This document shows positions 1-64,000 of a DNA stretch of 64,000 bases, piece after piece. The DNA is from Candidatus Thermokryptus mobilis (GTDB lineage: Bacteria; Bacteroidota; Ignavibacteria; Kryptoniales; Kryptoniaceae). The translations under genes and the position numbers were made by a program. Position 1 is the first letter of the stretch. The number at the start of each line of letters is the position of its first letter. The notes under the pieces were generated by a model. That model saw nothing but the letters and a program-made list of their open reading frames with translations. It was not told the origin of the DNA and made no database searches. Location: contig NZ_FAOO01000005.1 in the NCBI RefSeq assembly GCF_900070205.1, positions 66,512 through 130,511 on the forward strand, read 5' to 3'.

Positions 1-2
1 AA

Positions 3-746
3 TTTTACACACTTGCGATTTACTTCTTCCTCTACCTTCCGATTCTAATTCTCGTCTTGCTTTCATTCAACAAGTCAAGATGGACAACTATTTGGGAGGG
101 TTTCACTTTCCAATGGTATTTGAAACTTTTCAAAAACGAATTGCTTTTAAATTCTGCAAAAAATAGCTTGATAATAGCGACGATTTCAACATTGATTTCA
201 ACAGTTTTCGGAACGCTCGGAGCGATAGCACTCAGAAAAATTAATTTCAAAATAAGGGAGAGCTTTAAACTGCTTGTTTATCTTCCGATAGTGATACCTG
301 AAATAGTTCTCGCAGGAGCTTTGCTCAGCTTCTTTGGTTTCGTAAAGATAACCCTTGGCTTCACAACAGTCATTATAGCACATATCGTCTTCAGCATCTC
401 GTATGTAATTTTAATCGTTCTGGCTAGATTACAAAACATTGAAAAGGAGATTGAAGAATCAGCCCTTGACCTTGGAGCGAATGAATTTGAAGTCATAAAA
501 AGAGTGACAATCCCATTGCTTCTACCAGCCATAACTTCATCAGCGCTTATCGTCTTCACACTTTCAATTGACGATTACGTGATAACCTCTTTCGTCGCTG
601 GCGTTTCATCAACAACGCTACCGCTCCAGATTTATTCAATGTTAAGGACAAGCATAACCCCAGAAGTAAATGCAATATCAACCATAATGCTTATCACGAC
701 GACGATCGCTATATTTTTATCACAAAGGTTGCTAAAGGAGAAATGA
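3..746 (+). CDS. potC: Polyamine ABC transporter permease PotC, 5' partial
   Basis: Inner-membrane permease of a spermidine/putrescine ABC importer. The reading frame is open to the left edge, so the true start lies outside the window; about 248 residues are visible and only the extreme N-terminus is missing. Hydrophobic segments are spread along the whole protein. The EAA loop that docks on the ATPase is visible as EEIEESALDLGANEFEVIKR followed by PLLLPAI, as in PotC/CysW-type permeases. The stop codon overlaps the start of the substrate-binding protein gene (ATGA), so the two are translationally coupled. PotA and PotB are presumably to the left. The exact polyamine is not shown by the sequence. 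Confidence 0.9.
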   Translation, partial: FYTLAIYFFLYLPILILVLLSFNKSRWTTIWEGFTFQWYLKLFKNELLLNSAKNSLIIATISTLISTVFGTLGAIALRKINFKIRESFKLLVYLPIVIPEIVLAGALLSFFGFVKITLGFTTVIIAHIVFSISYVILIVLARLQNIEKEIEESALDLGANEFEVIKRVTIPLLLPAITSSALIVFTLSIDDYVITSFVAGVSSTTLPLQIYSMLRTSITPEVNAISTIMLITTTIAIFLSQRLLKEK

Positions 747-1762
747 TAAGAAAATTCCTTTTTCTTGCTTTTGTCTTAATTTTCATCTCCTGCGGAAGGA
801 ACAAAAACCAAGTGAATGTCTACATCTGGTCAGATTATCTCCCAAGCGATGTGATTGAAAAATTTGAAAAAGAAACCGGGATAAAGGTCAACATTGACAC
901 TTATGATTCTAATGAGATTCTCCTTGAAAAACTATTGACAGGGGTGAGCAAATATGATGTCGTGGTCCCATCTGACTATATGGTCCAAATTTTGATAAGG
1001 CAGAATCTCCTACAAAAAATTGACAAGTCAAAAATTACAAACCTGAAAAATATCAATAAGAAATTTCTAAACCTTGAATTTGACCCTGGGAACGAATTCA
1101 CAATACCTTTTTTCTGGGGAACTACGGGATTTGCTTATAGAAGAGATAAACTTGGCGAACTACCCAACACCTGGCAAGTTCTATTTGATGAAAAATACGC
1201 TGGAAAAATTTTAATGCTTGACGATATGAGAGAGTGTTTTGCAGTGGCACTTAAACTTATGGGACACTCAATAAATGAAACTGACACAACTATTTTATCA
1301 AAAGCAAGGGAAATTTTAATGAGTCAAAAAAAATTGGTAAAGCAATACAACAGTTCCGGTTTTGATCAAGCAATTTTATCTGGCGATGTTTGGATAGCGC
1401 ACGGATGGAGCGGACAACTTGTGAAAATCGCTGAAACCGATACTAAAATAGTATATGTTTTTCCGAAAGAAGGAGGAACCCTATGGATTGATAATCTTGC
1501 AATTCCCAAAACAGCTGAAAACATTGAAAATGCCCACATATTCATCAACTTCCTTTTAAAGCCAGAAATAAGCGCCAGAGTAAGCGAGTTCTCTGGATAT
1601 GCAACCGTAAATGACTCGGCAAAAAAATTCATAAATCCAAAATTTCTCACAAGGCAAAGATATCCAAATGATGAAGACCTCAAAAATTTTGAACTTATGA
1701 AAGACCTCGGACCTGTGACGAAGCTTCTTGATAGATACTGGACGGAGATAAAGTCAAAGTGA
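743..1762 (+). CDS. potD: Polyamine-binding lipoprotein PotD
   Basis: Extracytoplasmic substrate-binding protein that delivers spermidine/putrescine to the PotBC permease. The N-terminus is a lipoprotein signal with the lipid-anchor cysteine at residue 17 (IFISC). The mature protein opens with VNVYIWSDYLP, the usual first strand of PotD-family proteins, and carries the family segments YDVVVPSDYMVQILIR and WGTTGFAYRRDKL. Its 339 residues match the family. It overlaps potC by 4 bases, so it is the last gene of the transport operon. A weak hairpin just after the stop (near 1765-1779) could end transcription. Specificity within the polyamines is inferred from the family only. Confidence 0.9.
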   Translation: MIRKFLFLAFVLIFISCGRNKNQVNVYIWSDYLPSDVIEKFEKETGIKVNIDTYDSNEILLEKLLTGVSKYDVVVPSDYMVQILIRQNLLQKIDKSKITNLKNINKKFLNLEFDPGNEFTIPFFWGTTGFAYRRDKLGELPNTWQVLFDEKYAGKILMLDDMRECFAVALKLMGHSINETDTTILSKAREILMSQKKLVKQYNSSGFDQAILSGDVWIAHGWSGQLVKIAETDTKIVYVFPKEGGTLWIDNLAIPKTAENIENAHIFINFLLKPEISARVSEFSGYATVNDSAKKFINPKFLTRQRYPNDEDLKNFELMKDLGPVTKLLDRYWTEIKSK

Positions 1763-1845
1763 ATTTGACAAAAGTCAATTTTTATCTTGTTTTATATTTT
1801 TAACTTTTTACGAGTCAATTCAAAAACAAAAAGGAGAACCTCAAA

Positions 1846-2133
1846 ATGGCTTACATTATTTGCGAACCCTGCGTAGGCGTTTGCGACACCGCCTGTGTTC
1901 AAGTGTGTCCTGTAAACTGCATCTACGGACCAGAGGGATATGATGTGACAAACGAGGAACATCTGAAGGAGATGAGAGAGAAGAAGATGCAGCTTTACAT
2001 CCACCCGCAAGAGTGCATTGACTGTGGGGCTTGCCAACCAGAATGCCCAGTTGAAGCAATCTTCCCAGAGGCTGAGGTGCCTGAAAAATGGCAAAATTAT
2101 ATCAGGATAAATTATGAGAGATTCGGGCTGTGA
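1846..2133 (+). CDS. Dicluster 4Fe-4S ferredoxin
   Basis: Small soluble electron carrier of 95 residues with two iron-sulfur cluster motifs. The C-terminal motif is canonical, [15 protein letters not shown]. The N-terminal one is [20 protein letters not shown], where the spacing between the second and third usual ligands is stretched and there is an extra cysteine (GVCDTAC). Between the motifs lies a charged stretch of about 20 residues ([16 protein letters not shown]). Both features resemble the short ferredoxins of Bacteroidota relatives more than clostridial 2[4Fe-4S] ferredoxins. A strong ribosome-binding site (AAGGAGA) precedes the ATG, and a terminator follows, so it is probably monocistronic. 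The redox partner is unknown. Confidence 0.88.
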
Positions 2134-2141
2134 TGTTTAAT

Positions 2142-2173
2142 AAGCCCGACCCCAAATGGGTCGGGCTTTTTGT
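2142..2173 (+). terminator. Rho-independent terminator after the ferredoxin gene
   Basis: An 11-bp perfect stem, AAGCCCGACCC / GGGTCGGGCTT, with a 5-base loop, followed directly by a T run. It sits 9 bases after the ferredoxin stop codon and separates that gene from purM. Confidence 0.92.
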
Positions 2174-2197
2174 TAAAATAAATACTCTTTGAAAACT

Positions 2198-3193
2198 ATG
2201 AAAACTTATAAAGACGCAGGTGTTGATATTGAAACCGCAGATAAACTTGTTGAAAAGATAAAAAAAATCGCCAAAACAACATTTAACCAAAGAGTTCTAA
2301 CGGATATCGGTTTATTTGGCGCTTTCTATGACATCAAGTTTGATAAATTTAAGCACCCTGTTCTTGTTTCAAGTGTTGACGGTGTGGGGACGAAGTTGAA
2401 AATTGCTTTTATGACAAACCGACACGACACCGTCGGTCAAGACCTTGTGAATCATTGTGTCAATGATATACTCGTCTGTGGAGCTGAACCGCTCTTTTTC
2501 CTTGATTACTTTGCAACCGGGAAATTGATACCCGAAGTTGCAGAAAAAGTAATCTCAGGGATGGCAAAGGCATGTGAAGAAAATGGATGTTCATTGATAG
2601 GTGGAGAAACCGCAGAAATGCCAGGTTTCTATACCGAAGCTGAATATGATATCGCCGGGATGATAGTTGGAATAGTTGAAAAGGAAAAAATCATAAAAGG
2701 AGATAATGTTAAACCCGGTGACATCTTAGTCGCATTACCCTCAAACGGCTTGCACACAAACGGCTATTCGCTTGCAAGAGCTGTTTTACTTGAAAAATTT
2801 AAAATTGATGAATTCATCCCTGAGTTAAACTCAACACTTGCTGACGAACTTTTGAAAATTCACCGCTCCTATTTAAAGCCCATTTCAAAGCTGATTGAAA
2901 AATTTGACCTTCACGCAATGTCTCATGTCACTGGGGGCGGTATCATAGGAAACACGAAAAGGGTCATCCCAGAGAATTTTAAAATAAAAATTGATTGGAA
3001 CGCCTGGGAAAGACCAGCTATTTTTAAATTAATCCAAGAGATCGGTAAGGTTCCAGAAGAAGATATGCGACGAACATTTAACCTTGGAGTTGGATTTATT
3101 TTGATAGTTGATAAAAAAGATGCAGATGGAATTTTAAAGGAATTAAAATCCCTGGGCGAAAATCCATTTATAATCGGTGAAATTTCAAACTGA
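2198..3193 (+). CDS. purM: Phosphoribosylformylglycinamidine cyclo-ligase (AIR synthetase)
   Basis: Fifth step of purine synthesis: ATP-dependent closure of FGAM to aminoimidazole ribotide. Recognisable PurM features are the start TYKDAGVDIETAD, the segment SVDGVGTKLKIA, DLVNHCVNDILVCGAEPLFFLDY, GGETAEMPGFY and the C-terminal MSHVTGGGIIGNTKRV. Length from the ATG is 331 residues, close to the usual 340-350. I chose the ATG at 2198 over an in-frame TTG at 2189 because the conserved N-terminus starts there; neither has a clear ribosome-binding site. The 3' end overlaps the convergent MFS gene by 9 bases. purH and purN lie elsewhere in the window, so purine genes are scattered. Confidence 0.95.
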   Translation: MKTYKDAGVDIETADKLVEKIKKIAKTTFNQRVLTDIGLFGAFYDIKFDKFKHPVLVSSVDGVGTKLKIAFMTNRHDTVGQDLVNHCVNDILVCGAEPLFFLDYFATGKLIPEVAEKVISGMAKACEENGCSLIGGETAEMPGFYTEAEYDIAGMIVGIVEKEKIIKGDNVKPGDILVALPSNGLHTNGYSLARAVLLEKFKIDEFIPELNSTLADELLKIHRSYLKPISKLIEKFDLHAMSHVTGGGIIGNTKRVIPENFKIKIDWNAWERPAIFKLIQEIGKVPEEDMRRTFNLGVGFILIVDKKDADGILKELKSLGENPFIIGEISN

Positions 3194-4426
3194 TTCCTGG
3201 AACTTTTCTTCCCTTACCCTTTGCAAGAGAATTAAGCCCACAATGAAAAACAAAGCCACTGAAATAACAGCAACCCTTTGACTTCCCGTCAATGATGAAA
3301 CAGTACCAAAGACAAGCGGACCAAGTATCGCTGACGATTTTCCGAAAAAAGAATAAAACCCAAAAAATTCGGTTTTCTTGCTCGGTGGAATTATTTTTGA
3401 CATTAAACTTCTACTTGTTGATTGAGACGAACCCATAGCAGCTCCAGCGATAAATCCGATGATATAAAAAGTTGTTTTATCAACGCAAAAATACGCACCA
3501 ATAGCCGTTATAACCCATAAAAGTAAGGTTAAGCTTAAAGTTTTCTTCTGCCCGATGCTGTCGGCGATTATACCAAAGATAACCGAACCGAGTATCGCTG
3601 TTGATTGAACAGTCAAAAAGAATGTTAATATCTCAACCAGTGAAAAATTAAGCGTGTGGCGGGCAAAAATTGAAGCGAAAATTATAACCGTGTTTATCCC
3701 ATCAGCGTAAATAAAATACGAAAGCAAAAACCTGCCAATGTTACTGTATTTCTTGGCATTTGCGAAAGTTGATTTGACCCTTTCAATCCCAATCTTCAAA
3801 TAAGAAATCTTGTTGTCAATTTCAATTTTTCTCTCCTTTATCACGATAAAGAAAGGAAGCGAAAAGAAAAGAAAAAAAGATGCAGCCACTATAAAACTCA
3901 ACTTGACATTAAAAAGATTCCATTCGGCAAACTCACCTTTTAGGAACGGGTAAGCAACAAGCAAAGACATAAATGAACCCACATAACCCATCGCAAAACC
4001 ATATCCCGAAACTCTTCCATAGCTTCTTTCAGTCGTTATCTCTGGAAGGAAAGCATCATAAAAAACAAGTCCCCCTTCAAATCCTATATTTGCCAATATG
4101 AGCAAAACCATCCCAAGCAATATATCCCCTCGTCCAACGAAAAACATCAACCCAGTTGATGTGATGCAAAGGATTGTAAATATGAAAAGGAAAAACTTTT
4201 TATTGGAACTGTGATCTGCTATCGCCCCTAGAAACGGTGAGATAAAGGCAACGATAAACATAGAGATGCTAAAAGCAAGCCCCCATAAAAAATCCCCAAT
4301 TTGAGAATTCCCCGTTACAATTTCCCTGAAATAAACAGAATAGGCGGTTGTCAAAATTAAAACTGAAAATGAAGTGTTTGCGAAGTCAAAAAGCGTCCAG
4401 ATGAAAATTTTAAATTTTCTATCCAC
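3185..4426 (-). CDS. MFS transporter, Atg22/UMF1-like
   Basis: Integral inner-membrane carrier of 413 residues with about 12 hydrophobic segments. The N-terminus IWTLFDFANTSFSVLI is a variant of the WALYDWANSAY signature of the UMF1/Atg22-like branch of the major facilitator superfamily. The MFS loop motif follows as GAIADHSSNKKFFLF, and the second half repeats it as GIIADSIGQKKTLSL. The C-terminal half has SQSTSRSLMSKIIP and KKTEFFGFYSFFGK, also typical of this branch. The substrate is unknown; yeast Atg22 exports amino acids from the vacuole, but bacterial members are uncharacterised. It starts two bases after the nusB stop, so it is co-transcribed with nusB. Confidence 0.85.
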   Translation of the reverse strand: MDRKFKIFIWTLFDFANTSFSVLILTTAYSVYFREIVTGNSQIGDFLWGLAFSISMFIVAFISPFLGAIADHSSNKKFFLFIFTILCITSTGLMFFVGRGDILLGMVLLILANIGFEGGLVFYDAFLPEITTERSYGRVSGYGFAMGYVGSFMSLLVAYPFLKGEFAEWNLFNVKLSFIVAASFFLFFSLPFFIVIKERKIEIDNKISYLKIGIERVKSTFANAKKYSNIGRFLLSYFIYADGINTVIIFASIFARHTLNFSLVEILTFFLTVQSTAILGSVIFGIIADSIGQKKTLSLTLLLWVITAIGAYFCVDKTTFYIIGFIAGAAMGSSQSTSRSLMSKIIPPSKKTEFFGFYSFFGKSSAILGPLVFGTVSSLTGSQRVAVISVALFFIVGLILLQRVREEKFQESV

Positions 4427-4428
4427 CT

Positions 4429-4902
4429 TTAATCCTCTTCCTTCCTCAAACTTTTATCAATTAAGCCACGTCCATGCTTTATGAGTTGTCCCGTTTCTTT
4501 CAATTCATTATAAACCGCATCAAGAACCCCATTTACAAATTTACCGCTTCTTTCAGTGCTGAATTTCTTCGCAAGTTCAATCGCTTCGTTTATGCTTACC
4601 TTCGGTGGTATCTCAGGGAAATACCTCAGCTCACAAATCCCCATCCTCAAAACAATCCTATCAATTAACGCAATCCTATCAAGTTCCCAATTCTTTATCT
4701 TTTTTGCTATCATTCCATCAAGCTCATCGGAGTGCTCAATGACATTTAAAAATAAACTCTTCCCAAATTCATAACTTTCCTTATCCGAGCGAAATTCGGA
4801 AAACAAATCGTCCAAAATGAACTCCGGCGAACTTCCTGATAATTCATACGCATAGAGCATTTGAAGAACTCGTTCCCGTATTATTCTTCTCTTGTAAGGC
4901 AC
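4429..4902 (-). CDS. nusB: Transcription antitermination factor NusB
   Basis: All-helical RNA-binding protein that pairs with S10 (NusE) on boxA of rRNA operons during antitermination. The signature segments are RRIIRERVLQMLYAYE at the N-terminus, LDRIALIDRIVLRMGICEL in the middle, and SINEAIELAKKFSTERSGKF with FVNGVLDAV near the end. Length is 157 residues, slightly long because of a charged C-terminal tail (about 15 residues). Translation appears to start with GTG; no ATG in frame fits better and the ribosome-binding site is weak. It is followed directly by the MFS gene. Confidence 0.93.
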   Translation of the reverse strand: MPYKRRIIRERVLQMLYAYELSGSSPEFILDDLFSEFRSDKESYEFGKSLFLNVIEHSDELDGMIAKKIKNWELDRIALIDRIVLRMGICELRYFPEIPPKVSINEAIELAKKFSTERSGKFVNGVLDAVYNELKETGQLIKHGRGLIDKSLRKEED

Positions 4903-4965
4903 TTCTTCAGTTGTATTTTGTATCTCTCCCCGTGTTATTTTTCCACCGATTTATTTTTTTAAAAA

Positions 4966-4991
4966 GGTTCGCCCCAAAACGGGGCGAACCG
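4966..4991 (-). terminator. Terminator after the amino acid dehydrogenase gene
   Basis: On the minus strand a 10-bp stem, GGTTCGCCCC / GGGGCGAACC with a TTTT-type loop, is followed by TTTTTAAAAAAAT. It lies just past the dehydrogenase stop codon and before nusB. Confidence 0.88.
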
Positions 4992-4997
4992 AAAAAG

Positions 4998-6065
4998 TTA
5001 GACGGAAATTTTCTTTATCTTCAAAACACTTGATATCCTTTCTTCAGCAATTCTAGCAGAAGCGACATGTGTTGGGATTTTCTCCTTCTTTGCGACTTCA
5101 AAAATTTTAATCAAAGTATCGTAAATTCCCTCGGCTTTTTTCATGGCGTGCTCTTTGCTGTAACCTTCAACTTCCCTCCCAACATTTATTAAACCACCAG
5201 CGTTTATAACATAATCGGGCGCATAAAGAATGCCATGTTCCATCAACATCCTATCGTGCTTGTCCTCGTCAAGTAGCTGGTTATTCGCACCGCCAGCGAT
5301 TATCTTGAACTTAAATCTTGGGATTGTCTCATCGTTTATAATTCCACCCAAAGCACAAGGTGCGAAAATATCCGCATCAACATCGTAAATTTTTTCTGGT
5401 TCTACAAATTCAACTTTATATTCATCAACGCACATCTTAACTTTTTCAGGGATTATGTCCGTTATATAAACTTTTGCGCCATCCTTCACAAGATGTTGAC
5501 ATAAGAAACGTCCAACTTGCCCCGCACCTTGAATTGCAACTTTTTTCCCAGCAAGTGACTCATTCCCGTAAACCTCCTTTACACACGCTTTTATCCCAAC
5601 ATAAACTCCATATGCAGTCACAGGGGCAGGATTACCGCTACCGCCAAGTGACTCTGGTATCCCGGTGACATACTTTGTTTCAGCATAAATCCATTCCATA
5701 ACTTTTTCGTCAGTTCCAACATCTTCCGCTGTTATGTATCTACCACCCAAACTTTGAACAAATCTTCCAAAAGCCCTAAAAAGTGCTTCATTCCTTTGCT
5801 TTTGCGGGTCTCCAATTATAACCGCCTTACCACCACCGAGATTAAGCCCAGCAACCGCTGCTTTATAAGTCATCGCCTTTGAAAGGCGAAGCACATCATA
5901 AAGTGCGTCCTCTTCCTTTTCATACTTCCACATCCTGACCCCACCAAGTGCTGGTCCAAGAACAGTGCTGTGAATTGCAATTATCGCTTTTAATCCAGTT
6001 GACCCCTCATGACAAAAGACAACTTGTTCATGACCCTCTCTGTGGATTAGTTCAAATACGTTCAT
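4998..6065 (-). CDS. Leucine/valine-type amino acid dehydrogenase
   Basis: NAD-dependent oxidative deaminase of branched-chain amino acids (Glu/Leu/Phe/Val dehydrogenase family, cytoplasmic), 355 residues. Seen: GPALGGVRMWKYEKEEDAL (substrate region), LSKAMTYKAAVAGLNLGGGKAV (glycine-rich loop with the catalytic lysines), TAEDVGTDEKVM, and the dinucleotide-binding GAGQVGRFLCQHL. The ATG at 6065 is preceded by AAAAAAGGAGGAAATC, an excellent ribosome-binding site, so upstream in-frame codons are not used. The start overlaps the end of the ABC ATPase gene by 14 bases. Whether it prefers leucine, valine or phenylalanine cannot be told from the sequence. Confidence 0.9.
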   Translation of the reverse strand: MNVFELIHREGHEQVVFCHEGSTGLKAIIAIHSTVLGPALGGVRMWKYEKEEDALYDVLRLSKAMTYKAAVAGLNLGGGKAVIIGDPQKQRNEALFRAFGRFVQSLGGRYITAEDVGTDEKVMEWIYAETKYVTGIPESLGGSGNPAPVTAYGVYVGIKACVKEVYGNESLAGKKVAIQGAGQVGRFLCQHLVKDGAKVYITDIIPEKVKMCVDEYKVEFVEPEKIYDVDADIFAPCALGGIINDETIPRFKFKIIAGGANNQLLDEDKHDRMLMEHGILYAPDYVINAGGLINVGREVEGYSKEHAMKKAEGIYDTLIKIFEVAKKEKIPTHVASARIAEERISSVLKIKKISV

Positions 6066-6888
6066 GATTTCCTCCTTTTTTGATTTTAAGTTTATCGGTG
6101 AACTGCCCAATTTTGTTGGGCAGGAGTGTAATCCTCGGCGAACCTGTGATTGGATTGGTATCAACTATGACTTCAGCCCCATAAACATTTTTTATGTTAT
6201 CACCTGTCAACACAAAATCCGGTTTCCCGATTGCGTATACCTCACCGGAAGATAACAAAATTACTTTATCACTGTAAGATGAAATCAAATTCAAATCATG
6301 CGAAACAGCTATGACCGTGACGCCTCTTTCAATTGACAAACTTTTAAGAAGCGAGAAAATCTCAACTTGGTGGGAAATATCAAGGTGAGCATTTGGTTCA
6401 TCAAGTAAAATTATCTGCGGTTGCTGGGCTAAAGCTCTTGCGATTAAAACTCGCTGTCTTTCTCCAAAAGATAAAGCCGAAATCGGTTTATCAGCTAAAT
6501 CAACTGTATTCGTCAACTCCATAACTTGAAGAGCGATCTCAAGGTCTTTGCGATTTTCAAAACCGATCCCCTTCAAATACGGTGTTCTCCCCATTAAAAC
6601 AACTTCAAGCGAAGTGTATGGAAAGGCGAAAGTATTATCCTGTGGGACAAAACCTATGAGGCGTGCGATTTCTCTCCTTGAGTATGATTTTATATCACGA
6701 TCAAAAATTAACACTTTCCCCTTTTGTGGTGTGAGAACTCGTATTAAAACTTTAAGTAGTGTTGTCTTCCCGGAGCCATTTGGTCCTATCAAACTTACAA
6801 ACTCACCCCGTGAGACATCAAAGCTTATATTTTTAAGAACGGGCACATCGCCATAGCTGAAGCATATTTCCTGGACTTTTATCGCCAT
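6052..6888 (-). CDS. ABC transporter ATPase, BtuD/FecE-like
   Basis: Cytoplasmic ATPase of the iron-chelate/haem/cobalamin uptake class, 278 residues. Walker A is GPNGSGKTT (about residue 35), the Q-loop is FVPQDN, the signature is LSFGERQRV, Walker B is IILLDEPNAHLD and the H-loop is VIAVSHDLN; all are intact. The sequence after Walker A and the AFPYTSLEVVLMGRTPYL segment is typical of BtuD/FecE proteins. No permease or binding-protein gene is adjacent, so its partners must be elsewhere. A possible promoter lies at about 6903-6929 on the minus strand (TATAAA with an upstream TTGGTT). The substrate is not determined. Confidence 0.88.
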   Translation of the reverse strand: MAIKVQEICFSYGDVPVLKNISFDVSRGEFVSLIGPNGSGKTTLLKVLIRVLTPQKGKVLIFDRDIKSYSRREIARLIGFVPQDNTFAFPYTSLEVVLMGRTPYLKGIGFENRKDLEIALQVMELTNTVDLADKPISALSFGERQRVLIARALAQQPQIILLDEPNAHLDISHQVEIFSLLKSLSIERGVTVIAVSHDLNLISSYSDKVILLSSGEVYAIGKPDFVLTGDNIKNVYGAEVIVDTNPITGSPRITLLPNKIGQFTDKLKIKKGGNHERI

Positions 6889-6970
6889 AATTATGTCACA
6901 GTTTTATAATCCAATTCAAATTTAACCAAAAAAAGGAAAATATCCCAAATTCACCCCCTAAAATAAAAAG

Positions 6971-7043
6971 TGGGCAGGCGCGGAATCGAACCGCGGACAC
7001 ACGGCTTTTCAGGCCGTTGCTCTACCAACTGAGCTACCTGCCC
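6971..7043 (-). tRNA. tRNA-Phe (GAA)
   Basis: Complete cloverleaf on the minus strand: acceptor GGGCAGG / CCTGCCC, D-arm TAGCTCAGTTGGTAGAGCA, anticodon loop CTGAAAA (anticodon GAA), T-loop GGTTCGATTCC. Discriminator base A; the CCA end is not encoded, as for all six tRNAs in this window. Confidence 0.97.
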
Positions 7044-7054
7044 AAATTTCGTAT

Positions 7055-7086
7055 AAAAGATAAAAAATTTGGAAAACAAAATCAAA
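7055..7086 (-). promoter_or_regulatory. Bacteroidota-type promoter of tRNA-Phe
   Basis: On the minus strand TTTG (7083-7086) is followed after 20 bases by TATCTTTT (7055-7062), one mismatch from the Bacteroidota consensus TTTG-N19/20-TAnnTTTG. It lies 12 bases upstream of the mature tRNA 5' end. Confidence 0.55.
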
Positions 7087-7090
7087 TTTT

Positions 7091-7415
7091 TCATTCACTG
7101 ATAATCTCCCTAACCAAAACCCCATCACAGTTGTAAACTCTAATCATTAAAGGTATCCCCGATTGAAGCGAATGAGTAGCACAAGCATGACACGGATCAT
7201 ACGCTCTAAATGCCATTTCAATCATATTTAAAATTCCATCATCAACCTGACCGCCCTTTATCTTATTCCTTGCCACCTTATCAACGGATAGGACAATTCT
7301 CGCTGAATTATTTTGAGTTGCAACTATTAAGTTAGCACTTTTGATCAATCCTCTTTCATCAGTTTGGTAATGGTGAATAAGAGTTCCACGCGGTGCCTCA
7401 ACCTGCCCTATACCT
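7091..7415 (-). pseudogene. Remnant: C-terminal end of a [NiFe]-hydrogenase large subunit
   Basis: About 105 C-terminal residues of a hydrogenase alpha subunit of the Mvh/F420-non-reducing or bidirectional (group 3) class. Seen are GQVEAPRGTLIHHYQTDERG and the C-terminal nickel motif DPCHACATHSL (DPCxxCxxH). The N-terminal nickel-binding motif and at least 300 residues are missing. Upstream the frame runs into HdrA coding sequence, out of frame, at about 7411-7419, so this is the 3' side of a deletion joint. With only half of the Ni-Fe ligands it cannot be an active enzyme. It shows that an ancestor carried an Hdr-linked hydrogenase. Confidence 0.85.
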
Positions 7416-7832
7416 TGGCGCCAGTCCTTTCTTTGATCAAGTGAGCAAGCTTGAGCGAATATAAACAACAAACGCGTGAACAATACCAATTATAATTTTA
7501 TCCCTTGAGCCAACGCAATGAATAATACCGACAGATTTTGGTTTGCGAGCGTCGCGAAGCAAAATTTCACCACCTGTTGGACCGGCAGAATTTGTCATCC
7601 TTTCAATTTCAAGAGATGTGAAAACATTGGGATATTTTCCATAACCATACCTCGGTATACGACGCGGATCAAAAGTTTTAAAACCTGTAGCTAAAATAAT
7701 TGCACCAACAATTACTTCTTCAATTTCATCTTTCATTGAATAATCAATTGCTTTCGCTTCGCAAACGGTTGCACATAAACGGCAATCACAACAAATTGCG
7801 CAATTCAAACATCTTTGTGCCTCCTTTTTTCC
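7411..7832 (-). pseudogene. Remnant: internal fragment of heterodisulfide reductase subunit A (HdrA)
   Basis: Fragment of the FAD/Fe-S flavoprotein HdrA, which normally has about 650 residues. It begins inside a conserved cysteine cluster (EAQRCLNCAICCDCRLCATVC), continues through GAIILATGFKTFDPRRIPRYGY and IIHCVGSRDK, then shifts frame. After losing one A in the A-run at about 7497-7501 the frame resumes as YCSRVCCLYSLKLAHLIKER and TGAKV, the usual HdrA continuation, and stops at the joint with the hydrogenase tail. Both ends of the gene are gone; a stop codon lies just upstream at about 7836-7838. It is therefore doubly broken: one frameshift and one large deletion. Confidence 0.85.
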
Positions 7833-7842
7833 GCATCATAAA

Positions 7843-8910
7843 ATGATTAAATTTATCAAAAAAATTCCACCGATGACGGAAAAAGCTCCAAAGGTCAGCG
7901 TAATCATCCTTAACTGGAACACGAAACATTTCCTTGAAAAATTTTTGCCCCCTTTACTTCAAACCGACTACCCGAATTTTGAAGTGATAGTCGCTGATAA
8001 CGGTTCAACAGACGGAAGCGCTGACTTAATAAAGGAGAAATTTAAAAATGTTAAGCTGGTTGAATTTGATAAAAATTATGGATTCGCTGGCGGATATAAT
8101 CGCTCTTTTAAATTTGCGAATGGGGAATACATCGTATTACTTAATTCAGATGTTGAAGTAACACCGAACTGGTTGAATCCTATTGTAAACTTTATGGAGG
8201 AAAATCCAGATGTTTTCGCATGTCAACCCAAAATTCTTTCGTTTTATGAACGAAATAAATTTGAATACGCTGGAGCATGCGGGGGCTTCATTGATGTGTT
8301 CGGCTACCCCTTCTGTCGCGGCAGAATTTTTGATTTCTGCGAAGAAGATAAAGGTCAATATGACGATACGATCCAAGTTTTTTGGGCGACAGGGGCTTGT
8401 CTTGTGATGAGGAAAAAATTTCTCAATGAGATTGGACTTCTTGATGAAGACTTCTTCGCACATATGGAAGAAATTGATCTTTGCTGGCGTGCAAATCTTA
8501 ACGGTTATAAAATTTTCTGCCTACCACAAAGCGTCGTTTATCATGTTGGTGGCGGAACTTTGCCCAAAACAAACACATGGAAAACATTCCTAAATCACAG
8601 AAATAGCTTGATAATGTTGGAGAAGAACCTTGATACCTTAAAACTTTTTACAATCATCCCAATCAGATTAGCTCTTGACTTGGTAACTGCGATCACCTAT
8701 ATTTTGAAAGCCGATTTAAAAAATTTCATCGCTGTTATGAAAGCAATTTCAACCTTTCTACTGCTTCAACCAAAGTGGATTTATAAGAGGATTGAGAACA
8801 GAAAAAAACTTAAAAAAAATAAAATTACGGGCAAACTGATCTACAAGAAAAGCATCGTGTTTGACTATTTCATTTTGGGCAAGAAAAAATTTTCCGATTT
8901 GAAGTTTTAA
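7843..8910 (+). CDS. Family 2 glycosyltransferase
   Basis: Inverting GT-A glycosyltransferase, 355 residues, likely acting on a cell-surface polysaccharide at the cytoplasmic face of the membrane. The GT2 core is clear: VSVIILNWNTKHFLEKFL, VIVADNGSTDGS, DKNYGFAGGYNRSFKFANGE, and the acidic metal site VLLNSDVEV. The acceptor-side motif FWATGACLVMRK and EIDLCWRANLNGYK are as in rhamnosyltransferase-like (WbbL) members. A hydrophobic stretch near residues 265-285 and a basic tail suggest membrane association. Start could also be the ATG at 7873. It runs divergently from the HdrA remnant and converges on anmK (4-base overlap). Sugar and acceptor are unknown. Confidence 0.85.
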   Translation: MIKFIKKIPPMTEKAPKVSVIILNWNTKHFLEKFLPPLLQTDYPNFEVIVADNGSTDGSADLIKEKFKNVKLVEFDKNYGFAGGYNRSFKFANGEYIVLLNSDVEVTPNWLNPIVNFMEENPDVFACQPKILSFYERNKFEYAGACGGFIDVFGYPFCRGRIFDFCEEDKGQYDDTIQVFWATGACLVMRKKFLNEIGLLDEDFFAHMEEIDLCWRANLNGYKIFCLPQSVVYHVGGGTLPKTNTWKTFLNHRNSLIMLEKNLDTLKLFTIIPIRLALDLVTAITYILKADLKNFIAVMKAISTFLLLQPKWIYKRIENRKKLKKNKITGKLIYKKSIVFDYFILGKKKFSDLKF

Positions 8911-10091
8911 AAATAAACTCCGCCTAAAATCGTCCTCTTAACCGCACCGGTTACTGACTTTATATTAGCCGGATTTCCAGAAATTGTTTCATTTGCAAGG
9001 ACTGCAAAACATATCGCCTCCTTAGCGTCCGAGGATATACCAAACTCATCGGTTAATTTTACTGGGACATTGAAATATCTCTCAAGCGCTTTCAACATAA
9101 ATTTATTCTTCGCTCCACCACCACTGACAATTACCTCCTCAATTTCAACCGTTGGTTTAAGGAAAAGTTCATAGTTTTTATATATAGCGTAAACCGTAAA
9201 TTCACTCGCCGTCGCTATTATATCTTTTGGGTCTAATGAAATTTCTTCAGACCATTTTAAAATTTTCTCAACAAAAGCCGAGCCGAACTCTTCCCTCCCA
9301 GTTGACTTCGGCGGTTTTTTAGCGATAAAAGGATGTTGGCTCATTTTACTTAACAATTCTTGCGATACCATCCCACTTTGTGCTATTTCCCCATCCTCAT
9401 CGTAATCTTTCCGAAAGAAAATTTTAACAAGAGCATCAACGACCATATTCCCAGGACCAGTATCAAATGCGATTACCTCTTCAACATCACAACCTCTTTT
9501 TAAAACCGTAAAATTAGCTATCCCTCCGATATTTAGAACGAGACGATTAATTTCATCCGAGCCAAAAACTAAATAATCAAAATACGGAACAAGCGGAGCA
9601 CCTTCTCCACCAAGAGCAACATCACCGATTCTGAAATTTCCAACGGTTGGGATACCTGTAAGTTTGGCTATCACACCAGGGTCGCCAATTTGCAATGTGG
9701 ACTTTACTTTATAACCGAACATTTCAACGGCATTTGGCAAATGCTGGATCGTTTGTCCATGAGAACCAATAAGATCAACTTCGGATGGTTTCAAATTCAG
9801 TTCTTCAAGCGTCTTAAAGATTGAATCCGCATAAATTTGAGCTATCAAAAAATTTAATCTACAAATTTCATCCACTCTGCTTGTCTCAGGTTGCGAATTT
9901 TTCAGTATTAACAGTTTCAAATCATTTTCAAAGGGGAAGGTCCTCCATCCAATCGTTCTAATTTTTGTATCCTTTCCATTGCCTTTTACCTCAACTACAG
10001 CGACATCAACGCCATCGGCAGATGTCCCCGACATTAAACCAATTATTATCTTCTTCTCCTTCTTCCTTAACTCAAGTAATTTTTCAAGCAT
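8907..10091 (-). CDS. anmK: Anhydro-N-acetylmuramic acid kinase
   Basis: Peptidoglycan recycling: opens and phosphorylates 1,6-anhydroMurNAc to MurNAc-6-phosphate using ATP. The ASKHA-type kinase motifs are visible: IIIGLMSGTSADGVDVAVVE at residues 15-34, GSHGQTIQHLP, LVLNIGGIANFT, AFDTGPGNMVVDAL and VSGGGAKNKFML. Length 394 is normal. GAGGAAT precedes the ATG. It lies downstream of the MqnD-like gene and nth and probably shares their transcript. An LD-carboxypeptidase and RlpA elsewhere in the window also act on peptidoglycan. Confidence 0.94.
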   Translation of the reverse strand: MLEKLLELRKKEKKIIIGLMSGTSADGVDVAVVEVKGNGKDTKIRTIGWRTFPFENDLKLLILKNSQPETSRVDEICRLNFLIAQIYADSIFKTLEELNLKPSEVDLIGSHGQTIQHLPNAVEMFGYKVKSTLQIGDPGVIAKLTGIPTVGNFRIGDVALGGEGAPLVPYFDYLVFGSDEINRLVLNIGGIANFTVLKRGCDVEEVIAFDTGPGNMVVDALVKIFFRKDYDEDGEIAQSGMVSQELLSKMSQHPFIAKKPPKSTGREEFGSAFVEKILKWSEEISLDPKDIIATASEFTVYAIYKNYELFLKPTVEIEEVIVSGGGAKNKFMLKALERYFNVPVKLTDEFGISSDAKEAICFAVLANETISGNPANIKSVTGAVKRTILGGVYF

Positions 10092-10097
10092 AATTCC

Positions 10098-10931
10098 TCA
10101 AGTGCTTAAAAGTTTAATTTCAACTTTTTTAGGGATTAATCCCTTTTCATATCCAATATCAAGAAACAACTGAATTGCTTTTTTCCCCACCTCTCCACAG
10201 TCAAGCGTCAGCTCGTTAACATACATTCCCACAAATTTATCAGCCAGTTTTTCATCCATACCTCGGGCAAATTTAAGAGCGTATCTAAGTGCTTCATCTC
10301 TATTTTCCATCGCATATCTTACGCTTTCCTTCAAAAGATTTGAAATCTTCCTCGCAAGTTCAATGCCAAGTTCTTTCTTAACGACATTTCCTCCAAGAGG
10401 CAAAGGTAAACCTGTTTCCCTCTGCCACCAATTTCCGAAATCAATGATTTTCTTAAGCCCGGAATCTGAATAAGTCAATTGTCCCTCGTGAATTAAAAGA
10501 CCAGCATCAACTTCATCGTTAAGCACAGCTTCAATTATTTTGTCAAATTGAATGACCTTGTATTTGACCTCTGGCTCAAAAATCTTCAAAATTAAAAATG
10601 CGCTTGTCAATGTCCCCGGGACGCCAACTAAAAAATTCTTCAAGTCCCTCGGCTCAAACTCCTTCTTTGACACCAAAATCGGTCCATAACCCAAACCCAT
10701 ACTTGATCCGCTCGGAAGGAGAACATACCTATCAGAAACATAGGCATAAGCATGAAAAGATATCGCTGTGACATCATAAACACCTTCAAATGCCTTACGA
10801 TTTAGCGTTTCAATATCACTTAAAACATTGACAAATTTCAAACCATCGGACTTTACTTTACCATTTACAAGTGCATAAAACATAAAAGCATCATCTGAAT
10901 CAGGGCTATGTGCAATTGTTATCTCTCTCAT
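10098..10931 (-). CDS. MqnA/MqnD-family protein (menaquinone futalosine pathway or related)
   Basis: 277-residue protein of the MqnA/MqnD/periplasmic-binding fold, without a signal peptide, so cytoplasmic. The N-terminus ITIAHSPDSDDAFMFYALVN corresponds to the substrate pocket of 1,4-dihydroxy-6-naphthoate synthase (MqnD), and DVTAISFHAYAYV, SGSSMGLGYGPILVSKK and DAGLLIHEGQLTY follow in the order of that family. If it is MqnD it makes dihydroxynaphthoate from cyclic dehypoxanthinyl futalosine. The DSDDAF variant of the usual CPNDTF motif fits a paralogous group found widely in Bacteroidota relatives, so the reaction is uncertain. I chose the ATG at 10931; an in-frame GTG lies 9 bases upstream. 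Confidence 0.75.
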   Translation of the reverse strand: MREITIAHSPDSDDAFMFYALVNGKVKSDGLKFVNVLSDIETLNRKAFEGVYDVTAISFHAYAYVSDRYVLLPSGSSMGLGYGPILVSKKEFEPRDLKNFLVGVPGTLTSAFLILKIFEPEVKYKVIQFDKIIEAVLNDEVDAGLLIHEGQLTYSDSGLKKIIDFGNWWQRETGLPLPLGGNVVKKELGIELARKISNLLKESVRYAMENRDEALRYALKFARGMDEKLADKFVGMYVNELTLDCGEVGKKAIQLFLDIGYEKGLIPKKVEIKLLST

Positions 10932-10953
10932 TTTGATCACAATTTGTTTTGGA

Positions 10954-11616
10954 TTAAAGCTTTACGGATGGACATAATTTATTTATCTTACAAATTGAAC
11001 ATTTCGGTTTCCTCGCTTCACAGATATATCTTCCGTGCTCACCTATCAGATGAGAGAAAAGCGTCCATTTATCTTTCGGGACGATTTCCATAAGCTCAAA
11101 TTCAATTTTATCCGGATTTTTACTTTTAACTAAACCAAGCCTTGCGGTCACTCTTTTTAGATGCGTATCAACTATTATACCTTGTTTTCCGAACGCATTT
11201 GCAAGAACAGCATTGGCTGTCTTTCTTCCAACTCCAGGGAGTTTGACGAGTTCTTCAAGCGTGTCAGGAACTTGACCATTGTATTTCTCAACGAGAACTC
11301 TACAGCAATTTTTTATCGCCTTTGCTTTATTCCTATAAAATCCCGTTGGCTTAACTTCCTGTTCAAGTGTTTTAAGATCAGCATTTGCGTAATCGTCCGC
11401 AGTGCGATACTTCTTGAAAAGATATTCCGTGACTTTGTTAACCCTTTCATCTGTGCATTGCGCAGCAAGGATCGTCGCAACGAGAAGCTCAAGGGGATTT
11501 GTAAAATTTAAATGTGTCCTAGCATTTGGATAAAGTTTCCTCAATGTTTGAATTATCTTCCTCACCCTCTTCTTTTTGTCTTGCAATGTTTCCCTCGCAA
11601 AAACCTTCTTCGCCAT
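10954..11616 (-). CDS. nth: Endonuclease III
   Basis: Base-excision repair glycosylase/AP lyase for oxidised pyrimidines, 220 residues from the chosen ATG. The helix-hairpin-helix LPGVGRKTA is at residues 126-134 with catalytic Lys132, and catalytic Asp150 is in VDTHLKR. The [4Fe-4S] loop cysteines are C199, C206, C209 and C215 (CEARKPKCSICKINKLC), so the cluster is intact. The open frame extends 45 bases further upstream into the ferredoxin gene, but MAKKVFARE is the natural start and leaves a 16-base gap. About 20 basic residues precede the core domain. Confidence 0.95.
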   Translation of the reverse strand: MAKKVFARETLQDKKKRVRKIIQTLRKLYPNARTHLNFTNPLELLVATILAAQCTDERVNKVTEYLFKKYRTADDYANADLKTLEQEVKPTGFYRNKAKAIKNCCRVLVEKYNGQVPDTLEELVKLPGVGRKTANAVLANAFGKQGIIVDTHLKRVTARLGLVKSKNPDKIEFELMEIVPKDKWTLFSHLIGEHGRYICEARKPKCSICKINKLCPSVKL

Positions 11617-11632
11617 CTTTACATTTGAAATT

Positions 11633-11998
11633 TTATTTTTGAATCGGTTCAATTTTAGCACTTTGCATTAAATCGGGGTTAAATTTTTCATCTTTTATCA
11701 TGAGTTCATCAACCACCTCTCCGTTTATAATATGGGAACTTATAATTTTCTCAATATCCTCCTCCTTAACTCCGCCATACCAAATTCCTTCTGGATAAAT
11801 CACGATGCTTATACCATGTTCACATGCGTCAAGACAACCGGATGAATTCACACGGACTATTTTATTTAAGCCAAGTTCACTTATTCTTTTTTTAAATTTG
11901 GCAACGAGTTCCTCCGAACCTTTCTGAGCACATGAACCTCTTGGATGCTCCGGGGGACGACGATTTGTGCAGATGAAGATATGTTTTTTAAAACGCAT
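11633..11998 (-). CDS. Thioredoxin-like [2Fe-2S] ferredoxin
   Basis: Small cytoplasmic Fe-S protein of the thioredoxin-like ferredoxin family (NuoE C-domain relatives), 121 residues. Cluster ligands are C10 (FICTNRR), C23 (RGSCAQKG), C55 and C59 (SSGCLDACEHG), the spacing expected for this family. The GISIVIYPEGIWYGGVKEED segment after the cluster is also typical. A C-terminal tail of about 25 residues (from VDELMIKD) is not part of the fold. It is the third gene of a cluster beginning with a plant-type ferredoxin and a ubiquitin-like protein. Its redox partner is unknown. Confidence 0.9.
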   Translation of the reverse strand: MRFKKHIFICTNRRPPEHPRGSCAQKGSEELVAKFKKRISELGLNKIVRVNSSGCLDACEHGISIVIYPEGIWYGGVKEEDIEKIISSHIINGEVVDELMIKDEKFNPDLMQSAKIEPIQK

Positions 11999-12023
11999 AT
12001 ATCAAAAAATTTTGTTTTCAAAT

Positions 12024-12278
12024 TTAAAATTTCTTCAGGTTTATCAACAGCAAGACATCACCAGATTTAGTGCCCTTGCTTAAAAGTGTTTCATTATTTT
12101 CATACTCAAATTTTTGAGTTAAATTGAAAAGGACGAAATTTAAAGCATCCTCCTGCTCACCATAAATTTCACGAACGAACTTTTTTATCAATTCCCCGAT
12201 GTTTGACTCATCATCAACTTCATACCTGAAAATTTCTCCACTAAAACCTTTTCCGACAGCAAGCGTTATCTTTGTCAT
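12024..12278 (-). CDS. Small ubiquitin-like (beta-grasp) protein, no cysteines
   Basis: 84-residue acidic protein that I do not recognise as a named family. The pattern is of a beta-grasp domain: TKITLAVGK strand, FRYEVDDE strand, a helix IGELIKKFVREIYGE, then LNFVLFNL and a final TKSGDVLLLINLK. The last segment matches the LxxGDxLxLx strand common in ubiquitin-like and EsaB/YukD proteins. There is no C-terminal GG, so it is not an obvious conjugation tag, and no cysteine, so no Fe-S cluster. Its stop-to-start spacing is zero bases from the upstream ferredoxin gene and 25 bases from the next ferredoxin, so it is certainly in that operon. Function unknown; a partner or scaffold for the ferredoxins is a guess. 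Confidence 0.7.
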   Translation of the reverse strand: MTKITLAVGKGFSGEIFRYEVDDESNIGELIKKFVREIYGEQEDALNFVLFNLTQKFEYENNETLLSKGTKSGDVLLLINLKKF

Positions 12279-12566
12279 TTACCAGTATGAGGTTGTTATT
12301 TTAATGTCCCCATAAACTTTAACAGCGCACGCAAGTCGTTCGTCAATGTCAAACTTATATCTGTGCATAATTTTTTCTTCCTCTTGACTTGGTGCTGACA
12401 ACGATTCAATACCTTCAATAACTTTCACCCGACAATGCCCACAAATTTTATCTCCACCGCATGACTCAGCTATAGGTATAGAATTTTTCTTTGCGACATC
12501 AAAAATAGTTGAACCACTTTCACATTTAACCTCTACTCCAAGTGGAACAAAATAAACAAAAGGCAT
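12279..12566 (-). CDS. Plant-type [2Fe-2S] ferredoxin
   Basis: 95-residue soluble electron carrier. Cluster ligands are C36, C42, C45 and C80 in CGGDKICGHC and LACAV, the adrenodoxin/plant ferredoxin arrangement with the wider CxxxxxCxxC spacing of bacterial Fdx. The N-terminus is VEVKCESGSTIFDVAKKNSIPI. The open frame continues 57 bases upstream, but a Bacteroidota-type promoter lies in that stretch, so the ATG at 12566 is the start. It heads an operon with the ubiquitin-like gene and the thioredoxin-like ferredoxin. Confidence 0.92.
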   Translation of the reverse strand: MPFVYFVPLGVEVKCESGSTIFDVAKKNSIPIAESCGGDKICGHCRVKVIEGIESLSAPSQEEEKIMHRYKFDIDERLACAVKVYGDIKITTSYW

Positions 12567-12593
12567 TTTAATTATCTGTTTTAAATTTTGTTG

Positions 12594-12624
12594 TAAATAT
12601 AGGCAAAAGGAACGAATCATCAAA
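12594..12624 (-). promoter_or_regulatory. Promoter of the ferredoxin cluster
   Basis: On the minus strand TTTG (12621-12624), 19 bases, then TATATTTA (12594-12601): Bacteroidota consensus with one mismatch. A start of transcription near 12587 would leave a leader of about 20 bases before the ATG at 12566. Confidence 0.6.
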
Positions 12625-12639
12625 GTTTTCGCTCGGATT

Positions 12640-12671
12640 TTTGAACTTTTTAACGAATTTCCTTATCTTTG
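12640..12671 (+). promoter_or_regulatory. Promoter of porQ
   Basis: TTTG (12640-12643), 20 bases, then TATCTTTG (12664-12671): an exact match to TTTG-N19/20-TAnnTTTG. It is back to back with the ferredoxin promoter and 28 bases before the porQ ATG. Confidence 0.68.
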
Positions 12672-12699
12672 TTCAAAGTAAAGAAAAATTTTCACCACG

Positions 12700-13626
12700 A
12701 TGAAGAAGGTCCTATTTCTAACTATGCTGACATTTTCTATTGCGATGGCAGGTGGAAAATCAACATATGAATTTTTACGACTGGATATAAGTCCGAGGGC
12801 TTCGGCGCTTGGTGGAAACTTTATAGCCATGCTTGACGACCCGACACTTTTATTCTATAACCCAGCTGGGTTATCTTCACTTTCAAGTGATTACGCAAGC
12901 ATTGGCTTATTTAAACATCTACTTGACATAAACCTTGGCTACGGGGTTTACACATTTAAATCAAAGTATTTCGGTGACCTCGGAATAGGAGCAATTTACA
13001 TCAACTATGGCAATTTCACTCAAACAGATAGATACGGAAATCAACTTGGGAACTTCTCAGCGGGCGAATTAGCTATCATCGGCGGATTTGCAGGAGAATA
13101 TGGCAATTTAAAATATGGGGCTAATTTGAAGCTAATTTATTCATCAATAGCCGGGGTACGATCAACAGCAATTGGATTTGACCTTGGACTGATGTATTTG
13201 ATTGAAGGGCAAAATTTAAATTTCGCTCTCACACTTAATAATTTTGGAACTCAACTTAATAGATACCTGACGCTGAAGGAAAACCTCCCATTTGAAATTA
13301 GATTTGCCGTCTCAAAAAAACTTGAACATTTACCGCTTCGCCTGAACCTCGGTTTAAACAAATTAAATGAGACAACGCTGAAAATCACGGACAAGATAAA
13401 AAACTTCACACTCGGTGGAGAATTTAACATATCAGAAAATCTTGATGTCAGAATTGGGTTTAATAACGAGAAAAGACAGGAAATGAAAATTACTCCAACG
13501 CTTGACTTAACAGGTTTCTCATTTGGTGTCGGGTTAAAAATTCAAAAATACAAATTTGATTACTCACTTGTATCTCTTGGTAAAATCGGCTCACTTCACC
13601 AAATTGGTTTGACGATAAAAATTTAA
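12700..13626 (+). CDS. porQ: Type IX secretion system protein PorQ
   Basis: Outer-membrane beta-barrel of the PorV/PorQ (FadL-like) family, linked with the type IX secretion system, 308 residues. A cleavable signal peptide (residues 1 to about 18, ending SIAMA) is followed by STYEFLRLDISPRASALGGN, the PorQ/PorV opening, and DDPTLLFYNPAGLSSL, the conserved plug-like segment. The rest alternates short amphipathic strands and ends in a hydrophobic strand IGLTIKI. It has its own promoter and converges on the flavin reductase gene. A T9SS-sorted subtilase at 43184-46102 is a likely client of the system in the same cell. Other por genes are not in the window. Confidence 0.85.
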   Translation: MKKVLFLTMLTFSIAMAGGKSTYEFLRLDISPRASALGGNFIAMLDDPTLLFYNPAGLSSLSSDYASIGLFKHLLDINLGYGVYTFKSKYFGDLGIGAIYINYGNFTQTDRYGNQLGNFSAGELAIIGGFAGEYGNLKYGANLKLIYSSIAGVRSTAIGFDLGLMYLIEGQNLNFALTLNNFGTQLNRYLTLKENLPFEIRFAVSKKLEHLPLRLNLGLNKLNETTLKITDKIKNFTLGGEFNISENLDVRIGFNNEKRQEMKITPTLDLTGFSFGVGLKIQKYKFDYSLVSLGKIGSLHQIGLTIKI

Positions 13627-14177
13627 AGACCTTCAACATCAATAACCTCACCTGGAACGGTGAAAAATTTACCGCCGAGATGGTGTACCGTTCTAGCTTC
13701 CTCAAGTTCAACCTTCAAACGCTCATCAAACAAATTTTCCTCAACTATCGCCCTTAAAACCCTGCCTATTATCAAATTGTGATCACCTGCTGGATAAATC
13801 TTCTCAACTTTACATTCAAGGTTTGCGATACAATCATCCACTAACGGTGCTGAAATAAACTTTGCCTTTAAACGTTTTAATTTTGTCGCTTTAAATTTGT
13901 CAATTTCCTTGCCCGAATTTTTCCCACAGAAATATACTTCCTTTAAAATTTTCAATGTCGGCAAATTGACGCCAAATTCACCGCTTTTCTCAATCAATTC
14001 ATAAATAAACCTTTCAGGCGCTATCGCAACAGCCACGAGAGGCGGTTCCTTGCTTACGGGAACATTCCAAGCAACGGGTGTTAAGTTATCCCTTTCTTTA
14101 AATTTTGCACTGACGAGAACAACACCACCGATGTTTAAAAGTCGGTTTGCTTTCCTAAGTTCAATTTCTTTTTTCAT
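13623..14177 (-). CDS. Flavin reductase-like flavoprotein
   Basis: FMN-binding split-barrel protein of the flavin reductase/flavoredoxin class, 184 residues. Seen are VVLVSAKFKERDNLTPVAWN (the FMN-binding first strands), PPLVAVAIAPERFIYELIEK and GEFGVNLPT, then the C-terminal DHNLIIGRVLRA. It may supply reduced FMN or act in electron transfer; the substrate is not evident. I chose the ATG at 14177 over a TTG two codons upstream. It overlaps the convergent porQ by 4 bases and follows rqcH. Confidence 0.85.
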   Translation of the reverse strand: MKKEIELRKANRLLNIGGVVLVSAKFKERDNLTPVAWNVPVSKEPPLVAVAIAPERFIYELIEKSGEFGVNLPTLKILKEVYFCGKNSGKEIDKFKATKLKRLKAKFISAPLVDDCIANLECKVEKIYPAGDHNLIIGRVLRAIVEENLFDERLKVELEEARTVHHLGGKFFTVPGEVIDVEGL

Positions 14178-14206
14178 TTTCAATTAGTTTTTTATTTTTC
14201 AAGTGC

Positions 14207-15844
14207 TTATTCAATTTCCTCTGAAGGTAATTTCGGCTCAACCATAATCACTTCCTCACGTTCAACAGCAACAGTTCCCTCAGGAGCTCCTCTTGGCTTT
14301 CGGACATATTTTCTTTTCGTGACGACGACCGGAACAAGGCGAGATGTCCTGGCTTGGCTGAAATATGCAGCAATGCTTCCAGCTTGCTCAATGGCTTTTT
14401 TGCTCGGTTGTCTTTTCCCCGTCTTCAAAACCACATGAGCACCCGATGTCCCACGGGCATGAAACCAAAGGTCTTCCTTGTCCGAAAATTTAAATGTCAA
14501 AAGTTCATTGCTTTTCGCATCCTTCCCAACCCAAACCTCAAAACCACCATCAACAATAAACCTTTTGAACTTTCCGCCAACTTTCGCCACAAGTTTATCT
14601 TTAACGATCCCAAACTTTTTCAATTCCTCCAAATTTTTCTCCTTGAATTTTTTAAGCGCATCAAAATTTTCACATAAAGCAAGCTCATCAAGTAAATTTT
14701 CAAGTTGTTTAATTTCAAACTTCAACCTTTCAAGTCGCTCTTGAGCGATTTTCAAAGATGCTTTCGTCTTTTTCGCTTTTTCAAAATACATCTGCGCATT
14801 TTCAACGGGTGAAAGCGATGGGTCAAGTTTAATTTTTATCTTCTCCCCTTTCTCAGAAAACATATTGACAAGCTCAACCTCTTCTAAACCTTTTTCAATC
14901 AAATTTAAATTCGCCATCAAAATTGAACCGTAAACCTCATACTGTTGCGCTCTTTGATTATTTTCTATCTCCTCAATGACCTTTTCAATCGTCCGTTTTC
15001 GTTTTTCAACAAGTTCATTCAGCTTTGTTTCAATTGTTTTCTTCTCATCGCGATAACTTTTACTAACCCTTGTTTCAATTACAAACTTTCTTATCGCCTC
15101 ATTTATGTCGTCAAATTCAATCTTGCGTAGATTGATATGTGTAAGCTCTATAATTGAGAAATATCTTGGGAAAGAACCCTCGTAATAAATTCTCGGCTTT
15201 GGATTTTCAAGTTCGGCGCCAACATCAACAAGCGCTTTCCAAATCCTCCCTGCCTCCAACTCACCTGCTCTGTGCAAAATCTCCCTCGCCGTCAGCATAT
15301 CAATCGTATCAACGCTTTTCACAAATCGCAAAACCGGGTTTTCAATTTTATTTGACTCCCATACATCTTTAAAAGCATTGAAATCGCTCAACATCAAATC
15401 ATAATTTGAATCCTTTTTCTCACTTTCAAATATTTTCCCAATGTTATCCTTTGGATTCTTGAAACTCGCAATTATCTCATTTTTTTGATTCAACAGGAAG
15501 AAATTAACTTTGCCCGTGAAAAATTGAAATATCAATTTCAATCCTGAGGAAAGCAAAATTTCAATTATTCTGTCGGCTTTGTGAATCAAAACATCCCTAA
15601 TTTCATCGCCAAAAATTTCAGGGAAAATGTCAAGCGAATTTTTCCTCGCTCTTTCAAACTTTGGGCGCAAGAAAATATATCCCTGACCTGTGGCGTTCAG
15701 CTCAAGCGCTGAAGCTTCTTCCCCAGCAATTATAATATGCAATGTATCCTTCTCTTGCGTAAACGCCTCAACGATCTGAGAATGGATAAGTTTTGGTTTT
15801 ATTTGGATGATCAAATTTTTAAGCGTGTGATAGTTCGTCAGCAT
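14207..15844 (-). CDS. rqcH: RqcH/NFACT ribosome quality-control protein
   Basis: 545-residue homologue of Rqc2/RqcH, which binds stalled 50S-peptidyl-tRNA and directs C-terminal alanine tailing of stuck nascent chains. The order is NFACT-N (1 to about 180), helix-hairpin-helix region (about 180-250), long coiled coil (about 265-425) and NFACT-R from about 430, with DLWFHARGTSGAHVVLK. The Asp-Arg pair that recruits tRNA in characterised RqcH is present at D91-R92 (KADRIIEI), so it is probably active. It is often misnamed fibronectin-binding protein. The C-terminus ends in an acidic tail. It is expressed from the region that also holds a possible antisense small RNA. Confidence 0.92.
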   Translation of the reverse strand: MLTNYHTLKNLIIQIKPKLIHSQIVEAFTQEKDTLHIIIAGEEASALELNATGQGYIFLRPKFERARKNSLDIFPEIFGDEIRDVLIHKADRIIEILLSSGLKLIFQFFTGKVNFFLLNQKNEIIASFKNPKDNIGKIFESEKKDSNYDLMLSDFNAFKDVWESNKIENPVLRFVKSVDTIDMLTAREILHRAGELEAGRIWKALVDVGAELENPKPRIYYEGSFPRYFSIIELTHINLRKIEFDDINEAIRKFVIETRVSKSYRDEKKTIETKLNELVEKRKRTIEKVIEEIENNQRAQQYEVYGSILMANLNLIEKGLEEVELVNMFSEKGEKIKIKLDPSLSPVENAQMYFEKAKKTKASLKIAQERLERLKFEIKQLENLLDELALCENFDALKKFKEKNLEELKKFGIVKDKLVAKVGGKFKRFIVDGGFEVWVGKDAKSNELLTFKFSDKEDLWFHARGTSGAHVVLKTGKRQPSKKAIEQAGSIAAYFSQARTSRLVPVVVTKRKYVRKPRGAPEGTVAVEREEVIMVEPKLPSEEIE

Positions 15845-15940
15845 TGCTTTTATGCCACAATTTTGACTTGAATGGGGAAAATTACGACTTTAAAGACGGG
15901 GTTTCATTTTGAAAATTCATTAAAAATTGGTAAATTTTTT

Positions 15941-15970
15941 TTGGCACGAAATTTGAATTTCTAATACAAT
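15941..15970 (+). promoter_or_regulatory. Possible promoter of the candidate small RNA
   Basis: TTGGCA (15941-15946), 18 bases, TACAAT (15965-15970): a sigma-70-like pair. It does not fit the TAnnTTTG form seen elsewhere in the window, which lowers my confidence. Confidence 0.35.
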
Positions 15971-15976
15971 GAAAGC

Positions 15977-16086
15977 GCACCTAAATGAGCACCTTTAGGT
16001 GTTTTCCGTTCTTTTAGATTTAGCCCGCCGTAGCACCTCCGTTGGCGATCGGGCGACTCAATTTGCGAGCGCCCGATCGCTTTTTT
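15977..16086 (+). ncRNA. Candidate small RNA, antisense to the end of the RsbW-like gene
   Basis: About 110 bases. A first hairpin is CACCTAAA (15978-15985) / TTTAGGTG (15994-16001). The middle contains GTAGCACCTCCGTTGG, with a CCTCC that could pair to a ribosome-binding site. The end is a perfect 11-bp stem GCGATCGGGCG / CGCCCGATCGC followed by TTTTTT. GCCCG at 16023-16027 could pair instead with CGGGC at 16050-16054, which would compete with the terminator stem. No protein gene on this strand ends here, so the terminator needs another transcript to explain it. The RNA itself is inferred, not shown. Confidence 0.45.
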
Positions 16087-16493
16087 ATTTTAATTTTAAT
16101 CCTCATCCCGAACTTTTCCCTGTAAAACTTCACCTCATCAGCTACCTCTCTTATAATCAAAAGCCCACGCCCCGACTCCTTAAGAAGATTCTCTTCTTTC
16201 CTGGGGTCTGGAACTTGCTCTGGTTCAAAACCTCCACCCTGGTCTTTAACATCTACACGATAACTTCGTTTGAATTCTTTTAAATCTACTAAGACCTTCC
16301 TCTCGGGGTCAAGCTTGTTCCCGTGGATCAAAGCGTTTATAAACGCCTCATTTGAAGCAAGATAAATTCTATCAAATTCCTTCGGTGGGATTTTAAAACG
16401 CCTCTTCAAATTGAAAAACCACCTCTCAAACTCCCTAACAGAATCAATAACGGAGATGAACTCGCGGTGAGCTTCTCTTATCGGCTTTGCCAT
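16020..16493 (-). CDS. RsbW-like anti-sigma/serine-kinase ATPase
   Basis: GHKL-fold ATP-binding protein (HATPase_c_2) of the RsbW/SpoIIAB type, 157 residues; such proteins sequester sigma factors or phosphorylate STAS anti-anti-sigma proteins. The N-box is ASNEAFINALIHGNK (about residues 46-60), G1 is VKDQGGGFEPEQ, G2 is ESGRGLLIIREVADE. No STAS or sigma-factor gene is near. The last 18 residues or so (from RSGARKLSR) are encoded by the complement of the candidate small RNA and its terminator, so the conserved domain really ends about 55 bases before the stop. It is the last gene of the envelope operon. Confidence 0.85.
   Translation of the reverse strand: MAKPIREAHREFISVIDSVREFERWFFNLKRRFKIPPKEFDRIYLASNEAFINALIHGNKLDPERKVLVDLKEFKRSYRVDVKDQGGGFEPEQVPDPRKEENLLKESGRGLLIIREVADEVKFYREKFGMRIKIKIKKRSGARKLSRPIANGGATAG
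16045..16086 (+). terminator. Strong rho-independent terminator on the + strand
   Basis: Perfect 11-bp GC-rich stem with a 14-base loop and six T. The T run is only on the + strand side, so it cannot serve the minus-strand genes around it. Confidence 0.8.
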
Positions 16494-18334
16494 AATTTTA
16501 ATGTCAAATTTAAATTTAAATTCGGAACGAAATTAATTCTGTCACCAAATTTCAAATTTTCCACCCAACCGTCAAATCTAAGGATAAATTTACCGCCCTC
16601 AAACTCAATTTCACAAGTTGGACCATAAGCGGTTATCCTTGAATCGGGGACCTTTTCAAGATCAACAAATTTAAATCTTCGCTCATCAAAAATATGATAT
16701 CCGCATGAAAATCTCAAATTTTCCCGCGCAGCGTGAACCAGCTTAAATCTTAACTCCTTCGTATCAATGAAAATCGTCGGTCTCTCTTTAAACTCCCTCC
16801 ATCTCATTCTACCGCTTTCGGAGTTTATAACTTGCAACATTCCCTCAAAACTTAATTTATCAAAAATTGGGAAACGAACTGAATCGGAAAAATAAAATTG
16901 CCTAAACACATAACTTCTAACGCTATAAACCTTCTCCTCAAAATCGTAAATCGTATAATTTGCCAAAACCGAAAAATTCGCCTTGTTGCGTATCCTTCCA
17001 ACCTCAAACATAACTGAAGGAGAAAACCGTATCACTCTGCTCCAGTTATTATTTGCACTTCTCGTAGCAAAAATATAAACAAGATGTTGATTATTCAAAT
17101 CAAACGGAAGCTCAACTGTAATTTCCTTTGATAACTTGACAATGGCAAAAATTCTGAAAAGATGCAAAAGTTCATCTCTGTCGTCGTCATTTAAAAAGCT
17201 CGGGGTATCATATCTGAAAAGTGAAACCGAAAAAATGCCACCGATTCTAATTCTGTTTGAGAAATCGTAAGAGATCTCACCACTTAAACCACGCCTTAAA
17301 GCATGATTATTTTTTCTTTCCTCGTTTTGTTTGCTCCTTAAAAACCCGCCCTCGGTCATTAATTCATGTTTTTTCGGCGAATGCGTTTCATTTCGCTCGG
17401 CGTAGTCAAACGAAAATTTAAATTTCAACTTGCTCAACTCGTAAGATATACCAGCCAACGACTTTAAAATAAACTCATCAATTGAGACATCGTAAAGGGA
17501 CATCGTTTTGTATCTCACCGCTTTGAATATATTTCTGCTGTTTGCGCTGAAATTCAGATTTATCATAAAATGGCTTGAAATTGGGTAAACAAGGTTAATT
17601 TGACCGGAAAATAGTTTTTCATCGCGACCCTCAATGTTATAATTTACGCCATATGTTGCCCTAAGCGTTGGATCAGCGAAAAAATAAAAATCCCTCTTCA
17701 ACCTTTTTATGAAAAATTCAACTTTGCTTTCAACATCTGATGTAAATTTTCTCCAGAGCGTCAAATTTAAATCCGTGGTGATATTTTTTCTTGGCTTGAT
17801 GAAGTCCTCCGAATACGTCAAGCTTGTTATCAAGTTGTAGTTTGAAATTTCAAAATTACTCGTATCAACGGAGAGTTTGTAACCCCAGCCGTCGTCTTTT
17901 TGCCCCATCTGATAGTCAATTTTATATCCAGCAACCGTTGTGATTGAAAAATTTTTAAAAAAGTCAAACTTCCCGCCTGTCATCAATTCACTTGAAGATG
18001 CCCTGTTTAAACCACCCAATTTATCATCTGCAAATGAAATTGAATTCAAAACAACAGCTGAATTAAACCACGATGAAAAACGCCTGAAGAAAATAAATCT
18101 AAACTCGTTGTCATCCCTTATGAACTTTCTGTCCGTTTTTATAACCATTTCGGAAAACCTTTCGTAGAGAAAAATTTTGCCAACATTTCTTTCAAAGCGA
18201 TAGGTTAAAAAACCGTCCCAGTAGAAGTTAAACAACTCACGCCTTACGCCAAATTGTAGGAAATTTTGAGCGTTCAAAATTTGAAAGGAAAGAAAAGCAA
18301 ATAGTAAAAATTTTTTAAGCCAATACCGACTCAA
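16478..18334 (-). CDS. Predicted outer-membrane beta-barrel protein
   Basis: 618 residues; I do not recognise the family. The first 22 residues form a signal peptide (LLFAFLSFQILNAQ). The rest is rich in aromatic residues and alternating hydrophobic/polar strands separated by charged turns, for example FLTYRFERNVGKIFLYERF and ISYDFSNRIRIGGIFSVSLF, as in TonB-receptor or porin-like barrels, and the protein ends in a strand LTLKLWQ. There is no TonB box, plug or carboxypeptidase domain. Translation apparently starts at a TTG that lies 20 bases inside the LD-carboxypeptidase gene, and its end overlaps the RsbW-like gene by 16 bases, so it is tightly coupled. Function unknown. Confidence 0.75.
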   Translation of the reverse strand: MSRYWLKKFLLFAFLSFQILNAQNFLQFGVRRELFNFYWDGFLTYRFERNVGKIFLYERFSEMVIKTDRKFIRDDNEFRFIFFRRFSSWFNSAVVLNSISFADDKLGGLNRASSSELMTGGKFDFFKNFSITTVAGYKIDYQMGQKDDGWGYKLSVDTSNFEISNYNLITSLTYSEDFIKPRKNITTDLNLTLWRKFTSDVESKVEFFIKRLKRDFYFFADPTLRATYGVNYNIEGRDEKLFSGQINLVYPISSHFMINLNFSANSRNIFKAVRYKTMSLYDVSIDEFILKSLAGISYELSKLKFKFSFDYAERNETHSPKKHELMTEGGFLRSKQNEERKNNHALRRGLSGEISYDFSNRIRIGGIFSVSLFRYDTPSFLNDDDRDELLHLFRIFAIVKLSKEITVELPFDLNNQHLVYIFATRSANNNWSRVIRFSPSVMFEVGRIRNKANFSVLANYTIYDFEEKVYSVRSYVFRQFYFSDSVRFPIFDKLSFEGMLQVINSESGRMRWREFKERPTIFIDTKELRFKLVHAARENLRFSCGYHIFDERRFKFVDLEKVPDSRITAYGPTCEIEFEGGKFILRFDGWVENLKFGDRINFVPNLNLNLTLKLWQSR

Positions 18335-19253
18335 TTATTGTTATCTTTTGTCTTTTTGCGTCAACTCCTATCCTCGCTCCAAGTGGAAGAGTTAATTTCT
18401 GGGGGATATGCCCATAGCTCAAATTTGAAATGACGGGGACTTTTAAATTGCCGAGATAATCATTGAAAATTTGTTCAAGCGTTAAGCTTTTCTCTGGCTC
18501 CTTCGGGACACAGTCGGTAAACTGTCCAAGAATACAAGCACTTATTTTGCAAAGCACACCGGAATTTTTAAGCTGCGAAAGATAGCGGTCAATCCTGTAG
18601 GGTTCTTCGCCGATGTCCTCAATGACAAGAACTGAGCCATTAAAACTTGGTTGATACTTAGTTCCTATAATTGAAGCAATTAAGGATAAATTTCCGCCAA
18701 GCAAAGTTCCAGTTGCTTTTCCCGGTTTGAGTGAATTTAATTCAACACCATTTGGATTTTTTATCTCAATTTTTTTCTCCCTTGATGTCAAAATCCTCCA
18801 GAAAAATTCTTCTGCGAAGCCATCAAAGTTTGAGTAAATGTCAACCGCAAGCATAGGACCTGAAAATGTAACAAGTCCAGTTCTTTTAAAAATTGCAAGT
18901 TGAAGAGCTGTTATGTCGCTATATCCCACAAAAATTTTAGGATTCCTTTTTATCAAACTGTAATTCACTTTATCAAGCAAGCGGGGAGTTCCGTAACCCC
19001 CGCGCACACAGATAATTGCTCTGACCTTTTCATCAGCAAACATTTCATTTAAATCGTCGGCTCTATCATCATCCGTAGAGGAAAGATACCCGTATCTTTT
19101 AAAGATATGTTTCCCTAACTTAACGTGATAACCAAGTGACTCAAGATATCTAACTCCCTGTTCAATCCGTGTGAAATCATCGGGTGAACTTGCTGGGGAA
19201 ATTATCCCTATAACATCGCCCTTTTTTAAAGCTGGTGGTTTAAGGATTTTCAT
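18315..19253 (-). CDS. LD-carboxypeptidase (peptidase S66)
   Basis: Removes the terminal D-Ala from tetrapeptide stems during murein recycling, 312 residues. The S66 motifs are present: GDVIGIISPAS at the N-terminus, CVRGGYGTPRLLD, the nucleophile Ser112 in FVGYSDITAL, the acidic residue in VLVIEDIGEEPYRIDR, and the histidine in SYGHIPQKLTLPLGA. No signal peptide, so cytoplasmic as in LdcA. The start codon overlaps the rlpA stop. Together with anmK this indicates active peptidoglycan recycling. Confidence 0.92.
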   Translation of the reverse strand: MKILKPPALKKGDVIGIISPASSPDDFTRIEQGVRYLESLGYHVKLGKHIFKRYGYLSSTDDDRADDLNEMFADEKVRAIICVRGGYGTPRLLDKVNYSLIKRNPKIFVGYSDITALQLAIFKRTGLVTFSGPMLAVDIYSNFDGFAEEFFWRILTSREKKIEIKNPNGVELNSLKPGKATGTLLGGNLSLIASIIGTKYQPSFNGSVLVIEDIGEEPYRIDRYLSQLKNSGVLCKISACILGQFTDCVPKEPEKSLTLEQIFNDYLGNLKVPVISNLSYGHIPQKLTLPLGARIGVDAKRQKITIIESVLA

Positions 19254-19666
19254 TTAACAATTTCATTTTCTTGAGATTCTATGACTTCAATTTTAACGAG
19301 CGCCGTTCCATCATTTAAAAAGCCAAGTTGTCTAGCTGCTTCATACGATACATCAATTATTCTGTTCTTCTTGAAAGGCCCACGGTCGTTTATCCTGACG
19401 ACGACGCTTTTATTGTTAGCAAGGTTTGTCACCCTTACCAATGTTCCAAGTGGTAAAGTCGGATGTGCAGCCGTTAAATCATTCATATTGTAAATTTCAC
19501 CGCTTGATGTTCGCCTTCCGTGAAATTCCGCTCCATAATAAGACGCAACGCCTATCTGGACTTTTTCAGAATTTTTAAAAGTGTCCTGAGATGAAAAGTG
19601 AATTGCGCTTGCGCATGAATCAAATAAAAATGTCAAAACAAGCAGGAAAATTTTAAAGGACTTCAT
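19250..19666 (-). CDS. rlpA: RlpA-like septal lytic transglycosylase
   Basis: Secreted double-psi beta-barrel enzyme that cleaves denuded glycan strands, 138 residues and lacking the SPOR domain of E. coli RlpA. The N-terminal signal ends at a possible lipid-anchor Cys18 (FLFDSC), though the box is degenerate. The catalytic fold is clear: GVASYYGAEFHGRRTSSGE, DLTAAHPTLPLGTLVRVTNL and VRINDRGPFKKNRIIDVS with the catalytic Asp. It is coupled by ATGA overlap to manC upstream and overlaps the LD-carboxypeptidase downstream. Confidence 0.92.
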   Translation of the reverse strand: MKSFKIFLLVLTFLFDSCASAIHFSSQDTFKNSEKVQIGVASYYGAEFHGRRTSSGEIYNMNDLTAAHPTLPLGTLVRVTNLANNKSVVVRINDRGPFKKNRIIDVSYEAARQLGFLNDGTALVKIEVIESQENEIVK

Positions 19667-20751
19667 AGATACTTCTCCATATTTTTTCGCTTAAGATAGC
19701 TAACGATGTTTTTTACATCCTGAGCTCTATCTCGCTTGCAAATTAAAATCGCATCATCAGTGCTAACGACGATCAAATCCTCAACCCCGATCATCGCTAT
19801 CAACGATTTATTTGCCTCAACAAGGCAATTTTTTACATCCATAAGTATAACCGATTCATTACTTGAACTGACATAGTTTCCGTTCTCATCTTTCGGGGCG
19901 AGGTTATAGACTTCCTCCCAGCTTCCAACATCGCTCCAACCGAAATCGGCTTTTATAACATACGCCTTGTCCGTTTTTTCCATAACCCCATAATCAATTG
20001 AAATTGCCCTCATCCTTCCATAAGCACTTTCAAGAACCGCTTTAAATTCATCGGTGCCAATTGCGGAGTCAATTTTCATCAACTCGTCATAAATGTCAGG
20101 CAAATGTCGCGCTATCTCATCAAGTATCACATCGGTCCTCCAAATGAACATACCGCTATTCCAGAGGAAGTCACCGCTTTCAAGGAAACGCTTTGCTGTC
20201 TCAAGGTTTGGCTTCTCAGCAAATGTTTTGACCTTAAAAACTCCCTTTTGCGAGAGATCGTCGTTGTAACCCTCAATGAACTGTATATACCCATAACCAG
20301 TTGATGGATAAGTCGGCTGTATCCCGATCGTTATGAGACCCTTGGTCTGATATGCGGTCTCAATTCCAATTTTTAAAATTTCAATAAACCTTTCCCCATC
20401 TTTTATTAAGTGATCCGATGGTAAAACAACCATAACCGCATCGGGCTGAATCCTTTTTATAAACAAGCTCGCAAGCCCAATGCACGGAGCTGTGTTTTTG
20501 GACAGTGGCTCAAGGATTACATTTCGAATCGGAAATTTCGGAAGGACTTGAACGAGTTCAGCAGTTTGATTTCTGTTTGAAACAATGAAAATATCCTCTT
20601 CTGGGATCAAAGGGTTTATCCTTTCAATTGTTTGCTCAATTAAAGATTTTGAGGAAAGTATGTTGAGAAATTGTTTGGGTTTTTTTGAACGACTTTTAGG
20701 CCAAAATCTTGACCCAACCCCGCCCGCCATGATGACAGCAAATGTCTTCAT
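19663..20751 (-). CDS. manC: Mannose-1-phosphate guanylyltransferase
   Basis: Makes GDP-mannose from mannose-1-phosphate and GTP, for surface polysaccharide synthesis; 362 residues. The nucleotide-binding start is VIMAGGVGSRFWPKSRSKKP with KQFL, followed by VVLPSDHLI, ITIGIQPTYPSTGYGYI, FAEKPNLETAKRF and the metal/product region FGWSDVGSWEEVY. It is the stand-alone nucleotidyltransferase with no C-terminal phosphomannose isomerase domain. The ATG at 20751 has AAGGAAA upstream; a longer frame into alr is not used. Confidence 0.93.
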   Translation of the reverse strand: MKTFAVIMAGGVGSRFWPKSRSKKPKQFLNILSSKSLIEQTIERINPLIPEEDIFIVSNRNQTAELVQVLPKFPIRNVILEPLSKNTAPCIGLASLFIKRIQPDAVMVVLPSDHLIKDGERFIEILKIGIETAYQTKGLITIGIQPTYPSTGYGYIQFIEGYNDDLSQKGVFKVKTFAEKPNLETAKRFLESGDFLWNSGMFIWRTDVILDEIARHLPDIYDELMKIDSAIGTDEFKAVLESAYGRMRAISIDYGVMEKTDKAYVIKADFGWSDVGSWEEVYNLAPKDENGNYVSSSNESVILMDVKNCLVEANKSLIAMIGVEDLIVVSTDDAILICKRDRAQDVKNIVSYLKRKNMEKYL

Positions 20752-20771
20752 AAGAATTTCCTTTTTGTTTT

Positions 20772-21881
20772 TTAATCCCTTAAATAAACCCTTGGAACTC
20801 TCGCCGAGACATTGCAACAAACTTCATAAGGGATCGTCCCTATCAATTTTGCAACATCCCAAGCGGTGATTTCACAATCTCCAAATAAAATCACATCATC
20901 GCCGACTTTTACTTCATCTTCTAAACCAACATCAACCATTATCTGATCCATCGTCACAGTCCCGACAACTGGGAAAATTTTCCCATTGATAAGCACCTTA
21001 CCACAATTTGTAAGCAAGCGGTTGTAACCATCGGCATAACCAATGGGTATAGTGGCGATCCTTGTCTTCTTTTGAGTTATAAATCTTCGCCCGTAACTTA
21101 TGCTCGTCCCTGGTTCAACTACTTTCAAAAAAGCAACCCTTGATTTCAAAGTCATCACAGGGCGAAGCTCAACCTTATTTAAAACATCAAGTGACGGATG
21201 ATAACCATAAAGCATTATGCCAGGTCTAACCATATCAAGATATGTCTGCGGAAGGTCAAGTATCGCTCCAGAATTTGCACAATGTTTAATTGGTATTTTG
21301 ATACCGCTTGATTCAAGCGCTTGAATAAGTTCAATAAACCTCTTGAATTGAAGATTTGCATATGTTTTGTCTTTTTCATCAGATGTAGCAAAGTGCGTGT
21401 AAATTCCCTCAATTATAAGATTTCCGTATCTCTGGTTTAACTTTCTCACAAATTCAAACGCATCTTTAAAATTGATGCCAACCCTTCCCATTCCTGTATC
21501 AACTTTGATATGACATTTTATCTTTCGCCCCAATTTTCCAGCGAATGAATTGAACTTTTCAGCGATGTCAATTGTGAAGATCGTCGGCGTTAAATCATAC
21601 TTAAAGAACAACTCAATTTGATGTTCAAAAGGTGCTGTGAAGACAAGGATTGGTGTTTCAATTTCATTTTTGCGAAGCTCAACCCCCTCCTCTGGGATAG
21701 CAACGGCAAGATATTCCGCCCCGAGTGAAATAGCTAGTTTTGAAATTTCAACGGCTCCGTGTCCGTATGCATTCGCCTTTACAACAGCCATAATTTTGGT
21801 CTTATCCCCAACGAGCTTTTTAACCTGGTTAAAATTAAACTCAAAAGCAGAAAGATTAATCTGTGCAACAGTGGGTCTCAT
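20772..21881 (-). CDS. alr: Alanine racemase
   Basis: PLP enzyme that supplies D-alanine for peptidoglycan, 369 residues. The PLP lysine is K35 in VVKANAYGHG; the second catalytic residue is the tyrosine of SYGRRF about 265 residues in. HIKVDTGMGRVGI, CANSGAIL, VRPGIMLYGY and MDQIMVDVG are also as in Alr. Start is the ATG at 21881, one codon after a GTG. It overlaps the deoxyribosyltransferase-like gene by 26 bases. Confidence 0.95.
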   Translation of the reverse strand: MRPTVAQINLSAFEFNFNQVKKLVGDKTKIMAVVKANAYGHGAVEISKLAISLGAEYLAVAIPEEGVELRKNEIETPILVFTAPFEHQIELFFKYDLTPTIFTIDIAEKFNSFAGKLGRKIKCHIKVDTGMGRVGINFKDAFEFVRKLNQRYGNLIIEGIYTHFATSDEKDKTYANLQFKRFIELIQALESSGIKIPIKHCANSGAILDLPQTYLDMVRPGIMLYGYHPSLDVLNKVELRPVMTLKSRVAFLKVVEPGTSISYGRRFITQKKTRIATIPIGYADGYNRLLTNCGKVLINGKIFPVVGTVTMDQIMVDVGLEDEVKVGDDVILFGDCEITAWDVAKLIGTIPYEVCCNVSARVPRVYLRD

Positions 21882-22377
21882 CACTTGATTTAAATTTTCT
21901 TGTGAGAAAAATTTTCAAGTCGTCAAAATTATAAAAAATCTCGTCAACACATCCAATTATCCAGGACGGAATTTCTTCAAAATCAAAATTTGAAACAAGG
22001 TAAATCGGCTTGTTAAGAAACTTCGCAATTGTTATCTCACCCTGCGTCCCCGCTCCTTCCCTTGCACTTTCATCCCAGTAACAAATGACATAGTCACATT
22101 CAGCTATTGCCTTTAAATCCCTTTCAACGATATTTTTGATTATCCCTTTAAAAATTTCCGGAGTACCTTTTTTAGCCCCCCTCAAATTGATATTCGGATG
22201 ATGTTCAGAAAGAAATTTTTCAGTTTCAATGACTGGATTAAAAACATCGTGTTTCAAATTTTCCCGAAGCCAGCTTTCAATTTCCCAGCGCCACCTTAAA
22301 CCACCATCTTTTGAATGTTCCATCCCTCCGGAAAGATAAACTTTCAACTTTCTAACCAGAATTTGTTGAGAAACCAA
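21856..22377 (-). CDS. Nucleoside 2-deoxyribosyltransferase-like protein
   Basis: 173 residues. The N-terminal strand and loop KVYLSGGMEHSKDGGLRW and the later ERDLKAIAECDYVICYWDES with GAGTQGEI match the nucleoside 2-deoxyribosyltransferase-like fold, where the glutamate of the EGAGTQGE region would be the catalytic site. The insert NPVIETEKFLSEHHPN is characteristic of a conserved but uncharacterised subgroup. The first codon is TTG; another TTG 10 codons later (22347) is equally possible. It sits between topA and alr and overlaps alr, so it is co-expressed with envelope genes. Substrate unknown. Confidence 0.75.
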   Translation of the reverse strand: MVSQQILVRKLKVYLSGGMEHSKDGGLRWRWEIESWLRENLKHDVFNPVIETEKFLSEHHPNINLRGAKKGTPEIFKGIIKNIVERDLKAIAECDYVICYWDESAREGAGTQGEITIAKFLNKPIYLVSNFDFEEIPSWIIGCVDEIFYNFDDLKIFLTRKFKSSDETHCCTD

Positions 22378-22407
22378 GGTAAAATATACGCTTATGAACC
22401 CTTTTAA

Positions 22408-24660
22408 TCAAGCCTTTACATCGTCGGGAAGCGCTTCAATCTTCGCACTACACCTTGGACATTTATAACCGCTGGATGTTTTTCTATTTGGCTTTACTAT
22501 AAGCGGATAACCACACTCTGGACAAGGTTTTTCAATTGGCTTATCCCAAAGGATGAAATTACATTTTGGATAATTTGAACAGCCATAAAATGTCCTTTTT
22601 CGTTTCGTCTTCCTTTCAACGAGCTCCCCTTCTAAACATTCAGGACACTTTATACCAGTCGTGATTGACTCCGTATATTTACAGCTTGGATAATTTTCAC
22701 AGCCGTAGAATTTCCCGAATCTCCCCCTCCTTAATATCAACCTTCCTCCACATTCGGGACATATTCTAACTTTTTCAAGTTCTCCATCCGCTGGGAATGC
22801 CATCGTATACGAGCACTCCTCATTTGAACAAACAAGATATTTACCATATTTATCTACTTTAACAACCATCCTTGAACCACATTTCTCACAAATTATATTT
22901 GTCTCTTCCTGGATCAGCTCCCTTATTTCATCTTTTCGTTCTTGAAGATTTTGCAAATGTTCCTCAAAAGGTCTGAAAAATGAATCAACGACTTTAACAT
23001 ATGTTTTTTTACCAGACGCTATCTCGTCAAGGTCTTCTTCCATCCGAGCGGTGAATTTATAGTCAAATATATCCGGGAAATTCGCAACTAAAATTTTATT
23101 CACAGCAAAACCAAGGTCCGTTGGAACAAGCCTTCTTTCTTGAAGTTCAACATATCCACGCTCAAGAATTGTACTTATGATTGTGGCGTATGTGCTAGGT
23201 CTACCGATTCCCCTTGATTCAAGCTCCTTGACAAGCGTTGCCTCTGTATATCTTGAGGGTGGTTTCGTGAAATGTTGCTCAGGAACTAAATTAGTCAATT
23301 TCAAAATCTCACCGACTTTTATGTTAATCGGGATTTTATACTCCCTCTCATTGCTTTCTTTTTCATCAACGCTCGCTTCTTGATAAATTTGCATGAACCC
23401 ATTGAACTTAACAACTGAGCCAGTAGCCCTGAAAAGATAATTGTCAGCAACTATGTCAACAACAGTTTGATCAAGAACAGCCGATGTCATCTGACAAGCA
23501 ACGAAACGATTCCATATCAACTCATAAAGCGCAAATAAATCATCGCTAAGATATTTCTTCACAGCCCTTGGTTCATATTTCATAGATGTCGGTCTAATTG
23601 CTTCGTGAGCGTCTTGACTAACCTTTGATTTTTTATAAACTCGTGGCACTTGCGGGAGATATTCCTTTCCATAGTTGTTGAAGATAAATTCCCTAACTGC
23701 ATTTACCGCCTCATCACTTATCCTTGTTGAGTCAGTTCTCATATAAGTGATCAAACCAACTCTACCCTCTTCCCCGATATCAACGCCTTCGTAAAGTTGC
23801 TGTGCAAGAAGCATCGTTTTTTTAGCTGAGAATTTCAACTTGTTATTCGCTTCTTGTTGAAGAGTGCTGGTTATAAACGGAGGAGCGGGATTTTTAAGGA
23901 CTTCCTTCTTTTGAATATTTGAAATCGTAAATGTCTTTTGTTTCAACTCCTTAAGGATTTTTTCCGCAGTTTCTTTATCCGGGATTTTCGGCTCTTTACC
24001 GTCAATTTTAAAAAGTTTCGCTTTTAAAATTTCTCCCGACCCTGTCTTAAACTCAGCTTCAATTGTCCAGTATTCCTCAGGCTTAAAATTCCTTATCTCT
24101 TCCTCTCTTTCGCAAATGAGGCGAAGAGCAACTGATTGAACTCTACCTGCAGATAGTGAAATTTTCTCATTTACAACCTTTTTCAGGAAAGGGCTTATTC
24201 TGTAACCGACTATCCTATCAAGAACTCTTCTCGCCTGCTGTGCATCAACAAGATTCATATCAATACTGCGAGGTTTTCTCATCCCCTGCTCAATCCCCGT
24301 GCGTGTTATCTCAGTGAAGAGAACACGATAAATGTTTGGGTTTATCCTCTCTATCTCGGTTTTGATATGCCAAGCGATCGCCTCACCTTCCCTATCTGGG
24401 TCAGTTGCTATGTAAACCTTGCTGACTTTACCTGCGAGACTTTTTAGCTTCTCAATTATCTCTTTCTTTCCACGAATTACAACATAGCGGGGTTTGTAAT
24501 CATCCTCAAGATCTATCCCAAGCTTTGATTTATCCTTCGGGTTCTTCGGGAGGTCTTTAACATGCCCAACGGAAGCTTCAACAATAAAATCTGGACCAAG
24601 GTATTTGCTTATTGTTTTTGCTTTAGATGGAGATTCAACTATGAGAAGATTTTTAGCCAT
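22408..24660 (-). CDS. topA: DNA topoisomerase I
   Basis: Relaxes negatively supercoiled DNA, 750 residues. The Toprim domain is LLIVESPSKAKTISKYLG with DPDREGEA, and the active-site tyrosine is in GLITYMRTDSTRI (about residue 305). LSAGRVQSVALRLI and the ESRGIGRPSTYA segment are also typical. The C-terminus carries four zinc-ribbon modules, each with CxxC pairs (CEKCGSR, CPECGGR, CPECLEG, CPECGYP), more than many homologues. It probably heads the envelope operon, with the next gene 30 bases downstream. Confidence 0.96.
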   Translation of the reverse strand: MAKNLLIVESPSKAKTISKYLGPDFIVEASVGHVKDLPKNPKDKSKLGIDLEDDYKPRYVVIRGKKEIIEKLKSLAGKVSKVYIATDPDREGEAIAWHIKTEIERINPNIYRVLFTEITRTGIEQGMRKPRSIDMNLVDAQQARRVLDRIVGYRISPFLKKVVNEKISLSAGRVQSVALRLICEREEEIRNFKPEEYWTIEAEFKTGSGEILKAKLFKIDGKEPKIPDKETAEKILKELKQKTFTISNIQKKEVLKNPAPPFITSTLQQEANNKLKFSAKKTMLLAQQLYEGVDIGEEGRVGLITYMRTDSTRISDEAVNAVREFIFNNYGKEYLPQVPRVYKKSKVSQDAHEAIRPTSMKYEPRAVKKYLSDDLFALYELIWNRFVACQMTSAVLDQTVVDIVADNYLFRATGSVVKFNGFMQIYQEASVDEKESNEREYKIPINIKVGEILKLTNLVPEQHFTKPPSRYTEATLVKELESRGIGRPSTYATIISTILERGYVELQERRLVPTDLGFAVNKILVANFPDIFDYKFTARMEEDLDEIASGKKTYVKVVDSFFRPFEEHLQNLQERKDEIRELIQEETNIICEKCGSRMVVKVDKYGKYLVCSNEECSYTMAFPADGELEKVRICPECGGRLILRRGRFGKFYGCENYPSCKYTESITTGIKCPECLEGELVERKTKRKRTFYGCSNYPKCNFILWDKPIEKPCPECGYPLIVKPNRKTSSGYKCPRCSAKIEALPDDVKA

Positions 24661-24683
24661 TTTTTAAACTGCCTTTATTTTAA

Positions 24684-24716
24684 CAAAAAAGCGACGGCTA
24701 GAAATTTGCCGTCGCC
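24684..24716 (-). terminator. Terminator after rpoC
   Basis: On the minus strand GCGACGGC, a 9-base loop, GCCGTCGC and TTTTTTG follow the rpoC stop. It separates the ribosomal/RNA polymerase operon from topA. Confidence 0.88.
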
Positions 24717-24755
24717 ATTTACATTATCGGCGTAAATTTCCCACTTTCATTTTCA

Positions 24756-27700
24756 TCACAATGACGCCGTCTTCTTTTCCCTTTCTTCAACTTCTTCCTT
24801 GGTTTCAACCTTTTCAATTTCTTCTTCCTTCGTCCTCACTATAATTCTGCGGTAATCTTTATCTTTGTTTCTAAATCCAGTTCCTGCCGGGATCAATTGA
24901 CCGACAACGACATTTTCTTTCAAGCCCCTCAAATAATCAACCTTTCCTTCAATAGCAGCGTCAGTCAGAACACGCGTTGTCTCTTGGAAGGACGCTGCAG
25001 AAATCCAGCTCTCAGTTGTAAGAGCAGCGCTTGTTATACCAAGCAAAACAGGCTCAAATTCAGCTGGTTGAGCAGGACGATATTCCGCCGGCTTCTTCCT
25101 CCTCTTTTTCAGCTCAGCATTTTCCCTATCAACTTCTATCTTCCTCTTCAATTGCCCAACCTTGAATTTTGAATCTCCCTTGCTTGTTATAACTACCATC
25201 TCTCTGATCTTCGCATTCTCATCATCAACCACATCTTTATCTACTATGTCCTTCTCAAGGAACTTCGTGTCACCTGGCTTATTTATCTTAACCTTCCTCA
25301 TCATCTGCCTAACGATGACTTCAATGTGCTTATCGTTTATCTCTACACCTTCATTTCTATAAACATCTTGAATCTCATTAACAAGGTATTGCTGAACGGC
25401 GTTAAGTCCTTTTATCTTCAGAATTGCGTGCGGATTAATCGGTCCATCTGTCAATCTATCGCCGGCATACACTCTATCACCATCTTCAACAAGTAAATGT
25501 TTCGTTTGAGGTATTTTATATTCTTTCTCAAAACGACCATCATCGCTGACGATTTTAACGATGTAGTAATTTCCTTCAGTTTTTACACTTACAACGCCGT
25601 CAATTTCAGCAAGTTCAGCTGGGTTGTTCGGTGTTCTCGCTTCAAACAGATTAACGACCTTCGGCAAACCTCCAGTTATATCTCTTATCTTTGCTTGTTC
25701 TCTCGGTATCTTAGCGATTATATCACCGGCATTTATATGTCCACCTTCTTTTAAATCAGGATTAATCAACGCTCTAACTGGGATCGGCTGGAAGTATTCC
25801 TCACCTTTTGAATCAACGATTTTAACCCTGGGAACCTTGCTTTTGTCCTTTGACTCAATTATAACTTTTTGCAAATGACCTGTTGTTTCATCCGTTTCCT
25901 CACGATAAGTGACATCTGGGATAAGGTCTATGAATTCAACTCTACCGCCTTTTTCAGCAATTATAACGGAGTTATACGGGTCGGTCTCATAAAGTTCATC
26001 ATTCTTTTTGACGGTTTGACCATCTCTGACTTTCAAGTCGGAACCATAAGGTACAGCATACTTCTTCTCTTGACCATCTTTGCCAGTGATGAGCAGATAT
26101 CCTTGCCTGGAAATCACACGCAGGACAGTTTGCGCTCCTTCGTCATCCACTTTTTCATAAGGTATGTACCTTATATTCACAAACTTAACAACGCCGTCAT
26201 TTTTCGCATAGATTTTTGAAGGTCTGTATCCACCCCCGGCAACGCTTCCACCGGTGTGGAAAGTTCTAAGTGTAAGCTGAGTTCCAGGCTCACCGATTGA
26301 TTGAGCAGCGATTATCCCAATCGCTTCACCGACCTCAACCATTCTTCCTGTTGCAAGGTTTCTACCGTAACACTTCACACATACACCGTATTTTGCTTCG
26401 CAAGTCAAGACCGAGCGAACTTCCACCTCTTCAATGTTAGCTTCTTCAATTTTCTGTGCAATTTCCTCATCAATTTCCTGACCAGCTTGAACAATTATTT
26501 CTCCTGTTGTTGGGTTATAAATATCGTGCAGTGAAACACGACCTACAATTCTTTCAGCCAATGTGACTCTTATCTCTTCACCACCTTCTTCTTTTAGGGC
26601 GCTAAGTGTTATTCCTCTTACAGTTCCGCAGTCCTCTTCGGTCACAACAACATCTTGCGCAACATCAACAAGTCGCCTTGTGAGATAGCCAGCGTCTGAT
26701 GTTTTTAAAGCAGTATCCGCAAGACCTTTCCTGGCTCCGTGCGTTGATAGGAAGTACTCCCAAATTGAAAGACCCTCACGGAAGTTAGATAAAATTGGAT
26801 ACTCAATCATTTCATACGGCTGACCCGTCATCCCCTTCTGTGGTTTCTGCATCAAACCTCTCATACCACCTAATTGCCTAACCTGATCTTTTGAACCTCT
26901 TGCACCGGAATCAAGCATAACAAATAGAGGATTGAAACCTTGATTGACCCTTGAAAGCTCATCAAACAAAACCTTTGCAACTTTTTCAGTCGCAGCTGAC
27001 CACTCATCTATAACTTTGTTATATCTCTCGGAATCTGAAATCGCCCCCTCAAGATAATCTTGCCAGTGTGCATCAACCCGGCGCTGATATTCCTCTATTA
27101 TCTTGTCTTTTTCCTTTGGGACAATTACATCTGGAACACCAATTGAGATACCCGATTTAGTTGCGTAATAATAACCCATATCCTTCATCTCATCAAGAAA
27201 CTCAGCTGTTCGGACATTCCCAAATTTCTTGTAAATTTTCGCTATCAAATCAGCCAACTTCTTTTTCGTCAAAAGCTCGTTGACAAAGCCGATTTCCTTT
27301 GGGACTATCTGATTAAATAAAACTCTCCCGGTCGTCGTCTCAATAATCTCATATTTACCTGTCTCGTTGTTGAAAATCCTAACCTTTATCTTAGCGTGCA
27401 GTCCAAGCTTCCCACTGTTGTGAGCGATTATAACTTCTTCGGGCGAATAAAAAGTTTTCCCTTCCCCTGGTTCACCGCTTCTTTCTTTTGTCAGATAATA
27501 CAATCCGAGAACGATGTCCTGCGTTGCAATGGTAATTGGCTTTCCATCCGCTGGTTTTAGAAGATTATGACTTGAAAGCATAAGAATCCTCGCCTCAAGC
27601 TGCGCTTCATAAGAGAGCGGAACATGAACTGCCATCTGGTCACCGTCAAAGTCGGCGTTAAATGCAACGCAAACAAGTGGATGCAATTGAATTGCCTTGG

Positions 27701-29099
27701 CATCTGTAAGGACTGGTTGAAATGCTTGTATGCTAAGACGGTGCAAAGTTGGAGCACGATTCAAAAGAACGGGATGCCCATCAACAACCTTTTCAAGTAT
27801 CTCCCAAATTATTGGGTCCTTTCTCTCTATTATCCTTTTTGCTGTTCTCGCTGCTTTGGCATAACCGCGCTCCATAAGTTTTCGGATCAGGAACGGCTTG
27901 AACAATTCAACTGCCATATCCTTTGGCAAACCACACTGGTGAAGCTTAAGCTCAGGTCCAACAACTATTACCGAACGCCCAGAATAATCAACTCTCTTCC
28001 CAAGTAAGTTCTGCCTAAATCTTCCTTGTTTACCTTTGAGTATATCCGAAAGCGATTTCAAAGGTCTATTCGTATCAGCTTTAACTGCACTTACACGCCT
28101 TGAATTATCAAGCAAAGCGTCAACTGCTTCTTGAAGCATTCTCTTTTCATTCCTTAAAATTATCTCTGGCGCTTTTATCTCCTTCAAACGTTTCAATCTA
28201 TTATTCCTAATTATCACCCTGCGATAAAGATCGTTCAAATCGCTTGTCGCAAACCTACCACCTTCAAGAGGAACAAGCGGTCTTAACTCCGGAGGAATTA
28301 CAGGTATATGCGTCAAAACCATCCACTCGGGTCTATTGACCTCTTGCTCAGTTGTTTTCCCAGTTCTAGTTTGAACTTCTTTCGGTTTAAAAGCTTCAAC
28401 AACTTTAAGTCGCTTCAAAATCTCTTGCTTCTTCTGCTCAGATGTTTCACTGATAAGTTGTGCTCTTAACTCGGCGGAAAGCTCTTCAATGTTGATGTTT
28501 TTCAAAAGGTCAAGTATCGCTTCTCCACCCATCTTTGCGATAAATTTATCGGGATGGTCGTTCGGAAGCTTATCATTGTCAGGAAATCTATCAAGTATCT
28601 CTTGATACTGTTCCTCGGTTATCAAATCTTTTTCCTTTAAACCCGTCTTCCCCGGCTTAATCACAACATATGATTCATAATAAACAACTTTCTCAAGGTC
28701 TTTTGTAGACATCCCAAGAAGAGCTCCAATTTTGCTCGGGACAGACCTCAAGTACCAGATATGAACAACGGGAACCGCAAGTTCTATGTGACCCATCCTT
28801 TCCCTTCGCACGCTCCTTTGTGTAACCTCAACTCCGCATCTGTCACAAATGACACCCCTGTATCTGATCCTTTTATATTTACCGCAATGGCATTCCCAGT
28901 CCTTAACTGGTCCAAAAATTTTCTCACAAAAGAGACCATCCTTTTCGGGCTTATACGTCCTGTAATTTATCGTCTCCGGTTTTGTCACCTCACCTCTTGA
29001 CCACTGGAGTATCGTATCAGGCGAAGCAAGACGAATTGAAACCTTTGAGATCTGTTTTTTCTTTAAAAGACCTTCTTTGACGATTGGGAGTTTTTCCAT
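24756..29099 (-). CDS. rpoC: RNA polymerase beta' subunit
   Basis: Catalytic subunit of RNA polymerase, 1447 residues. The N-terminal zinc site is C70, C72, C85 and C88. The catalytic magnesium loop [12 protein letters not shown] is at about residue 480. The second zinc site is in [13 protein letters not shown]. The trigger-loop region is [17 protein letters not shown] charged tail of about 25 residues (from [10 protein letters not shown]) closes the protein. No inteins or large insertions. It is 33 bases downstream of rpoB with an AGGAGG ribosome-binding site. Confidence 0.98.
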
Positions 29100-29132
29100 T
29101 TTTAAAACCTCCTAAAGAAAATTTATTTTTGT

Positions 29133-32100
29133 TTATTCAACTCTCACATCAAGACCAAGTCCCTGAAGTTCACGCACAAGCACATTGAAAGATTCAGGGA
29201 TACCCGGCTCAGGTAGGTTATCACCCTTGACAATCGCCTCATAAGCTTTTGAGCGACCTTGTATATCATCAGATTTATAAGTTAACATTTCCTGCAATGT
29301 ATATGCTGCGCCATACGCCTCAAGCGCCCAGACCTCCATCTCCCCAAGACGCTGTCCTCCAAACTGAGCTTTACCTCCGAGAGGTTGCTGAGTGATGAGC
29401 GAATACGGACCAATTGACCTTGCATGTATTTTATCCTCAACCATATGGATAAGTTTCATCATATAGATGTAACCGACGGTTACCTCTTGATCAAACGGTT
29501 CGCCAGTTCTTCCATCATAGAGAATCGTCTTGCCTGTTTCAGGCAATCCTGCTTTTCTTAATTCCTCTTGGATGTCTTCCCAAGTTGCTCCATCAAATAT
29601 CGGGCTTGCATACTTAACACCAAGCTTTTTAGCAGCCCATCCAAGCGCCGTCTCAAATAATTGCCCAAGATTCATTCTTGAAGGAACACCAAGCGGATTC
29701 AAAACGATGTCAACAGGCGTTCCATCAGGAAGGAAAGGCATATCCTCAACAGGGGCAACTTTCGCAATTACACCTTTGTTTCCATGGCGACCAGCCATCT
29801 TATCACCAACCTGAAGCTTTCTCTTTTTCGCAACATAAACACGAGCAAGTTGAACAACCCCCGGTTGAAGTTCATCAACTTGAATCTTATATTTCTCAAT
29901 TTTCGCCTCTGTCTCTATGTCCTGGAGCTTTTTAAGATAATTTTGATAAAGTTGTTTCTTCAACTGATTTTTCTTTGAATTCTCAACCCAATCAGCATCA
30001 TAATCAAGCTCGTCAAGCTCCTTGATGTGCGACCTGAAAATTTCCGGTTTAAGGATGACATTCGCCCTAATTACAGTTTCGCCTTTCTTATTCCTAATTC
30101 CAAGCGATGTTTCCCCTTCAAGTAAAATTCCGAGCTTTTCGGCGAGTTTTTCCCTTGCTTCTTCAATTGCTTTCTTTCTCCTTCTCTCAATACTATCAAG
30201 AAGTTTCTTTTCTTGCCGTTTTGTTTCGGCATCTTTCTTCCTGCGCTGGAAAAGTTTAGTCGCTATAACAACACCCCTCAACCCAGGACTTGCTCTTAAA
30301 GACGCATCCTTAACTTCGCCTGCTTTCTCACCGAAAATAGCCCTTAAAAGCTTCTCTTCGGGCGTTGGCTCTGTTTCTCCCTTTGGAGTTATCTTACCAA
30401 TTAAAATATCTCCTTCCTTAACATATGTCCCCACCTTAACTATACCATCTTCATCAAGGTCTTTGATTGCTTCCTCGCTAACATTTGGAATTTCACGAGT
30501 AAACTCCTCCTCCCCACGCCGTGTATCGTGAACCGCAAGCTCAAATTCCTCTATATGAATTGATGTGAAGGCATCCTCAGCGACAAGTTTCTCGCTCACA
30601 ATTATAGCATCTTCAAAATTATAACCCCTCCATGGCATAAATGCAACAAAGACATTTCTACCAAGCGCAAGCTCCCCATGGTCAATCGCCGGACCATCAG
30701 CAAGGACATCTCCCTTTTTAACACGCTGTCCAACCCTTACAACTGGTTTCTGGTTTATGCAGGTATCCTGGTTTGTCCTGGCAAACTTTGTCAGCCTATA
30801 CTCAACTGTGTATTTGTCATCAAAACTCAAAATCTCTTCAATGCTTCCTTTTTTATGATCATATTCAACGATGATCTTTGTCGAATCAACATACTTAACA
30901 ACCCCATCCCCTTCGGCGACGATCATCATCCTTGAGTCACGAGCAACTTTATCCTCAAACCCAGTTCCAACAAATGGTGCCTCCGGCCTCAAAAGTGGAA
31001 CCGCTTGCCTTTGCATATTTGAACCCATAAGTGCTCTATTTGCGTCATCATGCTCAAGGAACGGTATCAAAGAAGCAGAAACGCTGACAATCTGGTTAGG
31101 GGAAATGTCCATGTATTGAACTTCCTCTGGTCTCACGACAACGAAATCCCCACCTTTTCTCGCCTTGATTTTATCAGTCAAAAACCTCCCACTTGAATCA
31201 ATAGGAGCATTTGCTTGAGCAATTATAACTTCTTCTTCACGATCAGCACTCAGATATTCAATTTCGTTTGTAACCCTTCCGTTTTTAACTTTTCTATAAG
31301 GCGTCTCAATAAATCCAAACTCATTTACCCTCGCAAACACAGCAAGCGAGGCAATAAGCCCAATGTTTGGACCCTCGGGCGTCTCTATCGGGCAAAGACG
31401 ACCATATTGAGTATAGTGTACATCTCTAACCTCAACCCCAGCTCTTTCCCTCGTCAAGCCACCTGGACCCAATGCACTGACTCTGCGCTTATGAGTTATC
31501 TCAGCAAGTGGATTTGTTTGATCCATAAACTGGGATAGCTGGCTCGTTCCAAAAAACGAATTAAGAGCATTGGCGATTATCCTTGAATTGACAAGCTCTT
31601 GTGGCGTGAGCTTCTCTGTCTCCCTTAAATTTAACCTCTCTTTTATCGTCCTCGCCATTCTGGCAAAAGCAGCGTTTAAAACTTGCCCCAATTGCTCAGC
31701 AACAGTTCTAACCCTACGATTACCTAAATGATCAACATCATCAATTCTTTCCCTACCGCTTTGCAAACGAACAAGATACTTAATAATCGCAACTATATCT
31801 TCTCGTGTTAATGTCGTCTGATTTATAGGTACATTAAGTTTCAAGCGAGAATTAATTTTATACCTTCCAACTTCCCCAAGATCATATCTTTTAGGATTAA
31901 AAAACCACTTTTCAATTATGCCCCTTGCCGTTTCAGCTTCCTGAGGTTCACCAAGGCGTAACTGTTTATAGATATGCTCAATCGCATCTCTCTCAGATTT
32001 TATAGAGTCCTTGTCCATCGTCTTTAAAATTATCTCTTTAACATCTGAGTCGCCTTCCTTCCAAACAAGCAACTTCTTTATATTCGCTTCCCTAATCCTC

Positions 32101-32915
32101 TCCAATGCCTCTTGAGTTAACTCAGAGTTTCTCGTTAGGAGAATTTCCCCAGTTTTTAAATCAACGACATCGCTTGCAACAATTTTACCGATCAAATTTG
32201 TCATTTTAGAATCGCTGACGGAAACTTCTTCAACGAGTTCAAACAACCTCAAGATATCTTCATCGCTTGAAAACCCAAGAGCTCTCAAAAGCGTCGTCAC
32301 ATAAAACTTCCTCCTCCTGTCAATGTAAACATACATCATATCCGTAACATCCGTCGTAAACTCAAGCCAAGAACCCTTAAGCGGTATAATTTGCGCCTGA
32401 TATGTCTTCAAACCGTTCGGGAAAACCGTCTCGTCAAAGAAAACGCCCGGAGACCTTTGAAGCTGATTGACAACTACCCTTTCAGCGCCATTTATGATAA
32501 ATGTTCCTCTCTCTGTCATATACGGCAAATTCCCAAGGAAAACATCCTGTTCAATCGTTTCAACATAATCAACATGGCTTGGGTCTAACTTTGACGATAG
32601 GCGAAGTTTCGCTTTCAATGGCACCCCGTATGTCAACCCACGCTCTTTGCATTCCTCAATTGTGTATTTCGGTTTGTCAATGTAGTATTCAATGAAATCA
32701 AGAACATAAACTTCTTTTGAATCTGTTATCGGGAAATTCGCCTTAAATACAGCTTGCAAACCCTTATTTTCACGCTTGCTTGGCGGAACATCCTCTTGAA
32801 GAAATTCTTTAAACGATTTAAGCTGAATCTCCAGTAAATCCGGATAATCAAGCACATTCTTAATACGCCCGAAAGAAATTCTTCCCGATGCTGTGATTTC
32901 TCTCTTTTTACTCAA
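29133..32915 (-). CDS. rpoB: RNA polymerase beta subunit
   Basis: 1260 residues. Recognisable segments include the rifampicin-pocket region SQFMDQTNPLAEITHKRRVS and the active-site segments KMAGRHGNKGVI, GGKAQFGGQRLGEMEVWALE and FNVLVRELQGLGLDV at the C-terminus. A lineage-specific charged coiled-coil insertion (about residues 905-1020, rich in KKRR and Glu/Lys) is present, as in Bacteroidota. Rifampicin-contact residues are of wild-type character as far as can be judged. Preceded by an attenuator-like hairpin after rplL. Confidence 0.98.
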   Translation of the reverse strand: MSKKREITASGRISFGRIKNVLDYPDLLEIQLKSFKEFLQEDVPPSKRENKGLQAVFKANFPITDSKEVYVLDFIEYYIDKPKYTIEECKERGLTYGVPLKAKLRLSSKLDPSHVDYVETIEQDVFLGNLPYMTERGTFIINGAERVVVNQLQRSPGVFFDETVFPNGLKTYQAQIIPLKGSWLEFTTDVTDMMYVYIDRRRKFYVTTLLRALGFSSDEDILRLFELVEEVSVSDSKMTNLIGKIVASDVVDLKTGEILLTRNSELTQEALERIREANIKKLLVWKEGDSDVKEIILKTMDKDSIKSERDAIEHIYKQLRLGEPQEAETARGIIEKWFFNPKRYDLGEVGRYKINSRLKLNVPINQTTLTREDIVAIIKYLVRLQSGRERIDDVDHLGNRRVRTVAEQLGQVLNAAFARMARTIKERLNLRETEKLTPQELVNSRIIANALNSFFGTSQLSQFMDQTNPLAEITHKRRVSALGPGGLTRERAGVEVRDVHYTQYGRLCPIETPEGPNIGLIASLAVFARVNEFGFIETPYRKVKNGRVTNEIEYLSADREEEVIIAQANAPIDSSGRFLTDKIKARKGGDFVVVRPEEVQYMDISPNQIVSVSASLIPFLEHDDANRALMGSNMQRQAVPLLRPEAPFVGTGFEDKVARDSRMMIVAEGDGVVKYVDSTKIIVEYDHKKGSIEEILSFDDKYTVEYRLTKFARTNQDTCINQKPVVRVGQRVKKGDVLADGPAIDHGELALGRNVFVAFMPWRGYNFEDAIIVSEKLVAEDAFTSIHIEEFELAVHDTRRGEEEFTREIPNVSEEAIKDLDEDGIVKVGTYVKEGDILIGKITPKGETEPTPEEKLLRAIFGEKAGEVKDASLRASPGLRGVVIATKLFQRRKKDAETKRQEKKLLDSIERRRKKAIEEAREKLAEKLGILLEGETSLGIRNKKGETVIRANVILKPEIFRSHIKELDELDYDADWVENSKKNQLKKQLYQNYLKKLQDIETEAKIEKYKIQVDELQPGVVQLARVYVAKKRKLQVGDKMAGRHGNKGVIAKVAPVEDMPFLPDGTPVDIVLNPLGVPSRMNLGQLFETALGWAAKKLGVKYASPIFDGATWEDIQEELRKAGLPETGKTILYDGRTGEPFDQEVTVGYIYMMKLIHMVEDKIHARSIGPYSLITQQPLGGKAQFGGQRLGEMEVWALEAYGAAYTLQEMLTYKSDDIQGRSKAYEAIVKGDNLPEPGIPESFNVLVRELQGLGLDVRVE

Positions 32916-32944
32916 TTTTTATCACTCCTTGAAATTTTAATTTT

Positions 32945-33003
32945 AAAAAAGCAACAAGCCGATAACCCCAAAAGTTCATCACTTTTAGGAAGTTACCGGC
33001 TTG
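32945..33003 (-). terminator. Attenuator/terminator between rplL and rpoB
   Basis: On the minus strand a long hairpin, CAAGCCGGTAAC / GTTATCGGCTTG with an inner AAAAGT / ACTTTT stem, is followed by a run of T (TTGCTTTTTTAAAA). It lies between rplL and rpoB, where E. coli also has a partial terminator, so it would lower rpoBC expression relative to ribosomal proteins. Confidence 0.75.
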
Positions 33004-33051
33004 ACGAAAATTTAATTTTTTTGTTTTTCAAAATTTAAATCTTCGGAAGAA

Positions 33052-33450
33052 TTATTTAATTTGAACTTGAGCGCCAGCTTCTTCAAGTTCCTTCTTTATC
33101 TTCTCCGCCTCTTCTTTAGAAACACCTTCCTTTATCGGTTTAGGTGCACTGTCAACGAGGTCTTTTGCTTCCTTAAGTCCAAGTCCAGTTATTTGCCTGA
33201 CTATTTTTATAACATTCAACTTTTGAGCCCCTGGATTCACAAGTATAACATCAAACTCCGTCTTTTCCTCAGCTGCTGGTTGTGTCCCCGCTGGAGCTGG
33301 ACCAGGGACACCCGGTACAACAACTGGAGCCGCAACCGCTGCAGCACTTACGCCAAACTTTTCCTCAAGGATTTTCTTTAACTCAACTGCCTCAAGTAAT
33401 GTGAGTTTCTCAATTCTTTCTACGATCTCCTCAACTATTTGCGATGGCAT
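33052..33450 (-). CDS. rplL: Ribosomal protein bL12 (L7/L12)
   Basis: Ribosome stalk protein, 132 residues. The N-terminal dimerisation helices ([20 protein letters not shown]), an alanine/proline-rich hinge ([17 protein letters not shown]) and the C-terminal factor-binding domain ([36 protein letters not shown]) are in the usual order. The hinge is slightly extended with a PG repeat. It follows rplJ in the operon. Confidence 0.98.
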
Positions 33451-33486
33451 TTTTCCTCCTCTATAATTTTTGTTTTTAAAATTCTT

Positions 33487-34017
33487 TTATGAACCTTTTT
33501 CCTCAAGTTTTTTGGCAATTGCATCAATTACAAGAACAAGTTCGGATAAAACAGCATTCAAAGCGAAAACTATGCCACTGGCAGGTGAAGCTATACTTCC
33601 AATTATACCTGCGATAATATCCGCTTTTGAAGGCAAATTTGCAAGCTCATCAAGCTTTGAACCATCATATACTTGCCCCTCAATGAAAATCGCCTTAACC
33701 GATGGCTTGTCAATTTTACCCTTCACCTTCTTAATCAATCTCACTGGCGTGATTGGGTCATCGTACCCAATTGCAACAGCTGTTGGACCTTCAAGATATC
33801 TAAACAAATCATCATAGCCACCGACATTCTGCATCGCTATCCTCAAAAGGGTATTTTTCGCAACTTTATATTCCACACCAGCGCTCTTCAGCTCTTTTCT
33901 CAACTCATTCACCTCAGCAACTGTCATCCTTGTAAAGTCAGCCAAGACAACGCCTTTGGCTTTTGAAAATTTTTCAGCCATCTCAGATATGACCTTTGCC
34001 TTCTCCTCTCTCTTCAT
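33487..34017 (-). CDS. rplJ: Ribosomal protein uL10
   Basis: Base of the stalk, binds 23S rRNA and bL12 dimers, 176 residues from the chosen ATG. Seen are GVVLADFTRMTVAEVNELRK, EYKVAKNTLLRIA and the C-terminal helix that carries L12 (LNAVLSELVLVIDAIAKKL). I chose the ATG at 34017 because GAGG lies 9 bases upstream; the longer in-frame TTG is part of that ribosome-binding site. A structured leader precedes it. Confidence 0.96.
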   Translation of the reverse strand: MKREEKAKVISEMAEKFSKAKGVVLADFTRMTVAEVNELRKELKSAGVEYKVAKNTLLRIAMQNVGGYDDLFRYLEGPTAVAIGYDDPITPVRLIKKVKGKIDKPSVKAIFIEGQVYDGSKLDELANLPSKADIIAGIIGSIASPASGIVFALNAVLSELVLVIDAIAKKLEEKGS

Positions 34018-34112
34018 CTTTAACCTCAAAATTTTTTAAGTTAAAAATATCACCTCTCTGAAAAAGAGTGCGCTCTCTTTCACCAGAGATGTTGGCTTAG
34101 AAGCAACCCTTT
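34018..34112 (-). promoter_or_regulatory. Possible L10 autoregulatory leader
   Basis: Between rplA and rplJ the minus strand can fold into a two-part hairpin: outer CATCTCTG / CAGAGA..TG with an interrupted side, inner AAAGAG / CTCTTT. The position and bulged form fit an mRNA leader bound by L10-L12. Family assignment is by position and shape only. Confidence 0.42.
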
Positions 34113-34817
34113 CTATGATAAACTCATAATAGAGTTCTTATCAATCTTTATCCCTGGACCCATCGTACTTGAAATAGTGATGTTCTTTATATACTGACCC
34201 TTAACCGATGGGGGTCTCAACTTTATAATCGTTGAAAGCAATGTCTTGATGTTCTCAATCAGCTTCTCATTTTCAAATGAAATTTTCCCAACCGAAGCGT
34301 GAATGTTTCCAGCTTTATCAACTCTAAATTCTACTCTACCCGATTTCGCTTCTCTTACTGCTTTTGCTACATCATTGGTTACGGTGCCACTTTTCGGGTT
34401 AGGCATCAAACCTCTTGGTCCAAGTATCTTACCAAGTTTTCCAACCTCACCCATCACCTCTGGCGTTGCAATTATAACATCAACATCCGTCCATCCTTCT
34501 TTTATCTTGTTTATATACTCATCAAACCCAACATAATCAGCACCAGCTTCAATTGCTTCTTTCTCCTTTTCTGGTTGCTTCGTCAAAACAAGAACGCGAA
34601 CCTTTTTCCCCGTCCCGTATGGTAAAACAACTGTCCCACGAACCATTTGATCCGCATGTCTTGGGTCAACCCCAAGACGAACAGCTATATCAACCGTTTC
34701 ATCAAACTTCGCTGTTGCGGTTTCCTTAACCTTTTGGACCGCTTCTTCAAGTGAATACGCCTTTGATTTATCAATTTTCTTCAGCGCTTCAAGATATCTT
34801 TTGCTGTGCTTCGCCAT
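34113..34817 (-). CDS. rplA: Ribosomal protein uL1
   Basis: L1 stalk protein, 234 residues. Seen are [54 protein letters not shown] and [11 protein letters not shown], with [20 protein letters not shown] near the C-terminus. The start at 34817 (MAKHSKRY) is the conserved one and has AAGGGAA upstream; a longer frame overlapping rplK is not used. 22 bases after rplK. Confidence 0.97.
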
Positions 34818-34839
34818 TTCCCTTTTCAAAATTAAATTT

Positions 34840-35265
34840 TTAATCAACCACTTCAATCCCCATGCTCTTAGCCGTCCCCTCTATCATACGCATCGCAGCT
34901 TCAATATCATCAGTGTTCAAATCAGACATCTTCATCTGCGCAATTTCCCTTATTTGCTGACGTGTGACCTTGCCAACTTTAACACGCTTTGGTTCGGACG
35001 ATCCTTTCTCTACCCCCGCTGCTTTTTTCAGCAAAACAGAAGCAGGGGGTGTCTTTACAACAAATGTAAAGGACTTGTCTGAATAAATCGTCACAATAAC
35101 AGGCAATATCAAACCCATTTTATCCTGGGTTCGCGCATTGAACTGCTTACAGAACTCCATTATGTTTATCCCTCGTTGACCTAAAGCAGGTCCAACTGGT
35201 GGCGCTGGGGTTGCTTGCCCACCAGGTATTTGTAACTTAACATATCCTACAACTTTTTTCGCCAT
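34840..35265 (-). CDS. rplK: Ribosomal protein uL11
   Basis: GTPase-associated centre protein, 141 residues. The N-terminal domain has [20 protein letters not shown] with [14 protein letters not shown], and the C-terminal rRNA-binding domain has [19 protein letters not shown] with [15 protein letters not shown]. Sensible length and start. It follows nusG by 26 bases. Confidence 0.98.
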
Positions 35266-35291
35266 CCCAATTAAAAATTATTTTTTAATTT

Positions 35292-35825
35292 TCACCTTTC
35301 AACTTCAACTTGTGTGAAATCAAGCTCAACGGGCGTCTTCCTTCCGAAGATATTGATCATCACCTTCAATTTCATCTTCTCGGAATTAACCTCTTGAATC
35401 ACTCCTTGAAAGTCAGTAAACGGACCTTCAATAACTCTGACAGAATCTCCCACCCTAAATGGGACATCAACCCTTTCACCTTCCTCAACACGCCCAACAA
35501 ATCTTTCCACCTCATCTTCTCTTAAAGGCACTGGATTTCCTTTCGGACCCACAAAACTAACAACCGAAGGTATACTTTTGATAAAATTCTTCACCTCATC
35601 GTCCATTTCCGCCTCAATCAAAATATAACCAGGAAAAAATGCCTTAATACGCGATTTCTTTTTACCTTCTTTTACTACTGTAACTTTTTCAGTTGGGACA
35701 AAGACACTAAAAATTTTATCCTTAAACTTACCCTCAGCTAGTTCATTCTCAATATACTTCTTAACTCTGTTTTCATGCCCCGAATATGTCCTCACAGCAT
35801 ACCATCTTCTTGCCATATCAAACAT
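35292..35825 (-). CDS. nusG: Transcription factor NusG
   Basis: Elongation and antitermination/termination factor, 177 residues. The NGN domain begins RRWYAVRTYSGHENRVKKYI and includes FFPGYILIEAEMDDE; the KOW domain is GDSVRVIEGPFTDFQGVIQE. No insert between them. The first ATG overlaps the secE stop (TGAATG); a second in-frame ATG three codons later (35816) is equally plausible, since neither has a clear ribosome-binding site. Confidence 0.96.
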   Translation of the reverse strand: MFDMARRWYAVRTYSGHENRVKKYIENELAEGKFKDKIFSVFVPTEKVTVVKEGKKKSRIKAFFPGYILIEAEMDDEVKNFIKSIPSVVSFVGPKGNPVPLREDEVERFVGRVEEGERVDVPFRVGDSVRVIEGPFTDFQGVIQEVNSEKMKLKVMINIFGRKTPVELDFTQVEVER

Positions 35826-36008
35826 TCAGAATATAACTTTTAAAATTTCCGTTACGATTATATCAATTATCCAAATCACAATTGTAAACAAAAGACAAGC
35901 AACGATGACAACCTTTGTTGATTCAATCAATTCATCTTGCTTTTGCCAGGTGACTTTTTGCATTTCCTTGTAGATATCAGTAAAAAAGTTGATGATTTTT
36001 TCTCTCAT
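35826..36008 (-). CDS. secE: Protein translocase subunit SecE
   Basis: 60-residue inner-membrane subunit of SecYEG. A short amphipathic helix with the conserved DIYKEMQKVTWQKQDELIES is followed by a single transmembrane helix VVIVACLLFTIVIWIIDIIV. This is the short one-TM form of most bacteria. It is directly after tRNA-Trp and overlaps nusG. Confidence 0.95.
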   Translation of the reverse strand: MREKIINFFTDIYKEMQKVTWQKQDELIESTKVVIVACLLFTIVIWIIDIIVTEILKVIF

Positions 36009-36039
36009 CAGATGATTTTTTTATGAATTTTCTAAAAAG

Positions 36040-36112
36040 CACGCCCGGAGGGACTCGAACCCCCAACCTGCGGTTTTGGAGACCGCTGCTCTACCAGTTG
36101 AGCTACGGGCGT
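36040..36112 (-). tRNA. tRNA-Trp (CCA)
   Basis: Acceptor ACGCCCG / CGGGCGT, D-arm TAGCTCAACTGGTAGAGCA, anticodon loop CTCCAAA (anticodon CCA), T-loop GGTTCGAGTCC. Discriminator G as expected for tRNA-Trp. Between rpmG and secE, the usual place. Confidence 0.97.
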
Positions 36113-36119
36113 ATCCCAT

Positions 36120-36284
36120 TTAGCGCGTTTCCTTGTGGATTGTATGTTTATTGCAATGTTTGCAATACTTCTTATATTCAACCCTTTCAGGGTGCTTACG
36201 CCTATTTTTCGTCGTGGTATAATTCCTTCTCTTGCAAACAGTACATTCAAGCGTGATTATCTCTCTCCCTTCGCTTTTAGCCAT
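36120..36284 (-). CDS. rpmG: Ribosomal protein bL33
   Basis: 54-residue large-subunit protein. Sequence reads [17 protein letters not shown] then [18 protein letters not shown] and [15 protein letters not shown]. It has the two CxxC pairs (CTVC and CKHC), so it is the zinc-binding form. The ATG at 36284 follows tRNA-Thr (GGT) by 35 bases; the stop is 7 bases before tRNA-Trp. Confidence 0.95.
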
Positions 36285-36319
36285 TTAATGGAGCTTAATT
36301 AATTATAAAAAAATTTTTG

Positions 36320-36392
<73 letters not shown>

Positions 36393-36400
36393 TTCCTGAG

Positions 36401-36473
36401 AGCGGGCGACGGGACTCGAACCCGCGACCACCAGCTTGGAAGGCTGGCGCTCTACCATCTGAGCTACACCCGC
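36401..36473 (-). tRNA. tRNA-Gly (TCC)
   Basis: Acceptor GCGGGTG / CGCCCGC (one G-T pair), anticodon loop CTTCCAA (anticodon TCC), T-loop GGTTCGAGTCC. Confidence 0.96.
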
Positions 36474-36483
36474 TCAAAACAAG

Positions 36484-36568
36484 TGGGTGGGGAGGGATTC
36501 GAACCCCCTCAGGCTTCACGCCACTGGGTTTACAGCCCAGCCCGGCTCTCCAACTCCGGCGCCCACCC
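36484..36568 (-). tRNA. tRNA-Tyr (GTA)
   Basis: 85-base type II tRNA with a long variable arm. Acceptor GGGTGGG / CCCACCC, anticodon loop CTGTAAA (anticodon GTA), T-loop GGTTCGAATCC, discriminator A. Confidence 0.95.
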
Positions 36569-36576
36569 ATCACCAG

Positions 36577-36649
36577 AGCTGGCGCGGGGATTTGAACCCC
36601 GGACCTGCTGATTACAAGTCAGCTGCTCTACCAACTGAGCTACGCCAGC
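36577..36649 (-). tRNA. tRNA-Thr (TGT)
   Basis: Acceptor GCTGGCG / CGCCAGC, anticodon loop CTTGTAA (anticodon TGT), T-loop GGTTCAAATCC. First RNA of the cluster that leads into the ribosomal operon. Confidence 0.96.
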
Positions 36650-36682
36650 TTTAAAAAGAACTCCTTACTTAAAGTGCAATCA

Positions 36683-36713
36683 TAAATATAATCATTCAAC
36701 TTAAAAAAAGCAA
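36683..36713 (-). promoter_or_regulatory. Promoter of the tRNA-rpmG-secE-ribosomal operon
   Basis: On the minus strand CTTG (TTG at 36711-36713), 20 bases, TATATTTA (36683-36690): Bacteroidota-type with one mismatch in each box. About 34 bases before tRNA-Thr (TGT). It could also be read as a sigma-70 pair TTGCTT-17-TATATT. Confidence 0.6.
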
Positions 36714-36718
36714 GAATT

Positions 36719-37210
36719 TCAACCCGAACTAGGCCCATACTTCAACATCCGCAACTTTATCTCCTTAACTATCGCATGATACTCCTCCAAATAATCCTTC
36801 GGCGGTGTCACCTTAACCCAATTCCCCAAACCCATACTCACTTGAACCTCAAATTCCAATACGGTATTGTAAATCTGATAACTCCTAAAATAAATGCTCG
36901 TCCTACCACGAGGTATTATGTGAACCTTCACCCTATCGCGAAACAATACCCCTATCGTATCAGAACCGATTGCCATCTGCCCATCCCTCAATCGCCAGTA
37001 TGTCTGCATAACATAATAATCCTTCGTCGGATCAATTATCTCCATCGTATATTCATAAAGCTGTAAAATAAAACTCGTCTCGTTTATAATGTAATTTTTA
37101 TCCGTGTTAAATGAAATCTCATACGAAACCACACCGCGTTCGCTTGTTAAATTCCAACTACGACAACCAAACATAACCAAAACCAAAACAAATAAAAACC
37201 TTAAAATCAT
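36719..37210 (-). CDS. Small predicted lipoprotein, unknown function
   Basis: 163 residues; family not recognised. The signal peptide MILRFLFVLVLVMFGC gives a lipid-anchor Cys16. The mature part is a predicted beta-rich domain (for example VSYEISFNTDKNYIINE and GRTSIYFRSYQIYNTVLEFE). An AGGAGG ribosome-binding site lies upstream of the ATG. It directly follows the CsgG-like membrane protein gene with 21 bases between them, so the two are probably one transcript and may work together. The gene ends just at the promoter of the tRNA cluster. Confidence 0.72.
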   Translation of the reverse strand: MILRFLFVLVLVMFGCRSWNLTSERGVVSYEISFNTDKNYIINETSFILQLYEYTMEIIDPTKDYYVMQTYWRLRDGQMAIGSDTIGVLFRDRVKVHIIPRGRTSIYFRSYQIYNTVLEFEVQVSMGLGNWVKVTPPKDYLEEYHAIVKEIKLRMLKYGPSSG

Positions 37211-37231
37211 CTCTATATCTCCTCCTTTACT

Positions 37232-37876
37232 TTATTGTGTGGTTGGTGGAACCCCACTATCCGGCTCGGGTGTCCCGCTTAATCCCCATATCAATGTATA
37301 CGTCCCAATGATAATTAAACCAAGCACAATGATGAAAAACAAACTCGTCATAACAGAAGCCCCTCGCGGTAATATCTTCCTGATGAAATCTCTGTCTATC
37401 TTCTTAACACCCTCATCTATATTGTCATACCGCCAAGTTATATCAACAGTGTGAAATCTTGAATTTAATTTATCATAACACTCAAACCTTCCAACAAGAA
37501 AAACATCATTCGTGTCCTTACCCTGATTCACAAAACTGCCAAAAAAGAGATAATCAACACCAAGCATGTGCGACAAAATTATAACATCGTTCTCAGCTGG
37601 ATATGACAAAACACTATTAATCCTATCACTTCCAACAAGCTTAACGGCTTCCTCGGGAGAAACAATTTCAATTGATGGTTTCTTAGCGAGGAGGTACAAA
37701 ATTCCATTTGTTATCTCGCGCTTTGTTCTTTCAGAAACACCGTCAAATTTAAAACCGATAAAACCAACCCTCGGCCTACCCCGCTGTTGGGCAAATATAA
37801 AACTTGGGATAAACTCATAAATCAGCAAAGAAAAAATGGCGAAACCAGCCAAAATCTTATTTCTGAAAAATTTCAT
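37232..37876 (-). CDS. Predicted CsgG/TolB-N-like secreted protein with C-terminal membrane helix
   Basis: 214 residues, unassigned to a named family. Signal peptide (residues 1 to about 29, ending FIFAQ). The middle VGFIGFKFDGVSERTKREIT, then ITNGILYLLAKKPSIEIVSP and GVDYLFFGSFV has the strand-helix order of CsgG/TolB-N type domains. A transmembrane helix near the end (SLFFIIVLGLIIIGTYTLIW) is followed by a short periplasmic or outer tail ending PDSGVPPTTQ. Function unknown; it lies between the cysteine desulfurase gene and a small lipoprotein gene. Confidence 0.65.
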   Translation of the reverse strand: MKFFRNKILAGFAIFSLLIYEFIPSFIFAQQRGRPRVGFIGFKFDGVSERTKREITNGILYLLAKKPSIEIVSPEEAVKLVGSDRINSVLSYPAENDVIILSHMLGVDYLFFGSFVNQGKDTNDVFLVGRFECYDKLNSRFHTVDITWRYDNIDEGVKKIDRDFIRKILPRGASVMTSLFFIIVLGLIIIGTYTLIWGLSGTPEPDSGVPPTTQ

Positions 37877-37890
37877 ATAACCGAAATTTT

Positions 37891-39069
37891 TTATTTGACC
37901 GCTAACTTAACGAAACCTGAAACAACCTCATAAAACTTTTCCACTGCATAATCAACATCATCAATGCTATTTGCTCTACCGAACGAGAACCGCACAGTTG
38001 AAAGAGCTGTTTTTTCATCCCGTCCAAGAGCCATTATAACATGTGAAGGTCTTAAACTTCCAGATGTGCAAGCAGAACCATTTGAAACAGCAACACCTTT
38101 AATATCAAGCCCGTAAATAATAGCTTCAGCATCTATCTCTATTTTACTTGAATTAATTGAAAAATTCAATATATGAGGTATTGACTTATCAACCGAACCA
38201 TTCAAAAGAAGCACATCACTAATTTCACTGAAAACATCGTTTATTTTATAAAGCATTCTTTCCTTCAACATCTTTGCATGCTCAAAATCATTTATCATCC
38301 GTTCAGCGCAAACTTCAACCGCCTTACCAAATCCAACTATTAATGGAACGCTCTCTGTCCCCGCCCTTCTTCCCGCTTCCTGCGAACCACCGTGATGAAA
38401 TTTTTCAATCTCAACCCCACTCCTGATGTAAAGGAAACCTATGCCTTTAGGTCCATAAATTTTATGAGCCGATGCCGAAAGCAAATCAACATTCAATTTA
38501 TCCACATCAACATCAATCTTCCCAAACGATTGAACAGCATCTGTATGAAACAAAATGCCATACTCCTTCGCAATTTGACCTATCGCCTCAATTGGCTGAA
38601 TAGTTCCGATTTCATTATTTACGTGCATCACACTTATAAGACAAGTCCTCGGGGTTATGGCTTGCTTAACATCGTCAGGGTCAATAATCCCATCCGATCC
38701 AACTTTTAGAAAAGTCACATCAAACCCATTTTTCTGAAGAAACATACACGCATCAAGAACTGCGTGATGTTCAATTTGCGTTGTTATTATGTGATTTTTA
38801 CCTCTTTTTAAATTTGCGATCGCAATTCCAAAAATAGCGAAATTATCCGCCTCAGTTCCACCACTCGTAAACACAATCTCAGAGGGCTTAGCATTTATAA
38901 AATTAGCTATCCTTTCCCTCGCTTCTTCAATAGCGACTTTCGCTTCCCTGCCAAATTGATGAACAGAGGATGGGTTACCGAAAATTTCCGTAAAATAAGG
39001 CATCATCGCCTTTAGGACATCGGGCTCAATCGGGGTAGTTGCTGCGTGGTCAAGATAAACTCTTCTCAT
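37891..39069 (-). CDS. Cysteine desulfurase, NifS/IscS type
   Basis: PLP enzyme that removes sulfur from cysteine for Fe-S clusters or thiolation, 392 residues. PLP lysine is K203 in SASAHKIYGPKG; the nucleophilic cysteine is C334 in GSACTSGS, in the group I loop. The start YLDHAATTP and FTSGGTEADN are typical. No IscU, IscA or SufB gene is next to it. The TonB-receptor stop lies 18 bases upstream, suggesting co-transcription. Confidence 0.93.
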   Translation of the reverse strand: MRRVYLDHAATTPIEPDVLKAMMPYFTEIFGNPSSVHQFGREAKVAIEEARERIANFINAKPSEIVFTSGGTEADNFAIFGIAIANLKRGKNHIITTQIEHHAVLDACMFLQKNGFDVTFLKVGSDGIIDPDDVKQAITPRTCLISVMHVNNEIGTIQPIEAIGQIAKEYGILFHTDAVQSFGKIDVDVDKLNVDLLSASAHKIYGPKGIGFLYIRSGVEIEKFHHGGSQEAGRRAGTESVPLIVGFGKAVEVCAERMINDFEHAKMLKERMLYKINDVFSEISDVLLLNGSVDKSIPHILNFSINSSKIEIDAEAIIYGLDIKGVAVSNGSACTSGSLRPSHVIMALGRDEKTALSTVRFSFGRANSIDDVDYAVEKFYEVVSGFVKLAVK

Positions 39070-39087
39070 AAAATTTTCAAAATTGAT

Positions 39088-41562
39088 TTAAAACTTAACA
39101 CTTATTCCAAGCGTTGGCAAAATCGGAAGTGAACTGATCGCGCGCCTTTTTATCTTTCCATCCGAAACACTAAAATCATAACCAACGATATTCTTTCTGT
39201 TGTAAACATTCATAACATCAATGTAAATGTCCATATCCGATCCGAAAAATTTCGTATTATAAGTAAACCTGACATCAAGCCGATGATAAGGTGGCTTTCT
39301 TGAATTGAAGAAATTGCTCAACCCACCATAGTCAATATCAAGTATAACTTTGTCCTTTACAGTCGCAATCCAAACAGAAGAATCTGTCACCATTATCCTC
39401 GGCTTTAACCCAACTGGCTCAGTATAAGGATAATTTGAACCATACATCCAGGTAAAGCTTAAATCAAACTTTCGGCTCAACCTCCAATTCAAAACAACAT
39501 TAAATGTATGTCTTTGGTCAAATATAAACGGTATATCAACCCCGTAAATCTTCCTCCTAGCAATAGAGTAAGAGTAAGAAACCCAACCGTAAACCTTTGT
39601 TTTAACTTTTCTCTTTTCAAGAAAAATTTCAAACCCATACGCCTTCCCATCACCCATATTAACAGGGATTGATGTAACCGAATCAGGCACAACCACAAGA
39701 TAAGGGTCGCTCCAACCTCGCCTGTCAGTTATCGGATGATCAGGTATTCTATCCGATACCCATTTCGTCCCCTGAACACGCTTTCTTACGATGAGGTTAT
39801 CAAAGTCCTTGTAATAACTTTCAACTCTGAAAAGAACATCAGAAGTCAGCCATCTTTCAACCCCCAAAACATAATGCTTTGACATCTCAGCATTTAATCC
39901 TTCCGCTTTTGTGAAATCAAAAAATGTGTTTTGATCGTAAATTTTCTCATAACCGGGCGATTGATAATACCATCCATAAGCAAACCTTAAACTCGTCAGA
40001 ACATCAAAATTGTAAAGGATGTTCAAGCGTGGTGAAATGTAACTTTTCCCAATTATCCCATAATAATCAAACCTCAACCCGGGTTGAACGATAAACTTTG
40101 AACCAAATTTTATCCTGTCCTGAATGTAAAAGTTGTATTTTGAATACTTTTCGGCATAGTTAAAAATCTCTGGAGCGGAAAAGAAACCAAGCGACTTCAA
40201 AAACATTTTAAGCTGTTCATCCATTTTTAAAACATATTTCAATTCCGAATTAATCAGATGACTTCCAAAACCAATCTCTATCAAGTGCCTGCCGAAATAA
40301 TAGCTCAGATCAAACGAAAGGGCTGTTTTACGAATTGAATAATTTGACCAAGTATCTATCTTAAAAAAGGTTGCGTCATCAGGGACGATTTTCCCCTGTG
40401 CATCATACGAGGGGTCAAGGATTTCACCACCAAATTTACTCTCACCGGAATTCTCATACCAAGAAGCCATAAACTTAACAAAGGAATTTTTCCCAAGGGA
40501 ATAGCTCCAGGAGAAACCGAATGTTTTATTGTAAGATAGGTCATTTACGGCTATGCTATCTGGGCGATCAAAATTCTGACCCGTTATGACATTCATAGCA
40601 TCACGGCTGAAGATGCCAATAAAGTTAAACTTTTGTTTTTCAAACGGCTCAAAGGTCAATTTCATTTGAAAATCGTAAAAATTCGGGAATGTCACATCAC
40701 CGTTTACAAGCTTAGTCTTTTCAGCTATCGGTTCAAGGATTAAATCATAATAAGTTCTCCTCGTTGAGAAAATCCAGGAGCCGTTTAAAGGCAGTTTTCC
40801 CTCAAAAATCAAATTAGCGTTTGTGAGATTGACATTTACCATGCTTGAAAAAATTTTATCTCTTCTTCCCTCACGAGCGCCCACATCAAGGACCGCAGAC
40901 AATCTATCCCCATATTTTGCAGGGAAACCACCACTCATAAAGTTAAATTCCCCAACCGCATCCGGATTGAACATGCTCACAAAACCATACAAGCGATAGG
41001 GATTATAAACCTCTATACCGTCAATTATTATCAAGTTTTCGTCTGGTGATCCACCACGCACAACAAAATTAGTCCCAAAATCAGTTGGCGCAAAAACCCC
41101 TGGCAATGTCCTTAACATCCTAAAAACATCTTCACCAAAACCAGCGCCTACCTTTACAGTCCTTGGCTCAACCTCAACAAAACTTGGTCTGACATCCACA
41201 ATACGCTTCGTTTTATAATCAGCTAAAACTTCAACTTCACTGAACTCAACATAACTTTGCTTCAATTGGAATTCAACATACGATATCTTCCCCTTCTCAA
41301 TCACAACTCTTTTTCTTTCAACTTCATAACCTATAACTTTCACCTCAACCTCATAAATCCCTGGCTTGACCTTTATCTCAAACTCACCGTTATCGTCACT
41401 TGATGAACCCATCAGAGTCCCAACAACTACAACATTGGCATTTGGGATTGGCTGTCCCGTCTCTAAATCAATAACTTTTCCTTTTATCAGCGATTCTTGA
41501 GAAAGCAATGTAATTGAGGAAATTAAAATCAACCCCAAAATCCAGGGATATCTATTCCACAC
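39088..41562 (-). CDS. TonB-dependent receptor with carboxypeptidase-regulatory N-domain
   Basis: Outer-membrane receptor, 824 residues. Order: signal peptide (about 1-22, ILISSITLLS), a carboxypeptidase-D regulatory-like domain (KGKVIDLETGQPIPNANVVV, residues about 26-105), a plug with LRTLPGVFAPTDFGTNFVVRG and LIIIDGIEVYNPY, then the 22-strand barrel ending in GISVKF. Translation starts at GTG 41562 inside the radical SAM gene, supported by GGGAGGTG 7 bases upstream. The substrate is unknown; the N-domain is typical of Bacteroidota outer-membrane proteins. It is coupled to the AmrS-type gene by a 34-base overlap. Confidence 0.88.
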   Translation of the reverse strand: MWNRYPWILGLILISSITLLSQESLIKGKVIDLETGQPIPNANVVVVGTLMGSSSDDNGEFEIKVKPGIYEVEVKVIGYEVERKRVVIEKGKISYVEFQLKQSYVEFSEVEVLADYKTKRIVDVRPSFVEVEPRTVKVGAGFGEDVFRMLRTLPGVFAPTDFGTNFVVRGGSPDENLIIIDGIEVYNPYRLYGFVSMFNPDAVGEFNFMSGGFPAKYGDRLSAVLDVGAREGRRDKIFSSMVNVNLTNANLIFEGKLPLNGSWIFSTRRTYYDLILEPIAEKTKLVNGDVTFPNFYDFQMKLTFEPFEKQKFNFIGIFSRDAMNVITGQNFDRPDSIAVNDLSYNKTFGFSWSYSLGKNSFVKFMASWYENSGESKFGGEILDPSYDAQGKIVPDDATFFKIDTWSNYSIRKTALSFDLSYYFGRHLIEIGFGSHLINSELKYVLKMDEQLKMFLKSLGFFSAPEIFNYAEKYSKYNFYIQDRIKFGSKFIVQPGLRFDYYGIIGKSYISPRLNILYNFDVLTSLRFAYGWYYQSPGYEKIYDQNTFFDFTKAEGLNAEMSKHYVLGVERWLTSDVLFRVESYYKDFDNLIVRKRVQGTKWVSDRIPDHPITDRRGWSDPYLVVVPDSVTSIPVNMGDGKAYGFEIFLEKRKVKTKVYGWVSYSYSIARRKIYGVDIPFIFDQRHTFNVVLNWRLSRKFDLSFTWMYGSNYPYTEPVGLKPRIMVTDSSVWIATVKDKVILDIDYGGLSNFFNSRKPPYHRLDVRFTYNTKFFGSDMDIYIDVMNVYNRKNIVGYDFSVSDGKIKRRAISSLPILPTLGISVKF

Positions 41563-42587
41563 TTATAGCACCTCCCACTTTCAATTTTATTTCTCACCAC
41601 TCTAAAACCAAATCTCTCAACGAGCAAAGCACCGCAATTATAACAATACGTGTTTTCATATTTATCAACATATCCGGGGATATTCCCAGCATAAACAAAT
41701 CTCAAACCTTCTTCATAACCTATTTCAGCTGCCCTTATAAGTTGCTCTGGTCTTGTATTGTCTGGATCTGTCATTTTATAATCCTTATGAAACGCGGTCA
41801 CATGCCAAGGTATGTTCGGTGAAACACTGGCAAGAAACTTTGCGATATCCCTCAACTCAGATTCCGAATCGTTAAACCCGGGGACAACAAGCGTAACAAC
41901 TTCAACCCAAAATCCTTTTTCAACAAGCATCTTTATCGTGTCAAGGACAACGCTTAACCTCCCGCCAAGTTTTCTATAGTTCAAATCGTTAAATGTCTTC
42001 AGGTCAACTTTATAAAAATCAACATAGGGTCGCAAATAATCAAGAACCTCAGGCGTTGCATTTCCATTTGAGACATAAGCCCCGCGAATTCCGTATTTCT
42101 TTGCTATTTTGAAAATTCCAACAGCCCATTCAGATGTTATAAGTGGCTCATTATATGTGCTCGTTATAATTTTGCTTTTATATTTCAAAGCAATCTCAAC
42201 TATTTCTTCAGGCGTAATAAAATCAGGCAGGATGCCAGCAACCGGGTCCCTTAGTGCTTGAGATGTAACCCAATTTTGACAATAATCGCAGTGGAAATCG
42301 CAACCTAACATTCCAAAACTCAAGGTATAACTTCCAGGATAAACATGGAAAAACGGTTTCTTTTCAATTGGATCAAGCGCAAGTGATGTCACATATCCCC
42401 ACGGGACGAGAAGTTTGCCCCCAGAGTTAAATCTAACCTTACAAACACCACTTCTCCCCTCCGGTATTTTACACCTATGACCACAAGCGAAGCATTCAAT
42501 TCTTTTGTCGTCAATCTTTCTGTAAAGCTCACCTTCTCTTGAGTTTTTAATCAAAACATCTCTTAATGTTTGAACCTCGCTGTACAT
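41529..42587 (-). CDS. amrS: AmmeMemoRadiSam-type radical SAM enzyme (AmrS-like)
   Basis: Radical SAM protein of 352 residues, in the same superfamily as pyruvate-formate-lyase activases. The cluster motif is C96, C100, C103 (GCDFHCDYC). Extra zinc-like cysteines flank it: C32/C35/C39 (CFACGHRC) and C49 at the N-terminus, and CYNCG...CYKCG at the C-terminus, the pattern of the AmrS family. The ATG at 42587 has GGAGG upstream. Partners MEMO1 and AMMECR1 are not in the neighbourhood. The reaction is undetermined. Its 3' end contains the start of the TonB-receptor gene. Confidence 0.82.
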   Translation of the reverse strand: MYSEVQTLRDVLIKNSREGELYRKIDDKRIECFACGHRCKIPEGRSGVCKVRFNSGGKLLVPWGYVTSLALDPIEKKPFFHVYPGSYTLSFGMLGCDFHCDYCQNWVTSQALRDPVAGILPDFITPEEIVEIALKYKSKIITSTYNEPLITSEWAVGIFKIAKKYGIRGAYVSNGNATPEVLDYLRPYVDFYKVDLKTFNDLNYRKLGGRLSVVLDTIKMLVEKGFWVEVVTLVVPGFNDSESELRDIAKFLASVSPNIPWHVTAFHKDYKMTDPDNTRPEQLIRAAEIGYEEGLRFVYAGNIPGYVDKYENTYCYNCGALLVERFGFRVVRNKIESGRCYKCGIDIPGFWG

Positions 42588-42649
42588 GAACAACCTCCAC
42601 TTTATCTTTTGCGCTCAATAACTCCAACACCTTAAACACATTTCAAGTT

Positions 42650-43168
42650 TCAATCGGAAAGAGCCGAGATTATCGCCTTACAAAAAGCTGGAAGGTCATC
42701 CGGATTCCTTGAACTTATCAAATTCCCGTCAACGACAACTTCATCATCAATATATTCGGCGCCTGCGTTAACAAGGTCATCTTTTATTGAGTAGAAACCG
42801 GTCACCTTTTTCCCTTTTAAAATCCCAGCGGATATTGGAACCCATCCAGCATGACATATGAAAGCGACAACTTTTCCAAGCTCGTAAAATTTCCTCGTCA
42901 GTTCAACCGCAACTTTATTTCTCCTTATTCTGTCCGGCGCATATCCCCCAGGGATTACAACTGCATCAAAATCATCAACATTTACATCTTCAAATTTAAT
43001 ATCCGACTTTATGGGATAACCATTTTTGCCCTTGAAAACCCGAACCTCTGGTCCAGCAATTTTAATCCCAGCCCCTTCTTCAATTAAGCGATATCTCGGA
43101 TAAAGAAGTTCTATCTCCTCAACCATATCTTCAACGAAGATGACAATTTTCTTTCCCTTTAGTTTCAT
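42650..43168 (-). CDS. DJ-1/PfpI family protein
   Basis: 172-residue cytoplasmic protein of the DJ-1/PfpI superfamily (deglycase or stress protease relatives). The nucleophile elbow is AFICHAGWVPISAG with Cys105 and His106, the conserved glutamate is in the MVEEIELLYP segment, and VVIPGGYAPDRIR is also typical. It may act in repair of glycated proteins or as a peptidase; the sequence does not decide. Sits between the T9SS subtilase and the radical SAM gene. Confidence 0.88.
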   Translation of the reverse strand: MKLKGKKIVIFVEDMVEEIELLYPRYRLIEEGAGIKIAGPEVRVFKGKNGYPIKSDIKFEDVNVDDFDAVVIPGGYAPDRIRRNKVAVELTRKFYELGKVVAFICHAGWVPISAGILKGKKVTGFYSIKDDLVNAGAEYIDDEVVVDGNLISSRNPDDLPAFCKAIISALSD

Positions 43169-43183
43169 CTCGCAAAGTAAATT

Positions 43184-46102
43184 TTATTTTAACAAGACCA
43201 TTTTATTTACAGCGCTAAATCTACCGGCTTTGACCCTATAGAGATAAACCCCGCTCGGTAAGTCGCCAGCCTTGAATTTAACAACTTTTGTCCCAGCGTC
43301 AAATCTCTCATCATCAATTAAAACCTTCACCCTTTTGCCCAAGACATTAAAAATTTCAATTGTTACATCCGCCGGCTCTGGAAGATCAAACTTTATATTC
43401 GTCTCATTGTTGAACGGGTTTGGATAATTTTGATATAATGTGAACTTTTTCGGTAAAGTTTGTTCAAATCCAGTGTCCGTAATCAACTGATTCCATCTCA
43501 TCCTTGCCCTTAAAACCGAATTTCTCAAAACGCTCAAGCTATCTCCACAAACGATGGCAAATCCAATTTTTAAGGTATCACCATTTTTCAAAGTTCCAGT
43601 TCCTCCTGATATCACAACTGATACATCTCCTGCTCCCGCTGTATTTCTCCTCACACCTTTATAACTTAACGCTTGCCATTTCTCACTTTTTGTGAAGCCA
43701 TCATAAATCCCCCAAAGCGAATCGCCAGCATTGTTTATAAACCAAATGCCCTGCCCATTCCCACTAACAAGTGCAATTCCAGCTAATGTTTTTTCACCGT
43801 TTGGGTCAACATCATAAACATAAACGAAATCACCTATTGGATCATATTTTATGACATTTTCATAAGCACTCCCAAGGTCAAAATCAAGAAACAACCCGGC
43901 TCGGAAATTTAAATAATCACTCCCCGATTTATTTATAACCGAGTATTTCAAAAGCACAAAGTTCATATCATCAAATGTCTGATCAAAAGAGAAACTATTC
44001 AAAATGACATCAACACCAACTTTATTTTGCGATGGCGCAAGCGAATCTGTGAAGATGGAGAATCCATCTTGAGCGGAAATATCTCCTGGGGTTATCAACT
44101 TGAAGGATGTCTTAGAAGAGAAATCATCCCTTTGATGTTGCCCGGTTTCGTCCCTCGCAACATCAACAATTGAAGAACTGCTGACCCCAACCATAAAAGC
44201 GCCCTCAAATAATAGATTATTTCCATCCTTGTAAATCAAACCTTTACCTTGAGTGTTATGCGGGTAATCGTTAAAAGCGAGATTCCCACGACTCGTCACC
44301 GTTAAAGTTACAAAATTAGCGTTGTGATCTCTGTAAGTTGGTCGGACCAAAATCTTGAAATAAGCGAAATCGTTATAAGCACCAGAGGAAATTTTAACGA
44401 CGAACTTGATTGTATAATTTTCCGGGGTCGTCGGTAAAATTTGAAACTTGAATGGCTCTTCGTAGTTGCTCTTTGACTGTAAAGTTCCAAGTGAGCCGAT
44501 TGTGAATGTCCCGCTTATTATCTGAACATAGGGGTCGCTTGCTTCAAGGCGAGCGATTAAATTTGAAGCTGGGTCAAGATAATTTCTAAAGACACCTTTA
44601 ATTTGAATAACCTCCCCGGGGTCAATAGCACCATCCTTATTTCCGAGAGAATCATCAACAAAGAAATCCTCAAACCTAACAGCCGGGGAACTTATCGTCA
44701 GTGCCCTATAGGCATTCACTCTGCCAAAACCGAGCTGATATCTATAATACGGATTTTTATCGTCAATCGGGTCAGCGCTAACTCTAATTTTTTCGGCGAC
44801 TTGCAAAGGAGAAAGCCCCGGGAATTTAGCCCTGACAAGCCCAGCAATACCTGCAACAAGTGGGCTTGCCATTGATGTACCCGTTAAACTTTCATAAGTA
44901 TCGTTATACCAGGTATTGTAAATCCCTCCATCAACAGAAAAAACACCTCCCGGGGCACAAACATCAATCGTCTCACCGAAATTTGAATATCCAGCTTTAA
45001 CATCATTTGAATCAACAGAGGCAACGCTTAAGACATATTTATATCCCGATGGCGAATGAAATTCATCGCTTCTTCCATTGCCTGCAGCTGCTACAACAAG
45101 AGCGCCTTTTGAAGTCGCATAATTTATAATTTCTTGCTCAAATCTGGAACCGCCACCGCCACCCCAACTGCAATTTATAACCTTCGCACCGTTATCAACA
45201 GCATAAACTATACCTTCGTAGCCATAATAGATTAAATTTTCGTTATCATTGTCAATTGAAACTTTCACTGCCATAATTTTACATTTAAAACCAGCTCCTG
45301 CAACTCCAATTCCATTGTTTGTAACCGCAGAGGCAATTCCAGCGACATGCGTGCCGTGAACCGGCTTTTTTTCGCTTGGATCGTTATCCTGCTTTCCCCT
45401 GTCATTGTTGAAATTATCCTTACCGCCAAAGTCCCACCCAATGAAATCATCAACATAACCATTTCCATCGTCATCAATACCGTTGTTTGGAATCTCGCGC
45501 CAATTGCGCCATATATTCCCAGCAAGGTCCGGATGATCAAGGTCAACGCCAGTGTCAACAATACCTATGACAACATTTGTATCACCTTGAGTTATATCCC
45601 AAGCAGACGGAAGTTGAACCTTCCGCAAATACCACTGATATGTTTGAAAATAAGGATCGCTAGGTATGAAATTTGGTTTGTAAATATAATGCGGTTCGGC
45701 ATATTCAACACTGCTAAGACGTGAAAGCTTTGAGACAACTAAATCAACATCCATCATCTCAGAAAACCTAACTAGATAAATCAAACCCAAATCAATCTCA
45801 CCTTTTTTCAAGCTTTTCCCAACCTTCTCAGGGAACATCGGTTCAACCGAAGTTATCCCAAGTTGCCCAGCAACATTATTGAACTCATCTATTTCAACTT
45901 TTTTCAAGCCGAGAAAATTTTTATATCCCTCCTTGAACTTAACAATAGCGATCCCCGGTATATATCTTTTTTCGACCTTATGCCCACCATTTCGCAAGTT
46001 AAATTCAACGCCATAAATTTCAACCTTTTCGTCAGCAGTCCTAAAAACTGGCGAAATTAAAACTAAAAGAAAAATCATCAAAAGAAAAACTATGTATCTC
46101 AT
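43184..46102 (-). CDS. Secreted subtilisin-family protease with T9SS sorting domain
   Basis: 972 residues. Signal peptide (1 to about 20), an N-terminal propeptide (about 40-135), then the S8 domain with Asp183 (IVDTGVDLDHPDL), His249 (HGTHVAGIA), oxyanion Asn342 region (AAAGNGRSDEF) and Ser410 (GTSMASPLVAG). An insert DDDGNGYVDDFIGWDFG near 210-226 looks calcium-binding. Two beta-rich domains follow. The last 85 residues, starting LYQNYPNPFNNETNIKFDLP and ending VNKMVLLK, are the type A T9SS C-terminal domain, so it is exported by type IX secretion. Substrate: probably protein scavenged outside the cell. Confidence 0.93.
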   Translation of the reverse strand: MRYIVFLLMIFLLVLISPVFRTADEKVEIYGVEFNLRNGGHKVEKRYIPGIAIVKFKEGYKNFLGLKKVEIDEFNNVAGQLGITSVEPMFPEKVGKSLKKGEIDLGLIYLVRFSEMMDVDLVVSKLSRLSSVEYAEPHYIYKPNFIPSDPYFQTYQWYLRKVQLPSAWDITQGDTNVVIGIVDTGVDLDHPDLAGNIWRNWREIPNNGIDDDGNGYVDDFIGWDFGGKDNFNNDRGKQDNDPSEKKPVHGTHVAGIASAVTNNGIGVAGAGFKCKIMAVKVSIDNDNENLIYYGYEGIVYAVDNGAKVINCSWGGGGGSRFEQEIINYATSKGALVVAAAGNGRSDEFHSPSGYKYVLSVASVDSNDVKAGYSNFGETIDVCAPGGVFSVDGGIYNTWYNDTYESLTGTSMASPLVAGIAGLVRAKFPGLSPLQVAEKIRVSADPIDDKNPYYRYQLGFGRVNAYRALTISSPAVRFEDFFVDDSLGNKDGAIDPGEVIQIKGVFRNYLDPASNLIARLEASDPYVQIISGTFTIGSLGTLQSKSNYEEPFKFQILPTTPENYTIKFVVKISSGAYNDFAYFKILVRPTYRDHNANFVTLTVTSRGNLAFNDYPHNTQGKGLIYKDGNNLLFEGAFMVGVSSSSIVDVARDETGQHQRDDFSSKTSFKLITPGDISAQDGFSIFTDSLAPSQNKVGVDVILNSFSFDQTFDDMNFVLLKYSVINKSGSDYLNFRAGLFLDFDLGSAYENVIKYDPIGDFVYVYDVDPNGEKTLAGIALVSGNGQGIWFINNAGDSLWGIYDGFTKSEKWQALSYKGVRRNTAGAGDVSVVISGGTGTLKNGDTLKIGFAIVCGDSLSVLRNSVLRARMRWNQLITDTGFEQTLPKKFTLYQNYPNPFNNETNIKFDLPEPADVTIEIFNVLGKRVKVLIDDERFDAGTKVVKFKAGDLPSGVYLYRVKAGRFSAVNKMVLLK

Positions 46103-46120
46103 CTCAAGCTACATTATATT

Positions 46121-47005
46121 TTAAAACGAAAAACCAAAACCAGCCGAAAGAACATTGACATTTCCAACCGAATAATCAACATTTAAATCAAAAATCGCAA
46201 GACCAAGCTTAAATCCAGCTGTCGCTCTGAAATTATTCTTCCCCTTGAGTGAAAAACTCAAATTTTGCTTTTGAGCTCCTGGGAGAGGTGGCTCGTAGGT
46301 GTAGTTTATATCTGCTGAGAAAGATTCATACCCAACACCGCCATAAAGCGTAAAAAATATAAAGCTCTTGCTTGCGTGAACATTCACATTTAAAGCTGTT
46401 GCCTTAAGATATGATCCAACTTTCAACTGCTGATAAACGCCTTGGATGGCGACATTTATTGGGAACATCGGTATATATTGACTTATACTGTGTCCCAGAC
46501 CAATCCCCAAAAGATTTACACTTCCAATGTCATCGTCAATTTTTATAGACGGGACAAATCTTACGAGAAGTTCAGAGTTCATAGTTGAAAAAGCAACTTG
46601 TGGAACGGCAAGCGGAACAACTTCCAACCCAACGCCACCTGGCAAGTTAACATCCTGGATGTTTTTATATTTTGTCTTTGCCCCGGCATTTTTATCACCT
46701 AAAACTGTAGCGGTATTAACCGTTGAAGGATCATAATCAGAGCCAAGTTCAGCAGTAAATGTCTTCATTGATGATGGGACGAAAACACCCATTGCTTTAA
46801 CGCCGACATAAAATCCGAAAAGTTTGCTCATTGAAGCGGTATGATAAAGCCCGGAGTTTAAATTAGCCCCCATCACATCAACAAGTGGTTGGATATAACC
46901 TTTTGCAGCGGATTGGGGAAAGCTTGTGAGATTTTCGTCAACCTGAGCGAAAACAAAAGAAGAAAAAATTAAAAATATACCTACTAACCGAATTGCTTGC
47001 CTCAT
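46121..47005 (-). CDS. Predicted outer-membrane protein, DUF6588-like
   Basis: 294 residues with a signal peptide (about 1-20, FLIFSSFVFAQ). The mature protein is beta-rich, with motifs YIQPLVDVMGANLNSGLYHT and FGFYVGVKAMGVFVP, resembling the DUF6588 group of Bacteroidota outer-membrane proteins, and ends in a strand NVLSAGFGFSF. GGAGGG lies 5 bases before the ATG. Function unknown. It is in the same direction and 18 bases upstream of the subtilase gene. Confidence 0.75.
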   Translation of the reverse strand: MRQAIRLVGIFLIFSSFVFAQVDENLTSFPQSAAKGYIQPLVDVMGANLNSGLYHTASMSKLFGFYVGVKAMGVFVPSSMKTFTAELGSDYDPSTVNTATVLGDKNAGAKTKYKNIQDVNLPGGVGLEVVPLAVPQVAFSTMNSELLVRFVPSIKIDDDIGSVNLLGIGLGHSISQYIPMFPINVAIQGVYQQLKVGSYLKATALNVNVHASKSFIFFTLYGGVGYESFSADINYTYEPPLPGAQKQNLSFSLKGKNNFRATAGFKLGLAIFDLNVDYSVGNVNVLSAGFGFSF

Positions 47006-47032
47006 TTTTCCCTCCGTTTTTTGGTTTTTAAA

Positions 47033-48004
47033 TTAGCTCACTCTTTCAAGAACGAAATCTGCAAGTTTTAAAAGTGATCCCCGTGCTGGGGAATCCGGAA
47101 AATCAAATATAAATCCCTTCGCTCTGTCAAGATATTCTTCCGCGACTTTCAGTGTGTAATCAATGCCACCATAACTTTTCACGAAATCAATCACATAAGA
47201 AATATCTTTCTTCGTCAGATTATTTTTTATGATTTTAATCACACGCCTTGCTTCTTTACGAGACGAGTTTTTCAAAGCGTAGATTAATGGTAGCGTTATC
47301 TTTCCATCTTTTATATCTGCACCAACTGGTTTTCCTGTTATTGAACTGTCACCTGTGTAATCAAGCAAGTCATCTCTTAGCTGAAATGCAACGCCTATAT
47401 TTTCTCCGTAATTTTTCAATTTTACCCTGACAAATTCATCATCGGTTGCGCTTGCTGCGCCGAGCTCGCAACAAGCGGAAATTAAAGATGCTGTTTTATC
47501 CGATATTATCCTGAAATAAACTTCCTCGTCAATTAAATTTGACCTTGAGCTTTGAATCTCAAGCAATTCCCCCTCACTCATCCTTTTAACAGCATTGCTT
47601 GTTATATGAAGAAAGTCATATTCCTTATGCCTTAGAGAAATCAACAACCCCTGCGCTAAGAAAAAATCGCCCATCAAGACAGCAACTTTATTTCCCCATA
47701 TCGCATTTATTGACGGGAAACCACGCCTCATATCTGACTCGTCAACAACATCGTCATGTATAAGTGTCGCGGTGTGAAGAAGCTCGGCAAGCGTAGCAGC
47801 ATGATAGGTGGCTTCATTTATCTCACCGACAAGCTTTGCAGAAAGCAAAACGAGAGTTGGTCTGATCCTTTTCCCTTTTTGTCTGAGGATGTAATGCGAA
47901 ATTATATTTAAAAGTTTCACTTGTGAAAACATCGTGCGCCTAAAAATTCTCTCAAATTCAAGTAGTTCCTTTTGTATCGGTTGTATAATTTCCTTTAAAT
48001 TCAC
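47033..48004 (-). CDS. Polyprenyl diphosphate synthase
   Basis: Trans-isoprenyl chain elongation, probably the heptaprenyl/octaprenyl side chain of menaquinone; 323 residues. The two aspartate-rich motifs are LIHDDVVDES (Asp84/Asp85/Asp88) and FQLRDDLLDYTGD. GKRIRPTLVLL precedes the first. Translation starts with GTG after AAGGTGAA. The chain length is not decided by the sequence. Works with the MqnD-like protein only if that is truly in menaquinone synthesis. Confidence 0.92.
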   Translation of the reverse strand: MNLKEIIQPIQKELLEFERIFRRTMFSQVKLLNIISHYILRQKGKRIRPTLVLLSAKLVGEINEATYHAATLAELLHTATLIHDDVVDESDMRRGFPSINAIWGNKVAVLMGDFFLAQGLLISLRHKEYDFLHITSNAVKRMSEGELLEIQSSRSNLIDEEVYFRIISDKTASLISACCELGAASATDDEFVRVKLKNYGENIGVAFQLRDDLLDYTGDSSITGKPVGADIKDGKITLPLIYALKNSSRKEARRVIKIIKNNLTKKDISYVIDFVKSYGGIDYTLKVAEEYLDRAKGFIFDFPDSPARGSLLKLADFVLERVS

Positions 48005-48022
48005 AACTTCACCTTTTTTGTT

Positions 48023-48778
48023 TTAAACACTTGGCTTTTTACCTGTTAATTTAACGACGAAAATGCTCAGTTCATATAGAAGATAAAGCGGTATTGCAAG
48101 TGCCGCTTGGCTTGCGATATCAGGACCTGGGGTCAGGACAGCAGCGATTATCAAAATGAGGACAACCGCATGTTTTCTATAATGTCTCATAAAAGCTGGG
48201 GTTAAAATTCCAAGACGTCCGAGGAAAAAAGAAACCATTGGCAATTCAAAAACTATTCCCGATGCAAGGATAAGCCCGATGACGAAACTTATGTATTCAT
48301 TTATTGCTATGATATTTTTTATCTCACTGCTACCAAACTCGGCAAAAAACTTTAATGAGATAGGCAAAAGGACAAAGTAAGCGAAGATAAGCCCAGCAAA
48401 AAAACAAAATGAAGAAAAAGCGACAATCCACAAGACATATTTTCTCTCCTTTGGAAGGAGCCCCGGCTCAACGAATTTCCAAATTTGATAAAGTGTGAAG
48501 GGAAAACTCAAAACAATACCTGATATGACGACGACTTGCATATAAAGCATGAACTGTCCATATGGCTTGAGATTTTGGAGTGTAAAGCCAGCTTTTTTAG
48601 CTGGGACGATTAAAATCCCGTTGACGATTTCATCGCTGAAGAAAGCACAAATTATAACCCCGATTAAAATTCCAAGAAGTGATTTTATTATCCTTGATCT
48701 TAATTCTTCAAGGTGCTCCCAAAATGTCATTTCTTTCTCATACACTTGTGCGGTGTTTTCCGTTTTCGCCTCAGCCAT
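48023..48778 (-). CDS. tatC: Twin-arginine translocase subunit TatC
   Basis: Core receptor for folded protein export, six hydrophobic segments, 251 residues. Conserved features: MTFWEHLEELRSRIIKSL at the N-terminus, FEPGLLPKERKY-like WKFVEPGLLPKERKYVLWI, and FELPMVSFFLGRLG. No tatA/tatB gene beside it. Upstream is tRNA-Leu, 92 bases away, and the gene could be read through from that promoter. Confidence 0.95.
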   Translation of the reverse strand: MAEAKTENTAQVYEKEMTFWEHLEELRSRIIKSLLGILIGVIICAFFSDEIVNGILIVPAKKAGFTLQNLKPYGQFMLYMQVVVISGIVLSFPFTLYQIWKFVEPGLLPKERKYVLWIVAFSSFCFFAGLIFAYFVLLPISLKFFAEFGSSEIKNIIAINEYISFVIGLILASGIVFELPMVSFFLGRLGILTPAFMRHYRKHAVVLILIIAAVLTPGPDIASQAALAIPLYLLYELSIFVVKLTGKKPSV

Positions 48779-48870
48779 AATAAAATTGGTTTATCTTCGC
48801 AAACTTTTTGATTAAGTTAATTATTTAGAAAGTTAAAATCAAAAAATCCCCCATTTTTCGGAATGATTTG

Positions 48871-48955
48871 TGCCCGGGGCGGGATTCGAACCCGCACGGG
48901 CTTAAAGCCCACTACACCCTGAATGTAGCGCGTCTCCCAGTTCCGCCACCCGGGC
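48871..48955 (-). tRNA. tRNA-Leu (CAG)
   Basis: 85-base tRNA with long variable arm. Acceptor GCCCGGG / CCCGGGC, anticodon loop TTCAGGG (anticodon CAG), variable arm GTGGGCTTTAAGCCCGT, T-loop GGTTCGAATCC, discriminator A. Confidence 0.96.
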
Positions 48956-48965
48956 AAAATTCAAC

Positions 48966-48996
48966 TAAATTTATCGCTTGTGAAAAAAATTTCAAA
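48966..48996 (-). promoter_or_regulatory. Promoter of tRNA-Leu
   Basis: On the minus strand TTTG (48993-48996), 19 bases, TAAATTTA (48966-48973); one mismatch from the Bacteroidota consensus. It lies 11 bases upstream of the mature 5' end. Confidence 0.55.
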
Positions 48997-49057
48997 ATTT
49001 GCTTTTAAATTCCATTTTTGCAAATTTTTACAGCGTGAAAACAAAAATCAATAAAAA

Positions 49058-49447
49058 ATGAAACCCGAACTTTTAATCTCGTTGCTAATTTTAACTTTGG
49101 GTTGCAAAATCGTTGGACAAGAAGATGAATTCATCTACGGAAAAATTTATGTCAACTCAATTGTGGTAGATGACAGCGTAAAATTCGGTGAAACATTCAC
49201 TGTTAAAATCTATGGATCGTTCCCAACCCCAGGTTGGCAAATCTTCAAACACGAGATAAACGAAACAGAAAGTAAAATTGAGATCACACCGATTGCAAGG
49301 ATTCGTAAGGATATAATTGTCCCACAAGTTTTGACCCCTTGTTCTACATCCGTTGAGTTACTTTGCAAAACAAAATCCGACTCTTTAAAAATAGTTGCAG
49401 TGGGAAGAACATCAAAAATTGAAAAGACAGTAAGAGTTGTAAAGTAA
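49058..49447 (+). CDS. Small predicted lipoprotein
   Basis: 129 residues, family not recognised. Signal peptide MKPELLISLLILTLGC with a possible lipid-anchor Cys16. The mature domain is predicted beta-rich (for example IYVNSIVVDDSVKFGETFTV and DDIIVPQVLTP-like IRKDIIVPQVLTPC), with two further cysteines about 8 residues apart that could form a disulfide (PCSTSVELLC). Co-directional with ribD, 5 bases upstream of it. Function unknown. Confidence 0.68.
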   Translation: MKPELLISLLILTLGCKIVGQEDEFIYGKIYVNSIVVDDSVKFGETFTVKIYGSFPTPGWQIFKHEINETESKIEITPIARIRKDIIVPQVLTPCSTSVELLCKTKSDSLKIVAVGRTSKIEKTVRVVK

Positions 49448-49452
49448 AACCT

Positions 49453-50574
49453 ATGCCGGCGAAAATTGGAATAGAAAAGAAAGACGAATTTTACATCGCA
49501 AGATGTTTTCAGCTTGCTTTAAAAGGCAAGGGTTATGTTAGCCCGAACCCAATGGTCGGTTGCGTTATAGTGAAGGACAATAAGATAATCGGAGAGGGCT
49601 ATCACGAAAAATATGGCGAAGCACATGCGGAGGTAAATGCAATTAAAAACGCAACAGAAAGCGTTGAAGGCGCAACCCTTTATGTTAACCTTGAACCGTG
49701 CGTTCACTACGGCAAAACACCACCTTGTGTTGACCTGATAATTGAATCAAAAATAAAAAGAGTTGTCATCTCAACAATTGACCCAAATCCACTTGTCAAC
49801 GGCAAAGGTATTGAGAAATTGAAAAACGCAGGAATTGAGGTCACCGTTGGAGTCCTTGAAAAAGACGCAAAGAAACTAAACGAATTTTTCTTCAAATATA
49901 TAACTCAAGGAATTCCATTCGTCGGTTTAAAAATCGCACAGACAATTGACGCAAAAATTGCCGACATTGAAGGAAACTCAAAATGGATAACCAATGAACA
50001 ATCACTCCACTATGTCCATCAACTTCGCCATGAATACGATGCTGTCTTAATCGGTAGTCGCACCGCAAAACTTGATAACCCGAATTTGACAGTTCGTCTC
50101 GTTGAAGGAAGAAACCCGTATAGAATAGTGCTTGATTCAACTTTAAGTTTACCCTTAGAACTTAACATCTTTTCCGACAGCAACAAGGATAAGACAATTG
50201 TTTTCACTTCGGCTGAGTCTTTCAGGGAAAAGAAGGAAAAAATTGAAAAACTTGATTCGCTTGGGATAAAAGTTATTCCTGTTAAATCATCAAGGAAAAA
50301 ACTTGACTTGAAAGAGGTTTTGGAAAAACTTGCGCAACTTGAGATTGCCTCGGTTTTGGTTGAAGGTGGCGGTAAAATTTTCACCGAATTTTTAAAACGA
50401 AAACTCGCCGACAAAGTTTATGTATTCATAGCTCCTAAAATTCTCGGCAAAGGGATACAAAGCATAGGTGACATCGGAATAAAATCAATAAAGGAAATCA
50501 TCACTTTGAAAGATATATCAATACAAAATTTCGGAGATGATGTTCTAATAACTGGCTATCTACGGACTGATTAA
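49453..50574 (+). CDS. ribD: Bifunctional riboflavin deaminase/reductase
   Basis: 373 residues. The N-terminal deaminase has the zinc ligands His58, Cys83 and Cys92 with catalytic Glu60 (HAEVNA and [12 protein letters not shown]), converting the pyrimidine intermediate; the C-terminal reductase (from about residue 150) has [15 protein letters not shown] and [15 protein letters not shown]. Converges on rodA with a 4-base overlap. No other rib gene here. Supplies flavin for the flavoproteins in the cell. Confidence 0.94.
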
Positions 50575-51794
50575 AACAGTTCCCTTCTATTTGCGTAAAA
50601 ATTCAAAAGCAAGCCAACCATCGCCATATTCATCCACATCGCTGAACCGCCATAACTTAAAAATGGTAACCAAATCCCAATCACTGGCGAAAGACCAAGC
50701 GTCATACCTATGTTCACAACAACATGGAAAGTCCAAGTTGAGAAAATTCCAATCGCGACTAAACTTGCAAACCTTTGCTTTAAAATTGATGCGAGGTTTA
50801 AAATTCGCCATAACAGAATAAAATAAAGGATCAAAATTATAGCCGAACCGATGAATCCGAATTCTTCCGCTGGAACACAAAATATAAAATCCGTCCACTG
50901 CGCTGGGACAAACCTCAACTGTGTCTGCGTCCCCTTTAAAAAACCTTTACCAGTTAGCCCACCTGAACCAATAGCTATTTTTGATTGTATGACATTATAT
51001 CCCGCACCGAGAGGGTCACTTGATGGATTGAGAAAAGTCGCAATGCGTTTTTGTTGATGCGGTTTTAAAACTTTATGATAAATATGTTCGCTTGTCAACC
51101 CAACCATAAGATTAAGGGCGATGACCAAAAAAGTCAAAATCAAAGACCTCCTCATCAGAATAAAAACAAGCGTAGTCAAAATCAGAGTGATTATAAAAAT
51201 CTTCACACTTAAAAAAGATGCCAGAATCACTATCATCGGCGCCACGATTAAAAGAAGCCAAAACACCGGAACACCAGCCCAAAAAAGCATCCCAATGAAA
51301 ATTCCCCCGAAAACAATAGCAGTTCCAAGGTCAGGTTGTAAAATTACAAGAAAAATAGGAATTAATGTTAAAACAGCTGAAACGATCAAAGTTATAATTC
51401 TGTCTGGCTCAACATTTCTTCTTGAAAGAAAATAAGCCAAGATTAAAATAGTTGTAAACTTAGCAAATTCCGACGGTTGAAACTGAAACCTCCCGATCTG
51501 TATCCAGGACTCTGAACCAGATGTTTTCTTACCGATAAATAAAACTATGACAAGGAAAATGGTAGACAAAATATAAAGCCAAACCGACAGTCGGATCAAC
51601 TTTTGAACTGGGAAAAAATAGAAAAACAAAGCAACAAGCAAACCGCTGAAAATCCAAAGCACATGTTTAACAAAAATTGAATACTGCCCCGGTAAATTGG
51701 TTGCGCTATAAACCGAAAGCAAACTTATCAATACAAGCCCTAAAAAAGGGATCAAAATTTTAAAGTCAATTTTATCGGCTATTCCTCTTTCCAT
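50571..51794 (-). CDS. rodA: Peptidoglycan glycosyltransferase RodA
   Basis: SEDS-family polymerase of the elongasome, 407 residues with about ten transmembrane segments. [20 protein letters not shown] with [32 protein letters not shown] and [18 protein letters not shown] are the conserved SEDS signatures. It overlaps the PBP2 gene by 16 bases, and the operon continues from mreB. With PBP2 it builds the lateral wall. Confidence 0.95.
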
Positions 51795-53563
51795 TTCACA
51801 AGTTTAAACTCTGCTCTTTGATTTTTAAGTTCAAAGTACTTTTTAACTATTTCCCTTGCTATTGGTGCAGCAACTGCGCCACCAAACCCAGCGTTTTCAA
51901 CTATGATAGCAAAAGCAATTTCTGGGTTTTCATACGGGGCGAAACCTATAAACCAAGCGTGGTCATTTCCGTGTGGATTTTGCGCCGTTCCCGTCTTACC
52001 CGCAACATTTACGCCTTCAACCCGCGCTGACTTCCCCGTACCGTTAGAGCCATTGACGACAAGATACATCGCCTCACGGACTATGTCAAAAGCTTGTTTT
52101 GAAACGGGGATTTGACGAGTATAATATGATACCTCTTCAACTTTGCCAGTTCTTTTATTCACGACTTTTTTGACGAGATGTGGCTGATGATAATTTCCAT
52201 AATTGGCTAAAGCCATGGCATAGCATGCCATTTGAAGAGGCGTTGCGCTTATCTCTCCTTGACCTATCGCTAAACTTATCAAATAACCCTTGGTCCATTT
52301 ATTCACTCCATAAACACGATTGAAATAATCCGTTGATGGCAAAATCCCTGAAACCTCTTCTAACAAATCAACACCTGTTTTCTTACCGAATCCAAAAAGC
52401 GAGCCATATTTTGACCACTCATCAAAATTCACTCTCAACATCAAATTATAGAAGTAAACATTACAAGACACCTCAATCGCCTCTGTCAAATTAACCCAAC
52501 CATGACCGCGGCTTGTATGACATTTGAAAACCTTATTCCCATAGACGAAGTAACCGGGACAATAAACTTTCCAATTTAAATCAACCGCCCCTGTTTCAAG
52601 AGCAGTGATCGCAAGAATCATTTTAAAAGTTGAACCTGGGGAATACAAACCAGTGATAGCTCTGTTCAAAAGTGGCTTGCGCGGGTCATTGTTAAGTGAA
52701 TTCCAAAATTCAGGTGGAGTATAACCACTGAGCGAAGAAAGGTCATAATTTGGTTTGCTGACCATAGCGAGAATTTCACCATTTCTCGGATCAATCACAA
52801 CAGCCGAACCCGACTTTCCTTCAAAGAGACCTTCAATAAAAGATTGCAATTCTAGATCAATTGTCAAAATAAGATCAGAACCCTCCGAAGGCGGTATATC
52901 GCTCCTCCCATCGTTATATCTACCAACGAATCTACCAAAAGCATCAACCATAACAAAACTATAACCTTTTTCCCCCTTTATTATCAACTCATAACTTTTT
53001 TCAAGTCCAGAATGACCTATTTGATCCCCTGACTTATAGAGACCCTTATATACCGAAAGCATATCTGGAGTGATCTCTTTAACATACCCAAGTATATGTG
53101 AAGCAACGGTTGGTTCTCTATAATTTCTCTTATGTTCAATTAAGTAATCAACACCCTTTAATTCATCGCGATGTTCTTCAATATAAGCTATAGCACTAAT
53201 CGGGGCATCGCGGCGAATTCTAACCTGGGCAAAAGGTGAGGGAGCGCTTTTGATTTTATCAACTATGTAATTTTTATCAACCTTCAAAATCCTGGCAAGA
53301 AGCTCAAGATTTTTCATATCAAACTCATAAGGTGTTATGATAACCGTATAAGCTGGAGCGTTGTCAACTATTATCTTGCCATTCCTATCAAGTATCAATC
53401 CTCTAATTGGATCGTGCTGAAGTGCTTTTATGCTATTCGTTTGCGCCTGCTTTTTGTATTCAGCATCGCGATACAACTGAAGCTCATATAATCTGAGCAT
53501 AAAGGAAAAGAAAATAAGCGAAATTAAAATTTTAAGAAATTTCAACCTGAAATTTTCACTCAT
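51779..53563 (-). CDS. mrdA: Penicillin-binding protein 2 (transpeptidase)
   Basis: Class B PBP of the elongasome, 594 residues. N-terminal membrane anchor (about 10-25), pedestal domain with [19 protein letters not shown], then the transpeptidase with SxxK SPGSTFKM (about residue 311), SxN-type SCNVYFYN and KTGTAQNP (about 529). All catalytic motifs are intact. Starts 4 bases inside mreD. Cross-links strands made by RodA. Confidence 0.95.
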
Positions 53564-54042
53564 AAAATATGTGACCTCCTTGATGTTGCAAAAATTGGAA
53601 CAAGGGATAAAATCGTCGTATAAATCGCCCCACCGATAAGTATCTTAATAATTTCACTTGTTTCAAATTCACGACCAAGTATATCAACCGAAAAATAAAC
53701 TGCATTATTCACAACAGAGCATAAAAAAACGATTTGCGGAAAGCGAAATGTCCCAGTATTGACATCAATTTTTGCCTCATCATAGAAAAAACCAGCTATA
53801 AAGCCACATATCGTTTTTGAAAGAGCAGAAAGCCCAGGCGTGAAATCAACTGTGTAATCCAAAAGTAAGCCAGAGATGAATCCAGCAATGCTTCCGGCAA
53901 TTTGCCCATTTTTCAAAGCAACATAAACGACAAATATAAGCATCAAATCAGGCGTAATCTGGCTGATTGACATCAAAGGAACAACCGCAATGCTCAAAAG
54001 CAATATGATCAATCCGGTGATTAAGTATCTTATATAGAGCAT
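53560..54042 (-). CDS. mreD: Rod shape-determining protein MreD
   Basis: 160-residue inner-membrane protein with about five or six hydrophobic helices, fourth gene of the mre operon's usual order. Seen are QITPDLMLIFVVYVALKNGQ and AGSIAGFISGLLLDYT with PGLSALSKTICGFIAG, typical of MreD. The ATG at 54042 is preceded by an in-frame TTG that I did not use. Forms the membrane complex with MreC. Confidence 0.9.
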   Translation of the reverse strand: MLYIRYLITGLIILLLSIAVVPLMSISQITPDLMLIFVVYVALKNGQIAGSIAGFISGLLLDYTVDFTPGLSALSKTICGFIAGFFYDEAKIDVNTGTFRFPQIVFLCSVVNNAVYFSVDILGREFETSEIIKILIGGAIYTTILSLVPIFATSRRSHIL

Positions 54043-54054
54043 CAAATAAGAACT

Positions 54055-54891
54055 TTATTTTCCGTAAAACATTTCCTCAAACTTTTCCTTTTCGGGGTCG
54101 GATTTATATTTTACAACAAACACCTCTTCAAGTTTTGTAAAGTCAACCGATGGTTTAACTTTTATGACTTTGAAAAGCCCTTTTGCAGAATTATCTGTTT
54201 CAACAACCACTCCTATCTCCATCCCTGGGGGGAAAATCGTGCTATATTCAGAAGTTATGACGACATCCCCGGGTTCAACATCCATCGTCTTAGGGACATT
54301 AAGCATTGAGAGATATTCACCGCCTTCCCAAGCAATTATGCCATCAACTCTACTTCTTTGAATTTTAACGCTTGCTCTGAAGTCCTTATGGAATAAAATC
54401 ATCCCAACAGAATAATTTTTACCAACTCGTATAATCTTACCGATAACACCGGATTCGCAAACGATGGGCATATTAACCTCAACCCCATCGCCTGATCCAA
54501 CATTTAGAATGATATAATTTCTCAAATTAATAAGCGACTTCCCAACAACATCAGCTGAGACAAGTTCATAATCGCTGTTTCTCTCTTTAAAACGAAGCAA
54601 TTCCCGCAGGCGTATATTTTCAAGCTTTTCCTCTTGAAGTTGATTTAATTGTGCAAGCAACATCATATTAATTTTCTTCAGTTCCTTATTCTCCGCCTGC
54701 AAGTTGTAAAAGTTCGGTATTATATCAGTGATTGATTTCGTAAATCCGACAATTTCAAGCGCAACTTTACTAACGAGATGGGACTTCGGTGATTTTGAGC
54801 TGAAAAGAAGGACAATTGATATCGCAACAAGAATTGAGAGGATAAGATATTCCTTAAGATGCCCGGTTATTTGAGTTAAAATTCTCAACAT
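54055..54891 (-). CDS. mreC: Rod shape-determining protein MreC
   Basis: 278-residue periplasmic protein anchored by one N-terminal helix (about 16-32, YLILSILVAISIVLLF). A coiled coil (NLQAENKELKKINMMLLAQL) is followed by two beta domains with VGKSLINLRNYIILNVGSGD and PGDVVITSEYSTIFPPGMEI. The ATG at 54891 shares a base with the mreB stop (TGATG). Activates PBP2. Confidence 0.93.
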   Translation of the reverse strand: MLRILTQITGHLKEYLILSILVAISIVLLFSSKSPKSHLVSKVALEIVGFTKSITDIIPNFYNLQAENKELKKINMMLLAQLNQLQEEKLENIRLRELLRFKERNSDYELVSADVVGKSLINLRNYIILNVGSGDGVEVNMPIVCESGVIGKIIRVGKNYSVGMILFHKDFRASVKIQRSRVDGIIAWEGGEYLSMLNVPKTMDVEPGDVVITSEYSTIFPPGMEIGVVVETDNSAKGLFKVIKVKPSVDFTKLEEVFVVKYKSDPEKEKFEEMFYGK

Positions 54892-55916
54892 CAATATCTT
54901 TGACTTTTAATGAGAACCTTTGAATAAGCTTCAAGGTTTTCAAGGACTTTACCAGCGCCTCTGACTACGGCGGTTAAGGGGTCTTCAGCCACATGAACCG
55001 GAAGCCCCGTTTCCATTCTTATCCTCTCATCAAGTCCTTTCAAAAGCGAGCCGCCACCAGTTAACATTATGCCACGATCAAGTATGTCAGCTGCAAGTTC
55101 AGGGGGAGTTCTTTCAAGTGCGAGTTTTATCGCATCAATTATGGCAATTATTGGTTCGTTCAACGCCTCACGAATCTCAACAGAACTAACTTCAACGATC
55201 TTCGGTATCCCAGTTACAAGGTCTCGTCCTTTGACTTGAATTGTAACCTCTTCTTCAAGAGGCATCGCTGAACCAACTTCACACTTTATATCCTCAGCTG
55301 TCCTCTCACCGATCAAGACATTATACGACTTCTTGAAAAGCTGAATTATTGCATTGGTCATCTCGTCACCAGCTATGCGTATTGACTCTTGCGTTACAAT
55401 CCCCGAAAGAGCTATAACGGCTATTTCGGTCGTCCCACCGCCGATATCAATTATCATATTTCCATATGGTTCAGTCACATCAATTCCTATCCCAATTGCA
55501 GCAGCCATCGGTTCAGGGATTAAATGAACTTCTTTTGCACCAGCGTGTTCAGCAGAGTCACGAACCGCCCTTTTCTCAACCTCGGTCACACCACTTGGAA
55601 CACTTATAACGACACGTCTACTCGGAAACCAATTCACATGAATTTTCTTTATGAATTCCCTTAACATCCCCTCCGCCATCTCAAAATCAGCTATCACGCC
55701 ATCTTTAAGTGGTCTTATTGTTTGTAGGTCCTTATGAGTCCTTCCGAGCATTTCCTTTGCTTCATGCCCTATGGCGACGATTCTCCTTGTACTTCTGTCA
55801 TAAGTTACAATTGATGGCTCATTTAATACAATGCCCTTTCCCTTCATCCATATCAAAGTGTTTGCGGTTCCAAGGTCAATTGCTATATCAGCTGTAAATA
55901 AATTGAAAAGTCCCAT
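54891..55916 (-). CDS. mreB: Actin-like cell shape protein MreB
   Basis: Forms membrane-bound filaments that guide the elongasome, 341 residues. DLGTANTLIWMKGKGIVLNE is the phosphate-1 loop, IIDIGGGTTEIAVIALSG phosphate-2, and MLTGGGSLLKGLDERI the adenosine loop. The N-terminus MGLFNLF forms the usual short amphipathic tether. Shape is therefore probably rod-like. Downstream of purH by 17 bases, so purine and shape genes share a transcript. Confidence 0.97.
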   Translation of the reverse strand: MGLFNLFTADIAIDLGTANTLIWMKGKGIVLNEPSIVTYDRSTRRIVAIGHEAKEMLGRTHKDLQTIRPLKDGVIADFEMAEGMLREFIKKIHVNWFPSRRVVISVPSGVTEVEKRAVRDSAEHAGAKEVHLIPEPMAAAIGIGIDVTEPYGNMIIDIGGGTTEIAVIALSGIVTQESIRIAGDEMTNAIIQLFKKSYNVLIGERTAEDIKCEVGSAMPLEEEVTIQVKGRDLVTGIPKIVEVSSVEIREALNEPIIAIIDAIKLALERTPPELAADILDRGIMLTGGGSLLKGLDERIRMETGLPVHVAEDPLTAVVRGAGKVLENLEAYSKVLIKSQRY

Positions 55917-55933
55917 TTCCCTTTCTAAATTTT

Positions 55934-57472
55934 TTAGTGTTTGAAATGTCTTATTCCAGTGAAAACCATTGCGATGTTATATTCATCCGCTATTTTTATC
56001 ACCTCTTCATCCCTGATTGAGCCACCGGGTTGAATTACAGCTGTTGCACCTGCTTTTATAGCTTCAATCAAAGCGTCTGGAAAGGGGAAGAAAGCATCAG
56101 AGGCAACTACGCTACCTCTCAAATCGTGCCCCATCTCTTTTGCCTTCATTACTGCGATTCGCGATGCATCAAGGCGTGACATCTGTCCAGCCCCAATCCC
56201 AAGCGTTCTATCTCTGCGAGCATAAACTATAGCGTTTGATTTAACATGCTTTACGACCTTCCACGCAAAAATCAACGCCTCCATCTCATCAACCGTTGGT
56301 TTCCTTCTCGTGACGACCTTCAAATTCATCGGCTCAAGGTCAACATTGTCAACTTCTTGAACAAGAACACCCCCTATGACTTTCTTGAAGTCAAAATCAA
56401 ATTTTTTTATATCAACACCCTTGTACCTTATCAACCTTCTATTTTTCTTGTGGGATAGAAAATTTAACACATCAGAGGGGAAATCCGGGGCAATTATAAC
56501 TTCGCTGAAAATACCGTCAATTTCAATCGCCGTCTTAAGATCAAGCGGTCTATTAAAAGCAATTATCCCACCAAATGGAGAAATTGTATCGGTTGCAAAC
56601 GCCTTTTTGAAAGCCTCAAGTATTGATTTATCATCAACTCCAACACCGCAAGGATTCGTATGCTTAACTATCGCACAAGCTGGCTTGTCAAATTCAAGGA
56701 CAAGTTCCGTTGCCGAACTTATGTCAAGTATGTTGTTGTATGAGAGTTCCTTACCGTGAAGTTGTTCAAAATAATTGAAGAAATCGCCATAAATAGCTCC
56801 TCTCTGATGCGGATTTTCCCCATAACGCAAATTTTTAATCTTAACAAGATTTAAATGAAAAACGCTTGGCAATACATCCTCGGTTAATTGCGAAAACAAA
56901 AAGTTTGCAATCCTCGCATCATAATCTGATGTGTGCTGAAATATTTCAATCGCTAGTGAAAGACGCGTCCTTTCTGAAAGTTCGCAACCATTTGATTTAA
57001 GCTCTGAAATTATCTCCCCATATCTTTTTGGATTCACAACGCCAGCTACATACTTGTAGTTCTTTGCGCTCGCACGAAGAAGCGTTACTCCACCGATGTC
57101 AATTTGTTCAATAGCATCTTCAAACTTAACATCGCCTTCAGAAATAAAACTTGAAAAAGGATAAAGATTGACAACAACAAGGTCAATGGGTAAAATACCA
57201 AACTTATTTAACTGCTGAATATGTTCGGGATTGTCTCTTACAGCAAGAATCCCGGCAAGTATTTTCGGATGAAGTGTTTTAACCCTGCCGTTGAGTAATT
57301 CAGGAAAACCAGTCACATCTTCAATCTTTAAAGCATTAACCCCATTTTGGGCAAGATAATTATATGTTCCACCCGTTGATATTATTTCTATGCCAAGGTT
57401 TTGGAGTTCCTTTGCGAAATCAACTATCCCAGTTTTATCTGAGACACTGATGAGTGCTCTTTTAATTTTCAT
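55934..57472 (-). CDS. purH: AICAR transformylase/IMP cyclohydrolase
   Basis: Last two steps of IMP synthesis, 512 residues. The N-terminal IMP cyclohydrolase domain begins ALISVSDKTGIVDFAKEL and GIEIISTGGTYNYL, with NGRVKTLHPKILAGIL; the C-terminal transformylase has LRYGENPHQRGAIYG, KHTNPCGVGVDDKS and SDAFFPFPDALIEA. Overlaps purN by 11 bases. Confidence 0.96.
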   Translation of the reverse strand: MKIKRALISVSDKTGIVDFAKELQNLGIEIISTGGTYNYLAQNGVNALKIEDVTGFPELLNGRVKTLHPKILAGILAVRDNPEHIQQLNKFGILPIDLVVVNLYPFSSFISEGDVKFEDAIEQIDIGGVTLLRASAKNYKYVAGVVNPKRYGEIISELKSNGCELSERTRLSLAIEIFQHTSDYDARIANFLFSQLTEDVLPSVFHLNLVKIKNLRYGENPHQRGAIYGDFFNYFEQLHGKELSYNNILDISSATELVLEFDKPACAIVKHTNPCGVGVDDKSILEAFKKAFATDTISPFGGIIAFNRPLDLKTAIEIDGIFSEVIIAPDFPSDVLNFLSHKKNRRLIRYKGVDIKKFDFDFKKVIGGVLVQEVDNVDLEPMNLKVVTRRKPTVDEMEALIFAWKVVKHVKSNAIVYARRDRTLGIGAGQMSRLDASRIAVMKAKEMGHDLRGSVVASDAFFPFPDALIEAIKAGATAVIQPGGSIRDEEVIKIADEYNIAMVFTGIRHFKH

Positions 57473-58085
57473 TTTTTATGATCACCTTTCTTCCGAAAAC
57501 ATTCACTTTTCCCTCAACGAACAACCTTATAGCTTCGGGATAAACCTCATGTTCAACTTTTAAAACCCTCTCCGCAAGCGTCTCGGGTGTATCATCGTCT
57601 TTAACTTCAACCGCCTTTTGTAAAACTATCGGACCGTGGTCATATTCCTCATCAACGATATGGACCGTCACACCGGTTATCTTAACCCCTGATTCAATCA
57701 CCGCCTTATGAACATTAATCCCATACATTCCTTGTCCGCCGAAAGATGGAAGCAACGCCGGATGAATGTTCAATATCCTGTTTCTGTATTCGCTCACCAC
57801 TTCAGCCGGAATTTTTTTCATATAACCTGCAAGAACTACGAGTTCAACATTTCTCTTCCTAAGTTCGCTTAAAATTTTATCCACATACTCCCTATCACTT
57901 GAAAACTGGCTCCTGCTGATGTGAAGCGCATCTATCCCTTTTGAACGGGCTATCTCAAGGGCACCAGAGCTTGAGTTATTACTTATCACAACAACAACCC
58001 TTGCCTTTAACCTTCCTTCTTCAATGGCTTTAAGGATTGCCATAAGATTTGAACCACGTCCAGAGGCAAAAACAGCGATATTCAT
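57462..58085 (-). CDS. purN: Phosphoribosylglycinamide formyltransferase
   Basis: Transfers formyl from 10-formyl-THF to GAR, 207 residues from the chosen ATG. NIAVFASGRGSNLMAIL is the phosphate loop; the catalytic Asn/His/Asp triplet is in RILNIHPALLPSF (Asn, His) and DEEYDHGPIV (Asp). A Bacteroidota-type promoter ending near 58107 supports the ATG at 58085 over in-frame ATGs upstream. It opens the purN-purH-mre operon. Confidence 0.93.
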   Translation of the reverse strand: MNIAVFASGRGSNLMAILKAIEEGRLKARVVVVISNNSSSGALEIARSKGIDALHISRSQFSSDREYVDKILSELRKRNVELVVLAGYMKKIPAEVVSEYRNRILNIHPALLPSFGGQGMYGINVHKAVIESGVKITGVTVHIVDEEYDHGPIVLQKAVEVKDDDTPETLAERVLKVEHEVYPEAIRLFVEGKVNVFGRKVIIKNEN

Positions 58086-58114
58086 ACTGATGATTAACGC
58101 TTTCATTTTCTGCT

Positions 58115-58146
58115 TAAATTTAATACTTGCATGACAAATTATCAAA
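58115..58146 (-). promoter_or_regulatory. Promoter of the purN-purH-mre operon
   Basis: On the minus strand TTTG (58143-58146), 20 bases, TAAATTTA (58115-58122): Bacteroidota type, one mismatch. A start near 58107 would give a leader of about 22 bases before the purN ATG. Confidence 0.58.
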
Positions 58147-58192
58147 TGGAGGCTAAAAGTAGGATTTAAAAATCGTAAGGTTCGTTGTCTTT

Positions 58193-59422
58193 CTAACTTG
58201 TGGATTCACCACTTTCAATCCCCCTGGGTTGAATTGCTGCCAAAATTTTATCAAGCATAAGCTTTGCTCTCTTGCTCCAAAACATCCACTCCTTTATCCC
58301 CGCCCTTTGCCTTAAAATGAAACTATCATCTCTTGAAACCCTCACCGCCTCGTCCAAATATCTCAGAAATTCTTCTCGCTCCCTCGCAACGAAAACGAAA
58401 TCCAACAATTCACGGCTTATATAAATCCCGGTTGAAACAACCGGTTTCCCAGCGTAAATGTATTCATACACCTTCATAGGGTCATTTGAGAGTGTAAACT
58501 CATCAACTATATGTGGAACGACGCAAACATCAAAAGAAGAAACATAATTGGGAATTTCATCATAATGTCTCTCACCAAGAAAAAAAACATTTTTCAATCT
58601 ACTCAATCGCTTCACCCATCCCCTGACATCGCCATAAAATGGACCAACAAAGACGAAACTATAATTGCTTCTATTTTGAGCAAGATATTCAACAAGTCCG
58701 AAATCAATCCTCTTTGAGATGACCCCAACATAACCAATCATCGGTCTCTTAATACCCCGCAGGTCATCTGGACTCTTGGCACAGAAATTCATTTCACAAA
58801 CACCGTTATGAATTACGATTACCTTATTTTTTGACGGTGGGAATCTCTCCTCAAAAAATTTCTTCACATTCTCATTCACACAAAATATCAACTTCGCCTT
58901 GTTTGAAATATCAAAATAAACATCGCACAGATAGTCATAAAGGTTTTTCAACGATGGATGTAAACAGAGATTATCAATGGCGTCAAAGAAGAAAAACCTT
59001 GGGTCTAACGAATCAACGAGTTTTTGAGCGAATGGATTGAAAGATAACAAAGCAAAATCGGAAATTCCAAGATATCCAAGAGCCGTTAAAAATTTATCAA
59101 TGAAACCCTTACTCCCATAAACTTTATCAAACCATAAATGCTTTTCAAAAATTTGCCTTACTCCAAAATTGAAATACTCAAAGAGATAAACCTTTTCATT
59201 CAATCTTTTTAAATTATCAAAGACCTTCCAAGCACCACTTATGCTCAATTTCCTAAATTTAAAAAGCGTCAAAATTGACCTCGGTCTTTCCACAATTACA
59301 ACCCTTCTGACCCTCTCATCTTTAATTATCTCCAAAATCAAATGCAAATCCCTATCCCTGAACCCAAGGTTTTCCCCCTTCAGAAAGTCGTTATAAGGTA
59401 GGATGATAAAGTCAATTCCCAT
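58193..59422 (-). CDS. Glycosyltransferase family 1/4-like protein
   Basis: 409 residues. The C-terminal half is a GT-B donor domain: KNKVIVIHNGVCEMNF, RPMIGYVGVISKRIDFGL, YSFVFVGPFYGD, VFFLGERHYDEIPNYVSSFD and PMKVYEYIYAGKPVVSTG. The N-terminal half is an unusual acceptor domain. Likely builds a surface glycan, but donor and acceptor are unknown. It overlaps the NHL-repeat gene by 11 bases and is the last gene of the parAB-ridA operon. Confidence 0.82.
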   Translation of the reverse strand: MGIDFIILPYNDFLKGENLGFRDRDLHLILEIIKDERVRRVVIVERPRSILTLFKFRKLSISGAWKVFDNLKRLNEKVYLFEYFNFGVRQIFEKHLWFDKVYGSKGFIDKFLTALGYLGISDFALLSFNPFAQKLVDSLDPRFFFFDAIDNLCLHPSLKNLYDYLCDVYFDISNKAKLIFCVNENVKKFFEERFPPSKNKVIVIHNGVCEMNFCAKSPDDLRGIKRPMIGYVGVISKRIDFGLVEYLAQNRSNYSFVFVGPFYGDVRGWVKRLSRLKNVFFLGERHYDEIPNYVSSFDVCVVPHIVDEFTLSNDPMKVYEYIYAGKPVVSTGIYISRELLDFVFVAREREEFLRYLDEAVRVSRDDSFILRQRAGIKEWMFWSKRAKLMLDKILAAIQPRGIESGESTS

Positions 59423-60233
59423 CGCTTTTGAAAATTAATTTATAAACGAGAACCTCTTTATCTGTCAAACAATAAATCAACGAATTTTGATAAGCAATAT
59501 CCCTAACCGTTTCACCAAAAGAAATTTTAGCGATTTTCTTTCCATCATAGTCAAACATAAAAACATCTTTACCATCAGCAACGAAGATAAGCGAATCCGC
59601 GAAAACGCCTGTTGGTTTATTAAATAGACCCAAGCCAAATCGTTTTAAAAAATTCCCGTAATAATCATAAATCAAGACATCATTCTCATCAAGAACCACT
59701 ATTAAATTTTGTGGTGATATTGAAATTTGGATCGGATTTATCAACCTACCTTGACCAGCTTCAATTCCTCCGAAGACCTTTACAACTTGATTAAGCTTGT
59801 TAATTTTTACGCATCTGACATTTTCAGCATCAATTAAAAACAATTCATCAAATTTTGAGACGGCGACGCTTCTCGGGAAAGCGAAAAATTTCCCATCGTC
59901 GGCATTACCTTTAAAAGTAGCGATGAAATTCAAATTTTTGTCAAATCTCTGAATCCTATGATTGTTGTAATCCGCAACATAAATCGCAACTCCTCTTTTT
60001 GCGTCAACATCATATGGCTGATCAAATTCAAGCTCGCCCCAACCGTAGCCAGTCACATGCGCAAGTAATTTCCCCGCGCTTGAAAATTTTTTAATTGAGT
60101 TATTTCCAGTGTCGGCAACATAAACTTCACCAGTAGGACTTATTGAAATGCCATGCGGATTTGAAAACTCACCAAATTTAAAGAGAAACTCAACTTGCAC
60201 TTCAATCAAAGGGACAAAAAGAAGCCAAAACAT
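59412..60233 (-). CDS. NHL-repeat beta-propeller protein
   Basis: 273 residues of NHL repeats, a six-bladed propeller, with a hydrophobic N-terminus (MFWLLFVPLIEVQ) that may be a signal peptide or anchor. Repeats are recognised by segments such as NPHGISISPTGEVYVADTGN with NSIKKF, AIYVADYNNHRIQRFDKN, and NPIQISISPQNLIVVLDEND. Probably extracytoplasmic and protein- or ligand-binding; no catalytic motif. Next to a DUF5683 gene. Confidence 0.85.
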   Translation of the reverse strand: MFWLLFVPLIEVQVEFLFKFGEFSNPHGISISPTGEVYVADTGNNSIKKFSSAGKLLAHVTGYGWGELEFDQPYDVDAKRGVAIYVADYNNHRIQRFDKNLNFIATFKGNADDGKFFAFPRSVAVSKFDELFLIDAENVRCVKINKLNQVVKVFGGIEAGQGRLINPIQISISPQNLIVVLDENDVLIYDYYGNFLKRFGLGLFNKPTGVFADSLIFVADGKDVFMFDYDGKKIAKISFGETVRDIAYQNSLIYCLTDKEVLVYKLIFKSDGN

Positions 60234-60234
60234 T

Positions 60235-60711
60235 TTAAAATCTGTAATGTAATTTTATTTTACCGGGGAAAATTTGAATTGACAAATTTTCACCAACATC
60301 AAAATTGTAAAGGTGCGCGTCAACATAAGCATCAACTATATTGGCAAGATAAAGCAAAGCAAGATAAATGCCGAAAAGGTCACGCTGGTCCCTGTAAAAG
60401 TCCCTTAAACGTTTGTATCTATAATCACCGCCCGAGATTTCAATGCTTCTGATATAGAGCTCGCGGTAATATCTGTAGTTCCTGTCATTCTGTTTAAATT
60501 CATAGACAAAATATCCAGCAAGCCCGTAAATGATTGGGACTTTCCAGTAGGATTTATTGTAAAATTGCCCAAGTCCTGGCAAAACGGCACTCATCAACAT
60601 CGCTTTGGTTGGAGATTTCAGCTCGGCTTTTTTGGCTGTCTTTGAAGTGTCAGTTTGAGAAAGTGAAATTGAAAAGACGAGAAAGAGAAAAATTAGAATT
60701 TCCTTTTTCAT
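60235..60711 (-). CDS. DUF5683 membrane protein
   Basis: 158 residues. A signal peptide ([15 protein letters not shown]) is followed by a conserved DUF5683 segment, [20 protein letters not shown] with [12 protein letters not shown], and later [17 protein letters not shown]. Found widely in Bacteroidota relatives; function unknown, probably at the outer envelope. It overlaps ridA by 4 bases (ATGA). Confidence 0.85.
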
Positions 60712-61100
60712 TTCCCTTGTTTAACAATCGCTATTAAATCAATTTCTATCTTGACATCTCTTGGGAGACGCGAAACTTCAACAGTTGTCCTAGCTGGGGG
60801 TGAATTCTTAAAGTATTCTGAATAAACCTCGTTCATAGCTGAAAACTCGTTCAAATCCTTCATATAAATCGTCACTTTTACAACATCATCAAATGTTGAT
60901 CCCACTGCTTCAAGGATTGCTCTCAAATTTTCAAGCACGCGCCTTGTTTGTTCTTTTATATCACCTTGCACGACTTGATTTGTCGTGGGGTCAATTGGGA
61001 TTTGCCCAGCCGTGAAAATTAAATTTCCAGCGATAACCGCCTGGCTATATGGACCAATTGGTTTTGGTGCTTTTTCAGTGTAAATAATCCTCTTTTCCAT
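60708..61100 (-). CDS. ridA: RidA family reactive-intermediate deaminase
   Basis: Hydrolyses reactive enamine/imine products of PLP enzymes, 130 residues. [20 protein letters not shown] and [20 protein letters not shown] then [20 protein letters not shown] contain the catalytic arginine of the RidA subfamily. The ATG at 61100 has GGAGGG five bases upstream and fits RidA. A longer in-frame start at 61166 would add a 22-residue stretch resembling a signal peptide (see findings). In the parAB operon. Confidence 0.9.
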
Positions 61101-61172
61101 TTTCCCTCCGGAAATTGTTGACAGGAAAAAAATAATTGAAAACAGCAATAAAAAAACGACACGCATAAAAAA

Positions 61173-62093
61173 TCACTTTGAATTTTTTTCTATTAGTTCA
61201 AAAAGTTCAAGCAACCTCTCAAACTCATCGTCAGAATAAAACTCAATGACAATCTCTCCTCTGCCACTGCTCATTTGTTTGATTTTAACTTGGGTTCCAA
61301 AAATTCTTTTCAACTTTGATTCAATATCCCTAAATCCAGCTTGGTTACTTTTCTTTTTTGATGATTTTTCTTCAATGATCTTCCCCTTTGAAAGGTCGCG
61401 CACAATTTTTTCAACTTTCCTGACAGACCAACCCTGTTTTACAATTTTACTCCATATCTCAACCTGAAGTTTTCTACTTGGTAAATTTATCAAAGCCCTT
61501 GCATGTCCCATCGTTATTTCACCGCGTTTTAAACTTTCTTGAATTTGTTCGGGAAGCTTTAGCAACCTTATGAAATTTGCAACCGTAGTCCTATCTTTGC
61601 CAATTTTTTTCGCTATCTCTTCTTGGGTATATCCAAGCTCTTCAATTAACCTCTGATAAGCTTTTGCTATTTCTATAGGATTTAATTTCTCGCGTTGGAT
61701 GTTTTCAATAAGTGATAGCTCAAGAAGTTCTTTTTCTGATTCAACTTCAATTATATATGCTGGGATATGTGTAAGACCTGCTTCAGTTGAAGCCCTCACT
61801 CTTCTCTCACCAGATATAAGCTCATACATCCCCCCGGGTAATCTCCTTACGGTGATGGGTTGAATGACGCCTTTTTCAATTATTGACTGCTTTAACTCCT
61901 CAAGCGCGGTTCTATCAAAAGTTTCTCTTGGTTGATATGGGTTTGGTTTTATCTTTGAGAGTTCAATTTTAGCTATCACACCGACAGATTGACCATCATC
62001 AAAGCGAATTTCTTTTGAGTCAATGCTTATCTCTTTCGTCGCTACTTTCGGTATAAGAGCATCAAGTCCTCTCCCCAATCGTTGCCTGCTCAT
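61173..62093 (-). CDS. parB: Chromosome partition protein ParB
   Basis: CTP-dependent centromere-binding protein, 306 residues. LGRGLDALIPKV at the start, then the ParB/Srx domain (KIKPNPYQPRETFD and ISGERRVRASTEAGL with PAYIIEVESEKEL), the helix-turn-helix YTQEEIAKKIGKDRTTVANF, and a C-terminal dimer domain. The start overlaps the end of parA by 32 bases. I did not find a parS site in the part I read. Confidence 0.93.
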   Translation of the reverse strand: MSRQRLGRGLDALIPKVATKEISIDSKEIRFDDGQSVGVIAKIELSKIKPNPYQPRETFDRTALEELKQSIIEKGVIQPITVRRLPGGMYELISGERRVRASTEAGLTHIPAYIIEVESEKELLELSLIENIQREKLNPIEIAKAYQRLIEELGYTQEEIAKKIGKDRTTVANFIRLLKLPEQIQESLKRGEITMGHARALINLPSRKLQVEIWSKIVKQGWSVRKVEKIVRDLSKGKIIEEKSSKKKSNQAGFRDIESKLKRIFGTQVKIKQMSSGRGEIVIEFYSDDEFERLLELFELIEKNSK

Positions 62094-62882
62094 ATCTGTT
62101 TGATTTGTTTACTTTTTCATTCCGCTGTATCAACTCTTCAGCAACCTTAGCGTAGGCAATTGCCCCAGGGGATTTAGCGTCATATAAAAGTATTGGCTTG
62201 CCGTGACTTGGGGCTTCGCTCAACTTCACATTCCTTGGTATCCTCGCCTCAAAAACTCTGTCTTTGAAATATCTCTCTATTTCTTCTGCAACTTCATTTG
62301 ACAACCTCAATCTACCATCATACATCGTTAAAAGAACACCCTCAATGTCAAGTTTCGGATTCAACCTTCTTTGATGATCTTTATTGTGTTAAGCAATTGC
62401 CCCAGTCCTTCAAGTGGTAGGAACTCGCACTGAACGGGGATCAAAACGGAATCAGCTGCCGTTAAGGCGTTCAAAGTTAAAAGCCCAAGCGATGGAGGAC
62501 AATCTATTAAGATGTAATCATACTTGTTTTTCAATCTTTCAATCGCTTTTGCAAGGATTCTTTCCCTTCCCTGAAACTCAATTAATTCATATTCACTTCC
62601 AACCAACTCAATTTTTGAAGGTATAAGCTCAAGATACTTTAAATAAGGGTCTGAAAAAGTAACTATAGCGTCCTCGGGTCTAATTTTGCCAAGTAAAACT
62701 TCATAAATCGTTTTTTCATATTCTGGTTCAACTCCCAAGGAACTTGTCGCGTTTGACTGCGGATCAATGTCAATTAAAAGAGTTAGCCTCTCCAAAGTTG
62801 CAAGATAAGTCGCTAAATTAACAGCTGTTGTCGTCTTCCCAACGCCTCCCTTCTGATTAGCAATAGCAATAACCTTACCCAT
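62062..62882 (-). pseudogene. parA: Chromosome partition ATPase ParA, split by a -1 frameshift
   Basis: Two adjacent frames together give one normal ParA/Soj of about 270 residues. The N-terminal part (62361-62882) has Walker A KGGVGKTT at 11-18, [20 protein letters not shown] and [19 protein letters not shown], and ends IKIIKEG then stop. The C-terminal part resumes one base back as [18 protein letters not shown] with GRLRLSNEVAEEIERYF and IPRNVKLSEAPSHGKPIL. Restoring one A in AAAGAAGG (to AAAGAAAGG) at about 62367 joins them. Either a real loss-of-function mutation or a sequence/assembly error; parB is intact and overlaps it, which makes an error quite possible. Confidence 0.85.
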
Positions 62883-62955
62883 GGGAATTCACACTTTACT
62901 TTTACAGCGTTAAAATCAACTTTAATCTAACAATTTAAAACAAAAGTTTCAAGCC

Positions 62956-63802
<847 letters not shown>

Positions 63803-63826
63803 AAATTTATAGCACCTCCTCTATTT

Positions 63827-64000
63827 TTATTTGACATAAAACACTCCCCAATTTGACTTTGACCCGGCACTTTGTCCAAATTGAACTCTATCAACACGCC
63901 ACTTGTACTGTAGCCCCGGGATGAGATTTCCCTTAGCTTTGGAATCGTAATTGAATTTAACTGAAAAATCAGAAAAACTCCTAAAACTTGAAATCCATAT
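63827..64000 (-). CDS. C-terminal end of an Fn3-like secreted protein, partial
   Basis: 57 residues visible, running off the right edge, stop codon TAA at 63827-63829. The segment LIPGLQYKWRVDRVQFGQ with SNWGVFYVK resembles the last strands of a fibronectin type III-like beta-sandwich (the x-PGxxYxWRVD pattern and closing aromatic strand). Nothing upstream is visible, so overall function cannot be said. It is 24 bases upstream of the SLBB gene and probably in the same operon. Confidence 0.6.
   Translation of the reverse strand: MWISSFRSFSDFSVKFNYDSKAKGNLIPGLQYKWRVDRVQFGQSAGSKSNWGVFYVK

Follow-up and report, generated by a model that had tools for sequence, protein, structure and literature searches.

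The window analysed here, a stretch of 64,000 nucleotides, carries on its minus strand a run of genes in which a small predicted ubiquitin-fold protein (Ubl) lies between two ferredoxins. In the direction of reading, the features are as follows.

12279-12566, minus strand: Fer2, an ISC/adrenodoxin-like [2Fe-2S] ferredoxin of 95 aa with the C-terminus ITTSYW (Pfam Fer2, 3.7e-11)
12024-12278, minus strand: Ubl, predicted ubiquitin-fold protein of 84 aa, no cysteine and no GG
11633-11998, minus strand: TrxFd, a thioredoxin-like [2Fe-2S] ferredoxin of 121 aa (NCBIfam NF041612, 8.3e-27, below the cut-off; alignment A3)
10954-11616, minus strand: Nth, endonuclease III (Pfam HhH-GPD, 5.3e-28), with C-terminal cysteines of the [4Fe-4S] type
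10098-10940, minus strand: MqnA-like menaquinone biosynthesis gene, after Nth and in the same direction (Pfam VitK2_biosynth, 2.1e-77)

The translated Ubl reading frame ends in GDVLLLINLKKF and has neither a terminal GG nor a cysteine. This agrees with an earlier note on this DNA, which had described an 84-residue cysteine-free product without GG at 12024-12278; the strand is minus. The note's further observation, that no base separates Ubl from a ferredoxin gene, was confirmed by the coordinates: the stop codon of Fer2, whose gene ends at 12279, directly adjoins the Ubl ATG. The Ubl stop lies 25 nt from the start of TrxFd at 11998, and the thioredoxin-like ferredoxin noted there is present. 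The first ATG of Nth (11616) follows 16 nt past the TrxFd stop, and the mechanical ORF extends to 11661. Relatives are labelled by family, with f1 for the window's genus (the heat-loving Kryptonium lineage), f2 for its sister family and f5 for a more distant family; f1 and f2 together are called the order. Across six loci of the genus, the Fer2-Ubl junction ranged, with the choice of start codon, from about -4 to +1 nt, with a 4-nt overlap in L025 and L027 (counting from the first of two Met codons) and a 1-nt gap in L026, L028 and L029. An MqnA-like gene followed Nth in 5/6 f1 loci, the window included; of the 13 f2 loci read, 8 showed the same.

The neighbouring products were assigned by profile. 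Fer2 is a [2Fe-2S] ferredoxin as the earlier note had stated, but it is nearer to the ISC/adrenodoxin type than to the plant type, matching NCBIfam fdx_isc at 2.5e-14 (below its cut-off) versus 0.012 for the plant type, and its PDB relatives were 9i2a and 1i7h. All 15 rows of the Fer2 alignment A2 share four cysteines and a C-terminal YW; this invariant Tyr-Trp end is possibly a docking tail. The TrxFd profile A3 matched PDB entry 1f37 at 9.6e-33. For Nth, the Pfam EndIII_4Fe-2S match was sub-cut-off (0.02), and Cys214, 221, 224 and 230 were invariant in all eight alignment rows. Elsewhere in the window, at 7091-7808, two short ORFs resembled by eye a heterodisulfide-reductase-like fragment and the C-terminal end of the large subunit of a NiFe-hydrogenase; these are possibly remnants. 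The Fer2 proteins of 14 relatives without Ubl end in YW in 13 cases and in YWGHE in one.

Fold, family and distribution of Ubl

The AlphaFold2 model of Ubl alone had a mean pLDDT of 94.7 and a pTM of 0.84. Its predicted beta-beta-alpha-beta-beta order is that of a ubiquitin-like beta-grasp, so the fold proposed in the earlier note was borne out by structure prediction. Aligned to ubiquitin variants with VIA-align, the model gave a Z of 13.5 and an rmsd of 1.5 A over 78 residues. Among the first matches in both Foldseek and VIA-align were ubiquitin variants, ISG15 and SUMO, and VIA Z ran from 13.5 to 12.6 (rmsd 1.2-2.4) among the 50 matches listed. Foldseek also matched, at rank 3, a bacterial Ubl-deubiquitinase complex (8tyx) and, at rank 41, a ubiquitin-like protein from Bacteroides fragilis (8hm2). 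When the Ubl family profile (A6) was compared with PDB sequences, the best match was polyubiquitin at an E of 0.01, summed over its repeats.

Pfam, NCBIfam and PADLOC returned no credible family match for Ubl or its relatives. With hmmscan, the Pfam profiles YukD, RnfH and TmoB gave no match at E <= 1 in Ubl or 17 family members, and assignment to EsaB/YukD, RnfH or TmoB by profile was rejected. The window Ubl itself matched none of the ubiquitin-like Pfam families at E <= 1. The EsaB/YukD likeness suggested earlier, taken as family membership, found no sequence support. Several stray matches were taken as chance, namely DWNN, a ubiquitin-like domain (0.042 in 1/17 members), LysM3_NFP (2/17 members, best 0.063) and glycerol kinase (0.0068 in 1/33). 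A ZnuA match (E 0.059) was equally stray, and no metal-binding family matched credibly. A role as a defence-system protein was also dismissed, as PADLOC gave only a stray MTase match (E 0.0087, 1/33).

We followed the family through several genome sets. Matches at E <= 1 occurred in 20 of 41 genomes (its own and 40 relatives); in 13 of these the match reached E <= 3e-7 and contained no stop. The Ubl profile matched 38 of 391 genomes of the class at E <= 0.01; three weak matches inside large ORFs were dropped, and the remaining 35 Ubl genomes fall in nine families (f1, f2, f5, f8, f23, f59, f60, f61 and f62). Six of the seven f1 genomes, the window's own included, have a homologue; the seventh, G006, is 71% complete and is also without a strong match to either neighbouring ferredoxin. 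A phylum-wide sample contained Ubl in 8/296 genomes, every one inside the same class, the query being a single f8 protein that is less sensitive than the profile. A first scan of the contig collection with a single Ubl protein as query gave no match. In the GTDB 220 contig collection, 20 loci found by a pattern scan were confirmed, under the titles Kryptonium, Kapaibacterium, Ignavibacteria, Bacteroidetes, Chlorobiota or 'bacterium'; the scan rested on one short pattern that distant members elsewhere could escape. As far as searched, the family is uncharacterised and confined to one Bacteroidota class. The titles and abstract openings of the papers listed in literature searches contained no description of the Ubl family or of the TrxFd-Nth linkage reported below, and in the one listed paper with both 'Kryptonia' and 'ubiquitin-like' the excerpt concerns E1 domains.

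Ubl is under purifying selection. Within the genus (six members), dN/dS was 0.06-0.23 in the 12 of 15 pairs that allowed its computation, which is a rough measure as the synonymous sites are almost saturated (mean pS 0.67). These values, together with the homologues across genomes, rule out a chance ORF.

Linkage with the ferredoxins and endonuclease III

Gene order was compared using cut-offs of E <= 1e-12 for Fer2 and E <= 1e-20 for TrxFd. In every genome with both genes (14/14), Ubl precedes TrxFd within 500 nt. Fer2 lies upstream of Ubl within 1.7 kb in 15/16 genomes and 8.5 kb upstream in the remaining one. The order Fer2-Ubl-TrxFd was seen in 6/7 f1 and 4/13 f2 genomes. Three of the five f5 genomes have the order Fer2-c1-Ubl-TrxFd, c1 being a lipoprotein-like protein described below; of the other two, one gave no match for TrxFd, and in the other Fer2 is 8.5 kb off.

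Of the 38 genomes with both ferredoxins, 33 have them no more than 500 nt apart. An adjoining pair without Ubl was found in 23 genomes (9 of the 13 f2 genomes and 14 of f13), and at these cut-offs 19/35 Ubl genomes are without either type of ferredoxin. In addition, TrxFd (132 genomes) and Ubl (35) overlap in 14 of 391 genomes, near a chance expectation of ~12 (132 x 35 / 391). The many Ubl genomes without ferredoxins and the near-chance overlap indicate that the link of Ubl with the ferredoxins is one of position, bound to certain lineages, rather than a general dependency. The earlier note had linked its proposal to the three genes being neighbours in other genomes, and this held for Ubl and TrxFd wherever both occur, but not for the Ubl genomes without ferredoxins or the pairs without Ubl. 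The same two observations, together with c1 as a candidate partner of its own, weaken the idea of a simple three-part redox complex of Fer2, Ubl and TrxFd.

We also searched the gaps between the ferredoxins in the nine Ubl-less f2 genomes and one f13 genome, and found no convincing Ubl remnant; in L112 the TrxFd end of the gap was placed by hand from the TrxFd match. The best candidate was a stretch of 12 identical nt (E 0.008) in L118. On a tree of Fer2 and TrxFd from 23 genomes, among them all but one of the nine Ubl-less f2 genomes, four changes in Ubl presence were needed, two of them forced by well-supported branches. The tree is compatible with several losses of Ubl and is not proof of them.

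The link between TrxFd and endonuclease III is broader. An Nth match was found in 128/132 TrxFd genomes, and 81 of the 128 have Nth no more than 500 nt downstream of TrxFd, with overlapping genes in some; several families with this arrangement have no Ubl. By family, the counts were 6/6 in f1, 24/24 in f10, 32/34 in f19, 4/4 in f21, 11/17 in f13 and 4/13 in f2. There were none in f5 (4 genomes), f17 (4), f11 (9), f3 (7), f7 (4) and f15 (2). Thirteen cases were near-misses, comprising 12 gaps of 0.9-1.7 kb, all four f17 genomes among them, and one 62-nt overlap. PolX occurs within 300 nt upstream of Fer2 in 17/40 genomes and at ~0.6 kb in 8 more (f13); in 7/23 it precedes Ubl by no more than 2.5 kb. 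In the six f1 genomes with the Ubl locus, PolX is on a separate contig. The PolX match of the window's own genome (G000, contig C4, 66241-67952) falls into two pieces that overlap and lie in different frames; five congeners have a single open frame. G000 may carry a split gene, a frameshifted gene or an assembly error.

To our knowledge, the cellular redox partner of endonuclease III is not settled. The recurrent linkage with Nth makes TrxFd a testable candidate electron donor for this enzyme. One could read the operon as a DNA-repair redox module, in which Ubl belongs to a ferredoxin system that would maintain the [4Fe-4S] cluster of endonuclease III or tune it. The TrxFd-Nth order in f10 and f19 and the proximity of PolX to Fer2 speak for it. 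So do two statements in the literature: in E. coli, the electron-transfer genes rsxABCDGE share one operon with nth (PMC2907692), and the affinity of EndoIII for DNA is influenced by the redox state of its cluster (PMC11840932). We nevertheless consider this reading clearly unlikely. TrxFd sits away from Nth in f5, f3, f11, f7 and f15, 19 Ubl genomes have no ferredoxins, PolX is on another contig in this genus, and adjacency of genes is no demonstration of electron transfer.

Conserved residues, cysteines and candidate partners

We defined the family by its core motifs, not by cysteines. In the 33 rows of alignment A6, G14, N52, Y59 and D74 are invariant, the window's lineage included, and G11, S13, I16, R18, T54, E58 and T70 are conserved at >= 90%. 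The most conserved positions lie in KGFSGxIxR (the beta1-beta2 hairpin), in the segment NLTxxFEY, and at T70 and D74; both core motifs are present in the window Ubl. By rough numbering, the conserved segments would lie beside the Ile44 face of ubiquitin, and the conserved residues may reflect the fold as much as binding.

The cysteines follow a different pattern. Outside the order there are 25 Ubl genomes, of which all but G478 and G553 were read; these 23 all have one cysteine at the end of beta1 and another at the C-terminus, with the tail CHK in 17/23. Of four f2 proteins, two keep both cysteines, one the tail cysteine only and one neither, and none of six f1 members has either. Cysteine-free, the term used in the earlier note, therefore fits this Ubl and f1 but not the family. 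From the sequences, we infer that the cysteine-free state was probably derived in this lineage by loss. With no cysteine, a direct thiol or Fe-S role of the window Ubl is unlikely.

The relatives outside the order could be metal- or thiol-binding Ubls, with the beta1 cysteine and the Cys-His tail as ligands that were lost in the Kryptonium form. The cysteine pair and the frequent CHK tail agree with this proposal, as do His-rich acidic extensions that continue the Ubl frame at the N-terminus in two f5 genomes (L034, 5968-6222; L096, 2991-3254) and at the C-terminus in L098 of f60 (7489-7599). Against it, the model of a cysteine-bearing relative (mean pLDDT 87.7) has a poorly ordered tail, with a mean of 48 at residues 81-85, and no metal-binding family matched credibly. 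We regard this function as improbable for the relatives, and it does not apply to the window Ubl.

The tail also bears on whether Ubl is a sulphur carrier or a protein modifier of the ThiS/MoaD/ubiquitin kind. The ubiquitin fold would suit such a role. Many relatives have DGG before the tail cysteine, for which trimming is conceivable, and the genome encodes an E1-like ThiF and a JAB peptidase. But the window Ubl (ending INLKKF) and the six aligned genus members have no GG end, and the second G of DGG is not conserved among the relatives. The over-cut-off ThiF and JAB genes sit with another Ubl, ending AGGI, on contig C3. Among the ORFs near the window Ubl, seven of which were scanned with Pfam, no E1 or JAB partner was recognised. 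The absence of GG and the presence of a ThiF/JAB pair with its own Ubl make a carrier or modifier role highly improbable. In the C3 cluster (G000, ~150326-152733), a cysteine-synthase-like enzyme (by eye), the JAB peptidase, the AGGI-ending Ubl and the ThiF-like protein adjoin; this is probably a separate sulphur-carrier system.

Outside the order, Ubl coexists with c1. The c1 protein is 330-430 aa long and lipoprotein-like, with an N-terminus that is lipobox-like by eye (examples are L098, 5918-6970; L100, 7381-8469; and L034, 4811-5965). It had no curated family match, giving only a sub-threshold TolB_N match in 1/10 members (E 0.075) and a TolB chain at E 0.22. The search covered the Ubl genomes outside f1/f2 and 20 f1/f2 genomes; c1 was present in 25/25 of the former and in 0/20 of the latter (10 with Ubl and 10 without). 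It adjoins Ubl upstream in 15/15 genomes of f5, f23, f60, f61 and f62, and it is on another contig in 10/10 genomes of f8 and f59.

These data make c1 a candidate envelope partner of the Ubl family. It is possible, if rather unlikely, that c1 is the real partner, that the ferredoxin linkage is inherited gene order, and that the Kryptonium Ubl is a leftover with a secondary role. Besides the presence and position of c1, this possibility draws on the lineages without c1, in which the cysteines and CHK-type tail are absent or eroded and Ubl is missing from 9/13 f2 genomes. These features occur together, and the contrast is essentially one lineage split, with presence of c1 known from the Ubl genomes and f1/f2. 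Furthermore, the lipobox-like start would place c1 outside the cytoplasm, whereas Ubl has no signal peptide by eye, and purifying selection on the Kryptonium Ubl speaks against a passive leftover.

A possible role for Ubl and its closest known systems

No terminal GG is known from EsaB/YukD, which shares the ubiquitin fold with Ubl; the Pfam match is missing, and no ESX/T7SS genes were recognised in the ORFs near Ubl. Ubiquitin provides the best fold matches, but Ubl is without GG, its sequence similarity is weak, and no conjugation genes were recognised nearby. More pertinent are two stand-alone proteins described in excerpts of PMC1779556. RnfH is a stand-alone Ubl sometimes co-encoded with Fe-S electron-transfer genes in rnf operons. 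TmoB is a small stand-alone Ubl that accompanies the Rieske [2Fe-2S] protein TmoC, binds the catalytic subunit and has no effect on enzyme activity in vitro. Excerpts of PMC1949818 call both functionally obscure. Our Ubl resembles RnfH in standing alone near Fe-S electron-transfer genes; it differs from this proteobacterial protein in having soluble ferredoxins rather than the rnf membrane complex as neighbours, and no rnf or smpB genes were recognised among the neighbouring ORFs. It resembles TmoB in lying alongside a [2Fe-2S] protein gene, but no hydroxylase or monooxygenase genes were recognised among the ORFs near the window Ubl. The E. coli operon rsxABCDGE-nth likewise joins electron-transfer genes with endonuclease III, but through the Rsx complex (the SoxR reducing system) rather than two small ferredoxins and a Ubl. 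We place Ubl as a new unnamed family among the stand-alone bacterial Ubls beside Fe-S genes.

Given that Ubl has kept the fold and the conserved face in a lineage without c1, the cysteines or the tail, and that its gene is co-encoded with Fer2 and TrxFd, we favour a non-covalent adaptor. The data are compatible with a scaffold or adaptor role. The mechanism we infer from anatomy and synteny is as follows. Ubl would dock non-covalently through the KGFSGxIxR hairpin and the NLTxxFEY segment onto a partner, which in this lineage would most likely be a co-encoded ferredoxin or the Fe-S enzyme that the ferredoxins serve. It may thereby help to assemble or position a short electron-delivery chain. 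The Kryptonium lineage would have lost the cysteine pair and c1 and retained the conserved face.

We hold this picture of a non-conjugated, stand-alone adaptor, by analogy with RnfH, in a ferredoxin/endonuclease III operon only tentatively. The confident fold model, the near-zero Fer2 spacing in six genus loci, the constant position of Ubl relative to TrxFd (14/14) and Fer2 (15/16), the core residues, kept in this lineage where cysteines and tail are not, and the dN/dS of 0.06-0.23 in 12 of 15 pairs all argue for it. RnfH, TmoB/TmoC and rsxABCDGE-nth provide the precedents. It is opposed by the 19/35 Ubl genomes with neither ferredoxin type, by the persistence of the pair without Ubl in f2 and f13, by the TrxFd/Ubl overlap near chance and by f5, where Nth is not beside TrxFd in any of the 4 genomes with both. 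The lack of a TmoB effect in vitro also counts against it.

A bolder proposal combines these elements. Ubl would organise the two [2Fe-2S] ferredoxins so that they deliver electrons to the [4Fe-4S] cluster of Nth or rebuild it, as a soluble, convergent counterpart of rsx-nth plus RnfH, and the relatives would add a redox- or metal-active cysteine pair and an envelope partner. This is a long shot; if true, a Ubl-ferredoxin-Nth system would link the cellular redox state to base-excision repair. Whichever role applies, Ubl adds a bacterial ubiquitin-fold family that was unrecognised by the libraries searched, one lineage of which is without the cysteine pair and tail of its relatives.
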